A stretch of 64,000 nt of DNA from Methylocystis sp. MJC1 (lineage in GTDB: Bacteria > Pseudomonadota > Alphaproteobacteria > Rhizobiales > Beijerinckiaceae). Both the position numbers and the translations under genes were made by a program. This document shows positions 1-64,000 of the stretch, in pieces (the stretch's first letter is position 1; each line of letters opens with the position of its first letter). The DNA lies in NCBI RefSeq assembly GCF_026427715.1, contig NZ_CP107558.1, positions 3,131,001 through 3,195,000 of the forward strand, given 5' to 3'. The notes under the pieces were generated by a model, which saw only the letters and a program-made list of their open reading frames with translations, did not search any database and had not been told where the DNA came from.

Positions 1-2
1 TC

Positions 3-1256
3 GTCACAATGCAACATGGACGATTCATACTGCGGTTCGATGACACTGATTTCGCCCGATCTACCGAGGAATTCGCGCGGGCGATCGAAATCGATCTAGC
101 TTGGCTCGGCGTCGTTCCGGACGCGGTTTTCAGGCAGTCCGAGCGCGTTCCGCTCTACGAGGCCGCAGCCGCAAAATTGCGCGACGAGGGCCGCCTCTAT
201 CCCTCTTACGAGACGCAGGAGGAGCTGGAAAAGCGCCGCAAGATCCAGCAGGCGCGCGGTCTGCCGCCGATTTACGACCGCGCCGCGCTGCGCCTCTCCG
301 ACGCCGAGCGCGCAAAGCTCGAGACAGAGGGCCGCCGTCCACACTGGCGCTTCAAGCTCGCGCCGGGCGTCGCCGAATGGAACGACCTCATTCGCGGGCC
401 GGCGCATGTCGATTGCGCGGCGCTGTCCGATCCGGTGCTGATCCGCGAGGATGGGAGCTTCCTCTACACCCTGCCCTCGGTCGCCGACGACATCGACATG
501 AAGATCACCCATGTCATCCGGGGCGAGGACCATGTGACCAACACGGCTGTGCAGCTCCAGCTCTTTGCGGCGCTCGCCCCCGAGGCGCCGCCGCCCGCTT
601 TCGCCCATCACAATCTGCTGATCGGCGCGAGCGGCGAGGGTCTTTCCAAGCGCACGGGCTCGCTCTCCATCGCCTCTCTCCGCGAGGAGGGTTATGAGGC
701 CATGGCGGTCGCCGCGCTCGCGACCCTCACCGGCTCCTCCGACAATGTGCAGGCCGTGCGCTCGCTCGCCGAGCTGGGGCAGCATTTCGATCTCGCCCAT
801 GTCTCGCGCAATCCCGCGCGCTTCGACCCCGACGATCTCGCGACGCTGACGCATCGCACGCTCGCGCTTTTCGAGTTCGAAGATGTGCGCGAACGTCTCG
901 CCGCGCTCGACGTGGTCGGCCATAAGGCGGAGCCGCTGTGGCGCGCGGCGCGCGGCAATCTCTCGACCTTCGATGATGTTCTGAAATGGTGGCGGGTAGT
1001 CGAGGGCGAGATCGAGCCGGTCCGCGAGGACGCGGACTTCCTCGCGCAGGCCGCCGCGCTTCTGCCGCAGGAGCCCTGGGACGAGACGACTTGGTCCGCC
1101 TGGGTCGGCGACGTGAAGACGGCGACGGGCCGCAAGGGAAAGGCGCTGTTCCACCCGCTGCGCCTCGCGCTCACCGGCGAAGAAAGCGGGCCCGAGCTCG
1201 CTGCGCTATTGCCGCTGATCGGGCGTGCGACGGCGTTCGCGCGCCTTGCCGGGTGA
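3..1256 (+). CDS. gltX: glutamyl-tRNA synthetase, 5' end outside the window
   Basis: Class I aminoacyl-tRNA synthetase that charges tRNA with glutamate in the cytosol. The frame is already open at the window edge, and residues such as [11 protein letters not shown] match the region just after the HIGH motif, so the N-terminus (with HIGH) lies upstream. The WRF(K)[13 protein letters not shown] and HHNLLIG blocks of GluRS are present. The KMSKR equivalent reads GLSKRTG (the codons near 645-660), which resembles the second GluRS paralogue of alphaproteobacteria, one of which may prefer tRNA-Gln. The family is certain; the paralogue is inferred from the motif only. The C-terminal anticodon-binding part is complete and the stop codon is followed by a dispersed repeat. 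Confidence 0.93.
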
Positions 1257-1292
1257 GAGGGTCCATACGTATTTTTGGTCAACTGGTTCGTT

Positions 1293-1395
1293 GTCATTCC
1301 GGACGCTCGCAACGCGAGCGATCGGACTCCAGAGCAGAATAGCGTTCTTGTGCCTTTTAGATTCCCGGCCGGGCTGTCGGCCCGCCGGGAATGAC
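1293..1395. repeat. ~103 bp dispersed palindromic repeat, copy A
   Basis: Intergenic element bounded by GTCATTCC and GGAATGAC inverted ends. It contains two internal stems, one built on CGCTCGC/GCGAGCG and one on CCGGCGGGC-like arms. Copies C (57540-57642, same orientation) and B and D (38488-38592 and 57713-57816, opposite orientation) share the layout. It lies between convergent genes, so it may also act as a bidirectional terminator. There is no coding content of its own. Confidence 0.75.
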
Positions 1396-1436
1396 AGATA
1401 CCAATGCGATCTATCCAAGCGGGAATTTTATGCAGT

Positions 1437-2009
1437 TCACCGCAGCACGGAAACTCCGAACAAATAGGGATGCAGCAGGAGGAGCAGCACGTAAAGCGCC
1501 GTTCCGGCGCCGAGCGCGATGGCGTCGCCCTTCGTGAAGGCGTCGAGGCGTGGCGCGCCGAGGTCGCCGCGCCGCTTGACCGCGATGCGGTCATAAACGC
1601 CAAAGCCCAGGAACGAGCCGAAGAGCAGCATGCCGCCGAGGTCGCCGTTGACCAGAAGATGCGCCGTCGCCCAGCTCTTCAGCGCGACGAGCGTCGGATG
1701 ACGCAGCCAGCCCCTGATGCGCGAGGGCGGCGCGCGGCGGCTGGCGAGCGCCACAAAGGCGATCCACACCAGCGGCATGGCGAGATGGCGCGTCCAGGAC
1801 GGCGGGTCCCAGATCTGGATGAGTCCTTCGGCGCGATAGCGCGAAAAGCCCCAGACGATCAGCACGAGACCGAGAAGCGCGACAAGCGAATAGGCGCCCT
1901 TATAGGCCTGCAGGCCATATTGCGCGACGAGCTTGCCGCGCGCGCCGCGCATGGTCGAAAAGACATGAACGCCAATGAAAAGCGCTATGCCGAGAATAAG
2001 AACGAGCAT
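1437..2009 (-). CDS. NnrU family integral membrane protein
   Basis: Predicted inner-membrane protein of about 190 residues with several hydrophobic helices (LVLILGIALFIGVHVFS at the start, then SLVALLGLVLIVWG, HLAMPLVWIAFVAL and GGMLLFGSFLGFGVYD). The pattern HPTLVALKSWATAHLLVNGD with conserved His and Asn is typical of the NnrU family, named for a gene linked to nitric oxide/nitrite metabolism in Rhodobacter and related to isoprenoid-type membrane enzymes such as the 15-cis-zeta-carotene isomerase. The start was placed at the internal ATG because GAGGAG precedes it by about 9 nt; a longer upstream frame exists without such a site. Its specific role here is unknown. Confidence 0.8.
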   Translation of the reverse strand: MLVLILGIALFIGVHVFSTMRGARGKLVAQYGLQAYKGAYSLVALLGLVLIVWGFSRYRAEGLIQIWDPPSWTRHLAMPLVWIAFVALASRRAPPSRIRGWLRHPTLVALKSWATAHLLVNGDLGGMLLFGSFLGFGVYDRIAVKRRGDLGAPRLDAFTKGDAIALGAGTALYVLLLLLHPYLFGVSVLR

Positions 2010-2063
2010 GTTCGATTGGCTCCTCGCCGGTTGGCTCAAATATGAATTTCTATGTGCGCTTGC

Positions 2064-2396
2064 TCAAAAACACCGAACTTGCGCTTCGGCCTGGGCGCGG
2101 CGCAGGGTTTCCAGCGTATCGCGCGCGGCGCCCGTGCTGCGCATCATCATGCCGATTTGCCCCGCCTGCTGATTGACGCTCGCGACCGTTTCCGCGGCGA
2201 CATAGCTGTCATAAGACAGGATGCTCGCGATGACGTCGACGGAACAGGAACATTGCTCCAACGAAAGCCGCGTGTCGCCATTTGCTTTCATGCAGCCGAA
2301 CACATAATCGGCGCGCGCCGAGGTGGGGTAGTCGTTTATATCGGCCGCCGCCGCTGGCGCAGCCACGATCAAGAGCAAGGCGAGCAGAGGACGCAT
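2064..2396 (-). CDS. small secreted protein with conserved cysteines
   Basis: 110-residue protein with a clear signal peptide (MRPLLALLLIVAAPAAAA, cleavage after AAA). The mature part has four cysteines, three of them close together (FGCMKANGD and QCSCSVD) and one at the C-terminus (VRCF), which suggests disulfides or metal/cofactor contact in the periplasm. An AGGAA-like ribosome site precedes the ATG. I do not recognise a named family. It sits between the NnrU-like gene and a divergent regulator gene, with no close operon partner. Confidence 0.65.
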   Translation of the reverse strand: MRPLLALLLIVAAPAAAADINDYPTSARADYVFGCMKANGDTRLSLEQCSCSVDVIASILSYDSYVAAETVASVNQQAGQIGMMMRSTGAARDTLETLRRAQAEAQVRCF

Positions 2397-2570
2397 CGCG
2401 CTTTCCTATCCTAAAGAAGCCTGTTTGGTAGTGTATCGCTTCCCCTTCACGACAACCAGCGCTCCGCTGGCCAGCGTGACGAGAAGCCGGCGTGATGTCA
2501 TTTGCCCGTCACCATGCCCCCCTAAACCGGGCTAAGAACGCGCTGGGCGACAGCTTGGTGAGTTCTAAAG

Positions 2571-2603
2571 CGCCGGGCCGGAGGTACGCCCGGCGTTTTT
2601 TTT
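2571..2603 (+). terminator. intrinsic terminator (plus strand)
   Basis: A perfect 8-bp GC stem (CGCCGGGC with GCCCGGCG, loop about 9 nt) is followed directly by eight T residues. No plus-strand protein gene ends nearby, so it either closes an unannotated small transcript starting around 2450-2500 or attenuates the regulator gene that begins at 2710. Confidence 0.7.
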
Positions 2604-2709
2604 GCCGGGCCCTTGCGAGATTCTCGCATTAGCAAAGGCAAAAAGATTTGTTATTTTAAGGCCTTGCGTCAGACCGTCGGAATCGGACATTGTAACCCAG
2701 GAGGGGACG

Positions 2710-4014
2710 ATGGTCGGTTCCGTCAGGTTCGCAGGATTTTTTTACAGCGCCCAGACCGGCTTGCAGCGGGATGGCGTCCAGATTCATCTTGGGCCCCAGG
2801 CGCGCCAGCTGCTCGAACTCCTTCTCGAGTCGAACGGGTCCGTCGTCTCCAAGGCGGATATCGCGAGTCGGCTCTGGCCCGATCGGCCGCCGTCGGACGA
2901 TTCGATCGACCGCTGCGCCTATCTTTTGCGCAAACCTTTGAGACAGGCGGGCTTCGGCGACCTGATCGCGACCGCCTATGGCCGCGGCCTCTCCCTGCGC
3001 GCGAAGGTGGAGCCCTTCGCGCCCGAGAGCGAGCCGACGCTATCCTTCTCACAAGCCGTCGAGGGCCGCACGCTCGATCTTTGGCGGACGGCCTATGAGC
3101 TCGCGGGAACGCATTCCCGCGACGGCTATGCGCGCGCCCAATCGGCCATCGCTGCAGCAGTCGAGAGCGGCTGCGAATCGCCTGCGATCTGGTCGCTTTC
3201 CGCCGATATCGCGGCTGGCCGCGTTGTTCGCGGGCATCTGCGGCCCGCGCAAGCGGCGGCGATGATCGAGAACGACGCCGGACGAGCGCTCGCGCTTTCT
3301 CCTGATTTTCCTCCCGCTTTGGCGGCGCTTGGCTGGGCGCGCGCCACGCTCGCCGCCAGGCTCGACGAGGGGCTGGAGATGCTCGACAGAGCGCTGGCGC
3401 GGGACCCGGATTACGGCAAGGCCCGCGCTTATCGCAGCTGGGCGCTCGCGGGCGGCGATCGGCTGGCGGAGGCGATCCAGAACGCCGAAGCCGGGCTTCG
3501 CATTTGCCCTTACGACGAAGGGCTTCTGAGCTTGCGGGCCTGGCTGGAGCTTTGCGCCGGCGATCTCGAGGCGAGCGGCGAATTGGCCCGCCGGGGGCTG
3601 CATCTGCGGCCCGACGTGACCTGCTTGCGCATTGTCGCGGCCATCGCCAGCAGCCTATCGGGAAATCACGATGACGCCCAGCAATCGGCCCGATGCGGAT
3701 TAGAGACAATTCCGAACGACCCGCTGATCCTGGCGGCGCTTTCCTATGTTCTCGCGAGAGCGGGACGGCTCGAGGAGGCTGAAGCAGCCTTTGCCGCCTG
3801 CTCGGCCAATGAGGAGGCGGCGCCCCCCCGTTTGTTCGAGACGGCCGCAAAACTCGCCCTCGGCCGCGATGCGGAAGCAAGAGAGTCGCTTCGTCAGGCG
3901 CATGACGAAGGGTGTCCCTGGTTCGTTTTCGCGTCGCATGAACCGCGCCTGACGCCCCTGCGCGATGAAATCAGCAATCTGCGCGGTCAGGCTCCGATCG
4001 CCGAGGGTGGTTGA
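2710..4014 (+). CDS. winged-helix DNA-binding protein with TPR repeats
   Basis: About 434 residues. Residues ~15-95 form an OmpR/PhoB-type C-terminal winged helix (GPQARQLLELLLESNGSVV, LWPDRPPSDDSIDRCAYLLRK, ATAYGRGLSL). From about residue 110 onward the sequence is helical and TPR-like, with repeated PDFPPALAALGWA and PDYGKARAYRSWAL units. This is the layout of HilA/SARP-like or CadC-like regulators, but no membrane segment or receiver domain is visible, so the input may be sensed by the TPR part. The start was chosen at ATG 2710 because of a strong GGAGGGG site 6-8 nt upstream; the open frame extends to 2602 without one. A terminator lies just upstream. Its targets are unknown. Confidence 0.8.
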   Translation: MVGSVRFAGFFYSAQTGLQRDGVQIHLGPQARQLLELLLESNGSVVSKADIASRLWPDRPPSDDSIDRCAYLLRKPLRQAGFGDLIATAYGRGLSLRAKVEPFAPESEPTLSFSQAVEGRTLDLWRTAYELAGTHSRDGYARAQSAIAAAVESGCESPAIWSLSADIAAGRVVRGHLRPAQAAAMIENDAGRALALSPDFPPALAALGWARATLAARLDEGLEMLDRALARDPDYGKARAYRSWALAGGDRLAEAIQNAEAGLRICPYDEGLLSLRAWLELCAGDLEASGELARRGLHLRPDVTCLRIVAAIASSLSGNHDDAQQSARCGLETIPNDPLILAALSYVLARAGRLEEAEAAFAACSANEEAAPPRLFETAAKLALGRDAEARESLRQAHDEGCPWFVFASHEPRLTPLRDEISNLRGQAPIAEGG

Positions 4015-4085
4015 AATTTGCCCCGCCGTGGCCTTAATGCCGCGAGGAACATCGCGGCATAGCCGCCCGGCTTGGGGAAATAAGA

Positions 4086-4490
4086 ATGATCGGTCGTCTC
4101 AATCACGTCGCTATCGCCGTCGAAAGCGTGGAAAAAGCGTCGGCGGTCTATCGCGACGCGCTGGGCGCGAAGGTAACGGAGCCCGAGACGCTTTTCGAAC
4201 ACGGCGTTACCGTCGTTTTCGTCGAACTGCCGAACACCAAGATCGAGCTTCTGGAGCCCTATGGCGAAAATTCGCCGATTGCCGGCTTCGTCGCCAAATC
4301 GCCGTCGGGCGGCATTCATCATATCTGCTACGAGGTCGACGATATCCTCGCGGCGCGCGAGCAGCTGAAGGGCGCCGGCGCCAGGGTTCTGGGCGACGGA
4401 GAGCCCAAGATCGGCGCGCATGGCAAGCCGGTGCTCTTCCTGCACCCGAAAGACTTCTGCGGCACGCTGATCGAACTCGAGCAGGCCTGA
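4086..4490 (+). CDS. mce: methylmalonyl-CoA epimerase
   Basis: 134-residue vicinal-oxygen-chelate (glyoxalase fold) protein that interconverts (2R)- and (2S)-methylmalonyl-CoA in the propionyl-CoA/ethylmalonyl-CoA route. Metal-ligand motifs are visible: LNHVAIAV near the start, GIHHICYEV in the middle, and the terminal FLHPKDFCGTLIELEQ with the last Glu. Length and order match the family. It is followed four bases later by the DUF1467 gene, the usual neighbour in alphaproteobacteria, so the two are probably cotranscribed. Confidence 0.92.
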   Translation: MIGRLNHVAIAVESVEKASAVYRDALGAKVTEPETLFEHGVTVVFVELPNTKIELLEPYGENSPIAGFVAKSPSGGIHHICYEVDDILAAREQLKGAGARVLGDGEPKIGAHGKPVLFLHPKDFCGTLIELEQA

Positions 4491-4493
4491 GCC

Positions 4494-4733
4494 ATGCCCT
4501 TCCCTCTTCCCCTCGCTTTGGCGATCTATGTCACGATCTGGTGGATCGTCCTGTTTGCCGTCCTGCCGCTCGGCGTTCGCTCGGCTGAGGAAGCGGGTGA
4601 AGATTTGCCGGAAGGGGCCGACCCGGGCTCGCCCGTCGCTCCCCAACTCGCCAAGAAGGCCGCCATCACCACCGTGATCGCGGCGTTTGTCTTCGGCTTG
4701 GTCGTTGTCGCGGCGAATTTCCTCGCCGGATAG
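4494..4733 (+). CDS. DUF1467 family membrane protein
   Basis: 79 residues with two transmembrane helices (ALAIYVTIWWIVLFAVLPLGV at the N-terminus and AAITTVIAAFVFGLVVVAAN at the C-terminus) and an acidic cytosolic or periplasmic link (EEAGEDLPEGADPG). This matches DUF1467, a small conserved alphaproteobacterial family found directly after mce. The function is unknown. The start lies 4 nt after the mce stop, pointing to translation coupling. Confidence 0.85.
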   Translation: MPFPLPLALAIYVTIWWIVLFAVLPLGVRSAEEAGEDLPEGADPGSPVAPQLAKKAAITTVIAAFVFGLVVVAANFLAG

Positions 4734-4883
4734 TTTTTGGGGCGATTAATGCCTGAACGGGCCGAACGGGGTTGACCCGCCCCCCGGCGGCCGGTAGTTG
4801 AACGCTAGCCGCGCCAGCGGCAGGCAAGCGGACCGACCCGCCTGCCTACAGCCGCCGCCAGATGTGACGGGGCAAAACGGTTA

Positions 4884-4959
4884 GAGCGCGTAGCTCAGTC
4901 GGTAGAGCATCTGACTTTTAATCAGGGGGTCCTGGGTTCGAGTCCCAGCGCGCTCACCA
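4884..4959 (+). tRNA. tRNA-Lys (anticodon UUU)
   Basis: Full cloverleaf: the acceptor GAGCGCG pairs with CGCGCTC. The D arm reads GCTCAGTCGGTAGAGC, the anticodon arm is CTGA-CTTTTAA-TCAG with TTT at positions 34-36, and the T arm is CTGGG-TTCGAGT-CCCAG. Discriminator A and an encoded CCA end the gene. A mobile island lies immediately downstream, so its 3' end is a likely attachment site. Confidence 0.96.
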
Positions 4960-5472
4960 ACAAAATCAAAGACTTGTAGGAAGGAATGCGGGACCATTGG
5001 CCCTCCCCTACCGTTTGTGTCGCCACTAAGTCGCCACGGAGAAAAAATTTCCTTAGCCAGGTTGGTTCTCGCTAAGCTTGTCGCTAATGCGGTGCCCTCC
5101 GCCAGCCAACCTCGCGGCCGACCGACCGCCAGCCACCCTCAGTTGCGACGCCCGGTCAAAAGCTTTCCGCCGATCCTGATGACGAACGCCGACGCCGAGC
5201 CGAGACCGGGCTGATGTGGCAAGGAACTACTGTCTCCCCAACCTCCCCGGCAGGGGCCTGAAGCGCGACGGGGGGCTTCACAGTAGTTCCTTGTTCCTCA
5301 CCCCCCGGCAGGGGGGGCGCAAATGCGTAGGGCCGGCAGGCTTGATGGTCTTCGATGAAAAATTTTTGGCCAAAAATCCAGAAAGACAACCATTTAACGC
5401 GTTATTCGATAATGGATCAGTTTGAAGTTCCGATCATGACCCTGGTTTAAAATTAGGAACGAGATTGTCCGC
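4960..5472. other. gene-free tRNA-proximal island edge with GTCGCCAC repeats
   Basis: No convincing gene in about 510 bp. Immediately after the tRNA there is an A-rich stretch, then two direct copies of GTCGCCAC near 5020-5038, which look like arm-type integrase sites beside a tRNA attachment site. Further on are a 14-bp inverted repeat (5220-5293) and a G/C-tract stretch. I could not find a second copy of the tRNA 3' end at the far side of the island, so the attachment role is an inference. Confidence 0.4.
5220..5293. repeat. perfect 14-bp inverted repeat with 46-nt loop
   Basis: CAAGGAACTACTGT (5220-5233) is exactly matched by its reverse complement at 5280-5293. The loop carries a CCCCGGCAGGGG-type block, and a similar CCCCCCGGCAGGGGGG block lies just outside (about 5300-5316). 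It could be a cruciform, a small non-autonomous element end, or an RNA hairpin. It is non-coding as far as can be seen. Confidence 0.65.
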
Positions 5473-6483
5473 TCAAATGCACTTAGAGGGGTCAATCCGA
5501 CAACGAGTAAGACGGGTCTGTTGAGCGATGGTATCAGCCTCAGCCTTTAGCTCGGCCGCAACATCCGCAGGTGACTTAGGTTTAGCTGCGTTTGCTCCAG
5601 CGGTGATTACATTGGCAGCGCCAGCCAAACCTGTCGTCTTATTGTAAGATATCTCCGTAATTGTCCCAGCGTCGCTGAGAGCGAGCGCAAATTTTTGTCC
5701 TCCAAATAACGCAGATTTTGGCACGGGCAGAGTGTATACGTGGGGCGTTGGCACGCTTACATCTCCCTCCCATATTGGCGTAGAAAGTCCGCCGCCGGTC
5801 ATAGCCAAGTGGACGTTCGCGACTTGGTTGAGGTCAACATGTATCATTTCTGTCATGTCACCGTCATAGGTCGCGGGCGGCTCCAAAAGGGTTCTTTTCG
5901 TAGTTCGAAGCTTTAGATCGATACTAGGAAATATTGGGCGCAATTTTGCGTAAGCGGTTCTTGTTTCTGCTGTGGGCGCAAGTATTTCTCCACCTTTTGC
6001 CGGCTTTTGTTTGTAATCTAAAACGGTAGTATATTTAATCGTGGCAGACATCGCACTGACTGTCGCTTTCATTTTGGCACATGCGGGATCCTCTGCGGCT
6101 GCGGTAATGCCTAAAGGAGCCAATGCAGTTCCCATTGAAATGGCCGACTTCAAGATCGCCTCGCCTTGCCCGGTCGAGTCAGTATTAATGTTTTTCAGTC
6201 TGCCATCGTCGCTAAGCTTTATACCAAAAGTATTATCTGCTAGGGGCGAGTCCATGGACGTAATTCTAATTTCTCGGGGATCCTGGGTACGATCCGCGGA
6301 ATAATTGTTGGAAGGCGTGACGGCTGTAGAGATCAATGGTACCCCTGCTGAGCAATCTATTGTTTGAATCGCAGTTACTGTAGTTTCTAGCTTTGCAGGA
6401 TAATACCTATAGGTCACATCAGGCATGACGGAACAGGCAGACATCATCAGAGCTGTAGAGAGAGGAAATACGACCTTTTTCAT
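5473..6483 (-). CDS. hypothetical lipoprotein
   Basis: 336 residues beginning with a signal sequence that ends in an imperfect lipobox (ALMMSAC), so probably an outer- or inner-membrane-anchored lipoprotein. The start was chosen at the ATG preceded by GGAGAGG. The rest is beta-rich and low in complexity, ending in an Ala/Lys-rich helix and a short Cys-containing tail (RCRIDPSKC). Base composition is clearly more AT-rich than the core genes, consistent with recent transfer on the island. I do not recognise a family. It stands alone, with its 5' end facing the divergent candidate defence operon. Confidence 0.65.
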   Translation of the reverse strand: MKKVVFPLSTALMMSACSVMPDVTYRYYPAKLETTVTAIQTIDCSAGVPLISTAVTPSNNYSADRTQDPREIRITSMDSPLADNTFGIKLSDDGRLKNINTDSTGQGEAILKSAISMGTALAPLGITAAAEDPACAKMKATVSAMSATIKYTTVLDYKQKPAKGGEILAPTAETRTAYAKLRPIFPSIDLKLRTTKRTLLEPPATYDGDMTEMIHVDLNQVANVHLAMTGGGLSTPIWEGDVSVPTPHVYTLPVPKSALFGGQKFALALSDAGTITEISYNKTTGLAGAANVITAGANAAKPKSPADVAAELKAEADTIAQQTRLTRCRIDPSKCI

Positions 6484-6745
6484 TATCCTCTCCTCACAAC
6501 TCCGGTAGCCACTCTTAGGCGCAGATTGTGCGTTGTTTCCGCAAGGGTGTTTAGCCACTCATATCTTCGACGCAATTTATGCACAGACAGCGACGTAATG
6601 CTGCCGCCGAAATGCACACTTGTTTAGTGTCATTTGAATTTTCCACAGGAAAGAGCCGACGGATCGGCTGCGGACCCCCTAAAGACGGATCGCGCCTTAC
6701 GAGCCGCTGTCGACTTGCGGCACGCAATGGAATAGCCCTTCAACC

Positions 6746-9415
6746 ATGGCGAACGAACCAAGACCGGCAGGCGGTCGTGCGACCGCATCGGGCATGAGCT
6801 TCCAGGCCGGAGTCGGCGCGTGGTTCGCCGCGCACCTCGCTACGGCGACTCCGCTCGGCATGCGGTTCGGGCTGTCCGCCACCGCGCTGCCCGAAAGGCT
6901 CCAGTTTGAGACCGCACAGTTCCTCGACGACATCAAGATGGACCTGTCCGACGGAAGCTTGATCCTCGTCCAATGCAAGACGCGCCCGGCGATGTCCGCC
7001 GCCAAGGACGGTCCACTCGCCAATACTGTGACCCAGCTGGCATCGTTCCTCCTCACCAAGCGGAAGGAGGGTACCGAGCCTGACCCTATCAAGGTTGCGG
7101 CCGTGCTCGCAGTCACGTCTGACGCGTCAGGCTCGCTCGACGACCTTGAGGAGGCCTGCCGCCACTTCGACCTCGGGGCGAGGTGGGCTGACGCGGTGGG
7201 GCGCGTCGGCGCTAGGCAAGGGTCGGCGCTTCGGGTGTTCGCCCAGTGCGCTTGCGCGGCCTGGGAGTTATTGGAGGGGAGCCTGCCGACCGAGACCGAC
7301 CTTGCGGCGCTCGCGCGCCTACTCCACATCGTGCGTTTCGACGTCAACGACGGCGGAGCCGACCAGCGCGAGGCCGCCAGCTTGATCGGGACCAAGCTGC
7401 TCGGGGACGAGGGTGCCGGCAGCGCTGCACTCGCCTCGCTAGGGCTGGTTGTCGACCGGATGACGCGCACGGGGGCGCCTGCCGATCGCAGGGGCCTCAT
7501 GCAGAGGCTTCGCACTGCCGGGATCGCCGACACCCGCAGCCCGGGTTACGACCAGGATATCCAGCTCCTCGTCTCGAGAACCTCGACCGAGCTGCACCGG
7601 CTCGCACGCCACGCGCGGCTTTCGACCTCCCGAGGCGCACCGATCCCACGCGAGTGCCTTTCCGAGTTGGCCGACGCGATCGATGGTGGCAGCCTCCTCG
7701 TTATTGGCGAGCCAGGCGCAGGCAAGACCGGCATCCTCGTAACCCACGCCGAGCGCCTCGCCCAGGGAAGCGCGCCGCTGGTCCTACTGTCGGTCGACAG
7801 CCTCAGCGGCGTCATGGGCCGCAACATGCTGAGGACCGAGCTCCAGCTCAAGCATGACCTCATCGAGGTGCTGGCGAACTGGCCGGGACGCGAGCCCGGC
7901 GTCCTCATCATCGACGTCCTGGATGCCTCGCGTGGCGGGCCGTCCGAGCTGGTGTTCGCGAACCTGATTCAGGAGGGGCTCCAGCGCCTCGGCGAGCGGT
8001 GGTCAATCGTCGCGTCGATCCGCACGTTCGACCTCAAGAACGGCACGCGTTTTCGCGCCATCATGGAGGGGGAGCCGCCGTCCGCGACCTTCCGGGACGC
8101 CGGCCTCGGCAACGTCCGGCACTTCCTCGTCCCGCGCCTCAGCGCCGACGAAATCGGCTCGCTCGCGCAGTCGGATCCCGAACTCTCGCGACTGGTCGCG
8201 GCGGCCCCGCCCCCGCTGCGGGAGCTTCTGCGTAATGTCTTCAACCTATCGCTCGCGGCGGAGCTCGTCAGCGCGGGCGCAACTGCAGAGAGCATCGCGA
8301 ACATCACGACGCAGTCCGACCTCATCTGGAATTACGAGGACGCTCGGCTCAACACCGACCGCCTCCGCGTCGCCGTCGGCGACACGCTCACTGTGATGGT
8401 CAACAAGCGGCGGATCACGGTGCTTCGTTCGCTAATCCGCAACGAGGCCGTCGGGGACTTGGTGCAGAGCGGAGTGCTCGCGCTGGCCGGCGAGCGCATC
8501 GCCTTCTCCCACCACGTCCTGTTCGACCATGCCGCCAGCCGGTACTATCTTGAGTGGGACGACACGGACGCGCTGACAGCTCAGGTCTCCCGCGATCCCG
8601 CAATCGGTCTGCTGCTCGGTCCCGCACTCCGCTTCGCTGTCGAAAAGGCATGGCGCGAGGGCGGCCTCGGCCATGCCGACACTTGGCGGCTGATCGCGGG
8701 GTTGTGCGCGACCGAGGACATCGATCCCATCATCACGAGCGTTGCGTTACGCACCGCGGCCGAGGGCGTCGCCGGCCCCGAGGACGTCGCCGGCCTCCTC
8801 GACCTCCTGTGTAACCAGAGAAGCTCGCGCGAGCTCGCCACAGCGCTTGAACGGCTCGCGCGCTTCGTCGGTATGCGTGCGGGTGAGCCGGGTGGGCTGC
8901 CGGCCGGTGCGAAGGCAGCCTGGGCGGCCGTCGCGCGCGAAGGCGTTCGCAACCTCGTGGCCGGATGTTCCGACGGCGTGCGCTTCCTGCTGATGACGCT
9001 CGCCGACAAGGGTGACTTCGAAGACGACGAATTCGCGGGCACGTACGGCGAGGCGGCGCGCGGCCTCCTCTCCTTCGCGTGGTCTAAAACCCCCGACATG
9101 CAGGGGCTTGCCAACCAGGCGATCCGCTTCGTGACAGCGAGTTACGCGTCGGACGTACCTAAGTCCCGCGCTCTGCTAACGCAGATCCTCCAGGATCCGC
9201 GCTTCGAGCTCTACGCACACGAGGAGATGCCGTGGCTTGCGGAGGGGGCGGCGACGATCGCCCCAGTCGACCCGGAGTTCGCTTTCGAGATCTACCGCAC
9301 GATGTTCGGCCGCCAGATCTCACAGGACGGCCACTTCGACGAGAGAGCGAGGATACGGCTGGGCCGACCGCCCAGGCGGGTGAAGCCGACGGCGGGGAGT
9401 GGCGCGTATCGCTAG
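6746..9415 (+). CDS. Cap4-like nuclease plus STAND-type NTPase, N-terminal part of a frameshifted gene
   Basis: 889 residues. Residues ~15-80 resemble the DUF4297/Cap4 PD-(D/E)xK nuclease: a GMSFQAG entry, then FLDDIKMDLSDG, with LVQCKTR giving the D...QxK core at about 62 and 76-78. Residues 321-328 are a Walker A loop (GEPGAGKT), and ~386-394 look like Walker B (VLIIDVLDA). The remainder to ~885 is helical and repeat-like. This order (nuclease, P-loop NTPase, helical repeats) is that of STAND-type anti-phage sensors such as Avs proteins. The last ~17 residues after HFDE are probably out of frame: the natural continuation is the next entry, reached if one GA unit in GAGAGAG (9341-9347) is removed. 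Defence is inferred from architecture and island context. Confidence 0.7.
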   Translation: MANEPRPAGGRATASGMSFQAGVGAWFAAHLATATPLGMRFGLSATALPERLQFETAQFLDDIKMDLSDGSLILVQCKTRPAMSAAKDGPLANTVTQLASFLLTKRKEGTEPDPIKVAAVLAVTSDASGSLDDLEEACRHFDLGARWADAVGRVGARQGSALRVFAQCACAAWELLEGSLPTETDLAALARLLHIVRFDVNDGGADQREAASLIGTKLLGDEGAGSAALASLGLVVDRMTRTGAPADRRGLMQRLRTAGIADTRSPGYDQDIQLLVSRTSTELHRLARHARLSTSRGAPIPRECLSELADAIDGGSLLVIGEPGAGKTGILVTHAERLAQGSAPLVLLSVDSLSGVMGRNMLRTELQLKHDLIEVLANWPGREPGVLIIDVLDASRGGPSELVFANLIQEGLQRLGERWSIVASIRTFDLKNGTRFRAIMEGEPPSATFRDAGLGNVRHFLVPRLSADEIGSLAQSDPELSRLVAAAPPPLRELLRNVFNLSLAAELVSAGATAESIANITTQSDLIWNYEDARLNTDRLRVAVGDTLTVMVNKRRITVLRSLIRNEAVGDLVQSGVLALAGERIAFSHHVLFDHAASRYYLEWDDTDALTAQVSRDPAIGLLLGPALRFAVEKAWREGGLGHADTWRLIAGLCATEDIDPIITSVALRTAAEGVAGPEDVAGLLDLLCNQRSSRELATALERLARFVGMRAGEPGGLPAGAKAAWAAVAREGVRNLVAGCSDGVRFLLMTLADKGDFEDDEFAGTYGEAARGLLSFAWSKTPDMQGLANQAIRFVTASYASDVPKSRALLTQILQDPRFELYAHEEMPWLAEGAATIAPVDPEFAFEIYRTMFGRQISQDGHFDERARIRLGRPPRRVKPTAGSGAYR

Positions 9416-11127
9416 CCGCCCGCATTCTATCCACCGTACCCGACGAGGCACTCGCCACGGCATCAGGGCGTGAGGTGAAGGCCCGCCTAGGCTCGGAGGG
9501 CAGGCTCGTCGGAAACCGACCCTTCGTGTCGTTCGAGTTCGGCACTGGCGAGAACTACGACATTGTCGACAGCCTGCTGCGGCACGAGGGCGCGGATCTC
9601 TCGAAAGGCCGCGACAAGGCGGTCCGAGAATCGACGCGCAAGCTTGAGGCTATGCTGCACGAGTTGACAGGCGAGTGCGACGCCGCGCAGGTCGGCCAGC
9701 TCTGGACGGCGGCAAGGAACGTGCTCGCCATCTTGGACGACGCCTCGGACGGAACGGCTCACGCACAGGTGCAGCAGGCCAGCTGGGGCGCGGTCGGCAA
9801 CGCCGTCGAGAAGATCGCCGAGGCCAGGGCTTATGCGCCGGATGTCGCCGACCATCCCCGGCTCGACGAAATCACCGCGTTGGTCGACCGGCTCTCGGCG
9901 AACCCCTACCCCGAGCCGAGTTCCGGCCTGGACGACGACGACTTACTGGGATGGGGCAACTGGGACGTGCGCGTCTATGCCGCGTCGGCGCTGATAGACC
10001 TGTGCCGCCGGTTCGGCGACCGCGACCCGTCACTGATCGACCGCCTTGAGGGGCTGGCGTTCGACCCGGTACCTACGGTCCGCCTCCAGATTGCCCAGTC
10101 GCTCAACGCGCTGTGGGACGTGGCCCGCCCGAAGATGTGGGAGCTTGCGACGAGGATCGGCCGCGAGGAGCCCCACCTTGGGGTGCTCGGTTTCTTTGTT
10201 GGCGGTCCCCTCAGGCGGATATCCGAGCCCGAGCCCGAACGCGCCGAGGCGATCGCCGACGAGATCCTGAAGCGCCTACCGCGCAAGAACGGCGAGAAGA
10301 CCGAGCGCGCCCGCGAGCCCGCCGCCGAGCCCATCGCGGGGCTCGCGGCCCGCCTTTGGATCGGCCGGGGCCGATCCGCCGCGCGCGGCTGGATCGATGA
10401 ATGGATGTTCGACCTCGTTAGCGGCGAACCCTATCTCTGGCCACTCATCTCGACGATCCGGACCGGGCTGTTCGAGACGTACGTTCGTCCCGACGACGAG
10501 ACCTCCGTCGGCATCCAGCTGCGCTCCAAGGAGCTCGCCGACCAGTTAGCCCAGATCGCGAGCGAGCTGATGCGGGAGAGCCTGAACCAGGTCCAGAGCG
10601 AGGATGCGACACTTGAGGACCGCGCCAGGGCCGAGACCCGTTACCAAGTCGCCGCGACGCTGCTCGACCACGTCTCGAACCAGCTCTACTTCGGATCCGG
10701 CGTGTTCCGCCATGGCGGGAGCAACCCCGGGGAGGACATCCCGGGTCTCATTGACGGCAAGGCCAAGAAGGCCTTCCTCGACGCCTACTCGGACACGCTC
10801 GACGTGATTGGCCACTCAGGCACCGCGCACACCTTGCACCATCTCGTCGAACTTTACGAATACCTAGCCGACGCCGCGCCCGAGATGGTGTTCGACCGGG
10901 TAGCTGAGCTTCTCGTCGGCCCCGCCCAGCGCGAGTGGTACCAATTTGAGAGCCTTGGGTCGGACGCGCTTGTCCGCTTGGTCCGCCGCTACCTCGCCGA
11001 CCACCGCGAGGTGTTTGAGAACACGGCACGGCGCGGCCGCTTGGTGGCCGTTCTCGAACTCTTCTCGGGCGCGGGCTGGCCCGAGGCGCTAAAGCTCCTC
11101 TACGAGTTGCCGGACCTGCTGCGTTGA
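9343..11127 (+). CDS. C-terminal helical-repeat part of the frameshifted STAND NTPase
   Basis: Continuation, in the -1 frame, of the gene starting at 6746. About 594 residues remain open to the TGA at 11125-11127, with no well-placed ATG near its beginning; ATG 9232 lies in the shadow of the upstream frame. The content is helical and repeat-like (YAASALIDLCRRFGDRDPSLIDRL, PTVRLQIAQSLNALWD: HEAT/ARM style) and fits a target-recognition C-terminus. Joined, the protein would be about 1460 residues, in the range of Avs-type sensors. Either the gene is disrupted, the frame is recovered by slippage at the GA repeat, or the sequence has an error. Its stop overlaps the next start. Confidence 0.6.
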   Translation, partial: ESEDTAGPTAQAGEADGGEWRVSLAARILSTVPDEALATASGREVKARLGSEGRLVGNRPFVSFEFGTGENYDIVDSLLRHEGADLSKGRDKAVRESTRKLEAMLHELTGECDAAQVGQLWTAARNVLAILDDASDGTAHAQVQQASWGAVGNAVEKIAEARAYAPDVADHPRLDEITALVDRLSANPYPEPSSGLDDDDLLGWGNWDVRVYAASALIDLCRRFGDRDPSLIDRLEGLAFDPVPTVRLQIAQSLNALWDVARPKMWELATRIGREEPHLGVLGFFVGGPLRRISEPEPERAEAIADEILKRLPRKNGEKTERAREPAAEPIAGLAARLWIGRGRSAARGWIDEWMFDLVSGEPYLWPLISTIRTGLFETYVRPDDETSVGIQLRSKELADQLAQIASELMRESLNQVQSEDATLEDRARAETRYQVAATLLDHVSNQLYFGSGVFRHGGSNPGEDIPGLIDGKAKKAFLDAYSDTLDVIGHSGTAHTLHHLVELYEYLADAAPEMVFDRVAELLVGPAQREWYQFESLGSDALVRLVRRYLADHREVFENTARRGRLVAVLELFSGAGWPEALKLLYELPDLLR

Positions 11128-12518
11128 GCCACCGCGCCGACCCGATGGTGTTCGACGCGCGGCTGCGCAGGATCATCGACGACTTCCGCAGGAACGAGAA
11201 GCGCATCCGCGACGAATACGCGCGCGGACCCGAGACCTCGCACGTTCCGAAGGAGATGACCGAGCGGGCGACGAGGCGCTTCCTCGTCGACGAGTTCCTG
11301 CGCGCCCTCGACTGGGACCCAGGCGACCCGGCGAAGACCGCTGAGGAGGCGCGCACTTGGCATCCCTCCGGCGATTGGCTGTTCCTAGACTATCTCGGTA
11401 TCGATCCGCAGAGCCAAACGCCCACCGTAATCTTTGAGGCCAAGAAGTTCGACGTCGAGCCGCCCCACGCGGCGCGCGCCGAGAGACCGACGTCGCGGGA
11501 GATGCCCGCACTGATTGCGGACGCGATAGACGCCCTGCGGCTTAGCGACGCAACTTCCACACTGCTCGTAGAGTGGGCGGACTATCTCGGCGCGATGCAC
11601 CGCTATCTACAGTCGATGGATAGCAAGGGACGAGCAAGCCTCCAGCGCGCGGTTATCTCGTCCGGTGGCTGGATGATAGTCTTCGAGAACCCATGCGCGA
11701 CCTTTCTCGGGGACAATCCGTCCGAGCCCGAGCTGATCCACTGCTTCGTCGGCTTCGACGAGATCCAAGACGGCAGCTACGACATCTTCGAGTTGCTCCA
11801 CCGCGAGCGACTCGTAGACACACTTCCACCGGCGCTCGATGTCACCGAGGCGCTTGAGCACATCCGGGTTGATCGGATCGAACGCTGGTTTCGGGGGGTG
11901 GTCGTCGCGACCTCGGGATCCTCCGGCACGCGTCGGGCGAGCTATCCAACGCGGGCCATCTACCCCGCGCTGATCGTCCGCAGCGGCATCCGGTCGTTCG
12001 CCATCGCGGACCTCAATGGGAAGAGACCGGTCGAGGAGCCTCGCTCGGAGGACAGCATCGCCGGTTTCCTGGAGGCGCTCGACCGGGCCGGGACCCGGCT
12101 TGAGAAGCAGGTCGCCGCCCTGTTCGGCATTGCAATCGAACCGTCGCTGCTCGAAGATTTCCCCGGCTTCACTCAAGCGCGCCGGACCACCGATCCGCTA
12201 CGCGGACCGTTCGAGCCGACTCCTGGCTCGACCACAGATATGGCACCGGCCAAGCCCGCGTTGAAGGCGTTTACGAACGTGTCGGACGTGACGATGCGAG
12301 AATTCGTGGTCGTCGTCGGCACCGACCGCTTTTACAAGACGGATCGGCAGCATGGGCCCGAGTGCCCTTACCACTACTGGAAGGCGGCGCGCGCGGACGC
12401 ATTCGCCGAGGTTTCCCCTCACGAAGGCTTCACAACCGATTCGTTCACCGAGGACGGCCAAGACCGTCACTGCGCGCACGCGGGAATGCTGGGTATTCGC
12501 GCCGACTTTGGTGGTTGA
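11124..12518 (+). CDS. HsdR_N-like PD-(D/E)xK nuclease protein coupled to the STAND gene
   Basis: About 464 residues. A TTG at 11124 overlaps the preceding TGA (TTGA), and an ATG lies at 11145; either start keeps tight coupling. Residues ~50-110 resemble the type I restriction R-subunit N-terminal nuclease: VDEFLRALDWD, then WLFLDYLG with Asp near 89, and VIFEAKKFD giving E-x-K at 105-107. The middle is mixed alpha/beta. The last ~90 residues contain Cys/His pairs (HGPECPYHYW, DRHCAHAG) that might bind metal. The IS5-type transposase begins 18 bp after the stop, so the native C-terminus may be altered. I infer a second effector or partner of the upstream sensor; I do not recognise a named system. 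Confidence 0.6.
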   Translation: MSHRADPMVFDARLRRIIDDFRRNEKRIRDEYARGPETSHVPKEMTERATRRFLVDEFLRALDWDPGDPAKTAEEARTWHPSGDWLFLDYLGIDPQSQTPTVIFEAKKFDVEPPHAARAERPTSREMPALIADAIDALRLSDATSTLLVEWADYLGAMHRYLQSMDSKGRASLQRAVISSGGWMIVFENPCATFLGDNPSEPELIHCFVGFDEIQDGSYDIFELLHRERLVDTLPPALDVTEALEHIRVDRIERWFRGVVVATSGSSGTRRASYPTRAIYPALIVRSGIRSFAIADLNGKRPVEEPRSEDSIAGFLEALDRAGTRLEKQVAALFGIAIEPSLLEDFPGFTQARRTTDPLRGPFEPTPGSTTDMAPAKPALKAFTNVSDVTMREFVVVVGTDRFYKTDRQHGPECPYHYWKAARADAFAEVSPHEGFTTDSFTEDGQDRHCAHAGMLGIRADFGG

Positions 12519-12536
12519 TTGTCTTAAAGGAATCGG

Positions 12537-13349
12537 ATGTCTCCGGTTCGCAAACCGTATCCGTCTGATGTCAGCGACGAAGAATGGTCCCTGGTTGCGC
12601 CGTATCTGACGCTGATGGACGAGGGCGCTCCGCAACGTCAGCATTTGCTTCGTGAGCTTTTCAACGGCCTGCGCTACGTTCTGCGTTACGGCATAGCATG
12701 GCGCGCCATGCCCAACGATCTGCCGCCCTGGTCCGCAGTGTATCAGCAATCGCAGCGCTGGCTGGCGGCGGGCGTGTTCGAAGAGCTTGCGCAGGACCTG
12801 CGCGCCTTGTTGCGCGTCGCCTCCGGTCGCGCCGAGGAGCCAACCGCGGCGATCATCGACAGCCGCACGCTGCGCTCTACGCCGGAAAGCGGTCCACGGG
12901 CCGGCTATGACGGCGCCAAGCGCAAGCGCGGCTCCAAGCTGCTCATGGCGGTCGACACGCTGGGGCACTTGCTGGCGCTGCACGTTACGCCGGCGAATGT
13001 CGACGACCGCGCCGAGATCGGCAAGCTCGCCGCCGCTGTGCAGGACGCCACCGGCGAGAGCGTCGAGCTTATTTATGTCGATCAAGGTTATACCGGCGAG
13101 AAAGCCGCCGAGGCGGCCAAAGCGCAGGGCGTCGAACTCTGCGTGGTCAAACTCTCCGAAGCGAAAAAAGGCTTCGTGCTGTTGCCCAAACGCTGGGTTG
13201 TCGAACGATCCTTCGCTTGGGCGACCCGATGCAAGCGGCTGGTCAAAGACTACGAACGCTACGCCGACACACTCGCTGGCCTCCACGTCGTCGCTTTCGC
13301 CTGCCTCATGCTCAAACGCGCAGCCGACTTCATAATACAGAGTACATAA
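12537..13349 (+). mobile_element. IS5 family transposase (single ORF)
   Basis: 270-residue DDE transposase, apparently full length: DEEWSLVAPYL at the N-terminus, IIDSRTLRSTPESG with the first catalytic Asp, KLLMAVDTLGHLLAL, IYVDQGYTGE with the second Asp, and the terminal RWVVERSFAWATRCKRLVKDYER block with the catalytic Glu. It belongs to the IS5 group with one uninterrupted frame. I could not identify convincing terminal inverted repeats or a target duplication by eye; the left end must lie within or just after the nuclease gene and the right end near 13350-13380. It separates the candidate defence operon from decayed genes. Confidence 0.88.
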
Positions 13350-13355
13350 CACCCT

Positions 13356-13918
13356 CTAGGTCTCGATTATCTCGATATCTTCTTTTTGCAGCTTCATATT
13401 CTTAACTCTCTTAGCCGTAACAGCAATCTTTTTGTGTAACGTATACGTCCTGACGCCAGTTAATGAGACGTCAATGACTTCCAATTTTGCCAAGTTGACT
13501 AGATGATCCAGTCGTTCAATTCTCGTGGCGCGCAAATTCAGACTAGTCAATTTAACCAATCGCTCCAGAACGCGCGGTTGCGCGAATTCTGTAGCTGCAA
13601 ATTCAGCGAATGAAGCGAGAGAAGGTTTTCGAGGCACTAAAAACGGACGGTGAGGTTGCAGACAATCTTAAACGGCCGAGGCTCCGCAATGTCGGGAGCA
13701 TTAATATGCCGGACAATTTTTGTACCGTGGAAATTCAGATGCTCAATCATTGCATTCGCCTGAAGTGAGGTAATATGTGAGATGGGCGAACGATGGAGCA
13801 CCAACTCCATCAGCGAAGGTAGATCCTTCACGGATGGCAAATCAGTTATTTTGGTCCCACGCAAGACCAACTTATTCAGGACCTGTAACTCGTCAATACT
13901 TGAGCAGCCGGCGAGCAT
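13356..13918 (-). pseudogene. leucine-rich-repeat protein remnant
   Basis: Two consecutive minus-strand frames, 13637-13918 and 13356-13637, each encode LRR units (LNKLVLRGTKITDLPSVKDL, LVKLTSLNLRATRIERLDHL) with a roughly 22-23 residue period. The first frame stops where the second starts (TAG at 13637-13639 overlapping a GTG), which suggests one LRR gene broken by a frameshift. The 5' side ends abruptly against the IS21 remnant at 13919 and the 3' side against the IS5 element. The sequence is AT-rich compared with its surroundings. It is probably non-functional. Confidence 0.55.
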
Positions 13919-14258
13919 GCCACGGTGCCCTGAGGGACGGCGCGCCGTTCAAGGACTGGGTGTTGCCGTCGGCCATGGAAAAGATCCGCCGCAAGCTCGC
14001 GGGGGATGCTGACGGCGATCCGCAAATGGTGAAAATCCTCGCTGCCGTTCTCGACGACGGGCTGCCGGCGGTCGAATCCGCCTGCGCGGGGGCCATGGAT
14101 CAGGGCGTCCATTCCGCCGACGTCTCATTCGCAACATTTTGGCGCACCGCCGCGATCCCGGGCCGCCGCTGACCATCCTGACGCCGGACGCCCTGAAGCT
14201 CCAGCATGCCCCTTTCGCCGATTGCGCAAGATACGGCCAAACTGAGGAGTTCGGGCTG
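13919..14258 (+). pseudogene. istA: IS21 family istA, 3' fragment
   Basis: Carries the C-terminal end of an IstA transposase: HGALRDGAPFKDWVLP, then MVKILAAVLDDGLPAVESAC, in one frame up to about 14170. The continuation DPGPPLTILTPDALKLQHAP lies in another frame. The catalytic domain is absent. The left boundary interrupts the LRR gene. It is directly followed by a degraded istB, the normal gene order of IS21. Confidence 0.75.
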
Positions 14259-15053
14259 ATGATGGAACGCACGCAATCTTCGATCTCATGGCAGAACTCA
14301 AACTCTATGGCATGAGGAGCGCCTACGACGAGGTGATGCTGCGGGCGTCAAGCGGCAGCATGAGCCGCCGTAGATCGTGGGCGACCTTCTCAAGGCTGAA
14401 ATCGCCGAAAAGCACGCCCGCTCGATCAAATATCAAATGACGATCACCAAGCTTCCCTTGGCGAAGGACATCGACGACTTCGACTTCGACGGGGCGAGCG
14501 TCAACGAAACCTTGGTGCGCGATCTCGTCAGCGGTGCCTTCGTCAGTCAGCAGCTCGCAGGCGGCACGGGAACCAGCAAGACGCATCCCGCCATCGCCAT
14601 TGCCAGAAGCTGCATTCGCGCCGGCCTGCGCGGGCGCTTCTCTTCAATACGGTTGATCTCGTCAATCGCCTCGAGGCGGAGACGCGTGCCGGACGCCAGG
14701 GGCGCATGGCTGATTATCTCAGGCGGATGGACTTCGTCATTCTGGACGAACTTGACTGTCTGCCCTTCGCACAGGCCGGCGGGCAACTGCTCTTCCATCT
14801 CGTCAGCCGGCTTTATGATTGCACCTCGGTGATCGTCACCACCAATCTCGCCTTTGGCGAATGGCCCAGCGTTTTCGTCGACCCCAAGATGACGACCGCG
14901 CTGCTCGACCGCCTAACCCATCACTGCGACATCGTCGAAACCGGCAACGAAAGCTGGCGCTTCAAAAACCGCCTGAGGCGACGCCCCGGCAGGCCGCTGC
15001 CGTTAACGGCGGAACGCCGGTCGGGCTACGCCCTCCCTCCGTCACGCCGATAA
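14259..15053 (+). pseudogene. istB: IS21 family istB, degraded
   Basis: Fragments of the IstB AAA+ helper are spread over several frames: DLMAELKLYGM (about 14282), then [19 protein letters not shown] and [12 protein letters not shown], then [30 protein letters not shown] and [13 protein letters not shown] to about 14970. The Walker A region has lost residues and reads GGTGTSKTH, with Ser replacing Gly before Lys-Thr. At least two frameshifts are needed to connect the pieces. IS21-type end sequence (AAAGGGGTCCCTTTT) is visible near 15069-15083. Confidence 0.8.
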
Positions 15054-15131
15054 CGGCAAACCCGCATCGCAAAGGGGTCCCTTTTCGGCGCACCCCACTT
15101 CAATGCTGATTGACTGGCGGACGCATTCGGC

Positions 15132-15360
15132 GTGGCCATTCTCTGCGGCCACGAGCAGTGGGAAGCCGCCTTGCCTACCGTAGCGGTGCCCCTGGGCTTG
15201 GCCGCCACACAAAATAGCCTTGGCAATGCGCTTCGAGCGCTAGGTTGGCGGAACAGCGGAACCCAGAAGTTCGAGGAGGCGATCGCCGCATACCGCGCAG
15301 CGCTCGAGAAATACAAGCGCGTTGCGTTCCTCTCGAATGGGCCATGCGCTGCCAGTTCGG
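15132..15360 (+). pseudogene. tetratricopeptide-repeat gene fragment
   Basis: Contains about 1.5 TPR units of the nephrocystin/CHAT-associated type: ATQNSLGNALRALG, then EEAIAAYRAALEKY. The next expected unit (VPLEWAMR) appears one frame away near 15330-15350, so the repeat is frameshifted. The remainder of the open frame has no TPR character. It is probably a scrap of a large TPR-CHAT or signalling gene broken by the IS21 insertion. Confidence 0.5.
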
Positions 15361-16219
15361 CGGCCGGGAACAGGCCTCCGGCCAAACCCGTTAAAGCCCT
15401 GTCAGCAACGAAAGTCAGGGTGCCAACTTTGCTTGTCAGGAGTGTCAGGGCGGGATTTTCACACTCCAACTCGCGCCCAGTCGCGCCTTTTACGGCCGTG
15501 GAGCCGCAAAGCGCCGGGAAGGACCCGTAGATGTCAACCGGCCTGTCTACTCGCTTGCACGGGGAACCGCCGCGAGGGTGCCCCTGCTGGGGGAACGGAC
15601 TATTCCATACGGCGTCCGTTGTTAGAGCTCTCGCAGAGAAGCCAAACGCAAAAACGCCCCTGCCCAGTCTCTCTATTTCCCTCGGCTTAGAAACGACGAT
15701 AGATGGACCGCTCTGCGCCAGTGCCAATCGCATCGTCCGCTCTCGAGAATCTTATCGACGGTCATTAGAGAGGTTGTTGGCACACCTGCCATCCCTCTTC
15801 TTCAAGACAAAGAGAGGTATGACAGCCTTAGTGCCCTGATTTTGTGAGCGGTGCCAAGCCTGGCATAGTCAGCATACCTATTTTAGCGATTTTGGATTTT
15901 CGTCTCACAAGCTCGGAGACGGCCATCTCATGCACGCATGCGCGAGAAAAAGGTATCTCAGGTTTGACGGGTATGACGTCCATTGGAGCTTCTAAAGACT
16001 CCGCTGGCATACCTAATTGTTGGAGGTATGGCCGCTATGCCTACCCTTGTACGTGTTTAGCCAATACCCACACATTTGTGGGCGCGCGCAGATAGTGCAG
16101 AAGTGGGTGGACGGGATCGTGCAGCAACGAGACTAAAACGGTCGGAACGCAAGTCCGCGCGCAGCTAGGCTGCGCACGGAGTTAAGTAAAAAAACAGAGG
16201 TGGATATTACGGGCGGTCG
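15361..16219. other. gene-free stretch inside the island
   Basis: No convincing gene in about 860 bp. Short frames exist (for example 15844-16095 plus) but lack ribosome sites and family resemblance. The first half holds IS-like debris; the second half holds the AGGTATG repeat cluster described separately and a GCGCAGCTAGGCTGCGC hairpin near 16160-16176. Confidence 0.4.
15815..16030. repeat. cluster of AGGTATG motifs, iteron-like
   Basis: Six near-identical heptamers in about 215 bp: AGGTATG at 15815, CATACCT at 15873, AGGTATC at 15951, GGGTATG at 15969, CATACCT at 16008 and AGGTATG at 16024, on both strands with uneven spacing. They lie just beyond the 3' end of the island's replicative helicase gene. 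Satellites such as P4 keep origin repeats near the primase gene, so an origin or regulator-binding cluster is plausible. It is unproven. Confidence 0.4.
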
Positions 16220-17174
16220 CTACACCTCGCTGTCTTCGGGAACGCTCTCCGTGTCACCCGGCTCGATCTCCGGCCACTCAAAGCCCTGCCCGAACAGGTC
16301 TTGGAAATAGTCACGGCAGTTTTCAAGGCTCGGCAAGACATAGCAGTTGACGCGGCGGCTAACCATCGCGCCGGTTTGAGCCATTACCTGTCTCGTCGGC
16401 CTGCGTTTCAGGAAGTGAGGCACCAGTTTGTGAAGCTTGATGCCAAAGCTCGACTTATCGAGCTTGCGCTTGATCCCGATCTTGTCGCTGTGCGCGATGT
16501 AGTCTTTGAAAAGCGCTTCGGTTGGGACCTCATCGTGCCACTTCGATCCGCCCTCCTCCGTCACACCGGAGTTGAGGCGGTCGAGCCACCACGACTCCAC
16601 GGGATCAAGCGAGCGTATCTTCTGCTCGAGCAACGCCTTCGTATTGGGAATCTGGCGCAAATTCACGCTGGTGAGATCGAAATCGAGGAGATCGCGCAAC
16701 AGAGCTTCACGGCCCCCCGCGTTCAGCTCCTCCTCCATTTGCGCGAAAAAGGCGGAATTCTTCGCGCAGCGCGGGTCGATGTCGAGAACGAAGAAACGGC
16801 GCTCGTCCTTGCCGGCAGGCACAACCCAATCCTCGTTCGACGTCATGATCAGGCGGACGTAGTTATTCAACCGGATCGGGTCTACGCCCTTGGCCTCGAT
16901 CTGCTGGAACGGCGACGTAATGAGGCCCTTGAGACGGCCTTCGGCTGCCTTGTCGCCGGCCCAAACCGCTTCGTCGGCCTGCAAGAGGAGGCAGCTGGCC
17001 ATGTGGGCGTTAAACTGGCCGGTCACATAACGCGGGTCGTCGACGAGGAAGTAATGGCGCGGGAACAGAGATCCGAAGACCTCGCCCACCTTCGTCTTGC
17101 CGCAGCCCATGGGCCCTCGCATGACGATCGCGACGCCCAAGCGCTCGCGCGGTTTCTGCACCATATGTGCGAAA
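16220..17174 (-). CDS. satellite/phage-type replicative helicase (SF3-like), C-terminal part
   Basis: Frame from the TTTT tract at 17172-17175 down to 16220. It contains Walker A MRGPMGCGKTKVGE, a Walker B-like LLLQADEAVWAG, and the LIMTSNEDWVVPAGKDERRFFVLD block that typifies D5/DUF5906 primase-helicases of phages, plasmids and satellites. After about residue 230 comes a winged-helix-like tail. The matching N-terminal half is in another frame (17172-17775), and removing one T (coding strand) joins YLF to AHMVQKPRERLG. It would load and unwind at the island origin. An intact product needs the frame repaired, by slippage or because the indel is a sequencing error. Confidence 0.75.
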
Positions 17175-17775
17175 AGAGATACACAAAAAGCCATTCGTCC
17201 CCACGGCACACACTCATCAATAAGTGATCGCGAAATGTCCTGTAAGCCTGCGGATTGCTCTTGGCGGCCGGCGTCACCGAAAAGCCGGACCACAGGTTGA
17301 GATAACCCGCCGTTCCGGTCTCATTGTTCGGGTCCGGATGGAATTCAACGCCGTAATACTGCCGGCGGCGTTCGGAAAGCATCCAAGCCTTTGCCCAGGT
17401 GACCTCCTTGATTTTGCCGTCCGGGCCACGGATCTCCGTGCACTTGTTCGAGAACCAATGATTGAACGCCTCGATGGTCAAGAAGCGCTGCTGGTCGCTG
17501 ACAGGCGCGTCCGGCTGTTCCCAATAGACGACCGCCTTCGGGCCAAACAGGACGAGCCCATACTCTCCATTCATCTCCTCAACGCCGAAGCCGAGGGGGC
17601 GCGGCTGACGCTTCTTATCGCCGCCGGAGCCTTCGGCCTTAAAAGGTGCTTTGCTCGTCTTGGCGCTGGAGACGTCGTTTTCCGAGGTCTCGAGTTCGCC
17701 AATTTCGATCACGGGCGCATTTTCAATGATCTCGGCGATCAGATAAGAGGGTTTTTTCTCAATGTCATCGTTCAT
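17172..17775 (-). CDS. replicative helicase, N-terminal part (frameshifted from the downstream frame)
   Basis: About 200 in-frame residues: an acidic, low-complexity start, then FGVEEMNGEYGLVLFGPKAVVYWEQPDAP and AWMLSERRRQYYGVEFHPD, ending with the conserved HLLMSVCRGDEWLFVYLF just before the frame break. Together with the previous entry it gives a protein of about 517 residues, a normal size for D5-like helicases. An AAGGA site precedes the ATG. Two GAGAA-TTCTC palindromes lie about 170-200 bp upstream and may be operators. Confidence 0.7.
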
Positions 17776-17895
17776 TTTCTGTTTTCCTTTTCGTCGATTT
17801 CATCCCCACCCGCCACGGATCGTGACGCAGCGCGGTGGGGAGACGCGCTCTAGGAAGGGATACGGATTCGTCTGGAAAGCTCGCGTACGAGCCGG

Positions 17896-18120
17896 TTAGA
17901 GGCTGGCACCCAGATCTGCAGCAGGCGCGTGGAATTCATGATGAGAATAGTTCTCCTCATCGTGAGAACAATTCTCCTCTGCCTGAGGACCAGGCGGTTT
18001 GATGATGCTTAGGCGGCAGGCATCTGCGGCGAGGTCTGTGTGCACCACAAACAAGCGTTCGCCCACTTGGACAAGCCAGTCCGAATGATCCGCCCAGGTG
18101 GGAAAGGGGCGTTTCGTCAT
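17896..18120 (-). CDS. small hypothetical island protein
   Basis: 74 residues from the ATG at 18120, which overlaps the stop of the preceding regulator gene (TAATG), so the two are translationally coupled. The protein starts MTKRPFPTWADHSDWLVQVG and ends with a twice-repeated acidic EEN(C/Y)SH motif encoded by the two palindromes at 17943-17976. I recognise no family. Its place between the AlpA-like gene and the helicase gene suggests a role in island replication or control. Confidence 0.5.
   Translation of the reverse strand: MTKRPFPTWADHSDWLVQVGERLFVVHTDLAADACRLSIIKPPGPQAEENCSHDEENYSHHEFHAPAADLGASL
17943..17976. promoter_or_regulatory. paired GAGAA-nnn-TTCTC palindromes
   Basis: GAGAATAGTTCTC (17943-17955) and GAGAACAATTCTC (17964-17976) share the same 5-bp arms with 3-bp centres, spaced exactly 21 bp, about two helical turns. 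They overlap the 3' end of the small coding frame and lie upstream of the helicase gene. This spacing suits cooperative binding by a dimeric repressor or activator; the neighbouring AlpA-like protein is a candidate ligand. This is inference. Confidence 0.45.
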
Positions 18121-18344
18121 TACGCCGCCTTCCCGTGGTCTGAGGTGGACGTGCGCGCACGCGTCCTGATCCATGCTTCGACGGTAGTCAGATCATATTT
18201 AACGCGAGACCCAAGCTTCACGAAGTTGGGGCCGTCGAGGCCCGTCATACGCCATTTCGCGAGAGTGGAAACGCTCACGCCCAGTATATGGGCGGTCTCC
18301 AGCGGTGAAAGCAGGCGCTTGTAATTAAGAGATTTCGCTTCCAT
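18120..18344 (-). CDS. AlpA/excisionase-type helix-turn-helix regulator
   Basis: About 74 residues. The segment LLSPLETAHILGVSVSTLAKWRMTG followed by FVKLGSRVKYDLTTVEAWI is the MerR-like HTH_17 fold of AlpA and excisionase proteins. AlpA of P4-like elements activates integrase and excision; related proteins act as recombination directionality factors. The start is ATG 18344; a GTG at 18353 is also possible. It is coupled to the next small gene and lies between that and a hypothetical gene beside the integrase, a usual module of satellites and integrative elements. Confidence 0.8.
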   Translation of the reverse strand: MEAKSLNYKRLLSPLETAHILGVSVSTLAKWRMTGLDGPNFVKLGSRVKYDLTTVEAWIRTRARTSTSDHGKAA

Positions 18345-18416
18345 CGTGTTCACATCCCATTTGACGCGCCGACCAGCGGCGAACGGGGCGGAATTTGAGG
18401 GAAAGCGGGCACGCAG

Positions 18417-18929
18417 TCAGTCCGCGCTAGCTTTTGAAATCGCGCGGACGAAACGCAGATCGATTCCCAAATCGCCGGAAGCTAGTATTTTGATCGCTTG
18501 GGGTACAGCCTCTGTTGTGAAAATCGCGTTGACATAGTTTTCAGCGACAAGACGACAATCATAAAGATATGACCTGCTGAATTTGTCGCCCCTCATCTGT
18601 TTGGTTACCGCTTCCTCAACTCCACGACCCATGTTTATGTCATGAAGTATCTTTGCACCTAGCAGGATGCGCTCACGTGCATTTTCATCTTTTTTCGAGC
18701 GATAAGTTCTTCGCGCATTTTTGGCAGGCTTCAGAACGACGGAATTTCTTCCGTCTTTATCGTCGAGAAGACGGGCGAGTTTTCTTGCGATGGGTGCCGG
18801 GATGCTTCTCTTAGAGCGCAACATCTGCACCAAAGGGGCCACGTCAGAGCGTTCTTGAAGAGCGGCAAAAGCTGCGTTCCACCCGAAGGTTTCCTCCTCA
18901 GCCACACCCATGAAATGAGGGATGCTCAT
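18417..18929 (-). CDS. hypothetical island protein coupled to the integrase
   Basis: 170 residues from the ATG at 18929, which shares an ATGA with the integrase stop, and a GAGGAAAT site precedes it. The sequence is basic and helical (VLKPAKNARRTYRSKKDENARERILL), with PAPIARKLARLLDD in the first half. It may bind nucleic acid. No family recognised. Tight coupling to the integrase suggests a role in recombination or maintenance of the island. Confidence 0.6.
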   Translation of the reverse strand: MSIPHFMGVAEEETFGWNAAFAALQERSDVAPLVQMLRSKRSIPAPIARKLARLLDDKDGRNSVVLKPAKNARRTYRSKKDENARERILLGAKILHDINMGRGVEEAVTKQMRGDKFSRSYLYDCRLVAENYVNAIFTTEAVPQAIKILASGDLGIDLRFVRAISKASAD

Positions 18930-19732
18930 CTTGATTTCCTCAGTGTGGGAGTAGCCTGCGCGCAAGTACCATCAAGCGCCGCGGCGATGGTCGCTCCAAT
19001 CGTATCCGCGGCCCGCCGCAAGGGATCCGCGTCCAAGTGCGCGTAGCGCGCCGTCGTCGCGGGCTGCGAATGGCCGAGAAGCTTTCCGATGATCGGGAGG
19101 CCCAGCGACGCGCCTGCGCCAAACGACGCAAAGCTATGGCGTAGGTCATGCAGCCGCACGCCTTCAAGACCGGCCGCGCGCGTCACAGCCTGCCACGGCT
19201 TCTTAAGGTCGGCGCGCGGCGCCCCTTCCTTTGCGCCAGCGATAATATGCGGGTTGCCTTCGACGCGCGCCAAGCCCGAAAGCACAGCTTGAGCAGCTGC
19301 CGAGATATAGATCGGCTTGCGGCCCGTCTTGGAGTCATCGAGAAAGATTACGCCGCGCTCCAAGTCGACCTGCGACCATTGTGCATCCAAGATCTCGCGA
19401 AGCCGCGCACCGGTAAGGAGCAAAAGCCGAATCGCCGCGACCGCGAAAGGGTCAAGCTTCACACGCCGGTTTTCGGGCTTTGCGAGATGTTTCGCCTTGG
19501 GGCCTGCCTCGTCCACCTCCCACGGGAGGCCGTCCATCTCGGCGAGGCGCAGGGCATCACCCAGGCGGGAGAGTTCGTCGGACGATAAGAACCGCTCCCT
19601 GCCCTGCTCTCGGTAGCGCTCGATGCGCCGGGCAGGGTTATGCCCTTGGACGAAGCCGCGACTTTCGGCCCAAGCGAACATTTTGGCCCATGTCGCTAGG
19701 GCTCGATTCGCCGCATAGGGCGTTTCCCCCAT
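18926..19732 (-). CDS. tyrosine recombinase/integrase, N-terminally truncated
   Basis: 268 residues from the ATG at 19732. The catalytic domain is complete: LLLTGARLREILDAQW with the first Arg, a Lys-bearing beta-hairpin (DDSKTGRKP), HDLRHSFASFG with H-x-x-R, LLGHSQPATTARYAHL with the late His and nucleophile Tyr. The frame runs upstream through recognisable core-binding sequence (LTRAQLATLHAK) to a TAG at 19778-19780 and the usual arm-binding N-terminal domain of phage-type integrases is missing. So either the gene was cut at the island edge or a stop mutation occurred. Excision activity is doubtful. Confidence 0.82.
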   Translation of the reverse strand: MGETPYAANRALATWAKMFAWAESRGFVQGHNPARRIERYREQGRERFLSSDELSRLGDALRLAEMDGLPWEVDEAGPKAKHLAKPENRRVKLDPFAVAAIRLLLLTGARLREILDAQWSQVDLERGVIFLDDSKTGRKPIYISAAAQAVLSGLARVEGNPHIIAGAKEGAPRADLKKPWQAVTRAAGLEGVRLHDLRHSFASFGAGASLGLPIIGKLLGHSQPATTARYAHLDADPLRRAADTIGATIAAALDGTCAQATPTLRKSR

Positions 19733-20104
19733 TTTGGCGTGAAGCGTAGCTAGTTGAGCGCGCGTGAGCGCTTCGGCCTATCTCGTTGCCGGAGCGAAAA
19801 CTTCTACTCGCTCCAGATTCGATTGCTCAACCCTATGCCAAACGGCGGCGAGATAGAGGCGCTCGCGAACGCGTGCGCGCGCTTATCGTATGTTGGGGTC
19901 GGCGGCCCCTTTTGGAGCGCGCGCGAAATCTTCCCGAGACATTTGACTGCCTGATGATACCTTGACCATCCCCGGGGTGGTAACCCCTCTCTCCAGGCTC
20001 CCGGCAATGTTCGCGCAGGCTCTCGGCGCCGGAGCCCTGTGGACGATATTCTCTCAGTTGAGCAGCGCGTAGGGCGACGAAGAGCTGTGATTTCTGTTCG
20101 ATCG

Positions 20105-21049
20105 ATGAAGCCAATCAAGGAAACACCGCGTTCCGACGCCGACGACGCCGGGGACGCCGCCATCGACTGGTTCGTGAGATTGAGGGGCGGGCTGTCCTCC
20201 GCCGAGGAAAAGGCGGCTTTCGAGCAGTGGCTCGCCGAAGATGCCGAAAACGCCGCGGCGTTCGAGGAGGTCCTGCGCATGTTTGGCCATCTCGCTGGGA
20301 TGAGCCCGTCCCTTCGGGTCCGACGCGCGCGCCGTGGCCGCAGGCGGCGCATCACGGCCACGGTCGCCACTCTGGCGGCCGCTCTCGCGATGCTGCTGTC
20401 GCTGGGCGACGTCGTAACACGAATTCGGGCCGATCATTACGCCGGCGTCGGGGAAAGGAAAGTCGTCACGCTGGATGACGGCTCCTGGGCGCAGCTCGAC
20501 TCGAGGTCGTCTATCTCTGTCCATTACAGCGCCGCCGAGAGACGCGTGACGCTGCTTTCCGGCGAAGCCTGGTTCGACGTTGCGCCCGATCCCGCGCGTC
20601 CCTTCGTCGTCGAGGCCGGCGAGGGCTCCGTGACCGCGCTCGGCACCGCCTTTGACGTCGCCTTGGACGGCTCCGGCGCGCGCGTGACAGTGAATGAACA
20701 TCGCGTGCTGGTCATGAGCCGGGGAGCCTCGGTCGTTGTAGCGGAAGGCCAACAGAGCGGTTATGAGCGCGGCGCCGCGGCGCGCGCGCCTGAAGCCGTG
20801 GACATCGACGCAGCCACCGCTTGGCGACACGGGAAGCTGATCGTGACGAAGCAGCCGCTTCGCGATGTTCTCGCAGCGGTCGGACGTTACCATCGCGGGA
20901 TTATCTATTGCGTCGATCCATCTGTTTGCGCGCGCCGTGTTTCCGGCGTTTTCGGCGTCGACGACCTGCGGCAACTCGTCGACGAAGTGGAGATCTCGCT
21001 CGGCCTGCACGCCATCCACATGACCGAATATGTGACCTTGTTGTATTGA
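20105..21049 (+). CDS. FecR family anti-sigma/iron-type signalling protein
   Basis: About 314 residues: an N-terminal DUF4880-like cytosolic part (AAIDWFVRLRGGLSSAEEKAAFEQWLAED), one transmembrane helix (TATVATLAAALAMLLSLGDVV), then the periplasmic FecR domain (VTLDDGSWAQLDSRSSISVHY, LLSGEAWFDVAPDPARPFVVEAG, TALGTAFDV) and a short STN-like end. FecR relays TonB-receptor signals to an ECF sigma factor. No sigma gene is adjacent, and the only TonB-receptor sequence nearby is a fragment, so it is an orphan. The start is uncertain; the frame is open from 20039. The gene is the first intact one after the island. Confidence 0.82.
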   Translation: MKPIKETPRSDADDAGDAAIDWFVRLRGGLSSAEEKAAFEQWLAEDAENAAAFEEVLRMFGHLAGMSPSLRVRRARRGRRRRITATVATLAAALAMLLSLGDVVTRIRADHYAGVGERKVVTLDDGSWAQLDSRSSISVHYSAAERRVTLLSGEAWFDVAPDPARPFVVEAGEGSVTALGTAFDVALDGSGARVTVNEHRVLVMSRGASVVVAEGQQSGYERGAAARAPEAVDIDAATAWRHGKLIVTKQPLRDVLAAVGRYHRGIIYCVDPSVCARRVSGVFGVDDLRQLVDEVEISLGLHAIHMTEYVTLLY

Positions 21050-21308
21050 CGCTCGAGGAACGAGAATTTTTTTAAAGGAGAGGTTCCGTTTTCTTGCCTT
21101 GCCACGTCTAGGGTTAGAGGCCTTGCCGTGGGACTGCATGTATGACGGAGCGAGAAGCAATAAGGAAAAGAACTCCGCAGCGGCTCCGAGATAAGTTCAG
21201 TATCGATCGAACGGCCCAGGGCTTGCCGCCCATCTGCGTAGAGATTTTAGAGCCGAAGCACGCGCACTTTGAATCAGGCGGCGCCCAGCAACCGCCTGCC
21301 CGGCGCAG

Positions 21309-21744
21309 ATGAACGTCTCTGCGCCTTTCATTCGACGCCCCGTCGCGACCACACTGATCGCCGCCGCCTGCTTCCTGCTCGGCTCTCTCGCCTATTTCTT
21401 TCTGCCGGTCGCCAGCGTTCCGTCCGTCGAGCTGCCGATAATCGGCGTTTCCGCCTCTCGTCCGGGGACCGATCCGGCTACCATGGCCGCCGCGGTGGCC
21501 GCGCCGTTGGAACGGCGGCTCGCAGGCATATCCAGCGTCGCCGAGCTCACTTCCGCCAATTCATACGGCTCGACTTCGATCACCCTTCAATTCCGGCTCG
21601 GACGAAACATCGACGCCGCGGTGCGCGACGTGCAGGCTGCGATCAATGCGGCGTTGACCGATCTTCCCTCCGACCTGCCGTCCCCTCCTTCCTTCCGCAA
21701 GGCCAGCCTGGCTGGGTCGCCGGTCTTTGCCCTCGCGATGACGT
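21309..21744 (+). pseudogene. RND efflux permease, 5' fragment
   Basis: About 145 residues match the start of HAE1-type RND pumps: FIRRPVATTLIAAACFLLG, the first periplasmic loop with SVELPIIGVSASRPGTDPATM, VAAPLERRLAGI, then RDVQAAINAALTDLPSDLP and PVFALAMTSD. The homology ends suddenly near 21744, where minus-strand TonB-receptor sequence begins, so some 900 residues are missing. It is the scar of a deletion or rearrangement. Confidence 0.8.
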
Positions 21745-21966
21745 CGGATAGAGGACGTGAATGCCGTTTACGTCCGCCAAACGATTCAGCGCGGCGTCCA
21801 TCGAGCCTTGCGGAATTTGGTAGATTTTGACAGCCTCAGCGATTTCCCTGTTGGTCATCGAGGCGTGCGCGACGGCGGGGCTGCCTGCTTCGATCGCTTT
21901 CACGCCCATGACGATCGCGATCGCCGTTGTTCTTTTCCACTCTCTCCTGGCCGCCGTCTTGTTCAT
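21742..21966 (-). pseudogene. TonB-dependent receptor, N-terminal fragment with STN domain
   Basis: About 75 residues: a basic, hydrophobic leader (ATAIAIVMGVKAIEAG) and the STN signature YQIPQGSMDAALNRLADVNGIHVLYP, found in TonB receptors that signal through FecR. It then runs into reverse-strand RND sequence. The plug and barrel are missing. It may be the remnant of the receptor once paired with the FecR gene at 20105. Confidence 0.7.
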
Positions 21967-22093
21967 CTTCCACCGCTCAGAAATCGGCGAGGACAAGTCC
22001 TCCCTTTGTTCTGAGACGCGCGAAGCTTCGATCTAGGAACGTGGTTCGAAATATTCTTTTGATTGTTTCGCGGCCGCCCGACGTTACGATCGC

Positions 22094-23209
22094 TTATCGC
22101 AGCGTCGTCAGGTAAGCGGCGATGTCACGCCTTTGGTCGTCGGAGAGATGCATGTTTGGCATTGCGTTGCCCGGAACGATCTTTTGCGGATCACGGAGCC
22201 ATGTTGCAAGATTTTCGGGCGTATTTCGCAAAAGGCCGGCGATATAGATTCGGCGGCCCATGGCGGTCAGCGGCGGACCGACGAGCCCTCTCGCGCCTGC
22301 GATGCCCGGGATCGTATGGCACGAGCCGCAGCCGATCTTTTCGATCTCTCTCGCGCCTGTTTGCGCGTCGCCTTCGATCCGAGGCGCCTCTCCCTTTGCC
22401 AGCAGATTCGCCGCCGGCTCGTCGTCGCAGCCCGCAAGGCCGGAGCCCACGAGCAAAAGCGCGAGAACGGGCGACGCGTGCCGCAAAGTGGCGCGGCGCT
22501 CGGCCCTTCTGAGGCAAAGCACCAGAAGCCCCAGGATAACGCCCATATAGACGAAACCGCCGGGTATCCACATCACTAGTCCGGCGAGTTGCTGATCCTC
22601 CAGCGGCGTGAGACCGAAGCTTATGGCGCCGAGGCGATGGGCCGCGTAAAGCGGGCGCGGCGCAATGGCGATCAAGGCGCCGGGCAAGGCGCTGAGCAGC
22701 GCCGCGGACGCGACGTAAAGCACGCGGGCACCGAGCGAAAGCGCATGAGCGGGATAAAGGCCGAAGGCGACGGACCAGAAACCGAAGGCCGCGAGGAAGA
22801 AGCTCAAATGCTCGGCGATATGAATCGCTTCGTCGGCAAGCGCCCGCGCGTAAAGGCCGGGAATGTGCCAAGCCGAAAAGACGCCGACGAAGTAAAGCCA
22901 GATGGCGACGGGCGAGAAGAAAAATGCGAGGAGCCGGGCTAGGCGTCGGCGTGAAAGGGCGGCGAGCCATCGTCGTGCCGACAGCGGCAAAATGCGGAAA
23001 AATACATGCGCTGGCCGCGCGGCCGCAAAGAGAGGCGCGCAGACCATGATGAGCATCAGATGCTGCGCCATATGCGCGGAAAACAGGGATTCGCTCAGCT
23101 CGCTCAGCTGCGAGCCAAGGGCAAGGAGGGTTAGGACAAGCGCCAAGCCAAAAGTCGCGGCCCTGATGGCTGCGACTTGCGCAGCGCGCGCAGACATCAG
23201 CTTCCGCAT
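22094..23209 (-). CDS. CtaG-type oxidase assembly protein fused to cytochrome c
   Basis: About 371 residues. The first ~245 form a multi-helix membrane domain of the caa3_CtaG family (SAHMAQHLMLIMVCAPLFA, SAWHIPGLYARAL, HIAEHLSFFLAAFGFW), which helps deliver copper to cytochrome oxidase. A lipoprotein-like GSGLAGC stretch follows, then a class I cytochrome c domain with CGSCH haem motif and a Met ligand in NAMPNMHLS. Such fusion gives the assembly factor, or a later subunit-like role, its own redox centre in the periplasm. It is the last gene of the xoxF-cox run; its ATG overlaps the previous stop by 13 bp. Confidence 0.85.
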   Translation of the reverse strand: MRKLMSARAAQVAAIRAATFGLALVLTLLALGSQLSELSESLFSAHMAQHLMLIMVCAPLFAAARPAHVFFRILPLSARRWLAALSRRRLARLLAFFFSPVAIWLYFVGVFSAWHIPGLYARALADEAIHIAEHLSFFLAAFGFWSVAFGLYPAHALSLGARVLYVASAALLSALPGALIAIAPRPLYAAHRLGAISFGLTPLEDQQLAGLVMWIPGGFVYMGVILGLLVLCLRRAERRATLRHASPVLALLLVGSGLAGCDDEPAANLLAKGEAPRIEGDAQTGAREIEKIGCGSCHTIPGIAGARGLVGPPLTAMGRRIYIAGLLRNTPENLATWLRDPQKIVPGNAMPNMHLSDDQRRDIAAYLTTLR

Positions 23210-23646
23210 GGCGGAACCCAGAATATGGCGATCGTTGCAAAGAGGATTTGGAGCGCGAACCATACGCCAGACCACACGCCCCATATTGCAAAGAAGCGGG
23301 TGCGGCCCAGGCCTATATTGAGCGCGCTTTCATGGCCGCCTGCCGCCTCCTCGTGCGTGCGCCGCCATATCGAGAATGAGATGATAGCCGCTAAAATCGC
23401 AATGGCCAGGCAGGCTAGATTTATGGCGACAATCGCCGACCCAACCCACTCCCAGCCGCGCATGAAGAATTGTCTCGGCGTCTCTTTGGGAAAGCAGGCG
23501 TGGCTCGCCAGCCCGTAATCAACCAGGAGCTGCGCGCTCCATGCCAGAGGCGCGGCCAGCAAGGCGGCAAACACCGCCGCCATGGAGATGCGTTGCGGCG
23601 CTGGAGGCGCCACGCCATAGGCTTGCAGGAGTTGCTCGCTCGCCAT
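23197..23646 (-). CDS. small membrane protein of the oxidase cluster
   Basis: 149 residues with three hydrophobic helices (ISMAAVFAALLAAPLAWSAQLLVDYGL, VGSAIVAINLACLAIAILAAIISF, FFAIWGVWSGVWFALQILFATIAIF). I do not know a named family. It begins exactly where subunit III ends and overlaps the CtaG-fusion gene, so it is cotranscribed and may be an oxidase accessory or small-subunit protein. A Cys near residue 50 and another near the end (VPPCGS) are notable. Confidence 0.7.
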   Translation of the reverse strand: MASEQLLQAYGVAPPAPQRISMAAVFAALLAAPLAWSAQLLVDYGLASHACFPKETPRQFFMRGWEWVGSAIVAINLACLAIAILAAIISFSIWRRTHEEAAGGHESALNIGLGRTRFFAIWGVWSGVWFALQILFATIAIFWVPPCGS

Positions 23647-24248
23647 CAGCCGACTCCGAGATAAGGCGTGACGTAAAAGGTAAAGAAGATCGCGAGCCAG
23701 ACAAGATCAACGAAATGCCAATAGACCGCGGCGATCGAAATCGGCGCGTGCCGCTCGCTGTCGAAATAGCCGAGAAGCGACCAGAGCAAGACCGCCGCAA
23801 GCATCGCAGCGCCAACCGCGACGTGGGCCATGTGAAACCCTGTCGTGATGAAGTAGCTGGAGCCATAGGAGGTGGAGGAATAGGTGAAGGGTTTCTCTCC
23901 CCACTCGAGATACTGGACGATGAGAAAGATGGTTCCAAGCGCGAGACCAATTGCGAGGCCGAGCGCTTGTTTCGCACGTCGCCCGCGTGTCGCGCTTCTT
24001 TCGCCCCACCACACAAAGAGGCTGCTCGAAAGCAGGACGGCCGTGTTTGGCGCCGCCAAGGTGAAATCCGGCATTTCTGGAATCCAGTCTCGGCCGTATT
24101 GGACGGCGAAGTAATAATAGGAGAAGAGCAAATAGGCGAAGAGCGAGCCTTCGCTCATGATGATCGCTATCATGCCCCACCAGCCGAAGCTTTTATGGCC
24201 GATACTGCCGACTGGCAGTCTGGGGCGGCGGATCGTTGTGTCAGCCAC
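23646..24248 (-). CDS. coxC: cytochrome c oxidase subunit III
   Basis: 200 residues from a GTG at 24248 that overlaps the subunit I stop. Helices with GMIAIIMSEGSLFAYLLFSYYYF, LIVQYLEWGEKPFTY, FITTGFHMAHVAVGA and IAAVYWHFVDLVWLAIFF contain the conserved Glu (WGE), GFHMAHV and YWHFVD signatures of the family. It is of the short, five-helix type common in caa3 oxidases. An upstream open stretch to 24386 lies inside subunit I and is not needed. Confidence 0.9.
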   Translation of the reverse strand: MADTTIRRPRLPVGSIGHKSFGWWGMIAIIMSEGSLFAYLLFSYYYFAVQYGRDWIPEMPDFTLAAPNTAVLLSSSLFVWWGERSATRGRRAKQALGLAIGLALGTIFLIVQYLEWGEKPFTYSSTSYGSSYFITTGFHMAHVAVGAAMLAAVLLWSLLGYFDSERHAPISIAAVYWHFVDLVWLAIFFTFYVTPYLGVG

Positions 24249-26193
24249 GATTCGCCTCCGCAATCTGCCCGAGCTTGCGCCGGGGCCACAGCCAGATGAG
24301 AAGGGAAACAATCGAAAGGCCGAAGCCGATCGCCGTAACGATCCAGGACAAGACGAGCGCGCCGGCGCATAACATCGTCGCGGCAAGCGCGACGGCGAGC
24401 GGCGCGATCGAATCCTCGGGCACTTTCACAATGGCGTCCGGCTCGGCGTCGAGGGCGGTCGTGGTCAGCATTTCCTTGCCGTCATCGAGGCGCAGGCCGC
24501 GCTTCATCGAGGATTCGCCTACCGCCTCGGAGAGCTCCTTTTCCCAAAGCGGGTGCCGGCTCGCGACGGCGGGGATCACCTCGAAATCATAGGCAGGCGG
24601 CGGCGAGGGTATCGACCATTCGAGCGTCGGCCCGCCCCATGGATTTGGTCCCGCTGGAAGGCCGCGCTTTCGACTGACCGCAATATTGATGGCAAGTAGC
24701 AGAACGCCGACGGCTAGGATAAAGGCCCCGATCGTCGTGACGAGATTGACTGCGCTCCAACCGAGCCCTTCCGGATAAGTGTATATCCGCCGCGGCATGC
24801 CCGCGAGGCCCGTCCAATGCATGGGCAAAAAGGCAAGATTGAAGCCGACGAACACGGTCCAGAAGTTCCAGCGACCCAGCCGCTCGTCGAGCAGGCGGCC
24901 GGTCATCTTGGGAAACCATGTGTAAAGGCCGCCCATCACCGCGAGCACATTGATGCCGATGAGCACGTAATGAATATGCGCGACGATGAAATAGGTGTCG
25001 GTGAGCTGACGGTCGCTCGGCGCCGCCGCCGTCATGACGCCGGAAACGCCGCCGATGACGAAGGTGACGACAAATCCGGCGAAGAACAGAAAGGCCGTCG
25101 AAAGCACTGGCCGGCCGGTCCAGATGGTTGCAATCCAGGCGAAGACGGCGACAGCGCTCGGCACGGTGATGATGAAGGAGGCTGCGCTGAAAAAAGACAG
25201 CGCGAGGTAAGGAATGCCGGTTGCAAACATGTGATGCAGCCAGACGCCGAAGCCCATCACCATCGTTGCGACCGTCGCGAGCACGACGACCGTGTAGCCG
25301 ACAAGCGGACGTCGGCAGAAGATCGGCAGCGCGTCCGAGACAATGCCCATCGCCGGCAGCACGACGACGTAGACCCAGGGATGCGCGAAGATCCAAAACA
25401 AATGCTGCCAGAGAAGCGGCTGTCCGCGGCCTGCCCAATTGAAGAAATGCGTGTCGAATTGGCGGTCGGTCCAGAGCATGAAGAAGGCGAGGCTGACGGC
25501 CGGCACGGAGAATAGGATGCCGAAAGAAGTGGTCGTCGTGCCCCAGGCAAGAATAGGGATGCGATTGATGGACATTCCCGGCGCCCGCGCGCGCAGGAAA
25601 GTCACCACGAAATTGGCCGCCGCCGCTGTGGAGGATACGCCGAAGAGGATCATGCCCAACGCATAGAAATCCATGTTGGGGCCGGGATTATATTGCCTGA
25701 GCGCATAGGGGACGTAGTTGAACCAACCGTCATTCGCACCATAGCCCATGGCGAAGCCGGCATAGATGAAGAGTCCCGAGAAAAGATAGATCCAATAGGA
25801 AAAGGCGTTCAGCCGTGGAAAAACCAGATCCCGTGTTCCGAGGATGAGCGGAAACAGAAAAGCGCTGAAGCCGGTGAGCACCGGCTGCGCGTAAAGGAAA
25901 ATCATCGTGAGACCATGCATGGAAAAGAGCTGGTCATATTGCTCCGGCGACAACAGGCTTTTGTTCGGTCCCGCGAGTTGCAGGCGCATGACCAGCGCTT
26001 CGATTCCCCCAACGAGAAGGAAGAGAAAGGCGGTAGCGATATAGCGCTTTCCAAGCTCTTTATGATCGACCGTCGTGAGCCATCCCCAAAGGCCCGGCTC
26101 GCTTTCCCAGATATGCGCAAGGTCGCGTTCGACTTTCGATTGCGGCCGGACATATTCGAGGTCCAGGGGACGGTCGTAATTCGCGATCGCCAT
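24241..26193 (-). CDS. coxA: cytochrome c oxidase subunit I, with atypical proton-channel residues
   Basis: About 650 residues, start with AGGAG site. Haem and CuB ligands are present: LFSMHGLTMIF, FAHPWVYVVVLP (cross-linked His-Tyr), WLHHMFATG and AHIHYVLIG. However, the Glu of the usual HPEVY is Trp and there is no YSH alternative before it, and the K-channel lysine (usual PTGIKIF) is replaced in VPSAVAVF by Ala. The C-terminus past ~residue 560 carries two further helices as in caa3 enzymes. It should reduce oxygen at the cytoplasmic membrane using electrons from subunit II; proton pumping may differ. It lies between subunits II and III. Confidence 0.93.
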   Translation of the reverse strand: MAIANYDRPLDLEYVRPQSKVERDLAHIWESEPGLWGWLTTVDHKELGKRYIATAFLFLLVGGIEALVMRLQLAGPNKSLLSPEQYDQLFSMHGLTMIFLYAQPVLTGFSAFLFPLILGTRDLVFPRLNAFSYWIYLFSGLFIYAGFAMGYGANDGWFNYVPYALRQYNPGPNMDFYALGMILFGVSSTAAAANFVVTFLRARAPGMSINRIPILAWGTTTTSFGILFSVPAVSLAFFMLWTDRQFDTHFFNWAGRGQPLLWQHLFWIFAHPWVYVVVLPAMGIVSDALPIFCRRPLVGYTVVVLATVATMVMGFGVWLHHMFATGIPYLALSFFSAASFIITVPSAVAVFAWIATIWTGRPVLSTAFLFFAGFVVTFVIGGVSGVMTAAAPSDRQLTDTYFIVAHIHYVLIGINVLAVMGGLYTWFPKMTGRLLDERLGRWNFWTVFVGFNLAFLPMHWTGLAGMPRRIYTYPEGLGWSAVNLVTTIGAFILAVGVLLLAINIAVSRKRGLPAGPNPWGGPTLEWSIPSPPPAYDFEVIPAVASRHPLWEKELSEAVGESSMKRGLRLDDGKEMLTTTALDAEPDAIVKVPEDSIAPLAVALAATMLCAGALVLSWIVTAIGFGLSIVSLLIWLWPRRKLGQIAEANRG

Positions 26194-26206
26194 GGCCGTC
26201 TCCTGC

Positions 26207-27241
26207 CTATTCCAAGGTTTCGAGATATTGACGAATGGTCGCAAGCTCCGGCGCCGAAAGCTCGAGAACCGGCATTTTGGCTCCCGGCTTGATGGTCTGC
26301 GGATCGGCGATCCAGCCCGAGAGATTGGCGATCGTGTTCGGCAGCGTATTCGCGGCGATGTCGCGACGGCTCATCAGATGCGTGAGGTCCGGGCCAAGCG
26401 CGCCGCCTGCCCCGGCGCCGCGCACGGTGTGACACGCGCCGCACCGCGCGACGAAGAGCGTTTGAGCGCTTGCGAGCGTGCCGGCTTGCGGCTTGGCCGG
26501 GCGCAATTGCGCGGCGCGCCAGGCTTCGAAATCCTTGGGCGCGTCGGCGACGACCGTGATCGCCATATGAGCGTGCTGCCGGCCGCAATATTCCGAACAT
26601 TGACCACGATAGACGCCCGGCTGACCCGCTTCGAGCCATGTCTCATTGGTCTGGCCGGGAATGAGGTCGATCTTGTCGCCGAGCGCGGGAATCCAGAAGG
26701 AGTGAATCACGTCGGCGGTTTCGACCTCGAAACGCACGGTTTGACCAACCGGAATATGCGCCTCATTCGCCGTGTCGAAAATTTGCGAGGGATCGTCGCT
26801 CTTGTAACGGAATTGCCACCACCATTGATGGCCGATAACCCTGATCGTCAGCGCCGGATCATGGGGCGGCCGGTTGATCGCCGCCATTGTGTAGGCGTTC
26901 CACGCCATGCCGCCGAGAAGCGCAACGGTTGAAATGGCGACACCGATCGTGATCCAGGAGAGGCCGCTTTCCTCGCGCGCGAGCGGTTCTCGGTCGGCTT
27001 CCGTAGCGCGGCGCGGGCTTCGCCGACGCAAGACGGCGGCGAGCGTCAAGGCAGTGATTATGACAACGACCGCAATGGACAGGATCAACAAGGCCCAGGT
27101 GAGCGTTGCAATCGACCCGGCCTTTCCGCCAAAGGCCTCAAGATAGTTCATCGGAGGAGAGGGCCCTTGGGCCCCCGCGGCCGATTGTGCGATGAGCGCA
27201 AGGCCGAGGGTAACCGCAACATGTGCGGCTCTCCCTTTCAT
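26207..27241 (-). CDS. coxB: cytochrome c oxidase subunit II fused to cytochrome c (caa3 type)
   Basis: 344 residues: signal peptide, two membrane helices (TLTWALLILSIAVVVIITAL and ITIGVAISTVALLGGMAW), cupredoxin domain with GHQWWWQFRY, VIHSFWIP and the CuA set CSEYCGRQHAHM, then a C-terminal cytochrome c domain with CGACH and a Met in AKMPVLELS. CuA and c haem provide electron entry from periplasmic cytochromes. The gene ends 14 bp before subunit I and overlaps the preceding cytochrome gene. Confidence 0.93.
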   Translation of the reverse strand: MKGRAAHVAVTLGLALIAQSAAGAQGPSPPMNYLEAFGGKAGSIATLTWALLILSIAVVVIITALTLAAVLRRRSPRRATEADREPLAREESGLSWITIGVAISTVALLGGMAWNAYTMAAINRPPHDPALTIRVIGHQWWWQFRYKSDDPSQIFDTANEAHIPVGQTVRFEVETADVIHSFWIPALGDKIDLIPGQTNETWLEAGQPGVYRGQCSEYCGRQHAHMAITVVADAPKDFEAWRAAQLRPAKPQAGTLASAQTLFVARCGACHTVRGAGAGGALGPDLTHLMSRRDIAANTLPNTIANLSGWIADPQTIKPGAKMPVLELSAPELATIRQYLETLE

Positions 27242-27993
27242 GGATGCTTCTCATTGGGCTTTTGACCGGCGCTAAAGTTCTCGGTCTGGCTCCAGGGCGT
27301 CGATGTTTGCGAAAATTCGGCGGGCGTTTGCTCGATTCTCCACGCGTCATGCGAAGCGGTTTTGCCCCAGCTCTTCGCAGGCTCCTTGCTGATGCTTTGG
27401 ACGTAGGCGACGAGATCCCAAATGATGTTCTCCGGCAACATTGCGCCCCAGGAGGGCATGCCATTGGGACGCCCCTGATAAATGCTCATGTAGATGTTGG
27501 CGTCGGCGCCGCCGTAAATGAAAAAGCTGTTGCTCAAAGCCGGCCCCATGCCGCCGCCGCCGTTGGGCGCATGACAGCCGACGCAATTGAAGGTCGCGAA
27601 GTAGTTCATCCCGCGCTGAATGGCTTCCGAGTTGTTCGCGACAGGATTTTTCATTTCCTGGCGCGGAGGGGCGTTGCCCGGAAACAGTCTCGACACAGGC
27701 GTCTCGAGTAGATTTGTTCCGGCAGGATAGAGGCTGAAGACTGGAGCCGCGGCGGCGTTCGCTGGCGGGCTTGGCTCATTTTGAGGTTGCGTTTGCCCTG
27801 ACGGTTGTTGCTGCGCCGGCTGAGGCTGCGCCTGATTTAACTCGGGCGGAGCCTGCGGCGGGGCGGGTTGCTGCGCTCTTGGCGGCGGCGCCGGGCGCCT
27901 GGGACGCGCGAGCGTACCCGCCGCAGTGAAGACGACGCATGCCGTCACGGCGGAGACCGTTGCGAAGAGAACCGGAGCCCAAGCCTTGCGCAT
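27238..27993 (-). CDS. proline-rich membrane-anchored or secreted cytochrome c
   Basis: About 251 residues from ATG 27993 (a GTG at 28005 is an alternative). An N-terminal signal or anchor is followed by a long Pro/Gln-rich linker (residues ~35-80) and a class I c domain with CVGCH, then FIYGGADANIYMSIYQGRPNGMPSWG with a Met ligand. The linker suits a tethered electron shuttle between XoxF and the caa3-type oxidase, taking the place of XoxG/MxaG cytochrome cL. That role is inferred from position; overlapping starts and stops on both sides show one transcript. Confidence 0.85.
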   Translation of the reverse strand: MRKAWAPVLFATVSAVTACVVFTAAGTLARPRRPAPPPRAQQPAPPQAPPELNQAQPQPAQQQPSGQTQPQNEPSPPANAAAAPVFSLYPAGTNLLETPVSRLFPGNAPPRQEMKNPVANNSEAIQRGMNYFATFNCVGCHAPNGGGGMGPALSNSFFIYGGADANIYMSIYQGRPNGMPSWGAMLPENIIWDLVAYVQSISKEPAKSWGKTASHDAWRIEQTPAEFSQTSTPWSQTENFSAGQKPNEKHP

Positions 27994-28001
27994 GGCGCTT
28001 C

Positions 28002-28826
28002 TCACCCATTCCGAGCATGGTCGACGGGAACGCCATAGCTCTCGACGATCGCTCTGATCTCCGCGCTCTTGTCAGAGATAATCTGGTCGAGGCGCCGCCT
28101 CAGCGCATGGTCGCCCTTCCGCACCCCCATCGAGATATCGAAAGAGAAACGGAGTGGCGCGAAATCGCTCGTTTCTTCGATCGCTTCTATGCGTAAGGGA
28201 ACGCGAGAATGCAGCGCCTCATAGCCCGCGAATGGGCCCCACGTTGCCGCTATATCGATCGCGTCATCTTCGACGGCTTTGATCAGACGCAGCGGCGGCG
28301 CGGGCTCCCGATAGTCGCCGTAGATGGTGAAGCCGACGACATTCTCGACCATTCCCTCTTGCGCCAGGACATGCGCGGGCGGGGTGTTCATCCCGTCGTC
28401 GCCAATGAGATGCACGCCGATTCGAAATTCTCGCAACCGAGCGTCTTTCAGCGAAGCCACATCGATGTCGCGATCGCGTCTCGAGACAAAAACATAGCGC
28501 GATCTATAATAGGGCGCGGTAGTTTCGACGGGGCCGTAACCTGTGGGTACGCCCATCACAATGTCGCAAAGATCCGCTTTCAGCGTGTTGCGGATGAAGC
28601 CGCGTCGCTGAGCCTGCCAGACATAAGACAGCTTTTTGCCGAGTTCTTCTGCAATGAGTTTCGCGAGGCGGTTTTCGAAGCCTTCGCCGGCGGCGTTGGA
28701 GAAAGGAAGATTGTTCGGGTCGGCGCAGACGCGCAAATCATCCGCCGCCTCATGCGTGGGCCAGCTTGCGCGACCGACCGCTGCTGTCGCGATGATCAGC
28801 GCAAGGAGAAGAAGCGCGCGGCGCAT
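28002..28826 (-). CDS. xoxJ: XoxJ/MxaJ-like periplasmic binding protein
   Basis: 274 residues with signal peptide and type II solute-binding fold: LRVCADPNNLPFSN, GFENRLAKLIAEELGKKLSYVW, CDIVMGVPTGYGPVETTAPYYRS. This is the quinoprotein-dehydrogenase-associated family (MxaJ/XoxJ), thought to activate or mature the dehydrogenase in the periplasm. It lies 10 bp after xoxF and before the cytochrome gene, as in other xoxFJG loci. Confidence 0.9.
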   Translation of the reverse strand: MRRALLLLALIIATAAVGRASWPTHEAADDLRVCADPNNLPFSNAAGEGFENRLAKLIAEELGKKLSYVWQAQRRGFIRNTLKADLCDIVMGVPTGYGPVETTAPYYRSRYVFVSRRDRDIDVASLKDARLREFRIGVHLIGDDGMNTPPAHVLAQEGMVENVVGFTIYGDYREPAPPLRLIKAVEDDAIDIAATWGPFAGYEALHSRVPLRIEAIEETSDFAPLRFSFDISMGVRKGDHALRRRLDQIISDKSAEIRAIVESYGVPVDHARNG

Positions 28827-28835
28827 CGTCTCCTC

Positions 28836-30707
28836 CTAGCGGCTGGCCGGCGCATTGGTCGCGCCAGACGGTCCGAGGGAGAAAACGAGAAGCGTGCTGC
28901 CGCCAACTGTGTAAAGCGGCAAATCCTGCGTCGCGCCGGTGAAACCGAGCGCGCCATTTCTCACGCGCGGATCGACTTCCGCGTTCGCGACGACGCCGGG
29001 CCAGCCTCCGACGCCTGAGAGGATCGCGATATATTGCACGCCGTCATTGCCGAGATAGGTGACCGGTTGGCCGATGAAACCCGACGGTCCCGTCGCCTGC
29101 CAAAGCACGTGGCCTGTCTTTGCGTCGACAGCTTTGAACTTGCGGTCCATCGTGCCGTAGAAAACAATGTCGCCCGCCGTCGCCAATGTCCCGCTCCACA
29201 CAGGAAGCTTTTCCGTGAGCGACCAGACCTTCGCGCGTTTGACAGGGTCCCACGCCATGAATTCGCCGCGATGGCCGCCGGGCCCCGCATACATATCCAC
29301 CGTCGCGCCGACGAAAGGCGTGCCCGCGATATAGCTCACCTCGCTCGTGCGGAAATTCGCGCACAAATGCTGGTGCGGCACATAGAGCAGCTTGGTTCGC
29401 GGCGACCAAGCTGTCGGCTGCCAGTCCTTGGCGCCGGGCGGCGCTGGGCAGACGTTTTCGATGGTCTTGTCGAGAACCGGCGTCATCGATTCAACAGGCT
29501 TGATGCGGCCTGTCTTGAGATCGACGCCGGAATAGACTGTCACCGTGTCGTAAGTGTCGGCGGACAAGACCTCGCCCGACGTACGGTCGAGGACATAGAG
29601 ATAGCCGTTGCGTCCAGGATGGATCAGAACTTTTCGGGTCTCGCCGTTGATATCCAGATCGACGAGGACATTCTCGTTGATCTCGTCATGATCCCAAAGG
29701 TCGTGCGGGCTTGCCTGATAAGCCCATTTCGCGGCGCCTGCATCGACGTCGCGCGCGAAGATCGTGCTGGTCCAAAGATTGTCGCCGGGTCTTTGGTCCG
29801 CGTTCCAAGGCCCCGGGTTGGCGGTGCCGTAATAGAGATGATTGAGATCGGGGTCATAGGCCAGCCAGCCCCAGACGGTTCCGCCGCCGATGCGCCAGCG
29901 GTCGGCGGGCCAACTTTGCACGCCGAGGTCTTTTCCCTTCATCCAATCGTAATGGGGCTTGAAGTCAGCGCCGATCAGCACGTCCGAGTCCGGCCCTGTG
30001 GAATAAGCGCGCCAGGCAATCTTGCCGCTGGCTTGATCGACCGCGGTGACCCATCCGCGCACGCCCATCTCGCCGCCGCTATTGCCGGCGAGCACTTTTC
30101 CCTTCACGGCGAGAGGCGCCATGGTGATGGTCTCGCCGAGATTGATGTCGCCGAGCTTCGTCACCCACAGCTCGTTGCCGGTGCGCGCGTCTAGCGCCAC
30201 CATGTAATCGTCCAGCGTGGCGAGAAAGATTTTTCCATTGTCGTAGGCGAGGCCGCGACTCACCACATCGCAACAGGCGACGCCCTTCGCCGCGGGGGTT
30301 GGCTTAGGCGCATAGGACCATTTCAATTCGCCCGTCGCCGCGTCGAGCGCAAAAACCTGATTGGGGTGCGGACCGTCATAAGGAGCGACGACATACAGCG
30401 TCCCGTCGACCACCAATGGCGCCGCTTCCTGTCCGCGATTGGCGCCAACGGAAAAGGACCAGGCAAGCTTCAACTGTCCGACATTCTCGGTCCTGATCTG
30501 ATCGAGCGGGCTGAAGCGCGTATTGGCATAGTCTCTCGAGGCCATGGGCCAGTTTGCGGCATTGGCGTAGAGAGAGGTAAGCGTCTCGCTTCTGCTCTGC
30601 TGCTGCGCGAGAGAAGGCGTTGCGACATTCACGTCAGCGATAAAGGCCGAAGCGACACACGTCAGCGGTACTGCAACGTAAGCATAACGCGACCGAAGCT
30701 TGCGCAT
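28836..30707 (-). CDS. xoxF: PQQ-dependent methanol dehydrogenase, lanthanide (XoxF) type
   Basis: About 623 residues: signal peptide ending near SLAQQ, eight-bladed propeller with the CC disulfide that contacts PQQ (GVACCDVVSRGLAYD) and catalytic region PHDLWDHDEINEN. The Asp two places after the catalytic Asp is the extra ligand typical of lanthanide-dependent XoxF enzymes and absent from calcium-type MxaF. It oxidises methanol (or another small alcohol) in the periplasm and passes electrons to cytochrome c. Start at ATG 30707 with GAGG site. The XoxF clade cannot be fixed by eye. Confidence 0.92.
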   Translation of the reverse strand: MRKLRSRYAYVAVPLTCVASAFIADVNVATPSLAQQQSRSETLTSLYANAANWPMASRDYANTRFSPLDQIRTENVGQLKLAWSFSVGANRGQEAAPLVVDGTLYVVAPYDGPHPNQVFALDAATGELKWSYAPKPTPAAKGVACCDVVSRGLAYDNGKIFLATLDDYMVALDARTGNELWVTKLGDINLGETITMAPLAVKGKVLAGNSGGEMGVRGWVTAVDQASGKIAWRAYSTGPDSDVLIGADFKPHYDWMKGKDLGVQSWPADRWRIGGGTVWGWLAYDPDLNHLYYGTANPGPWNADQRPGDNLWTSTIFARDVDAGAAKWAYQASPHDLWDHDEINENVLVDLDINGETRKVLIHPGRNGYLYVLDRTSGEVLSADTYDTVTVYSGVDLKTGRIKPVESMTPVLDKTIENVCPAPPGAKDWQPTAWSPRTKLLYVPHQHLCANFRTSEVSYIAGTPFVGATVDMYAGPGGHRGEFMAWDPVKRAKVWSLTEKLPVWSGTLATAGDIVFYGTMDRKFKAVDAKTGHVLWQATGPSGFIGQPVTYLGNDGVQYIAILSGVGGWPGVVANAEVDPRVRNGALGFTGATQDLPLYTVGGSTLLVFSLGPSGATNAPASR

Positions 30708-30941
30708 GAGCGCCTCAAAGTCTCGGATTGCAACGAACAATTATCCCTTACGACTGGCATCTAGGGGGCTCTTGCTCACAAGCAACCGCTGCGGCTGGCG
30801 CGCCATCATAGTCATGGGTGGAGGAATTTTTTGGCGTCTGGTGGCGCTCCAGCGTCCCAGAGCAAGGAATGTTTGTCCTTTCGGAACCTCGGCGACGATG
30901 TCGGGGTTCGTGGCGAAGGGCCCCTGGATCATAGGTGCGAC

Positions 30942-31397
30942 ATGAAACGCCGCTCTATTAAAGACACGCCAGCATCCGCTCCCGTTTCGAGACCCGATTG
31001 CCCCGACTGGGCGCTACGGAGGCTAAGACTGGAACGTCTGGCGCGCTTGGTGGAAGCCGAGAAGGAGCCTGTGCGGCTCTTCTCGACGATGGAATGCTAT
31101 CCGAGGAAAAAGCGCCTTGCTTTGCGTCAGAACGGATCGCCTTTGGCGATCGCGTTCAAGGATTCGATATTTCGAATAGAAGGCCTCGCAGGCGACAGCG
31201 TGGCGGACGGCGTATCCTTTTTCAAGCTGTCGCTAGCGGAAGCGCATACGCTCCTTTGTGACTGTCATTACGGCGGCGTCTTACATATCGGGCAATCAAT
31301 CGGCGAACAGGTCGCCCAGAGGGCGCGGTCGCTCGCAGCGAGGCACACCTTTGCCGAGTTGCGGGACCGGCTTACGTCCTGGCTCGGGAGGCGTTAG
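30942..31397 (+). CDS. hypothetical cytosolic protein
   Basis: 151 residues, no signal peptide. The middle (KKRLALRQNGSPLAIAFKDSIFRIEGL) and the end (RARSLAARHTFAELRDRLTSWLG) suggest a small mixed alpha/beta protein; one Cys pair (LLCDCHYGG) is visible. The start codon ATG 30942 has an AGGTG site; the frame is open earlier. It is divergent from xoxF, so the two share a ~230 bp promoter region, and it could be a regulator or accessory of that operon. Family not recognised. Confidence 0.6.
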   Translation: MKRRSIKDTPASAPVSRPDCPDWALRRLRLERLARLVEAEKEPVRLFSTMECYPRKKRLALRQNGSPLAIAFKDSIFRIEGLAGDSVADGVSFFKLSLAEAHTLLCDCHYGGVLHIGQSIGEQVAQRARSLAARHTFAELRDRLTSWLGRR

Positions 31398-31467
31398 GGA
31401 CGGCATTTCTTCGGCCGTCCGGACAGTTTCGGCGACGGACGGCCGATAATCGGAAAGAGGCGAACAA

Positions 31468-31686
31468 ATGCAAAAGCGGCTAACAATAATGGCGGCAATC
31501 TTGATCGCGATGACGCTTCCCGCGGCGTCGCAGAGCGAGGAACATCGAGAACATAGCGCCATGCAGCACCTCGGGGGCCATTACCGGCATATGCATCGCG
31601 ATTGGAGCGAGCAGACAGGGCGACATATGCACAGCGTCTGCTGGAACTGGGAGCCTGGAGAGGGCTGGGTCTGGATTTGCCGATGA
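31468..31686 (+). CDS. small secreted His-rich protein
   Basis: 72 residues: signal peptide (MAAILIAMTLPAASQS) then a very His/Met-rich segment (EEHREHSAMQHLGGHYRHMHRD) and a tail with two Cys and several Trp (CWNWEPGEGWVWIC). A GAGG site precedes the ATG. The mature peptide of about 50 residues looks made to bind metal, probably copper, in the periplasm. It is the first gene of a plus-strand run leading to the Cus efflux operon. Confidence 0.65.
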   Translation: MQKRLTIMAAILIAMTLPAASQSEEHREHSAMQHLGGHYRHMHRDWSEQTGRHMHSVCWNWEPGEGWVWICR

Positions 31687-31774
31687 GCGCGCCTTGCCAA
31701 GGCGCGCCAAAAGAGCGTGGCCCTGGCCAGTTGCCGACCAGAGCGGCTGTGATATTGTGCGTCCGGGAAACGCA

Positions 31775-32098
31775 ATGAAGCTGAACTGGCTGCACCTTAT
31801 CGTCTCTGCGATGCTCGTCATCGCCGCTCTGTCAGGGGCGGCGCCGAGCTATGCCGGGCCTGCGCTCCATCCCTGCGCGGCGATGACCGCGATGGACGAC
31901 TGTCCCGACCATTCGGCCAACCATGCGACAGCGCCGCGGCGCTGCGACTCCCTCATCTGCGGTGCTGTTCAGCTGACGCCGCCTTTCGCCCTTGTGGCGA
32001 CCACCACGGTAGCTACCGCGCCAGCGCGTCGAATTCTCGACGATGCCGACTATCGAGGGCTCTCAACGCCACCGGACCTTCGTCCCCCAATTCTCTGA
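31775..32098 (+). CDS. secreted Cys/His-containing small protein
   Basis: 107 residues with a signal peptide (LHLIVSAMLVIAALSGAAPSYA) and a mature part containing HPCAAMTAMDDCPDHSANHA and RRCDSLICGAVQ, that is, four Cys and several His/Met. It resembles the small DUF2946-like/CopL-type proteins next to copper genes. It probably binds copper or a related metal outside the cytoplasm; this is inferred from composition and its neighbours. Confidence 0.6.
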   Translation: MKLNWLHLIVSAMLVIAALSGAAPSYAGPALHPCAAMTAMDDCPDHSANHATAPRRCDSLICGAVQLTPPFALVATTTVATAPARRILDDADYRGLSTPPDLRPPIL

Positions 32099-32290
32099 GG
32101 CTCCATCGGCGCCCGCCGGCTTCGGTGCGCGCTTTCATGGGCGCTTTGGTGACTGACGTCGCGCTGCGGGCTGTGAATTCAGCCTCCTCGCGAACAGCCC
32201 AGATCTTCCCCCTTACGGTCTCAGGCCCCCTTGCGGGGCGATCCAACTTGCGCACAGCAACGGTTGCGAGCGGCGCGAGAGAGAACTCAC

Positions 32291-32683
32291 ATGTCACGGA
32301 AAATCTTACGGCTGGTCGGCGCAATGACTTTCGTCGCGCTGGGCTTGGGATACGCCCGCGCCGCCGTCGACGACTATGCGTTCGAGCTGGTCAAAACCCA
32401 GATCCAGAAGGGGCAAAGCTTCGCCGATGTGCGGCTTGTCCATAGGCCGGACGGCAAACTTGTTGGCGACGCGATTATTTTCGCCACGAGGCTCGACATG
32501 GCGCCCGACGACATGGAATCGATGACGAGCGCCATGGAGCTGACGCAAAGCCCTGAGCCTGGCCTATACCGCTTCAAGGTCGATCTGACGGACGAGGGAC
32601 GCTGGCGCATGTCCATCGCGGCGAAGATTCAGGGAGAGGCCGGCACGCTCCACGGCCGGTTGATCTTGAAGGCGACGCCATGA
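32291..32683 (+). CDS. FixH/YtkA-like secreted protein
   Basis: 130 residues: signal peptide (MTFVALGLGYARA) then a beta-sandwich of the FixH/YtkA type (VRLVHRPDGKLVGDAIIFATRLDM, GLYRFKVDLTDEGRWRMSIAAKIQGE). Such proteins accompany heavy-metal RND systems and may help present or sense metal. Its stop codon overlaps the next start (ATGA), so it belongs to the efflux operon. Confidence 0.78.
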   Translation: MSRKILRLVGAMTFVALGLGYARAAVDDYAFELVKTQIQKGQSFADVRLVHRPDGKLVGDAIIFATRLDMAPDDMESMTSAMELTQSPEPGLYRFKVDLTDEGRWRMSIAAKIQGEAGTLHGRLILKATP

Positions 32684-33912
32684 GGCGACTCATTTTTTTG
32701 TCGATCTGCGTCGCGCTAGGCCTTGCCGCCCCGCCGGTTCTGGGAGCGGAACGGAGCGTGCCGGGCGCGACGGCGGAGAGCGTTATCGCTTTGGCGCGGC
32801 GGCTCAGTCCAGAGCTCGCGGCCGCGGTTCTCGACGCCGACGCCGCCTTGCAGCGGGTGGGCGCCGCCGGGGTTCAACCTGACCCGACGGTCACCCTGCA
32901 GGCTTGGGACGTGAACAGCAAGGGCGTTGGCCAGCGCTGGATCGGGGCCGAGCAGACATTCAGGCTATGGGGAAAGACGGACCTCGAAAAAGGCGTCGCC
33001 CAGGCGGACGCCGATGCGGCGCGGCACCAGAGTCATGCGATGGAGGTCGATCTCGTCGCCCGTGTGAAGACGGCCTACGCCCAATATAGCGCCGCCCAGC
33101 GCGCGCTCGAATTGTCGAAGTCGCTTCAGCAACGCGTCGATCAGCTGCTGGAGCTGTTGCGGCTGCGTTATGGCGCGAGCTCGGTCGATCAGCAGGAGGT
33201 CATCAAGTCCGAGCTGGAGGCGGCCAACGCCGCCGCCGACGTCGCCCGAAGGGAAGGAGACGTCAAATCGTCGGCCGCGCGCTTGAACGCGCTCATCGGC
33301 CGCGACGCGCGTGCGGCGCTCGCTGCGCCCAAGGGCTTTCCGGCGCTGAAAACGAAGCTCACGCTCTCCGGCGTGCAGGACTTCGCGCGGTCGTCGAACC
33401 CCCAGCTTGCGGCGACGCATGCGCAAGTGCGCTCCGCCACGACCACGAAGGAGCTGACCGAGCTCAACTACTATCCCGACATCACCGCCGGCGCGAATTT
33501 CGTGCAGCGCCAGAGCGGCGAAAACAGCGGCATGTTCCTGCTCGGCTTCAAAGTGCCGCTGCAATATGAGGCGAAGGACGCCGAGCAGCGCGCGGCGAGC
33601 GCCAGCCTTGGCGCCGCGCAGGCGCGCAACGAGGCGCTTCGCATCCGCCTCGACGGAGACGTGGCCGAGGCGTGGTACCGCTTGGAGGCCATCCGCAAGG
33701 CGATCAAAATTTTCGAGCAGCGCCAGCTTCCCCCGGCGAGACTCTCCGTCGAGACGGCGCGCGGCGGCTTTGACGCCGGAACGACCGATCTTGCGACGCT
33801 TCTCGAATCCGAACGGCGCCTGCGCGCCGTCGAACTGGAGCTGCTCGCCCTGAAGGTCGAGGAGCAGAGCAAATACGCCGACCTCGAACGTCTGGCAGGA
33901 GGCGCGCTATGA
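32680..33912 (+). CDS. cusC: TolC-family outer membrane channel of a Cus-type efflux system
   Basis: 410 residues with signal peptide and two OEP repeats of long helices (ESVIALARRLSPELAAAV, AYAQYSAAQRALELSKSLQQRVDQLLELLRLRYGASSVDQQEVIKSE is typical coiled helix). Forms the outer-membrane tunnel for the adaptor and pump encoded downstream. Overlapping stop/start codons with both neighbours show an operon. The cus name rests on linkage to the CusA-like pump. Confidence 0.85.
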   Translation: MRRLIFLSICVALGLAAPPVLGAERSVPGATAESVIALARRLSPELAAAVLDADAALQRVGAAGVQPDPTVTLQAWDVNSKGVGQRWIGAEQTFRLWGKTDLEKGVAQADADAARHQSHAMEVDLVARVKTAYAQYSAAQRALELSKSLQQRVDQLLELLRLRYGASSVDQQEVIKSELEAANAAADVARREGDVKSSAARLNALIGRDARAALAAPKGFPALKTKLTLSGVQDFARSSNPQLAATHAQVRSATTTKELTELNYYPDITAGANFVQRQSGENSGMFLLGFKVPLQYEAKDAEQRAASASLGAAQARNEALRIRLDGDVAEAWYRLEAIRKAIKIFEQRQLPPARLSVETARGGFDAGTTDLATLLESERRLRAVELELLALKVEEQSKYADLERLAGGAL

Positions 33913-35288
33913 GCCGCGCAAAACGCATTTTTTCCGCCGTCCTCGCTGTGGTCGCGCTCGGCGCCGCCGGCTTGTGGCTGTGGCGCGCCAAGGCGCCGGA
34001 TCACGCGCCGGCCGAGTCCCATGTGCAAGGGACGGGACCGATCATCTACTACCGTGATCCGGATGGCCCCTTCTATTCGGCAAAGCCGAAGAAGAACGCC
34101 GCCGGCAAGGACTATGTCGCCGTCCGCGCCAGCGAGGACGTCTCCTTCGAGGATAAGCCGCCGGAAGTTGCGCAAACGCAATCGTCCGGCCGCCGCATTC
34201 GCTATTACCGTAACCCCATGGGCCTTCCGGACACATCGCCCGTTCCCAAGAAAGACCCGATGGGGATGGATTATGTCCCGGTCTATGAGGACGAAGCGCA
34301 GGACGTTTCGACCGTCACGATCAGCCCCGGAAAGCTGCAAAAGACGGGCGTGCGCTCGGAGCCTGTCGAGCGTCGGGCTGTGACCGTTCCTGTTCGCGCC
34401 GCCGGCCGCGTGGATTTCGATCCGCGGCGCACCGCAGTCGTGGCGCTACGCTTCGAGGGTTTCATCGAATCCGTCGAGAAGGTCGCCGAGGGCGATTATG
34501 TGCATAAGGGCCAGCCGCTCATGCGCGTCTATGGGCCCGACCTCTCGAGCGCCGCAGCAGAATATGTCGCCGTGCTCAACGCGCATTCGGCGGCGCGCAT
34601 GGAAGGCGCGCGGCGCCGCCTCGTCAATCTCGGCCTCGACGACGCGACGATCGCCGCGATCGCGCGCAGCCGCCGCGTTCCGCGCGTGATCGACTGGCCC
34701 GCGCCGCAGGACGGCCATGTCATCGAGCGCACGGCGCTGAGCGGGATGCGCGCGGCGCCGGGCGAAACTTTGTTTCGCATCGTCGATCACAGCGTCGTCT
34801 GGATTTTGGCGGATATACCCGAGCGCGACGTGGAGGCCGTGGCGCCGGGGCAGACGGCGATCATTCGCGCGCGATCCTATCCCGATCATCCGTTCAAAGG
34901 CCGCGTCGCGCTCATCTATCCGCATTTGAACATGGAGACGCGCACGGCCCGGGTGCGCATCGAGCTGCCAAATCCAGAGGGGCGCCTGCTCGGCGACATG
35001 TTCGCGGACGTAGAGATCGAAGCAGGCGGGAAGGAAAAGGTTCTGGCCGCGCCGGAGAGCGCGATCATCGACGCCGGCAAGCGACAGGTCGTTATCCTCG
35101 ATAAGGGCGAGGGTCATTTCGAGCCGCGCGAAATTAAGATCGGGAAGCGCGGCGACGGCTATGCGGAAATCGCCAACGGCCTTGCTGAGGGCGACCGCAT
35201 CGTGACGTCGGCGAACTTCCTGATCGACGCCGAGAGCAACCTCAAGGCCGCTTTGCAGACGCTCGATCACAAAGAGGCCGGAAAATGA
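33909..35288 (+). CDS. cusB: CusB-like periplasmic adaptor with heavy-metal-binding domain
   Basis: 459 residues: N-terminal membrane anchor, then two short heavy-metal-binding segments (IIYYRDPDGPFYSAKP; RYYRNPMGLPDTSPVPKKDPMGMDYVPVY) typical of CusB/CzcB fusions, then the membrane-fusion-protein core (VEKVAEGDYVHKGQPLMRVYGPDL, DGHVIERTALSGM, IDHSVVWILADIPE-like). It links the inner-membrane pump to the TolC channel and hands over metal. Confidence 0.9.
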   Translation: MSRAKRIFSAVLAVVALGAAGLWLWRAKAPDHAPAESHVQGTGPIIYYRDPDGPFYSAKPKKNAAGKDYVAVRASEDVSFEDKPPEVAQTQSSGRRIRYYRNPMGLPDTSPVPKKDPMGMDYVPVYEDEAQDVSTVTISPGKLQKTGVRSEPVERRAVTVPVRAAGRVDFDPRRTAVVALRFEGFIESVEKVAEGDYVHKGQPLMRVYGPDLSSAAAEYVAVLNAHSAARMEGARRRLVNLGLDDATIAAIARSRRVPRVIDWPAPQDGHVIERTALSGMRAAPGETLFRIVDHSVVWILADIPERDVEAVAPGQTAIIRARSYPDHPFKGRVALIYPHLNMETRTARVRIELPNPEGRLLGDMFADVEIEAGGKEKVLAAPESAIIDAGKRQVVILDKGEGHFEPREIKIGKRGDGYAEIANGLAEGDRIVTSANFLIDAESNLKAALQTLDHKEAGK

Positions 35289-38200
35289 TTGGCCGCCTCA
35301 TTGCTTGGTCAGCCCGCAATCTCGTGCTCATCTTTGTGGGGACCGCCTTCGCTGTCGCCGCGGGTCTCTATGCGCTGCGCACCCTGCCGCTCGACGCCAT
35401 TCCTGATCTCTCCGACGTGCAGGCGATCGTCTATACGGAATATCCGGGTCAGGCGCCGCAGGTGGTCGAGGATCAGGTCACCTATCCGCTCACGAGCGCC
35501 ATGCTCACTGTGCCGCGCTCCAAAGTGGTGCGCGGCTTCTCCTTCTTTGGCGTCTCTTTCGTCTATGTGATCTTCGAGGATGGAGTCGACGTCTATTGGG
35601 CGCGCTCGCGCGTGCTCGAATATTTGAGCTCCGCAACCAAGCGCTTGCCCGCAGGCGCGACGCCGGTGCTCGGCCCCGACGCCACGGGCGTCGGCTGGGT
35701 CTATCAATATGCGCTCGTCGCCAAGGAAATGACGCTTGCGGAACTGCGCTCGCTGCAGGATTGGACGCTACGCTACGGGCTCGCCAAGGCGGAAGGCGTG
35801 GCGGAGGTTGCAAGCGTCGGCGGCTTCGTGCGGCAATATAATGTCGTCGTCGATCCCAATCGCCTGCGCGCGCTGAATATCCCGCTCTCGCGCATTCGCG
35901 AGGTCATCCGCGCCAATAATGCGGATGTCGGCGGCCGCACAGTCGAACTCTCGGAGTTCGAATTCATCGTGCGCGGCCGCGGCTATCTGAAGGGCGTCAC
36001 TGACCTCGAAAACATTGTGCTGCGCGCCGGCGGCGGCACGCCGCTGCTCCTCAAGGATGTCGCGCGCATCGAGCTAGGTCCTGATGAGCGCCGCGGCATC
36101 ACGGAGCTCAACGGCGAGGGCGAGGTTGCGAGCGGCATTGCGCTGCAACGCTACGGCGCCAACGCCCTAACTGTCATCGATAACGTCAAGGCCGCTCTGG
36201 CGCAGCTCGCGCCGAGCCTGCCGAAGGGCGTCGAGATCGTCCCGGTCTATGACCGCTCCGAACTCATCCATGCGGCGATCGAAACGCTGCGCGGCGCGCT
36301 GGTCGAGGAAAGCGTTATCGTCGCGCTTGTCTGCGTCGTCTTCCTTTTGCATTTCCGCAGCGCGCTGGTCGCCATCATCATGCTGCCGGTCGGCGTGTTG
36401 ATGGCCTTCGCGGCGATGAAAGCCCTGGGGCTCGGCTCCAACATCATGAGCTTGGGCGGCATCGCCATCGCCATCGGCGCCATGGTCGATGCGGCGATTG
36501 TGATGATCGAGAACGCGCATAAACGTCTGGAGCGCGCGCCGCCCGATACGCCGCGCATCGATATTTTGATCGACGCGGCGACCGAAGTCGGACCGGCGCT
36601 GTTCTTCAGCCTGCTGATCATCACCGTGTCCTTCCTGCCGATCTTTACTTTGGAGTCGCAGGAAGGGCGTCTCTTCAGCCCGCTCGCCTATACGAAGACC
36701 TTCGCCATGGCGTCGGCGGCGCTTCTGTCCGTCACGCTGGTTCCGGCGCTGATGGTGATTTTCGTGCGCGGCAAGATCGTCTCCGAGGAGAGAAACCCGA
36801 TCAATCGGGCGCTGATCTATCTCTACCGGCCGATCATCCGCCTCGTGATGCTCTCGAAGATACCAACGGTCGTTCTGGCGCTCGCGGCCGTCGCCGTCAC
36901 GATCATCCCCGCGCGCCAGCTCGGCTCGGAATTCATGCCGGCGCTCAACGAAGGGGCCCTGCTCTACATGCCGACGACGCTGCCGGGGCTTTCGGTGACC
37001 AAGGCCGCGCAATTGCTGCAGACGCAGGACCGGATCATCAAATCCTTCCCGGAAGTGAAATCGGCCTTCGGCAAAGCGGGACGCGCTGCGACGGCGACAG
37101 ATCCGGCGCCGCTCGAAATGTTCGAAACCGTCATCGATCTCAAGCCGAAAGAAGAGTGGCGGCCCGGCGTAACCGTCGAAAGTCTCGTCGCGGACATGGA
37201 CGCGGCGCTGCAGTTCCCGGGCGTCTCCAACGCTTGGACCATGCCGATCCGCAACCGCATCGACATGCTCGCCACTGGCATTCGCACCCCCGTCGGCGTC
37301 AAGATCATGGGGCGCGATCTTGCGCAGCTCGAAGGACTCGCGCGCCAGGTCGAGAAGGTCGTGAAAGGCGTTCGCGGCGCCTCTTCCGCTTATGCCGAGC
37401 GCGTCATGGGCGGCTATTATCTCGACATCGTCCCCGATCGCGCAGCGCTCGCGCGTTACGGCCTGATGATCGACGACATGCAGGCGACGATAGCGACTGC
37501 GCTCGGCGGCGAAACAGTGACCACCACAGTGGAAGGACGCGAGCGCTATGGCGTGAATGTCCGTTATCCGCGCGACTTCCGATCGAGCCCGCGCGCGATT
37601 GCGAGCGACGTGCTGATCCCGCTGACTGGGGGTGGAACCATCCCGCTGGGCGAGGTCGCGAAGGTGGATTTGGTCCGCGGCCCGACATCGATCCGCACGG
37701 AGAACGGGCAGCTCGCCGTCTATATCTTCGTCGATGTCCGGGACCGCGACATTGGCGGCTTCGTGACCGAAGCGCAAAAGGCCGTTTCCGAGGCGGTTCA
37801 ATTCCCCGCCGGCTCCTATGCTGTCTGGAGCGGTCAATACGAATATCTCGAACGCGCAGAGGCGCGCATGCGCGTCGTCGTGCCAGTGACACTCGCGATC
37901 ATCTTTTTGCTGCTCTATCTGAATTTCCGCAAGATCACCGAGACGCTCATCGTCATGCTGTCCTTGCCCTTCGCGCTTGTCGGCGGCGTCTGGCTGATGT
38001 GGCTCATGAACTTCAACATGTCCGTCGCGGTGGGCGTGGGCTTCATCGCGCTCGCAGGCGTCGCGGCGGAAACGGGCGTCGTCATGCTCATCTATCTCGA
38101 CGCCGCGCGGCAGGAGATTGCGGCGCAACGCGCCGAGGAAGGGAAAACCTTCACGAAGTTGGATCTTCACAAGGCCATCATGCTCGGCGCGGTCGAGCGC

Positions 38201-38449
38201 GTCCGTCCCAAAATGATGACGGTCGTCGCTATCATGGCCGGCCTCGTGCCGATCCTTTGGAGCACCGGCGCCGGATCGGAGGTCATGCAGCGCATCGCGG
38301 TCCCGATGATCGGCGGCATGGTGTCATCCACCTTTCTGACGCTTTTAGTCATTCCGGCGATCTACGCTTTGATCAAGGGCGTTGGCCTGCCGGCCGGTGA
38401 TCAACCGAGCGTGCGCGTGGTTACAAGGTCCATGGCGGGACCGGTGTAG
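35285..38449 (+). CDS. cusA: CusA/CzcA-type heavy-metal RND efflux pump
   Basis: 1054 residues with the 12-helix RND layout. The segments EFMPALNEGALLYMPTTLPG, FGKAGRAATATDPAPLEMFET and NRIDMLATGIRTPVGVKIMG match the Cu(I)/Ag(I) branch, including the Met positions used to carry the metal. Conserved charged residues of the fourth helix lie in GAMVDAAIVMIENAHKRL. Driven by proton flow, it exports copper or silver from the periplasm and membrane. It is the last gene of the operon and is followed by repeat copy B. Confidence 0.94.
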   Translation: MIGRLIAWSARNLVLIFVGTAFAVAAGLYALRTLPLDAIPDLSDVQAIVYTEYPGQAPQVVEDQVTYPLTSAMLTVPRSKVVRGFSFFGVSFVYVIFEDGVDVYWARSRVLEYLSSATKRLPAGATPVLGPDATGVGWVYQYALVAKEMTLAELRSLQDWTLRYGLAKAEGVAEVASVGGFVRQYNVVVDPNRLRALNIPLSRIREVIRANNADVGGRTVELSEFEFIVRGRGYLKGVTDLENIVLRAGGGTPLLLKDVARIELGPDERRGITELNGEGEVASGIALQRYGANALTVIDNVKAALAQLAPSLPKGVEIVPVYDRSELIHAAIETLRGALVEESVIVALVCVVFLLHFRSALVAIIMLPVGVLMAFAAMKALGLGSNIMSLGGIAIAIGAMVDAAIVMIENAHKRLERAPPDTPRIDILIDAATEVGPALFFSLLIITVSFLPIFTLESQEGRLFSPLAYTKTFAMASAALLSVTLVPALMVIFVRGKIVSEERNPINRALIYLYRPIIRLVMLSKIPTVVLALAAVAVTIIPARQLGSEFMPALNEGALLYMPTTLPGLSVTKAAQLLQTQDRIIKSFPEVKSAFGKAGRAATATDPAPLEMFETVIDLKPKEEWRPGVTVESLVADMDAALQFPGVSNAWTMPIRNRIDMLATGIRTPVGVKIMGRDLAQLEGLARQVEKVVKGVRGASSAYAERVMGGYYLDIVPDRAALARYGLMIDDMQATIATALGGETVTTTVEGRERYGVNVRYPRDFRSSPRAIASDVLIPLTGGGTIPLGEVAKVDLVRGPTSIRTENGQLAVYIFVDVRDRDIGGFVTEAQKAVSEAVQFPAGSYAVWSGQYEYLERAEARMRVVVPVTLAIIFLLLYLNFRKITETLIVMLSLPFALVGGVWLMWLMNFNMSVAVGVGFIALAGVAAETGVVMLIYLDAARQEIAAQRAEEGKTFTKLDLHKAIMLGAVERVRPKMMTVVAIMAGLVPILWSTGAGSEVMQRIAVPMIGGMVSSTFLTLLVIPAIYALIKGVGLPAGDQPSVRVVTRSMAGPV

Positions 38450-38487
38450 AGACGAAGGCTTATTTTTACCGCTTCCGTTTTGACTAT

Positions 38488-38592
38488 GTCATTCCCGGCG
38501 GGCTGAAAGCCCGACCGGGAATCCAGAGCCACAAGAGCGCTGTTTGTTGCTCTGGAGTCCCGACCGCTCGCTTTGCGAGCGTCGGGAATGAA
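38488..38592. repeat. ~103 bp dispersed palindromic repeat, copy B
   Basis: Same element as copy A in the opposite orientation: GTCATTCCCGGCGGGC at the left, a CGCTCGCTTTGCGAGCG stem at the right and a GGGAATGA end. It lies between the converging cusA and vanZ-like genes and ends a few bases before the latter's stop codon. Confidence 0.75.
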
Positions 38593-38596
38593 CGGA

Positions 38597-38953
38597 TCAG
38601 GCCCGAGGCCCGAGACGCGTCAAGACGGCGCCAAATGTGAGCCCAACGGTCAATCCCATCGAGCTTGCCAATGCATCGAGAAGATCAGGCGACCGCCCGG
38701 GGATGAAACTCTGAATCGCCTCCAAGACGACGCTGGCGATAACGAGCGCGCCCCAAATCTGCGCCCGCGTTCTAAGACATCGATACGCAATGCTGAAAAG
38801 GAACCCCGTTCCAGCATAGGCGATGAAATGTTCGAGCTTCCCCGGCAGAATCGTGTGCGGGCGGGCGTCGCCAGGCGCCAGTGAAAGCGCCAGGATCACC
38901 AAGACGCATGCCCAAGCCAGCATGCGGGCTATTCGTTGAGCTGCGCTTGTCAC
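38597..38953 (-). CDS. VanZ-like family membrane protein
   Basis: About 118 residues with four hydrophobic helices (MLAWACVLVILALSLAPG, LEHFIAYAGTGFLFSIAY, IWGALVIASVVLEAIQSF, LASSMGLTVGLTFGAVL) and the VanZ signature K-EHFIAY...ESIQ-F-PGR-(S/D)-D (here GKLEHFIAYAG and EAIQSFIPGRSPDLLD). A GTG start at 38953 was chosen because AAGGAG stands 5 nt upstream. Role in envelope biology is unknown. Confidence 0.82.
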   Translation of the reverse strand: MTSAAQRIARMLAWACVLVILALSLAPGDARPHTILPGKLEHFIAYAGTGFLFSIAYRCLRTRAQIWGALVIASVVLEAIQSFIPGRSPDLLDALASSMGLTVGLTFGAVLTRLGPRA

Positions 38954-39208
38954 TTCCACTCCTTTTGCGACCCGTCGTCAGTTTTCGCCCGACCGAGCGA
39001 AAGGAAGGGAAGCGCTCTCAATATGCGTCCCAATCTCGGCATCTGAAAAGCCGTCCCTCGGGCAAACGCCGATCCTAAGATGTCTGGTTCAACCTTTCAC
39101 GGTGGAAACGATTTGAAAACCCGTTCAAATAGGGAGGCGTCGGTTGACAGATCCGCGCTAAGCTTGTCACCTCCAGTGACGTTTGGGCAGAAGCGGCGGA
39201 GAAATTTC

Positions 39209-40198
39209 ATGGACGGTAAGATCGGGCTCGAGGAGCATTTCGGCACCGCGGATTTTCTTCACGACTCCGAGGGTGTCGTGCCGGCCGACCGTTGGGACGA
39301 GCTGAAAAGCAGGATTCTCGACATCCACGACCGCCGTCTGCGGCTGATGGACGAATATGGCATGGAGATGATGATCCTGTCGCTGACGTCGCCCGGGATA
39401 CAAGAGATTCCAGACGCGCCTACGGCCATCGAAACCGCCCGACGCTTGAACGATTACCTCGCCGAACAGGTCGCCAAACGCCCGGATCGGTTTCAAGGCT
39501 TTGCGGCGCTGCCGATGCAGGACCCGGACGCCGCCTGTCTGGAGTTGGAGCGCTGCATCGGCGCCCTCGGCTTTCGCGGCGCCCTTGTGAACGGCTTCAC
39601 CGAGCTTGGCGCGGACCGCGAGGCTCTCTACTACGACATGCCCAGGTATCGTCCGTTCTGGGCGCTCATGGAGCAACTCGGCGCGCCTTTCTATCTTCAC
39701 CCGCGAAATCCGCTGCCGCGCAACGCCGGCGTTTACGAGGGTCAGGAATGGCTCATGGGGCCCACCTGGGCCTTCGGCAGCGAAACGGCGGTGCACGCCT
39801 TGCGCTTGATGGGATCGGGCCTCTTCGACGAGCATCCGGGCTTGGCCATCATCATGGGGCATCTCGGCGAAGGGCTTCCTTACAGTATCTGGCGCGTCGA
39901 TCATCATAACGCATGGGCCAAGGCGCCGCCGAAGCACAAAGCGAAGCGCGGCCTTCGCGAATACTTCCAGGAAAACTTCTACCTGACGACATCCGGCAAT
40001 TTCCATACGCCGACGCTGATGTGCGCGATTGCCGAACTAGGGTCTGACCACGTCCTGTTTTCGACGGATTGGCCTTTCGAAAACATCGACCACGCCGCGC
40101 TTTGGTTCGATGCGGTCGACATGAGCGAAGCCGACCGCCGCAAGATCGGCCGGACGAACGCGCAGAAGCTTTTTAAATTGGGCGGCGACGGCGCGTAG
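39209..40198 (+). CDS. amidohydrolase, gamma-resorcylate decarboxylase-like
   Basis: About 329 residues of the ACMSD/amidohydrolase-2 family. Metal-ligand motifs are in place: LEEHFG (E-x-H at ~8-10), FYLHPRNPLPRN, IMGHLGEG and FSTDWPFEN with the catalytic Asp. This pattern matches 2,6-dihydroxybenzoate (gamma-resorcylate) decarboxylase and relatives, which decarboxylate hydroxybenzoates without oxygen. The substrate here is not provable. A GGAG site supports the internal ATG; the frame opens earlier at 39080. It is followed 49 bp later by a sulfatase, perhaps for the same aromatic substrates. Confidence 0.85.
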   Translation: MDGKIGLEEHFGTADFLHDSEGVVPADRWDELKSRILDIHDRRLRLMDEYGMEMMILSLTSPGIQEIPDAPTAIETARRLNDYLAEQVAKRPDRFQGFAALPMQDPDAACLELERCIGALGFRGALVNGFTELGADREALYYDMPRYRPFWALMEQLGAPFYLHPRNPLPRNAGVYEGQEWLMGPTWAFGSETAVHALRLMGSGLFDEHPGLAIIMGHLGEGLPYSIWRVDHHNAWAKAPPKHKAKRGLREYFQENFYLTTSGNFHTPTLMCAIAELGSDHVLFSTDWPFENIDHAALWFDAVDMSEADRRKIGRTNAQKLFKLGGDGA

Positions 40199-40247
40199 CC
40201 GCGCCGTCAATGACCCAACACTTTGCGTCAGTCACGAGAGAAGCTCG

Positions 40248-42041
40248 ATGGGCAACGACGACGATCTGACAAATCCTTCTCGTCGCGCCATACTCACGTC
40301 CAGCGCCGCCCTTGTTGGCGCCAGCGTATTTCCGCAGGCGCAGGCCGACGCTCGCGGCGCGCTTCCGCAGAACAACACCGCCCTCGCGCCCGAAGTGCCG
40401 CCGCAAGGATACAACATCCTTTTCGTCCTGGTGGATCAGGAGCGGTTTTTCCCCCAGTGGCCATTCCCAGTCCCTGCACGCGAGTGGCTCAAGAAGAACG
40501 GCGTTACCTTCAACAACCATCAGATTGGCGCGTCCGTCTGCTCGCCAGCCCGTTCAGTCATTTACACTGGCCAACATATTCAGCACACGGGCGTCTTCGA
40601 TCTGATGAACTATTTGTGGCAGCCGGACATGTCGACGAAAGTGAGAACCGTCGGCGACCGCCTGCAGCAGCTCGGCTACTACCCGGTTTACCAGGGCAAA
40701 TGGCACCTCTCGTACAACCTCGATCAGGCGAAGCGTCCCTTTGAGGCGCCGGTGCAGCAATACCGGAAAATCCTCGAGAGCTATGGCTTCAAGGATTTCT
40801 TTGGCTATGGCGACATCATCGATAAGGAACTTGGCGGCTACCGGTACGACGCGGATACGGCGTCGATCGCGATCACCTGGATGCGAACCGAGGGCGAGAA
40901 ACTACGGGCCGAGGGCAAGCCTTGGTTCATGGCGCTGAACTTCGTCAATCCCCACGACGTGATGTATATCGATACGGACCTTCCCGGGCGCCCCGTCCAG
41001 GGCAAGAAGCACGCGCTCGGCATTGCGCCGCCGCCGGATGACGAGATCTACTCGGCGAGTTGGGACGGCGTTCCGCTGCCGAGCACACGCAGCCAGCCCC
41101 TCGACGCGCCAGGCCGCCCCGAGGCTCACAAGATCTACGTCGAGATTGAACGCGTCTTCTCCGGCGAATGGCCCGATGAAGACCGCCGCTGGCGTCTCCT
41201 CCAGAATTATTACTTCAACTGCATTCGCGACTGCGATCGGCAGGTCATGCGGGTCCTGGAGGAGTTGAAGGCGCACAGGCTCGACAAGAACACGATTGTC
41301 GTCTTCACCTCGGACCATGGCGAATATGGCGGCCACCACCAGATGCGGGGCAAGGGCAACTCCGCCTACCGCCAGCAAAACCACGTGCCGCTGATGATCT
41401 ACCATCCGGCATATCCGGGCGGCGTGGAGTGTAACGCCGTCACGTCGCAGATCGACCTCGCGCCGACCATCCTCGGCCTGACGGGGCTCGATAAGGAGAA
41501 GATCAAGCAGGCTTCGGAGGGTCTGAAAGGCAGGGACATCTCGGCGCTCCTGAAAAGCCCGGCGACAGCCAAAGAAGACACGTTGCGGTCCGGCGCGCTG
41601 TTCTGCTTCGACATGCTGCTGTTTCAGGACGCCTTCTGGATCATTAATCTGTACGATTTCATGGAATCGGCGCAGGTTCCAGATAAGAAGAAGATCAAGG
41701 TCCTGACCCAGAAAGAGCCAAACTTTCACCACCGGGTGTCGATGCGCAGCGTGTTCGACGGCCGCTATCGTTTCACGCGCTACTTTTCGCCGTTGCAGTT
41801 CAACACGCCCACGACGATGGAAGAGCTGCTGGCCAAAAACGACCTCGAGCTCTTCGACCATAGTAGCGACCCCGAGGAAGTCGATAATCTGGCCATGAAG
41901 CCCAAGGAGCAGGGCGCATTGATCATGGCTCTCAACGCCAAGCTCAACACTCTGGCTGCGAATGAAGTGGGCGTGGATGACGGCAGTTTCCTGCCGATCC
42001 GCAACGGTAAGTGGCGCTTCCCTCCCAAGAGCGAGCGCTGA
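40248..42041 (+). CDS. Tat-exported type I sulfatase
   Basis: 597 residues. The N-terminus has a twin-arginine signal (NPSRRAILTSSAALVGA). Metal site NILFVLVDQERFF and the formylglycine motif VCSPARS (Cys about 98) define an active type I sulfatase; GKWHL, FTSDHGEYGGHH and the Lys/His residues around them complete the active site. It would hydrolyse sulfate esters in the periplasm once a maturase converts the Cys. The substrate is unknown. A GAGAGAAG site precedes the ATG. Confidence 0.9.
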   Translation: MGNDDDLTNPSRRAILTSSAALVGASVFPQAQADARGALPQNNTALAPEVPPQGYNILFVLVDQERFFPQWPFPVPAREWLKKNGVTFNNHQIGASVCSPARSVIYTGQHIQHTGVFDLMNYLWQPDMSTKVRTVGDRLQQLGYYPVYQGKWHLSYNLDQAKRPFEAPVQQYRKILESYGFKDFFGYGDIIDKELGGYRYDADTASIAITWMRTEGEKLRAEGKPWFMALNFVNPHDVMYIDTDLPGRPVQGKKHALGIAPPPDDEIYSASWDGVPLPSTRSQPLDAPGRPEAHKIYVEIERVFSGEWPDEDRRWRLLQNYYFNCIRDCDRQVMRVLEELKAHRLDKNTIVVFTSDHGEYGGHHQMRGKGNSAYRQQNHVPLMIYHPAYPGGVECNAVTSQIDLAPTILGLTGLDKEKIKQASEGLKGRDISALLKSPATAKEDTLRSGALFCFDMLLFQDAFWIINLYDFMESAQVPDKKKIKVLTQKEPNFHHRVSMRSVFDGRYRFTRYFSPLQFNTPTTMEELLAKNDLELFDHSSDPEEVDNLAMKPKEQGALIMALNAKLNTLAANEVGVDDGSFLPIRNGKWRFPPKSER

Positions 42042-42080
42042 TCGCTGAAGGCCATCATCCCCTAAGCCGCCCGCAGGCGA

Positions 42081-45000
42081 TCAGGCAATTTCCGCCTCGA
42101 TTTCTTCCAGGGTCTTGGGCTCCGTCTTCTTCCGGGTGGGAGAGTTTCCGCGCCAGCGCTCGTCCAGCGTCTGCAGCACCACGAAGAACGCCGGCACCAG
42201 AAGGACCGCGAGGACGGTGGATGAAATCATTCCGGTGAAGACGCTGGTGCCGAGCGACCGGCGAGAATTGGCGCCGGCGCCTGTCGCCAAAACGAGTGGC
42301 AGAACACCGAGAATAAAGGCGATCGACGTCATCAGGATGGGACGAAAGCGCGAGCGCGCCGCGTCGACCGCCGATTCCAGGATCGGCTTGCCGTCGTTCA
42401 GGCGCATTTCGCGCGCGACCTCGACGATCAAAATCCCGTTCTTCGCAGAAAGGGCGATCAGCAGCATCAACCCGATCTGGACATAGAGATTATTGTTGAT
42501 GCCGAGACTGGTCAGGGTCAAAGCCGGCCCGACCAGCGCCAGGGGAACGGCCACGATCACCGCTAGCGGCAGCAGCCAGCTTTCATATTGGCCCGCGAGC
42601 ACGAGATAGACCAGGAGCACGGACATGGCGAACCCCAGATAAAGCAGGTTTCCCGTGATCTTCTCCTGATAGGAGACGGCGCTCCACTCATAGCCCATAT
42701 CGCTCGACAAGGTCTTTGCTGCGATGTCCTCCATCTTATCCATCGCCTGGCCCGAACTGACGCCCGACGCGGGGCTCCCCGTGATCGTGGCGGAGGGATA
42801 GAGATTGAAGAGCGTGATCAGTGGAGGCGCCGAGGTTTGCGTCAGTTGCGCGAGCGTGCCTATCGCCACCATGTTTCCGTCCTGCCCACGAACATACATG
42901 TTCAGCAGGTCTTCCGGCTGGAGACGAAATTGCGAGTCGGCCTGCACATAGACCTGCAGGACCTGCCCGAACTTGGTGAACTGGCTGACATATGAGGAGC
43001 CGACATAAGACGTCAGCGCCGAGAAGACATCGCCGACGGAGACCTTGACCGTCTCTGCCTGAACGCGATCGACGTTCAGCCCGACATGCGGGGAATTGGC
43101 CTGGAAGGTGGTGGACGGCCGCTGCAGCCCCGCGTCGGCGCTCGAATTCTTCACCATGTTTTGCGCGGCCACGCCCAGCTTCGCATAGTCGAAGCTGCCG
43201 CCGAGCAAGTTCACCTGCATCTGGAAGCCATCGGCGTTTCCGATGCCCTGGATGGCGGGCGGCGCCACCACGACCGCCCGACCGTCCGAGACGGTCCCCA
43301 GCTTCTGTTGCACGATTCTCATGAGGGACGCTATGTCCTGGTCCTTGGCTTTTTCGCGCGCGTCCCAGTCGTCCAGCCTCAGATAGGCCACTCCGGCGTT
43401 GGCGAGCACGGCGTTGTTGTCGAGAACCGAGACGCCGGCGATGGTGATCACACTCTTTACGCCGGGCGTCGACAGCGCGCTGCTCGCCGCCTCGCTCAAA
43501 GTGTTGGCCGTGCGTTCGAGCGACGCGCCTTCGGGCAGTTGCGCCACCACGATCAAATAGCCCTGGTCCTCGGTGGGAATGAAGGCTTTCGGCAAACGCG
43601 CGATCCCCCACACAGCCAAAGCCGAGATCGCGAGACCGATCAGCACAACCGTTTTCGAACGCGCCACCAGCACGCCGACGAAACCGATGTAGATTTCTTC
43701 AAGGTAATTATAGCCAATGTTGAAGGCGCGATAAAAGGCGTTGGTCTTTTCAGTTTGCTGAGGGCGCAGCCATTGGGCGCATTGCGTGGGCTTCAAGGTC
43801 GCCGCATTGATCGCGCTGATGAGGGCTGTCGTCGCGATGACGACGGCGAATTGCGCGAGCATCTTACCCGACAGTCCCGGTAAAAAGGCGGGCGGGATGA
43901 AAACGGCCATCAGGACGAGGGTGATGCCGATAATCGGCCCGAACAGTTCCTTCATCGCCCGGATTGAGGCGTCATGGCCGGACATGCCCTGCTCGATATA
44001 TTTCGACGCGCCCTCGACAATGACGATGGCGTCGTCGACGACAATCCCGATCGCCAGCACGACGCCGAACAGGGTCGATATGTTGATGCTGTAGCCCAAC
44101 GCCGCCATGCCGGCGAAGGCGCCAATGATTGTCACCGGCACGGTCGTCGCGGGAACGAGCGTCGCGCGGAAGTTTTGCAAAAACACCAGAATGACGACAA
44201 GGACGAGGATGCCGGCCTCGTATAGCGTCGTGTAGACCTCATTTATGGAGGTCTTGACGAAATCCGTGGTGTCGAGAGGAAGGGTATATTGCAGATCCTG
44301 CGGAAAACGTCGCGCCAGCTCCGCCATTTTGTCGCGCACCTCCTGCGACACCTGCAGCGCATTGGCGTCGGGTGTCTGGAAAATGGCGATGCAGCCCGCC
44401 GGGCGATCGTTCAATTTGCATTGTTGCGAGTAGTTCTGCGAGCCGAGTTCGACCCTTCCAATATCCTTGATCCTGACGAGGCGTCCTCCCTGAACCGTGC
44501 CTTCGGACTTCACGATGATGTTCCCGAACTCCTCGGGATCGTTGAAGCGTGAGCGGATATCGACCGTGTACTGGAAATCCTGGTTTTTCGCGGCCGGCGG
44601 CATGCCAGTCTGTCCGGCCGCCACGAGCTGGCTTTGTTGATTAATGGCGGCGCTGACGTCCTGGGGCGTAAGTCCGAAGGAATAGAGCTTGCGCGGATCC
44701 ATCCAGACGCGCATGGCGTATTTGGCCGCGCCGAAGACGGTGACATTGGCGACGCCATGCAGGCGCGCCAGCTCGTTCACGAGATTGATCGTCGCGTAAT
44801 TGCTGAGGAAGGAGGCGTCGAAGGTTCCCTTCGGTGAATCCAGCGCAATGATCTGCAATATGGCGGTCGATTTTTTCTGAACGTTCACGCCCTGCGACTG
44901 CACGGCGGCAGGGAGCGCAGATAGCGCGTTGGACACCCGATTCTGGACGAGCACCTGCGCCATGTCGGGGTCCGTCCCGATCTTGAAGGTGACGATGAGC

Positions 45001-45269
45001 TGGTAGCTGCCGTCGGCCGCGCTCGTCGAGGACATATACAGCATGTTGTCGACGCCATTGACCTGCAACTCGATCGGCAGGGCGACGTTGTCGATCACCG
45101 TCTGCGGGCTTGCGCCGGGATAGCTTGCCGTGACCACCACCGTCGGCGGCACGATATTCGGATATTGGGCGACCGGCAGGCTCCGCATCGCAACGAGGCC
45201 GATCACGACGATCACGACCGCAATGACGTTTGCGAGGATGGGGTGCTCGATAAAGAATTTCGACATCAT
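42081..45269 (-). CDS. HAE1-family RND multidrug efflux pump (AcrB/MexB type)
   Basis: 1062 residues with the full RND structure: FFIEHPILANVIAVVIVVIGL at the start, helix 4 with GIVVDDAIVIVEGASKYIEQG (proton-relay Asp pair), and C-terminal helix 10-12 region with LIALSAKNGILIVEVAREM. Exports hydrophobic compounds with the adaptor encoded just upstream and an outer membrane channel downstream. Its start overlaps the adaptor stop (ATGA). Confidence 0.93.
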   Translation of the reverse strand: MMSKFFIEHPILANVIAVVIVVIGLVAMRSLPVAQYPNIVPPTVVVTASYPGASPQTVIDNVALPIELQVNGVDNMLYMSSTSAADGSYQLIVTFKIGTDPDMAQVLVQNRVSNALSALPAAVQSQGVNVQKKSTAILQIIALDSPKGTFDASFLSNYATINLVNELARLHGVANVTVFGAAKYAMRVWMDPRKLYSFGLTPQDVSAAINQQSQLVAAGQTGMPPAAKNQDFQYTVDIRSRFNDPEEFGNIIVKSEGTVQGGRLVRIKDIGRVELGSQNYSQQCKLNDRPAGCIAIFQTPDANALQVSQEVRDKMAELARRFPQDLQYTLPLDTTDFVKTSINEVYTTLYEAGILVLVVILVFLQNFRATLVPATTVPVTIIGAFAGMAALGYSINISTLFGVVLAIGIVVDDAIVIVEGASKYIEQGMSGHDASIRAMKELFGPIIGITLVLMAVFIPPAFLPGLSGKMLAQFAVVIATTALISAINAATLKPTQCAQWLRPQQTEKTNAFYRAFNIGYNYLEEIYIGFVGVLVARSKTVVLIGLAISALAVWGIARLPKAFIPTEDQGYLIVVAQLPEGASLERTANTLSEAASSALSTPGVKSVITIAGVSVLDNNAVLANAGVAYLRLDDWDAREKAKDQDIASLMRIVQQKLGTVSDGRAVVVAPPAIQGIGNADGFQMQVNLLGGSFDYAKLGVAAQNMVKNSSADAGLQRPSTTFQANSPHVGLNVDRVQAETVKVSVGDVFSALTSYVGSSYVSQFTKFGQVLQVYVQADSQFRLQPEDLLNMYVRGQDGNMVAIGTLAQLTQTSAPPLITLFNLYPSATITGSPASGVSSGQAMDKMEDIAAKTLSSDMGYEWSAVSYQEKITGNLLYLGFAMSVLLVYLVLAGQYESWLLPLAVIVAVPLALVGPALTLTSLGINNNLYVQIGLMLLIALSAKNGILIVEVAREMRLNDGKPILESAVDAARSRFRPILMTSIAFILGVLPLVLATGAGANSRRSLGTSVFTGMISSTVLAVLLVPAFFVVLQTLDERWRGNSPTRKKTEPKTLEEIEAEIA

Positions 45270-46576
45270 TGCTGACCGGCGCTCCCCTCGATTGCCGTCA
45301 GCCTGGGCGTGACCTTCGCGCCGGCCGAAATCCGCCAGAAATCCCCCACCACGATGCGGTCGTCGCTCTTGATGCCGGATAGGATGACACGAAGATTGCC
45401 ATCGAGATCGCCGAGCTGAACATAGCGTTGTTCGACGGCGTCATCCTTGTTCAGGACGTATAGAAAGCGGCCGACTTGATCCGATTGCACGGCGCGATCC
45501 GGCACGAGCAGCGCCCCCGGCAATACGCGGGCTTTCGGCAAACGAATCTGCACGAAAAAGCCGGGCAGAAGCCTGTGATTGGGGTTATCCAGCACGCCGC
45601 GCACGAACAGCGTCCCGGTCTTGGGGTCGATGCCGGGCGCGACATATTGAATTGTCCCGCGGAAGGGATAATCGTTCTGATTCTCCATGCCGACCTCGAC
45701 GGGAACCTGCATGAGTTCCGCATGGCTCGGCATGCGCTGATTCAGGTTCTTCCGAACCATGAGAAATTCTGTCTCGCTGAGGTTGGCCACGACATAGATG
45801 GGATCGAGCTGGAGGATGTCGGCAAGGACGGTGCGCTGGCCGGAGCCCCCGACCGTATTGCCCGGGTCGACGTAACGTTTGCTCATCTGGCCGTCGAAGG
45901 GGGCGCGAACCTCGGTGTAGCTGAGATTGAGCTTTGCGATGTCGACCTGCGCTCTGGCGGAGGCGAGATCGGCCTCGGTCTTCTTGGTCTGGAAATTCCA
46001 CTGATCGACGACGACCTGCGCCGCCGCGCCCTTCTTTTGCAGCGCTTCGTAACGGGCGGTCTCGATCTTCGCGTAAGCGAGCGCCGCTTCCAGCGCGCGG
46101 ACCTGGGCTTCCGCCTGTTGGAGCTGATCCTTGTATTGCTGCTGCTGAATCGTAAACAGAAGGTCGCCCTTCTTGACGATCTGGCCGTCGAGAAAGTGAA
46201 TTTTCTCCAGATATCCTTCAACGCGGGCGATGAGGTTGACCGTGTTGATCGCCGTCGCGTTGCCGGTGAGCTGCATATATTCGGTCACCTGTTGGACCTT
46301 GGGATGAACGACCGGGACCGAGGGAGCCGCCGATTGAGCGGCGGCCGCGCCCGCTGCGGGCGCCGGCTTGCTCGCAGAGCTTTGCGCCGTTTTTTCCTGT
46401 GCCGGCGTTTGGGAGCTGTCTCTTGCGCCGAACAGCTTGCTCCATGCCGATTCCGCGAGGCAGGGCTGCGTCGATCCGCAAAGGAGCGCGCCGACGACGG
46501 CCAGCGCGGCGCCAGGACGCGACGTCCCCTTTCGGGCTTTTCCCGCGCCTCGCGCCAAATGAATAATGCTCCTCAT
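45266..46576 (-). CDS. RND efflux periplasmic adaptor (AcrA/MexA type)
   Basis: 436 residues: N-terminal export signal, an Ala-rich linker, then the membrane-fusion core: VNLIARVEGYLEKIHFLDGQIVKKGDLLF (lipoyl half), long coiled helices, SYTEVRAPFDGQMSKRYVDPGN (second lipoyl half) and a beta-barrel plus membrane-proximal domain. First gene of the RND-adaptor pair; the outer membrane channel gene is encoded upstream on the same strand. Confidence 0.9.
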   Translation of the reverse strand: MRSIIHLARGAGKARKGTSRPGAALAVVGALLCGSTQPCLAESAWSKLFGARDSSQTPAQEKTAQSSASKPAPAAGAAAAQSAAPSVPVVHPKVQQVTEYMQLTGNATAINTVNLIARVEGYLEKIHFLDGQIVKKGDLLFTIQQQQYKDQLQQAEAQVRALEAALAYAKIETARYEALQKKGAAAQVVVDQWNFQTKKTEADLASARAQVDIAKLNLSYTEVRAPFDGQMSKRYVDPGNTVGGSGQRTVLADILQLDPIYVVANLSETEFLMVRKNLNQRMPSHAELMQVPVEVGMENQNDYPFRGTIQYVAPGIDPKTGTLFVRGVLDNPNHRLLPGFFVQIRLPKARVLPGALLVPDRAVQSDQVGRFLYVLNKDDAVEQRYVQLGDLDGNLRVILSGIKSDDRIVVGDFWRISAGAKVTPRLTAIEGSAGQQ

Positions 46577-46607
46577 CGCAAATCGCCCTTTGCTTTTGCC
46601 GTCGCCC

Positions 46608-48224
46608 TCACCATTCCGGCAGGCGGATTGTGGGGCCTCGGTCCTCGGGCCCAGGCAAGCCGGGATCCGGCGGCGGCGTTTCTCCCTCGGGCGAAAGCAA
46701 GTCGCCCCAATTTGTCCGGCTGCGCATCTCGCGAGCGGTGGCCTCGTTCACGAAGCCCCGGCCTTCGCGGATCTGCCAGCCGCCGCCAAGACCGCGGAAG
46801 ACGGCGACGAGCCCGGTCGCCACATTGCCGTTCGCCGCGGCTAGGTTGTTCTCCGCGGAGAGAAGATTTTCTTCCGAGGTCAGGACCGTCGTGAAATCTT
46901 GCGTTCCCTGCTCGTATTGCAGCAGCGAGACGTCGACGGCGCCGCGCGCCTCCGAGACGCTGCGCGCCAGATAGCGCGCCTGCGACCTGGACAGGGTGAA
47001 TTTGGAGATGCCGTTTTCGACTTGTTGCTGCGCCACGAGCACAGCGTTCTGATAGTCGACCAGATACTGCTGCAGAGTCGCGTCCTGGAGACGCACATTA
47101 TTGGTGATCTGGCCGTAATTGAGCAAGTTCCACCTGAACGACGGCCCGACGGTGAACATTCGACCAATGGGGTGGAACGCCTGCGCCAGATTATGTCCGC
47201 TGGCCGTCGAGGCGAGCCCGCCGAAGCCCCCGGTGATGCTGATCGCCGGATAAAGTTCCGCCTGCGCCACGCCGATCTGCGCGCTTTGCGCCGCCGCCTT
47301 CAATTCGGCGGCGCGAATATCTGGTCTTCGGCGCAGCAGATCCGCCGGAACGCCCACCACCACCTTCTCCGGGGCGGTCGGAATCTTGCCCGTGGAAGGG
47401 GCGAGCAGAGCGTTCACCTCGCCCGGCGCCATGCCAAGCAGCACCGCCAAAGCGTTTTGTCCCGTGCGCAACTGGAGCGTCAGTTGCGGAACGGTCGCCT
47501 CGGTCGTCGCAAGCACATTTTCCGCCTGGTGGACGTCGAGCATCGTGGCGGCGCCGCCCTTGTAGCGATCGCGCGCAATGCGGACCGCCTGGCGCTGACG
47601 CGTGATATTTTCGCGGGCGATGATGATTTGGCGTTCGAGGGTGCGAATGCCGATATAGGTCTGCGCGACGTCGGCGAGCAGCGTGACGAGCACGTCGTCG
47701 TAGCTCGCAATCGAGGCGAGATAAGTGGCGTCCGCGGATTCGACGCCGCGCCGGAATTTCCCCCAGAAATCGACCTCCCAAACGAGCGAAGCCGCCCAGT
47801 TGTCCGCCCAGAAATTTCCGAGCGTGGAGGAGTTGCCGCCTTGCGACGGCGTCGTCGCATTGCTCGAGCGATTGTACGACGTCGAGATGGAAACCGCTTG
47901 TTTTTGCGGAAATAATTCTCCGATCGCGACGCCCAGCTCTGCGCGCGCCTGGAGCACTTTCGTCCCCGCGCTCAGCAGCGTTAGGTTCTGGGCGTAGGCG
48001 ATATCAATAAGTCGGTTGAGGACCGGATCGTGGAATACCCGCCACCAGTCCCGATATTCCGCAGGACCGCTCTTGAGTGATTTGTTCCGCCATTCAATCC
48101 AGGCGTCGGCGATCGGCGCCTGTGGCGTGGCGAAGTCGGGGCCGACGGCGCATCCCGCCGACAGGGTCGAAAGGATGATCGCGAAACAGGCTGCGCCCTT
48201 CGTCTTCGCGCCAGCAGCTCCCAT
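46608..48224 (-). CDS. NodT-family outer membrane efflux lipoprotein
   Basis: 538 residues with a lipoprotein signal (FAIILSTLSAGC), NodT/OprM start (AVGPDFATPQAPIADAWIEW) and two OEP repeats (SLVWEVDFWGKFRRGVESA, RRPDIRAAELKAAAQSAQIGVA, LEYEQGTQDFTTVL-like LLQYEQGTQDF). Forms the TolC-type tunnel for the RND pump. The C-terminal ~40 residues, rich in Pro/Gly, are longer than usual. It comes first in a three-gene run with the adaptor and pump genes. Confidence 0.9.
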   Translation of the reverse strand: MGAAGAKTKGAACFAIILSTLSAGCAVGPDFATPQAPIADAWIEWRNKSLKSGPAEYRDWWRVFHDPVLNRLIDIAYAQNLTLLSAGTKVLQARAELGVAIGELFPQKQAVSISTSYNRSSNATTPSQGGNSSTLGNFWADNWAASLVWEVDFWGKFRRGVESADATYLASIASYDDVLVTLLADVAQTYIGIRTLERQIIIARENITRQRQAVRIARDRYKGGAATMLDVHQAENVLATTEATVPQLTLQLRTGQNALAVLLGMAPGEVNALLAPSTGKIPTAPEKVVVGVPADLLRRRPDIRAAELKAAAQSAQIGVAQAELYPAISITGGFGGLASTASGHNLAQAFHPIGRMFTVGPSFRWNLLNYGQITNNVRLQDATLQQYLVDYQNAVLVAQQQVENGISKFTLSRSQARYLARSVSEARGAVDVSLLQYEQGTQDFTTVLTSEENLLSAENNLAAANGNVATGLVAVFRGLGGGWQIREGRGFVNEATAREMRSRTNWGDLLSPEGETPPPDPGLPGPEDRGPTIRLPEW

Positions 48225-49014
48225 AAAGGCCCCAACTTATTCTCGCGCAAGGCTTTGCGGCCAGTTGACGCCAAGGGCGCAGCCTCCCGCTCCGGTCCCA
48301 AGCCAAGGATTACTTCCTTCGGCTGAGGTCTCGAGCGAGGGGCGAATCAGTCGCCGCCACGACCGAGTTCAAGTTAATATACAGTGCACCGCCCATGGCG
48401 CCATATTTCCTGAAATCGTCCACAGTTCCTTCCTGAGGGCCGCGCTGATTGCGGGCTTTTCGCTTCCAACGGATTTGCCCGCCGCTTGGACCCTGGGCCG
48501 CGCGCGCCCGCTATTATGCGGCTCGCCGCTGATCTATACGCGGCCCGCGCTTTGCTCTTCTAGCGATCCAACCTTGAGCAGGCGGATAACGCCGAACTGC
48601 CGCGCGACGGAAGGCCTGTCGAAATCAAGCGAGTCCCCTGCATCCAAAGCGACAGCGCCGCCCCGAAAACGGAAGAATGTCGAGGATCGCTACGCCGCTC
48701 CGACGCAAGGCGCGGATGCGGCAGTGATCGCCTAAAAGCTGACTTGGCAGAAGGCGCTCATGGCGCATCTTAACCGCGCGAGACGCTATCCGGCAGGCAG
48801 TGGCAGGCGTTCGACGGAAGCGAACGGGCATTTCGCTCCCGATTGTCTCGGTCACGTGCTGGCCCACAATGTCAAGCACTCGTCCAGCCTGCCGGCCTTC
48901 GATGAGGCAGGTACGCTCGCCATGATGAAGCGCTCCGACCCTGCATTACGGCAGGCGGCGGAGGACTTTGGCGTTTCCGGGGCCTTCGTTGACCGTGAGG
49001 GGAAAAGCCAAGTT
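48225..49014. other. stretch without a recognisable gene
   Basis: About 790 bp. The first 130 bp would contain the promoter of the minus-strand efflux operon. Frames such as 48760-49029 plus and 48625-48879 minus are open but lack ribosome sites, family features and codon bias I would trust. No repeat or IS end was seen. It could hold a decayed regulator gene for the efflux system. Confidence 0.35.
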
Positions 49015-49401
49015 TTACTTCTTGCTTGACGCGGTTGCGTCCGGGTTGGGCGCGGGGTCGGTTCCCTCCAAGATCATCCGGCGTCGACGCTCTAAACGAT
49101 CACGCGCTTTCTGCAACAGGTCTGGAGGAAGAGATTCCTGCGACGCGCTTATCCGGTCGCAAGCGGCAAGGGCGACCGCGCGGTCCCGTGCGGAGCCTCG
49201 CGCAAAGCAGATCTGCCAATCCGATAGAGTTTGAATGAGGCTCTCTCCGGGCTGCGCCTGGGAGACCGAAAGCTGTGCAAGAGCAGCGGGAGGCCCGATA
49301 ATGTTCGAGCATATTGCCGCGCTAGCCAGCAAGCCGAATGAAACCGCCGGCGAGGCGGCTTTTTCATTGGGAAATTTTATCAGTCGCTTCGCAATGTTCA
49401 T
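49015..49401 (-). CDS. small secreted hypothetical protein
   Basis: 128 residues with an N-terminal hydrophobic segment that looks like a signal peptide (AVSFGLLASAAICSNIIGPPAALAQ). The mature part is short and helical with two Cys (WQICFARGSARD and LAACDRIS) and a Lys/Arg-rich middle (LERRRRMILEG). Unknown family. It is downstream of and codirectional with mbnH, with about 100 bp between. Confidence 0.5.
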   Translation of the reverse strand: MNIAKRLIKFPNEKAASPAVSFGLLASAAICSNIIGPPAALAQLSVSQAQPGESLIQTLSDWQICFARGSARDRAVALAACDRISASQESLPPDLLQKARDRLERRRRMILEGTDPAPNPDATASSKK

Positions 49402-49497
49402 AGGGGCATGCTCAATTCCTTCAACAGCAACGCCCCCTGTCGCGTTGCTTTGGTGGAGGTAGGCGACGCCTCGATCAACGAGGCGTGCGCCCTGTTG

Positions 49498-50652
49498 CTA
49501 ATTCGACGCCGCCGCCTTTTTCCATGGATCCGAGAATCTCGCGGAGGTGAGAAGCGTGTCATCTGTGAGGGTTTTCAGAAATGCCACGAGATCGGCCTTT
49601 TCCTGTGGCGTCAGATCGATCTTGACGATCAGGCCACTTTTGAGCGGGCTGGCTTGTCCCTCGCCAGCGTTGCGCCCCTTCTCGATCTTGCGGCCCCCCT
49701 GCGAATAGATTTCGATGACGTCTTCCAATGTCGCGACGGTCCCGTCATGCATGTAAGGGCCCGTCAAAGCGATATTCCGCAGACTGGGCGCGCGAAACTT
49801 GCCCATGTCGTCAGGATCGGCGGTTATGTCGAAGAGACCTCGGTTCGGATCGGGATAGCCGCCCTTGCCGTCGATGTTGTAAAGCCCGGTGTTGTGGAAC
49901 GGCGTCTCAGCCTCGCGTGTCTTCACGTGAACAAACTGATCATTGAAATTCACGCTGCCGTGGCAGTGGTGGCACTCCGCCTTCTCGCCAAAATAGAGAT
50001 CATGCCCCCGTTGCTCGGCCTCGCCCAACTTGAGCTTGCCTTGCAGATATTGATCGTAACGGCTGTTGAACGACACGACTCCGCGTTCGAATGCGGAAAT
50101 CGCCTTGACGATGGTCTCCAAAGTGATCGGATCGGCCTTTTCGGGAAACGCCTCCTTGAACCATTTCCGATAATCCGAATCGGCGCGAAAACGAGCAAGG
50201 ATCTCATCCTTATTCGCGTCATTCACGCCCATTTCGATCGGCCGCTCGCCCAACAACGGGTTCGTCATCTGCCGCTCGAGCGTCACCAGCGCCGGATTGG
50301 CCCAGGTCAGCGTGCCATGCCAGCCGGAGTTCACAATCGAGGGAGCGTTTCGTGGCGTGTTCTCGCCGGTTGAGCCGACACTGAGCGCTCGCCCGTCAGT
50401 GAAGGCGCGCTCCTGCAGATGGCAGGAGCTGCATGAAATTGTTCCGTTCCCAGACAAGCGCTTGTCGTAGAACAGGCGCCTGCCGAGCTGGAACTTCTCC
50501 TCCGACATCGGATTGTCGGCCGGGACACGCGGCGGCGGAACATAATTGGGCAGTTCCCATTGCCAGCCGGATTGTTTGGCGGGCTCGGCCGCCGCGGGCG
50601 ACGCCGCGGCGAGACTCAACACGGCAATCGCGAAAAGCGGCCCGCGCCTCAT
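49498..50652 (-). CDS. mbnH: di-haem cytochrome c peroxidase family protein, MbnH-like
   Basis: 384 residues: signal peptide (FAIAVLSLAAASPAAA), two haem c motifs (SCSSCH and CHHCH), the LGRRLFYDKRLSGN entry and the FRAPSLRNIALTGPYMHDG block of the bacterial CCP/MauG family. Immediately coupled (ATGA) to an MbnP-like gene, which marks it as MbnH; that enzyme oxidises a Trp of MbnP to kynurenine in the methanobactin-associated system. Start at the ATG with AGGGGG site. Confidence 0.85.
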   Translation of the reverse strand: MRRGPLFAIAVLSLAAASPAAAEPAKQSGWQWELPNYVPPPRVPADNPMSEEKFQLGRRLFYDKRLSGNGTISCSSCHLQERAFTDGRALSVGSTGENTPRNAPSIVNSGWHGTLTWANPALVTLERQMTNPLLGERPIEMGVNDANKDEILARFRADSDYRKWFKEAFPEKADPITLETIVKAISAFERGVVSFNSRYDQYLQGKLKLGEAEQRGHDLYFGEKAECHHCHGSVNFNDQFVHVKTREAETPFHNTGLYNIDGKGGYPDPNRGLFDITADPDDMGKFRAPSLRNIALTGPYMHDGTVATLEDVIEIYSQGGRKIEKGRNAGEGQASPLKSGLIVKIDLTPQEKADLVAFLKTLTDDTLLTSARFSDPWKKAAASN

Positions 50653-51611
50653 TGCTTGCCCCCTGCCACCTTCGCCGGGCCGCTCTTGAAGACCGGGGAA
50701 ACGCCTGGCTTCGTTTGTTTGCCGGCCTCGCCCGTCCCTTCGGCGCCCGTGAGATTGAGGCCGAGCGCGGCGAAAATCGCGGGGCATTCCGGATCATCGA
50801 GCCCGCTCATGCAGCCGACCGCACCACCCTTATCGACGAGAAGATCGCTGCTTTCGAAGAGTCGAGCGAGGTCGAACTCGACGCGCTGCGTTTTCGGGTC
50901 GAAATGGTCGAAGGCCACAGTGAAACGATTCTCGTGCGCACAGGAAACGATTTCGCCCGTGGCCGGATTCCCCTTGCAACCAGTCGAGCCGAGATGGACC
51001 GTCCAAGTCCTGGTCTTGGAACCGTCTGCTTTGATAATGGGAGACGGCGTATCGACTTCGAATACGAGGAATCGGCGCCCAGCCTGCCAATTCCACGCCA
51101 TGCCGGCGATATCGAGAGGCGGCGGCGCAGTCTCGACGTTGGAATGGTTGATGGAGACGGGCTTGCCGTCGACGATCGTCTCCACAGGCGCGCCGACGGA
51201 GAATTCCAGCCCGACATAGGCGTGACGTGGCGCGGTTCCGGAGATCCTTGCATTCTTAGCCGGATTGCTCTCCGTGCAGGGTGCGTTGCCGCCGCGCGCG
51301 TCTTTGAAATCGAGCAGGGCGACATCGCCGTACTGCCATTCATTTTGCGTCAGAGCGACGGGCGTGCGTGTGCCCTTGGCGTCAATGAGCTTGACGCCAT
51401 AAACATAAAAGCGCGCCTCACGGAGCTTGGCCTGCAGATGGCCGCCGCCGAGATTGGCAAGCGGCGCCCCACAGCCGACTTCCTTCCCGTCCGCCATCAA
51501 TCCGAAGGTGATGGCGACGGGCAGATCTTTCGCTGCGGCCCCTTCGACGCCGCCGAGCGCCGCGAGAGTGAATAGCAACCAAAATATCGCCCTTTGAATT
51601 AATCTCAGCAT
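50649..51611 (-). CDS. mbnP: MbnP-like copper-binding protein
   Basis: About 320 residues with signal peptide (AIFWLLFTLAALGGVEGAAA). The mature chain has the MbnP/metallo-mystery-pair pattern: VAITFGLMADGKEVGC, LREARFYVYGVKLIDAKG, the paired Cys in GSTGCKGNP and VSCAHENRF, and GMAWNWQAGRRFLVFEV with candidate Trp for kynurenine formation. MbnP from Methylosinus binds copper in the periplasm. The C-terminal tail is Gly/Lys-rich. Upstream 210 bp lie between it and the sigma factor gene. Confidence 0.85.
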   Translation of the reverse strand: MLRLIQRAIFWLLFTLAALGGVEGAAAKDLPVAITFGLMADGKEVGCGAPLANLGGGHLQAKLREARFYVYGVKLIDAKGTRTPVALTQNEWQYGDVALLDFKDARGGNAPCTESNPAKNARISGTAPRHAYVGLEFSVGAPVETIVDGKPVSINHSNVETAPPPLDIAGMAWNWQAGRRFLVFEVDTPSPIIKADGSKTRTWTVHLGSTGCKGNPATGEIVSCAHENRFTVAFDHFDPKTQRVEFDLARLFESSDLLVDKGGAVGCMSGLDDPECPAIFAALGLNLTGAEGTGEAGKQTKPGVSPVFKSGPAKVAGGKQ

Positions 51612-51823
51612 CGCTTCGATCCTCGTTCGCAGACCGGAAACAGTCACCGCGCGGTTGATCTTTTTTATGCGTAACAGACGAGATACCGGACGCTGAACCT
51701 CCATCAGGCCCCCCTGGATGCCCATCATCGACGGCGTGAGTTATAGTTTGCTCCAACCTCCTAGGACGTATCAGATCGAGAAAAGGGAACCTCGCCGGAG
51801 AAATTTTTTCTTATGCGGAGGTT

Positions 51824-52375
51824 TCACTCCAAAGAATCTCTGAGGGCGGCGCGGCATGTCCGGAAAGCCAGGCTGAGATGTTTGCGCACCATTCTGTCGG
51901 AGATCTCCAACCTCCGCGCAATCTCCTGAAGAGGAACGTCTTCATAGGTATGAAGCTTGAAAACCTCGCGGCAACGCGGCGGCAAAGAGCTGACAGCCGC
52001 GTCGAGGAGGCGGGATTTGCGTTCATAATCCACACGTTCGTCAGCCGGCGCATCCGCAGACGGCGCTTCCACCAAATAGTCGCTAAATTGTATGTAGTTA
52101 GCTTCGGTCCTACGGCGGCGGACGAAATCGCGCGCCAAATTGGTTGCGATTGTTTTTAGGAACGCCGGCGGATCGTTGATCCTCTCCGGCTTTTCCAGTC
52201 GGACGACCCGTACAAAGGTTTCTTGAAGCAGGTCTGGCGCATCGGTGGCCCCCACCTTTCGGGTGAGGTAGCGAAGAAGGTCTCCCTGGCTGGAAAGGAA
52301 AACTTCGCGGAGCGAAAAAAGCCCCCCAACAGAAACACGCGGCAGGTCGCCGCTCGACGAAACGGTTGAAAACAC
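51824..52375 (-). CDS. ECF sigma factor (FecI/MbnI-like)
   Basis: 183 residues from a GTG with a GGGAGAAG site. Region 2 (FLSSQGDLLRYLTRKVGATDAPDLLQETFVRVVR) and region 4 (LDAAVSSLPPRCREVFKLHTYEDVPLQEIARRLEISDRMVRKHLSLA is the classic helix-turn-helix) are complete. In methanobactin operons a FecI-like sigma (MbnI) drives mbn genes, and here it sits just upstream of mbnPH on the same strand. No FecR gene is adjacent; the only one in the window is at 20105. Confidence 0.85.
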   Translation of the reverse strand: MFSTVSSSGDLPRVSVGGLFSLREVFLSSQGDLLRYLTRKVGATDAPDLLQETFVRVVRLEKPERINDPPAFLKTIATNLARDFVRRRRTEANYIQFSDYLVEAPSADAPADERVDYERKSRLLDAAVSSLPPRCREVFKLHTYEDVPLQEIARRLEISDRMVRKHLSLAFRTCRAALRDSLE

Positions 52376-52454
52376 GTTACTTCTCCCTTGACGGCGCTAC
52401 CGGCCGCTCGACCGAAATGATTAACGCGCAGACTCTCTGGCTGCGTTCGGTTGA

Positions 52455-52850
52455 TCAGGAGAAGGAAGGTGGGGCGCGAGGTGACCAGCTATTCAACCTA
52501 CCCGGGATAGGCCTAGGTTCGTCGAAGACGCCGGGAAAAATAACCTGCTTTTCGGGGTGAAAATCCAAGATAGCGAGGCAAGTGACGGCGAGCGCCAGAA
52601 CAGGCGCGATGCGGGCGCCCGCCAGACAATGGTCACAACATTTGGAATGACTGCTATCGTCATGGGCCGGGCCGGCGTTATCGCCGTTGAGGCACAAGGC
52701 CCCGACTTCGGAGGATGCATGAAGACCGACGACGCCGGACAGCTTTGTCGCACCCGCTAACGAAGGGAGCTGAAACAGGAATACAGATAGCACGACGCAA
52801 GCGACAAAAGCGCGCCGAAAGCTCCCAAAGTATATCTGTCCCCACGCCAT
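52455..52850 (-). CDS. DUF2946-like small membrane or secreted protein
   Basis: 131 residues: hydrophobic start (AFVACVVLSVFLFQLPSLAGA), central Cys/His stretch (HDDSSHSKCCDHCLAGA) and a second hydrophobic helix (IAPVLALAVTCLAIL). This resembles DUF2946-type proteins found near copper uptake or resistance genes. The CC-x-x-C group may bind copper. It lies between the sigma factor and Csp genes. Confidence 0.6.
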   Translation of the reverse strand: MAWGQIYFGSFRRAFVACVVLSVFLFQLPSLAGATKLSGVVGLHASSEVGALCLNGDNAGPAHDDSSHSKCCDHCLAGARIAPVLALAVTCLAILDFHPEKQVIFPGVFDEPRPIPGRLNSWSPRAPPSFS

Positions 52851-53125
52851 GGCGCTCTAAAATGGCCGAAGTCTCCCTAGTGTCAAGCGTCATGGTCGCG
52901 CTTGGCGCGAACTCGTTGATCGGAGGGTCGCAAAGGAAATCCCGCGCCGTAGATGGTCGCTTCCTGGCAGCTCTACATATCCGGGTATAAAATCTTGCCG
53001 AGCAGCTCTTGGTTTTAAATCCGTCAGTAGGCCACCCTTCCAGCCATGCCTACAACGTAAGCGCTGCTGGAAACAATTTCGCATTGGCAGTGTTGTTCTG
53101 GCGTCTCAATCGGCGGAGAAGGCTC

Positions 53126-53536
53126 ATGCATACTCAGGAGATCATCGGGACGCATCCCGACGTAAAGGGGCAGACCAATCAGGCGCTCATCCGCGCCATC
53201 GAGGAATGCTACGACTGCGGCCAAAGCTGCATTTCCTGCGCCGACGCTTGCACCGGGGAGCAAGAAGTCGCTCGCCTCAAGCAGTGCATCCGCCTCAACC
53301 TCGATTGCGCGGACATTTGTTTCGCCGCGGGGTCGATCGCAACGCGCCGCACGGGAAGCAATGAGGAGCTCATCCGTTCGACGCTGGAAAACTGCGTCCT
53401 CGCTTGCCGCCTGTGTGCCGACGAATGCCAGAAACACGCACAATCGCATGAGCATTGCCGTATCTGCGCGGATGCTTGTCGGAGCTGCGAGAAGGCGTGC
53501 CAGCAAGCGGTTCAAACCTTCGGCGCTACGCACTGA
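53126..53536 (+). CDS. four-helix-bundle copper storage protein (Csp3-like)
   Basis: 136 residues, no signal peptide, with about 15 Cys spaced along four helices (CYDCGQSCISCADAC, CIRLNLDCADICFAAG, CVLACRLCADECQKHA, CRICADACRSCEKAC). This is the DUF326/Csp family, where Cys inside the bundle hold many Cu(I) ions. Lack of an export signal points to the cytosolic Csp3 type. A GGAGAAGG site precedes the ATG. Placed beside mbnPH it supports copper homeostasis in a methanotroph. Confidence 0.9.
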   Translation: MHTQEIIGTHPDVKGQTNQALIRAIEECYDCGQSCISCADACTGEQEVARLKQCIRLNLDCADICFAAGSIATRRTGSNEELIRSTLENCVLACRLCADECQKHAQSHEHCRICADACRSCEKACQQAVQTFGATH

Positions 53537-53565
53537 AGAGAGCACGGAGAGAGCGGCGCTACGCG

Positions 53566-54774
53566 TCAACGTTCGTGTAGCGCCTCTTGCCCTTTCAGGA
53601 TGGGTTTGAGCAGATAGTCGAGCACCGTCTTCTTGCCTGTCTGAATACTGACGTCGGCGACCATCCCGGGCTTGATCGGGAGCGGGCCGTCCGGGCCCTG
53701 CAATGCAGCCGTATCGGTGAGCACGCGAACCCTATAATAAGGTTCGGCGTCTTTTCGCGTCTCATCCTTGATGGTGTCCGCGCTTATGAACACCAGCTCT
53801 CCGGTGAGCATGCCATAGATCGTGTAATCATAGGCCGTAATTTTGACGGTGGCGCGCTGGCCCGTGTGCAGGAACGCAACGTCCTGGGGACGGATCTCGG
53901 CCTCGACATAAAGCTGGTCGTCAAGCGGCACGATTTCCATGATGGTCTCGCCCGGAGAGACGACGCCGCCCCGGGTCGTTACTTTCAAATTCTTGACGAT
54001 GCCGCGCACCGGCGATTTCAGCACGGCATGCGTGAGCGCATCGCGTTTCTGTTCGCGCTGCTGAGTCAGACTCGCGAGCTCCGCGCTCTTTTTGGTGATC
54101 TGGTCATTAATTTCCTGAAAATAAGAATTGCGGGCTTCTGCGAGTTGTCCCTTCAGATCGGCCAGCGTCCGCTCCAATTCGATTTGTTTTAATCTGCTCG
54201 AAGCCCCCCGCTCCACCATGGGCTTGAGCAGCTCGAGCTGTCGCGAGGTCAGTTGGATGCGTTCTTCCAGAGATGAGACGGCTTCCGAAAAATGTTGCCG
54301 CCTTGCGTTGAACAGGCTCATCTCGCCCCGAATGACGCCGTCGTTCGCCTTTACGTCGCGATCGAAATCAATGTGATTTGCGCCGCTCAGCTCCGCATAA
54401 AGCCGACTCAACGCCGCCTTCAGGGCGATCGTCTGACCGTCGAGATCCTGATAAGCGGCGCGGAACTGCGTGTCTTCGATGACGGCGAGCTTCTGGCCAA
54501 CGGCAACTTCCTCGCCTTCCTGAACAGCAAGAGATTCGAGGATTCCGCCCTGCAGGCTCTGGATCACCTGGCTCCGGCTCAAAGGCTCGAGCTTTCCGGC
54601 GCCATTTGTCACCTCATCCAGTGGCGCATTCGCGGCCCAGATGAAAAAGACGACAAGGACAAGCGCCGTGATCCACAGAAGAGATCGTGACATTCGGTAG
54701 GCGCCGGAGGCGTCATCCCCCATCGCGGCGGCTATCAGGGAGGCCGCATTGGCGCCGGCACGTTTTGCGTCCAT
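53566..54774 (-). CDS. HlyD-family type I secretion adaptor (LapC-like)
   Basis: 402 residues: one membrane helix (LLWITALVLVVFFIWAANA), a lipoyl half (GKLEPLSRSQVIQSLQGGILESLAVQEGEEVAVGQ is the typical motif), long coiled-coil helices (to about residue 260) and the beta-barrel end (PVRGIVKNLKVTTRGGVV, MVADVSIQTGKKTVLDYLLKP). It bridges the ABC exporter and TolC for secretion of the large adhesin. ATG overlaps the exporter stop. The gene is intact, unlike its partners. Confidence 0.9.
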   Translation of the reverse strand: MDAKRAGANAASLIAAAMGDDASGAYRMSRSLLWITALVLVVFFIWAANAPLDEVTNGAGKLEPLSRSQVIQSLQGGILESLAVQEGEEVAVGQKLAVIEDTQFRAAYQDLDGQTIALKAALSRLYAELSGANHIDFDRDVKANDGVIRGEMSLFNARRQHFSEAVSSLEERIQLTSRQLELLKPMVERGASSRLKQIELERTLADLKGQLAEARNSYFQEINDQITKKSAELASLTQQREQKRDALTHAVLKSPVRGIVKNLKVTTRGGVVSPGETIMEIVPLDDQLYVEAEIRPQDVAFLHTGQRATVKITAYDYTIYGMLTGELVFISADTIKDETRKDAEPYYRVRVLTDTAALQGPDGPLPIKPGMVADVSIQTGKKTVLDYLLKPILKGQEALHER

Positions 54775-56450
54775 CACTCGGCTTCCCTTGTAGGCCGTTG
54801 GTTCCGGTTCTGGCCAGCGGCGCGGTTGGAAGCAAGCGCTGCAAGCACGCCTTCGACAGGCCCATGCGCGGCCGGGCGGCCTCCATTGAGCACGATGGCG
54901 CGCTGCGTTAGCGCGAGCACCGGCTGGCGATGGGTGGCGACGACGAAGGTGCGGCCAACCGCCCATTCCTTGATGCGGTTGATCAACACGAGCTCCAAGG
55001 CGTGATCTATCGCGGCAGTCGGCTCATCGAGCAGGACAATTCGCGGATCACGCAGCCAGATGCGAGCCAGGCCGACCGACTGCCGCTGCCCCCCGGAGAC
55101 GCCACCGCCGCCTTCGGTGATCATCCGGTCGAGGCCAAGAGGATGTTCCTGGACAAGGCTCTCCGCTCCGACGAAAGCCAAGGCTTCCAGCAATTCCTCA
55201 TCTTGCTTCGTCTCGAGCCCGAGGCGGAGATTGTCGCGCAAGGTTCCGTGGAACAGCCGGACATCCTGCGGCAGATAGGCGACGGATTTTCGCACATCCG
55301 CCGGGTCGATCTGCCTGATCTCCGCGCCGTCGAGCAGCAGTTGCCCCTGCTGGGGATGATAGAGCCCCGCCATGATCTTCAGCAGCGTCGACTTCCCCGA
55401 TCCATTGGCGCCGAGCAGAGCGGTGGATGTGCCGGCGTCGAATGAGAGCGTTGGAATCTGCAGCGCTGGATTGCTGTCTTTGTCATAGGCGAAAGCGACG
55501 TTTTCGAAGCGGTAATTCCCCGAAAGCCGCGGCCTGTGAACAAATCGTCTGCCCGCCGGCCGGTCGACCGGCGAGTCCATCAACGCATCGAGGCTGTTGA
55601 GCGCGGCGCGCATATGCTGCCAGCGGGCAAAGATGCCGGCAAACTGCGTCAGCGGCGCAATCGTCCGCGACGAGAGGATCGAACAGGCGAGCAAGGCGCC
55701 GACCGTCATGTCGCCATCGGCGATCCGATAGACGCCGACGACCATCACCAGCACATAGGCGATTTGCTGAACGGCGGTCGCTGAAAACATCAGCAGGCTG
55801 GAGATGGTTCGCATGCGCACGCCGTTTTGAGCGAGCAATGCGGTATATTCTTCCCACAACCGCTGAAAGCGCCCTTCTGCTTGTGTCGATTTCACCGTTT
55901 CGATGCCAGAGAGCGCCTCCATGAGCAAACCATGGCGAACCGCGCCCTCGCGCAAATGCTGTTGCGACAGCTCGGAAATCGGCCATTGCGCGACGACGCC
56001 CGGCACGACAATAACCGGGACGGCGCAGGCAAGGACGATCGCGACCGGTCCGCCGATATAGGCGACAACCACTATGAACAAGACAAGGAAGGGGATGTCG
56101 CTCAGGGCGCCGATCGTCGCCGACGTGAAGAATTCGCGCACCGCGTCCATTTCTTTGACCTGGCTGGCGAAGGAGCCAACCGATCGGGGCCGGGCCTCCA
56201 ACCGCAGGCCGAGCGCCCTTTCGAAAATTCTGGACGAGAGCGTGAGGTCCAACCGACGGCCGGCAATGTCCAACAGATGCGCGCGCAAGATCCTCATGAC
56301 GGTCTCGAGGACAATCGCGAGACCGACGCCGAGGGCGAGCACCCACAAGGTCGCAAAGGACAGATTTGGCACAACACGGTCATAGACCTGCTTAGCGAAC
56401 AGTGAGGTTGCAATCGCGAGGAGATTGGCGATCCCCGCCGCAAAGGCTTT
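54774..56450 (-). CDS. type I secretion ABC transporter, membrane and ATPase part (frameshifted)
   Basis: In-frame from the T tract at 56448-56451 to the end: transmembrane helices, then the ATPase with Walker A LLGANGSGKSTLLK, signature VSGGQRQSVGLARI, Walker B RIVLLDEPTAAID and the switch His (VATHRQP). It belongs to the LapB branch. The first residues (FAAGIANLLAIATSLFAKQVYDRVVP) lie upstream of the first ATG of this frame, so the natural start is in the broken N-terminal part. As it stands, the protein would lack its regulatory N-terminal domain and first helix. Confidence 0.82.
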   Translation of the reverse strand, partial: KAFAAGIANLLAIATSLFAKQVYDRVVPNLSFATLWVLALGVGLAIVLETVMRILRAHLLDIAGRRLDLTLSSRIFERALGLRLEARPRSVGSFASQVKEMDAVREFFTSATIGALSDIPFLVLFIVVVAYIGGPVAIVLACAVPVIVVPGVVAQWPISELSQQHLREGAVRHGLLMEALSGIETVKSTQAEGRFQRLWEEYTALLAQNGVRMRTISSLLMFSATAVQQIAYVLVMVVGVYRIADGDMTVGALLACSILSSRTIAPLTQFAGIFARWQHMRAALNSLDALMDSPVDRPAGRRFVHRPRLSGNYRFENVAFAYDKDSNPALQIPTLSFDAGTSTALLGANGSGKSTLLKIMAGLYHPQQGQLLLDGAEIRQIDPADVRKSVAYLPQDVRLFHGTLRDNLRLGLETKQDEELLEALAFVGAESLVQEHPLGLDRMITEGGGGVSGGQRQSVGLARIWLRDPRIVLLDEPTAAIDHALELVLINRIKEWAVGRTFVVATHRQPVLALTQRAIVLNGGRPAAHGPVEGVLAALASNRAAGQNRNQRPTREAE

Positions 56451-56945
56451 TCCAGAAAATTCGGCCAGTAGCGCTTGATCTCGTCCCAGAACCAGTGTTT
56501 GTCCGGCTCGTCGCCAAACCCGTCGGCGCGCGAGTCACGCCGCGCCAGAGGAGCGGCGAGGACGACGAGGCCGCTATGGCGCGCCATCAGACTCTCGACT
56601 GGGACCAACATTTCGCGCGCGGCCAACTCGGGCAAAACGATCTTCGCCTTGCCGTCCTTGACGCTGAGAAGCGCGGCCACGGAGCCGTCCTTCATCAGGA
56701 GAAGCAGGGGCAAAAAGCCCGAGACAATCGAGCTGATCTCCTTGCGCCGGACCTGAACGTCGAGATCCACGCGGGCGCCCGCGCGCCTGAGCAGATCTGG
56801 CGTAAGGCGCCCGCCGTCGAGCGGCAGACCCGCCGTTAATTCCGAGGCGCTTGTAGAGCTGGCAGAGCAGAAGCAGCCCTTTCAGCAAGGGGTCCTGCTC
56901 GGAGTCCGCAAACTTGATTGGCTGAACCTTCTCCGGCTCGGTCAT
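56449..56945 (-). pseudogene. N-terminal C39-like domain of the same ABC transporter, twice frameshifted
   Basis: Starts MTEPEKVQPIKFADSEQD with LLKGLLLLCQLYKR, then changes frame near 56840-56862 to ELTAGLPLDGGRLTPDLLRRAG and IVSGFLPLLLLMKDGSVAALL, the degenerate peptidase-C39-like domain of LapB exporters, and changes frame again at the 4-base tract 56448-56451 (one more base would restore it). Total repaired length is about 723 residues, the LapB norm. Both indels could be mutations or sequencing errors. Confidence 0.75.
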
Positions 56946-57543
56946 TTCTGCGGCCCCTCTGCAGCAATGTCCAACAATTGCAGAAGCCTGCCGAGTGCGC
57001 TCGCCGCTGAATATTGCAAATCGGAGATCGCATAGCGCGCTTCAGCGCCGTTGCGTTCGATGCGATAGACGTCCCCCTGAACCGATGCGAGGTCGATGAG
57101 CGTGCGTTCTCCGAGCAAGAACTGATCTTCATAGAGTTTACGCAGGGCCTTGGCTTTGCGAAGCTGCGCCTCCAGAATGGTCGCCTGGCTGCGCAAGGTC
57201 GGCGCCTTGTCCTGAAACGCGCGGACATCCTCCACCGCCTTGCGAACGGCCGTCTCCGCCGCCCATTGCGCGCTGTCGGCTTGGAGGTGAGCCGCCTCGA
57301 CACGCTTGAAATTGCTCAAGCCCACGAAGGTCGGCGCAACAAGCCGCAGCCCCACGCCTGCGTCGGTCGTACGCGTGTAGGGATACTGCGAATTGGCGTA
57401 TGAATTGTGGCGATGACCTTCTTGCTCGCCACCGGGCGCGTCACAACTTCGGCGGCCATCTCGGACGGCGTGTCGTTCCCGACACTCGAACAGCTGTGTA
57501 AAATGACCGCCGCAAGAAGACAGGTAAAAAGGCGCCCACTCAC
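56942..57543 (-). pseudogene. TolC-family outer membrane gene with internal deletion
   Basis: The C-terminal ~170 residues are TolC/LapE-like (YANSQYPYTRTTDAGVGLRL, LYEDQFLLGERTLIDLASVQGDVY, SAASALGRLLQLLDIA) and overlap the ABC transporter start. The N-terminal ~45 residues (GTG start, lipoprotein-like LAAVILHSC) are in another frame and join it near 57400. About 250 residues expected between them are missing. Its 5' end abuts repeat copy C, whose sequence enters the start codon region. Confidence 0.7.
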
Positions 57544-57642
57544 TCCCGACGCTCGCAAAGCGAGCGATCGGGAATCCAAAGCAGAACACGCGATACCTTG
57601 GTTCCGGATTCCCGATCGGGCCTCTGGCCCGTCGGGAATGAC
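57540..57642. repeat. ~103 bp dispersed palindromic repeat, copy C
   Basis: CACTCCCGACGCTCGC at the left with the AAAGCGAGCG arm, and a CCGATCGGGCCTCTGGCCCG stem followed by TCGGGAATGAC at the right. Same orientation as copy A. It reaches the start of the broken TolC gene. It is 70 bp from copy D in the opposite direction. Confidence 0.7.
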
Positions 57643-57712
57643 GAAGCCGGATACAAGCTGTTCAAGCGGCGGTATAATACCATTTCCGTTTGAACAGCCC
57701 CGATGGGCGCTT

Positions 57713-57816
57713 GTCATTCCCGGCGGGCTGAAAGCCCAACCGGGAATCCAGAGCCACAAAAGCACTGGTTTTGCTCTGGATTCCCGATCGCTCGCTTTGC
57801 GAATGTCGGGAATGAC
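57713..57816. repeat. ~103 bp dispersed palindromic repeat, copy D
   Basis: Left end GTCATTCCCGGCGGGCTGAAAG, internal AATCCAGAGCCACAA segment shared almost exactly with copy B, CGCTCGCTTTGCGAATG stem and right end GGGAATGAC. Opposite orientation to copy C, so the C-D pair forms a larger inverted arrangement between the TolC remnant and the adhesin gene. Confidence 0.75.
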
Positions 57817-58030
57817 ACCGAACCAATCGAGCGGAACTCGTACAAATTGCCTTATGGAGCGCGGCGGCCCGACGTGCCGTTTCAAGCAAAATTCTCCAAG
57901 AAAAAACTTCACTGCACCGAATACAGCTCTACTCGCGCTGCATCCGCGTGCGCGGAGCATCGACGAAAGCATGTTCTCGCCCTACGGGATGTGAGGGGGC
58001 CCAAAACATGATCTCGGCCCCGCCTCTATT

Positions 58031-61000
58031 TCAGACGACCACAATCCCTTGCTGGATCCAGACGTCGCCGAATGTGTGCGAGGCGTCCAGCATGCTATTG
58101 TGATAGACCTCGAACGTCGCGGACCCCACCGTCTGCGTGCCCGTAGCGGACCAAATTCCTCCGCCATCGATGAGGTTCACAGTCGACCCTGGGCCACCCG
58201 CGATCTCCATATGTCCGAGCCTAGACGCTGCTTCGGGCTCGCTCAGGACATCGGAAAAACGGATGTCGAGTTCATTGCCGACGCCCAGGTCAAATTTCTC
58301 GAAGCCTTGCACCCTGTCGCCGTAGGCTCCGAGGTCCAGAACCAGACCAGACCCGTCCAGCGCCAATGTATCGATACCCTCGCCGCCATCGACGCGCGTG
58401 ATGTTGAGACCGATGAGGTGGATCCCGTCATTGCCCTGCCCGCCATAGGCAACGTCGTGCAAAATGCTGGTTGCAGTCGTGCCGGTCGTGTCCGCGCCGA
58501 TGCCGGTTATCGTATCGTTGCCCAGACCGCCGCTGATCTGGTCAACGCCATTCACGATGGCCGCCGCGCCGATCGTCGCGCCTCCCGCAACCAGCGTATC
58601 ATTGCCGACTGTGAAAGATTGGGTGAGGTCGCTTGTCGAGCCCAGGAAGCTGTAGAATTCGCCCGCGCTGGTGTTGGCCCCCCAGGCGCCGATGGAAAAA
58701 TCGCTTATGCCGTCGCCGTTCCAGTCACCGACAGCGGTGCTGACGCCCAGAAGGGCTCCGGCAGCCTGGCCATCAAGGCGCTCGGCCGCGCCGCTCAAGA
58801 CCATCGATTCAAGGTCGCCGCCAGCAAGGCCTCCGACAGCGGAGCCGTAAACCAGATAGGCGCTGCCACGATCGGTCGCGCCCGCGTCGGTTCCTGGCGC
58901 GCCGATCAGGAAATCATCGACGCCGTCGCCATTGACGTCGCCGGCGCCGCGAATGTCGAAGCCGAGCCATCCATTCGTAGTGGTGGTCGACAGGCTGCTG
59001 TTGAGCGTGAAACCTGAAGTCCCGCTCGCCTCGGTCGCAATCGAACCCGACGCCCACCCCGACTGGCTGCCGTAGATCACGTAAACGCGCCCGGGCGCGA
59101 AACCATCGGTCGCGCTGTCGCCCCATTCGGGAGAGCCAACCGCGAAGTCGCCAATGCCGTCGCCATTGATATCGCCCAAAGCGGCGACAGTGTTGCCCTC
59201 GCCCGACAACCAGGCGTCGGCCGAGCCATTATTGCCGTGGTCCGTCTGTACGCCGCCAAGGTCTTCGCCAGCCTGGCCGCCGTTGAGACGAATGGCCTGT
59301 CCGGAGGAAAGCAGAGTGGTAATGTTCACGTCCGAGGCGAGGCCGCCCTGCTGGCCAAACACGAGATAGGCAGCGCCCGAGTCGACGCCATTTGCGTCGA
59401 GTTGCGGATCGGTGACGACGACATCCGAAATGCCGTCGCCATTAACATCGCCGACATTCTGCAACTTGCCGCCGAAGTGGCTCGCAGTCAGCTCGTTCGT
59501 CCCGATCATGGTCTGGGCGCCGGCCGCCAACTGAGTGTTCGTCACCGCGTCGTATAGACCGTTCTCGTTCCCGGTGAGATTAGTCCACACCGACGGCCCG
59601 CCGCCCGCGTGACCATAAAGAATATACGCCGCCCCCGCGCCAGCCGCACCGGCGGGAGAGGCCTCGGCCCCATAGCCCTTGGCGTCGCTCAATAGCAGAT
59701 CGGCATAGCCGTCGCTGTTGAAGTCGACTCCGCCACCAGCAGAGCCGAACCAGTTGGAATAGGCGCCGTGGATCGCGAAGCCGTCGCTTGTCGCGTTTGT
59801 TTCCATCGAGCCGAGGCTGATCGTCCCCGTCGCCGCCGCGCGCCCCCAGATGACGAATGCGCCGTCGTTCAGGTTCGATGTCACCAGAAGATCGCTAAAG
59901 CGGTCGCCATTCAGGTCGCCGAGGCCCTCTACTTGCAGGCCCTGTATGTCGGCGTCTCCGAAAATGCCGCTTCCAGTGATATGCAGCGCCTTCGAAGCCG
60001 AAAAGCTGTCGACGTCGCTGGCCGACGGCAAACCATTTGCGGAGCCGTAAATGACATAGAGTTCGGATGCGCCCCCGACTGTCTCGCCATAGTGGTCGTG
60101 CGGCCCCGAAACCGCATAGTCTACATATCCATCGCCGTTGAAATCCCCCGCCGCGCTCGCCGCGAAGCCAAGACCGTCGTAAGACTGCGCCGAATTAGCG
60201 CCATTTGCCGTGGTAAACGCTTTGGTCGCGATCGTGAGCACGTTTCCGGATATGCTCGAGCTGTCGAGGTACCCCGCCGTCGAATTCCCCACCAGGTCGG
60301 TCATTTCCCCTTTCAGGTTGTATGTGTGATCCGGGAGAGACGGCAGCGTAAAATTCACGGCCGCTGACGAACCGGCAAACTCACCGCTGAAATTATAGTC
60401 GCTGACGAGCACCCGCTCGCCCGCGTCAATGACGTTGTTGTCATTCGCGTCGTCCCACAGGCTGAGGGTCGTTTGACCAGCCTCGATCGAGGTAGCGTCC
60501 GCCGCATTGACGCCGCCGACATACACCGCGACTGCCGGCGTCGAGAGGGCGGTTATGTTGTCGGTGCTACTCGCGCTAGTGTCGCTGGCGCTCGCAAGAT
60601 CGATGAGGACCGTGCCTGAAGGCGCCGTCGTATCGACCGCCACAGCGAAGGGCGACGACGTCGTCCCCTCATTGCCCGCGGCGTCGGCGACGACCGCCGT
60701 GTAGCTGTGCGTTCCCTCCGAGAGGCTGGAGAGCGCCAGCGTCCAGCCTGTCCCGGAGACGTTCGCCGTCCCGACCAGCGTCGCGCCCTCATAGACGCGC
60801 AGCGCCTCGCCCGGCGCCAGCGGCGCGGACAGCGTTCCATTCAGCACCGGCGACGCGTCGTCCGTCGCCGTCCCGCTCGCATAGCTCCCCTGCTGCGTGC
60901 CGACATTGTCGGTGAAGCTCTCGATGAGGGTGGTGGTCGCCGGCGGAGTCGTGTCGACCGCCACCGCGAAGGAAGCCGAAGGCGTCCCCTCATTGCCCGC

Positions 61001-62503
61001 CGCGTCGGCGACGACGGCCGTGTAGCTGTGCGTTCCCTCCGAGAGGCCGGAGAGCGCCAGCGTCCAGCCCGTCCCCGAGACCGTCGCCGTCCCAATGAGC
61101 GTCGCGCCCTCATAGACGCGCAGCGCCTCGCCCGGCGCGAGCGGCGCAGAGAGCGTTCCGTTCAGAACCGGCGACGCGTCGTCGTCCCAACTCGCATAGT
61201 TCCCCTGCTGCGTCCCGACATTGTCGGTGAAGCTCTCGATGACCGTGGTGGTCTCGTTGAGGTCCGTCGCCGTCGCCGTCACCAGCCCGCTCGGCTGCAC
61301 TGTGGACGCCTCGACCGCATATTGACCGGCGGCGTCCACAGTCGTGGTGGAGGTCGAGCCGTCGGGCCAAGTCACCGTCACCGTCGAGCCGGGCCCCGCC
61401 ACGCCCGCCGCTTCCGGCAGTCCGTTGGCGTTGGCGTCAGACACGGCGAGCGTCGGCGGATCGATAAAGATCGTCGAGGCGGCCGGGCCCACATTGCCGT
61501 TGATGTCCGTCGCCGCCGCCGTCACCGGGCCGGTCGGCTGCACTGTCGGCGCCTCGACTGTGTATTGACCCGTGGCGTCCGCCGTCACGGGAGATGTCGT
61601 TCCATCGGGCCAGGTCAGCGTTACGGTGGAGCCGGGCTCGGCCGTTCCCGTGGCCTCCGGCCGGCCGTTGTGGTTAGCGTCTGCGACGGCAAGAGTCGGC
61701 GCCGCCGGGGGCGTTGTGTCCGTATAGATTGCCGTCGCCGACGGACTCGCAGCGCCGGTCGCGCTTGTCCCCACCGCTGTCACCGCGCCGTTCGGCTGAA
61801 CCGTCAGCGATTCCGCCGTGTAATGGCCAGACGCGTCCGCCTTCGTTACGGACGTAGAGCCGTCGGGCCAGGTCACCGTGACCGTCGCGCCCGGCGCCGC
61901 TGTTCCCGCGACTTCCGGCCGGCCGTTGGCGTCCGAGAGATTCAACGACGGCGCCGCCGGCGCTGGAGACGTCGCCGGCGGAATCCAAGCCAAAGGATAT
62001 GCGCCGCCGCCATTGCCGCCGCCGCCCGCCGCCGCAACGCCAGCCGCCGCGCCGCCGGCGCCGAGCAGCGCCAAAGGCAAGAGCCCAATATCAGGCAATC
62101 CGCCGGCTTCTTCCGGCGCCGTCTGGTCGAGGACTCGTCCGCATGAATCCTCTGGAAGAATGGGCTGAAGGATGCCTTGGCGGTCGTCCCTGAACAGGAC
62201 TTCAATATAACGGCCGTCTGCGCCCTCAACTTTGGCGTCTGCGCAGTCGGTTTTTTCTAGCAACAAGACGGGACGGCCGTCCGCGTCGTCTTTGAAAAAG
62301 TTATTCAGGCGAATCCACTCGCCATTCGTCAACACAAGAATAAGGTCGTCGCCCTGCCGCTCGTAAACAGCAACCTTATCGGCCTGGAGAGCCAATGCGA
62401 CGCGCGCCGCGTGGCCTGCATCCAAAGTGGCCTTTTTCCCTGACAAAATAACCGTGTGAGCTGCGTGCGACCCAGAGTGGACGACTTGCGTGCGAAGCTT
62501 CAT
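58031..62503 (-). CDS. large repetitive type I-secreted adhesin with Ig-like and FG-GAP repeats
   Basis: About 1490 residues. The first ~140 form a BapA-prefix-like domain (VAVYERQGDDLILVLTNGEWIRLNNF), followed by a Gly/Ala-rich hydrophobic link. Next come three ~85-residue Ig-like units (NGRPEVAGTAAPGATVTVTW type), two nearly identical ~105-residue units (SFTDNVGTQQGxYAS... VVADAAGNEGT), then seven or so FG-GAP/integrin-alpha propeller repeats (GDFNGDGYVDYAV, DLNGDRFSDLLV). The C-terminus has a few RTX-like GGLGNDTI/GGQGNDGI motifs and the secretion end. Start ATG has GGAGGG. Probably a cell-surface biofilm adhesin, whose exporter genes next door are broken. Confidence 0.85.
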   Translation of the reverse strand: MKLRTQVVHSGSHAAHTVILSGKKATLDAGHAARVALALQADKVAVYERQGDDLILVLTNGEWIRLNNFFKDDADGRPVLLLEKTDCADAKVEGADGRYIEVLFRDDRQGILQPILPEDSCGRVLDQTAPEEAGGLPDIGLLPLALLGAGGAAAGVAAAGGGGNGGGAYPLAWIPPATSPAPAAPSLNLSDANGRPEVAGTAAPGATVTVTWPDGSTSVTKADASGHYTAESLTVQPNGAVTAVGTSATGAASPSATAIYTDTTPPAAPTLAVADANHNGRPEATGTAEPGSTVTLTWPDGTTSPVTADATGQYTVEAPTVQPTGPVTAAATDINGNVGPAASTIFIDPPTLAVSDANANGLPEAAGVAGPGSTVTVTWPDGSTSTTTVDAAGQYAVEASTVQPSGLVTATATDLNETTTVIESFTDNVGTQQGNYASWDDDASPVLNGTLSAPLAPGEALRVYEGATLIGTATVSGTGWTLALSGLSEGTHSYTAVVADAAGNEGTPSASFAVAVDTTPPATTTLIESFTDNVGTQQGSYASGTATDDASPVLNGTLSAPLAPGEALRVYEGATLVGTANVSGTGWTLALSSLSEGTHSYTAVVADAAGNEGTTSSPFAVAVDTTAPSGTVLIDLASASDTSASSTDNITALSTPAVAVYVGGVNAADATSIEAGQTTLSLWDDANDNNVIDAGERVLVSDYNFSGEFAGSSAAVNFTLPSLPDHTYNLKGEMTDLVGNSTAGYLDSSSISGNVLTIATKAFTTANGANSAQSYDGLGFAASAAGDFNGDGYVDYAVSGPHDHYGETVGGASELYVIYGSANGLPSASDVDSFSASKALHITGSGIFGDADIQGLQVEGLGDLNGDRFSDLLVTSNLNDGAFVIWGRAAATGTISLGSMETNATSDGFAIHGAYSNWFGSAGGGVDFNSDGYADLLLSDAKGYGAEASPAGAAGAGAAYILYGHAGGGPSVWTNLTGNENGLYDAVTNTQLAAGAQTMIGTNELTASHFGGKLQNVGDVNGDGISDVVVTDPQLDANGVDSGAAYLVFGQQGGLASDVNITTLLSSGQAIRLNGGQAGEDLGGVQTDHGNNGSADAWLSGEGNTVAALGDINGDGIGDFAVGSPEWGDSATDGFAPGRVYVIYGSQSGWASGSIATEASGTSGFTLNSSLSTTTTNGWLGFDIRGAGDVNGDGVDDFLIGAPGTDAGATDRGSAYLVYGSAVGGLAGGDLESMVLSGAAERLDGQAAGALLGVSTAVGDWNGDGISDFSIGAWGANTSAGEFYSFLGSTSDLTQSFTVGNDTLVAGGATIGAAAIVNGVDQISGGLGNDTITGIGADTTGTTATSILHDVAYGGQGNDGIHLIGLNITRVDGGEGIDTLALDGSGLVLDLGAYGDRVQGFEKFDLGVGNELDIRFSDVLSEPEAASRLGHMEIAGGPGSTVNLIDGGGIWSATGTQTVGSATFEVYHNSMLDASHTFGDVWIQQGIVVV

Positions 62504-62920
62504 TCCAGCCCTCCGTGGAAGCCTTGCGCCCTCCTGTTGCGGGCCGGCTCCATCAAGACAATGCAAAAAGACTCTTAGGCTCGCGGGCGCCGCGCTCGTC
62601 TGTCGCCGATGTAACTGCGCCGATGCGCCAACATGAGAGATGCAACGACGAACTCGGCGACTACTGCTGCTCAGCGCCTTCGAATCCCAAATTGTGAGTC
62701 AGTTTGTGCGATCGCAAAGTGGACGTCTTGCGTCTGGAGGAACTGTTTTTGATCTATTCTGATCAGCGCGCTGATCGGCATTTCCGATAATCTTCTTTGG
62801 CGCGCCAGAACGCGCGCAAGATGAAATACTGCAAGGAGTTTTAGTCGTAGACATTTGCTTGTTAGCAATCGCCGCGCTGCACAAACCGATTCAAATTAAA
62901 GTTGGTTTTGAGTTAATCTC
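62504..62920. other. intergenic region upstream of the adhesin gene
   Basis: About 415 bp with no convincing gene. It should hold the adhesin promoter. AT-richer than surroundings between 62690 and 62930 (long stretches such as TTTTGATCTATTCTGATCAGCGCGCTGATCGG, read in short parts). A GATCAGCGCGCTGATC palindrome at 62760-62775 is a possible operator. Confidence 0.4.
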
Positions 62921-64000
62921 TCATTCGGTCGCATGGCCCGCGCCGACATGCGCAGGACCCTGCGTCAAAACCACCGCTTTCACGCGGGCTGACAGCGCCG
63001 CCAAATCCTCTTCGCCGAAAGTTTCCGTTTCGAGCAGGCGCTCCGCCGACTCCCGATGCACGGATGCGCAAGCACTCAGGACGTCGGTCGCCCGTTCGAA
63101 AGCCTCTTCGACAAGGCGGCCGATCGCTTCGTCGATCCTTGCGCTGGTTTCGTCGCTCATGTCCGATTGCTGCGGACCGAGACCCTGCAGGTCGAGGTAA
63201 CGCGGTCGTTCGACGACGAATGACGCGCGCCCGATCTCTTCTTCCATGCCGTAGCGCGTGACCATGGCGCGCGCCATCTCCGTTGCGCGTTGCAGATCGT
63301 CGGCGGCGCCGGTGGTCGCCTCTTGGAAAACGAGCATTTCCGCCGCTCTGCCGCCGAGCAGAACGGTCATGCGGTGGAGGAGCTCCGTGCGGGTCATCAG
63401 ATAGCGGTCTTCTGTTGGCATTTGCATCGTATAACCGAGTGCGCCGAGGCCGCGGGGGATGATCGACACTTTCTTGATTGGATCGACGTCCGGCAGCGCC
63501 ATAGCGACAATTGCATGGCCCATCTCGTGATAGGCCACGATACGGCGCTCTCGCGGATTGAGGATTCGCTTACGCTTCTCGGGGCCGGCCAGAACGCGCT
63601 CGATCGCAGCGGTGAAATCGGCGGCCGAAACCGACTCGGCCTTACGCCGCGTCGCCAGCATTGCCGCCTCGTTCACCAGATTGGCGATGTCGGCGCCCGT
63701 GAACCCAGGGGTCATCGCCGCGATTTGTCCGGCGTCCACATCGCTGGCCAATTTAATTTTCGCCAAATGGACCTGAAGAATGGCGACGCGGCCATTCTTG
63801 TCGGGCCGGTCGACCGAAATCTGACGGTCGAAGCGCCCGGCGCGCAAAAGCGCCGGGTCGAGCACCTCCGGCCGATTTGTCGCGGCGAGCAGCACGACGC
63901 CAATCGTCGGATCGAAGCCGTCGAGCTCGCTCAAAAGCTGGTTGAGCGTTTGCTCTTTCTCGTCATGGCCGCCGCTCAGGCCGGAAATTCCTCTGGCGCG
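62921..64000 (-). CDS. ftsH: FtsH-type ATP-dependent zinc metalloprotease, 5' end outside window
   Basis: 360 residues of the C-terminal part. The frame enters at the edge with [21 protein letters not shown], then [22 protein letters not shown] (second region of homology), AAA lid, the zinc motif [20 protein letters not shown] and the peptidase helices. It degrades membrane and short-lived proteins. The C-terminus is short (VGAGHATE). It could be a second FtsH paralogue, as the chain differs from the classical one in places. Confidence 0.92.

Follow-up and report, generated by a model that had tools for sequence, protein, structure and literature searches.

Avs (AVAST) proteins combine an N-terminal effector, a STAND NTPase core and a helical C-terminus, and are triggered by recognition of a phage protein. 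McrBC, HerA-DUF4297 and the type I and type IIG restriction enzymes recognise the foreign DNA itself. A further set of systems is known as phage-defence candidates (PDCs), which, according to two papers, arose by 'guilt-by-embedding' and are mostly unvalidated (PMC12988326, PMC10855318). The locus analysed here lies in a window of 64,000 nucleotides from Methylocystis sp. MJC1 and belongs to one such candidate, PDC-M54, which is already listed in PADLOC-DB 2.0.0 and of which the window carries a broken member. A literature search under the name PDC-M54 returned no paper and no printed test of activity. The locus is probably a decayed copy of this two-gene, STAND-type anti-phage candidate.

Membership was assigned with the PADLOC-DB 2.0.0 models, which matched three consecutive ORFs on the forward strand, namely, I) P0001 (6746-9415, 889 aa), of which residues 5-862 align with positions 9-860 of the 1621-position PDC-M54A model (PDLC04702, E 2.7e-226); II) P0002 (9232-11127, 631 aa), which covers positions 1060-1621 of the same model (E 1.1e-125); and III) P0003 (11124-12518, 464 aa), which matches PDC-M54B (PDLC04704, E 1.1e-123). 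With E-values of this size the matches are more than chance. The A and B models are thus matched in adjacent genes, by all three ORFs over nearly their whole useful length, and the gene order with its overlap is that of the candidate system. The window copy departs from it in that A has lost model positions 860-1060 and B its tail; neither gene is complete, owing to an internal deletion in A and truncation of B by an insertion sequence (IS). An earlier note, made from the sequence alone, had proposed a two-gene system that it could not name; the two-gene idea holds, and the name exists.

The N-terminal piece of A (6746..9331, +) comprises the nuclease head, the NTPase core and the beginning of the helical stretch, after which the ORF runs off-frame to 9415. 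By fold match, the head (model residues 4-263) is LmuA/Cap4-like and the core (about residues 265-640) is of the NACHT/STAND type; the predicted structure covers P0001, with residues 861-889 at pLDDT <50. The head has the PD-(D/E)xK signature of the Cap4/LmuA type in both fold and motif (D...QxK: D62, Q76, K78), and the core carries Walker A (GEPGAGKT, residues 321-328) and a Walker B-like block (VLIIDVLDASRGG). The C-terminal piece (9382..11127, +, within ORF 9232-11127) is a HEAT-like helical region, a putative sensor, with a Pfam HEAT match in P0002 at E 5e-5; Pfam gave only weak AAA matches for P0001 (best E 0.03).

The order nuclease, STAND NTPase, helical C-terminus is shared with Avs3/Avs4 and agrees with the architecture by which Avs proteins are recognised. 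The top Foldseek match of the A model is Avs4 (E 1.1e-11); the Avs matches given by VIA-align, with an rmsd near 18 Å, speak against the resemblance. The PADLOC library, which presumably includes Avs models, returned for P0001 at E<=1 only the PDC-M54A models and IetA (0.066), and no Avs family model. AVAST calls are reported in a PADLOC-based survey (PMC10855318). Apart from this missing model match, A differs from Avs in its HEAT-like C-terminus and in the second nuclease gene beside it; a literature search for AVAST with Avs3B found no paper. The head is predicted to share the nuclease-domain type of Lamassu LmuA and CBASS Cap4, whereas neither an SMC-type LmuB nor a SAVED domain was seen and the head is carried by a NACHT-like core. 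In a profile search of the PDB with A, Avs3 and Avs4 chains were not reached; the best solved chain was 9n00_A, an 'AAA family ATPase' of 1523 residues (E 3.3e-6), which resembles A in three collinear stretches, i.e., a D..QxK-like piece that scores only 0.6 bits, the NTPase and a winged-helix-like piece. No paper on PDB 9n00/9n01 was found in the literature search, and the phage sequence collection contained no match to P0001.

Gene B (11124..12504, +) starts with TTG and encodes a PD-(D/E)xK nuclease followed by the first part of a Cys-rich domain, at which point it is truncated. Its D...ExK motif (D89, E105, K107) is invariant in all 51 other B proteins, as are nine Cys/His positions, six of which are missing from the window copy; the Cys-rich tail is probably zinc-binding. 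In fold, judged from the predicted structure of the intact homologue P0005, the best matches are the type IIG enzymes DrdV and BpuSI and HsdR, so that fold and motif together place B with the HsdR_N/type IIG-like nucleases; Foldseek alone gave no match below E 0.028. Pfam HSDR_N is found weakly in eight of the 51 B proteins at E<=0.1 (best E 0.0047), and P0003 itself has no Pfam match of any kind, HSDR_N included at E<=1. The ORFs and their coordinates, the D...QxK and Walker motifs, the long helical C-terminus, the overlapping second gene with its HsdR_N-like motif and the Avs-type domain order had all been read from the letters in the earlier note, and stand. The structural search that it proposed for both products finds PD-(D/E)xK folds in the A head and, through the homologue P0005, in B, and a STAND fold in A.

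The main rival to reading A as a STAND sensor is an ATP-dependent, restriction-like complex of the two proteins, in which A would be the NTPase and B the DNA-recognising nuclease, and which would sense foreign DNA and not a phage protein. Besides the best folds of B and its weak HSDR_N matches, two PDC-M54 relatives located inside type I restriction operons are in line with this, and the Cys-rich tail could bind DNA. In these two loci, whose A proteins are sisters, A lies between HsdM and HsdS-HsdR as a separate gene, once with B (L016) and once without (L026). While B is predicted to share the nuclease fold of the type IIG enzymes and HsdR, it differs from them in its Cys-rich tail and in having no helicase or methylase match; the type I partners HsdM and HsdS are absent by Pfam from the 10 window ORFs scanned and from the three operon ORFs. 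Overall, such a complex is considered unlikely.

Relatives of A are found in further defence settings. Shedu lies directly upstream of a solo A in L054 and L058, and perhaps also upstream of A in L004, and in L052 A is flanked by DUF262, HEPN-like, Vsr, DNA cytosine methyltransferase and AbiJ-like genes. L051 is an exception, its A and B being surrounded by genes for metabolism and transport. In the window, an integrase-domain ORF (18926..19732, -; Pfam Phage_integrase, E 4.8e-17), DUF5906, an IstB-like piece and an IS5-type transposase downstream were identified by Pfam as neighbours of the operon, and a tRNA-Lys (4884..4959, +; ARAGORN) is a possible insertion site of the putative island; a search for an att repeat of the tRNA-Lys end found none. 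Among the 10 island ORFs scanned (Pfam only), no other recognised defence gene was found. The integrase and IS pieces named in the earlier note are present, in an island whose boundary is putative. The note understated the damage to the operon, having missed that A carries a deletion and that an IS truncates B.

The distribution of PDC-M54 is rare and patchy. Since the PDC-M54A model at E<=0.001 also matches three of 14 control genomes (none at 1e-20 or 1e-30), only strong A matches were counted. Across 298 genomes of one family, A and B are confined to the same two genomes; strong B matches occur only in this genome and in G298 among 398 genomes of the phylum, and A at E<=1e-20 is found only in this genome and as a fragment in G519 among 385 genomes of the class. 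Left out as weak were A matches among 61 relatives (G445 at 5.1e-12; G452, G369 and G437 above 1e-5) and B-profile matches in another 10 genomes (best E-values between 1.5e-7 and 1.4e-4), which cover part of the N-terminal nuclease region only. Among the matches listed, 86 of 120 A relatives measure 1225-1270 aa, a count from which no proportion is drawn because the search admits 0.55-1.75 times the query length and so excludes longer full-length relatives.

The coupling of the two genes was assessed in 35 fetched A loci, 26 from a contig scan and nine of 14 plasmid loci. B lies downstream of A in 14 of the 35, L022 being undecided. Within the 26 scanned loci, B follows in 11, there is no B match in 14, and in L022 the contig stops inside A, for which reason this locus was excluded from the tree; in L003 and L004 the sequence beyond A is only 731 and 508 bases long. 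In the window the genes overlap in TTGA (A stop 11125-11127, B start 11124); all 14 paired loci have ATGA or GTGA at the A stop, and the start within this NTGA lies in the B frame in 13 of them (not in L021) and coincides exactly with the annotated B start in three plasmids. Searches with B itself led, besides this genome, to three plasmids, G298 and G989, with A directly upstream in five of five. The pairing, for which the earlier note had suggested a synteny search, thus recurs in other genomes, and A also occurs without B.

B therefore looks like an optional second nuclease, dispensable in places, as indicated by the 14 of 26 loci in which A has no B next to it. The tree comprises 37 A proteins, of which 17 are paired and 20 are solo, the 'paired' labels of P0054 and P0048 being assumed from records of the same size as those of P0017 and P0024 (33285 and 53786 bases). 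The label changes six times, at least four of these being forced by starred branches, against 12.3 changes with shuffled labels, and none of 500 shuffles reached so low a count. Twelve of the solo proteins form a clade with support 100/100. A fixed replacement partner for B was ruled out by eye, as loci without B share no common neighbour up- or downstream. In L010 and L027, A is split in two and the C-terminal HEAT-like part is its own gene with an ATGA overlap, so that the putative sensor can exist as a chain of its own. These patterns leave some room for B as a regulator, i.e., A alone would defend and B would restrain A or clear its substrate, as the solo loci and the well-supported solo clade would permit; the catalytic residues of B are invariant, however, which suggests that catalysis by B matters, and a regulatory role is judged quite improbable.

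The damage to the window copy lies in both genes. The A pieces meet at a joint (9331..9382) that is out of frame and lacks about 180-205 residues (model 860-1060); by tblastn of relatives, 181 residues are missing relative to P0046, 187 to P0048 and 205 to P0054, while the first match of P0043 overruns the joint and gives no clean count. A simple frameshift is thereby ruled out, and the lesion is a deletion. The two pieces do belong together, as the earlier note had it, but neither its single frameshift nor its size of about 1460 residues holds, unsplit A frames in related loci being 1568-1737 aa from stop to stop. In the congener G430, A appears in one match (positions 742-1621) that keeps the missing stretch but contains an in-frame TAG. 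B is interrupted by an IS5-family element (12505-13360, +) with a transposase ORF at 12537-13349 (Pfam DDE_Tnp_1, DUF4096). Eight other copies with 97-99% identity are present in this genome; their left ends correspond to 12505 in seven and to 12515 in one (L065), and their right ends to 13357-13360. Among plasmid records, all five carrying the element are Methylocystis. The last ~45 residues of B had no further match below E 0.1 within the window. Given the deletion and the insertion, the window copy is probably non-functional, and most likely no working system is left in this genome. That it works in reduced form, through the A N-terminal piece with truncated B or through the A pieces as a split protein, is highly improbable: P0001 retains its nuclease and Walker motifs and naturally split A genes exist, but the natural split, near model position 1240, keeps the whole protein, so the window's two A ORFs are not such a split and lack about 200 positions, the second piece lacks a coupled start, and B has lost most of its invariant Cys/His residues.

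For intact pairs, we infer a scheme of trigger, assembly, DNA targets, A-B interaction and defence itself that follows the STAND-sensor reading. Intact A would stay inactive until its HEAT-like C-terminal region senses an infection, the cue being probably a phage protein, as for Avs proteins. Assembly would then be driven by the NACHT-like NTPase, and the LmuA/Cap4-like heads, once clustered, would cleave DNA. Translation of B would be coupled to that of A through the NTGA overlap, and B would join as a second, different nuclease and extend or redirect the cutting. More tentatively, PDC-M54 may be a modular NLR-like receptor, in which the STAND protein A carries its own nuclease and B is a plug-in nuclease gained or lost repeatedly with the NTGA coupling kept, the sensor being separable as in L010 and L027.

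The comparison gives PDC-M54 a fold-level identity, i.e., an LmuA/Cap4-like head on a NACHT-like core with a coupled type IIG/HsdR-like nuclease. The window illustrates the decay of a large defence operon through deletion and IS insertion, and it is the intact pairs, rather than this broken copy, that merit study. The interest of PDC-M54 lies in its optional second nuclease and separable sensor, and the question raised is why a second nuclease stands beside A in some lineages and not in others. If PDC-M54 is indeed a modular receptor, a single sensor would activate two distinct DNA-cutting enzymes; of such a dual-nuclease STAND mechanism the literature search found no description.

Some relatives of PDC-M54A were found next to genes of known defence systems. 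At two loci the gene lies inside a type I restriction system, with HsdM on one side and HsdS-HsdR on the other (L016, 6737-22034; L026, 8254-19077); the PD-(D/E)xK nuclease PDC-M54B accompanies it at the former locus and is absent from the latter. On two Rhizobiaceae plasmids, PDC-M54A without PDC-M54B is preceded by a Shedu (SduA) gene that ends approximately 60 bases before it (L054, 7529-8986; L058, 7529-8983). A distant, likewise solo relative on a Streptomyces plasmid is followed by a DUF4365-domain gene (L059, 12571-15528).

By profile, the solved chain nearest to PDC-M54A is PDB 9n00_A (E 3.3e-6), a protein of 1523 residues labelled 'AAA family ATPase'. PDC-M54A is naturally divided over two ORFs at two loci (L010, 9917-14874; L027, 9791-14898), where the C-terminal HEAT-like part forms a separate downstream ORF, the ATG of which overlaps the stop codon of the first part (ATGA). 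A second copy of the pair is present in a genome of the same genus (L042), in which PDC-M54A carries an in-frame TAG inside the matched stretch and is followed by a full-length PDC-M54B match.

Within the window, the stretch 20200-22000, which contains a FecR-like ORF, is repeated in the same genome: G000:C1:1555138-1556688 matches its first 1551 bases at 100% identity, and another nearby piece matches its last 254 bases. Directly to the right of the IS5-family element that cuts PDC-M54B, G+C content drops to 0.45 (13361-13800), compared with 0.65-0.68 in PDC-M54A and PDC-M54B, as if the sequence past the element were of different origin.
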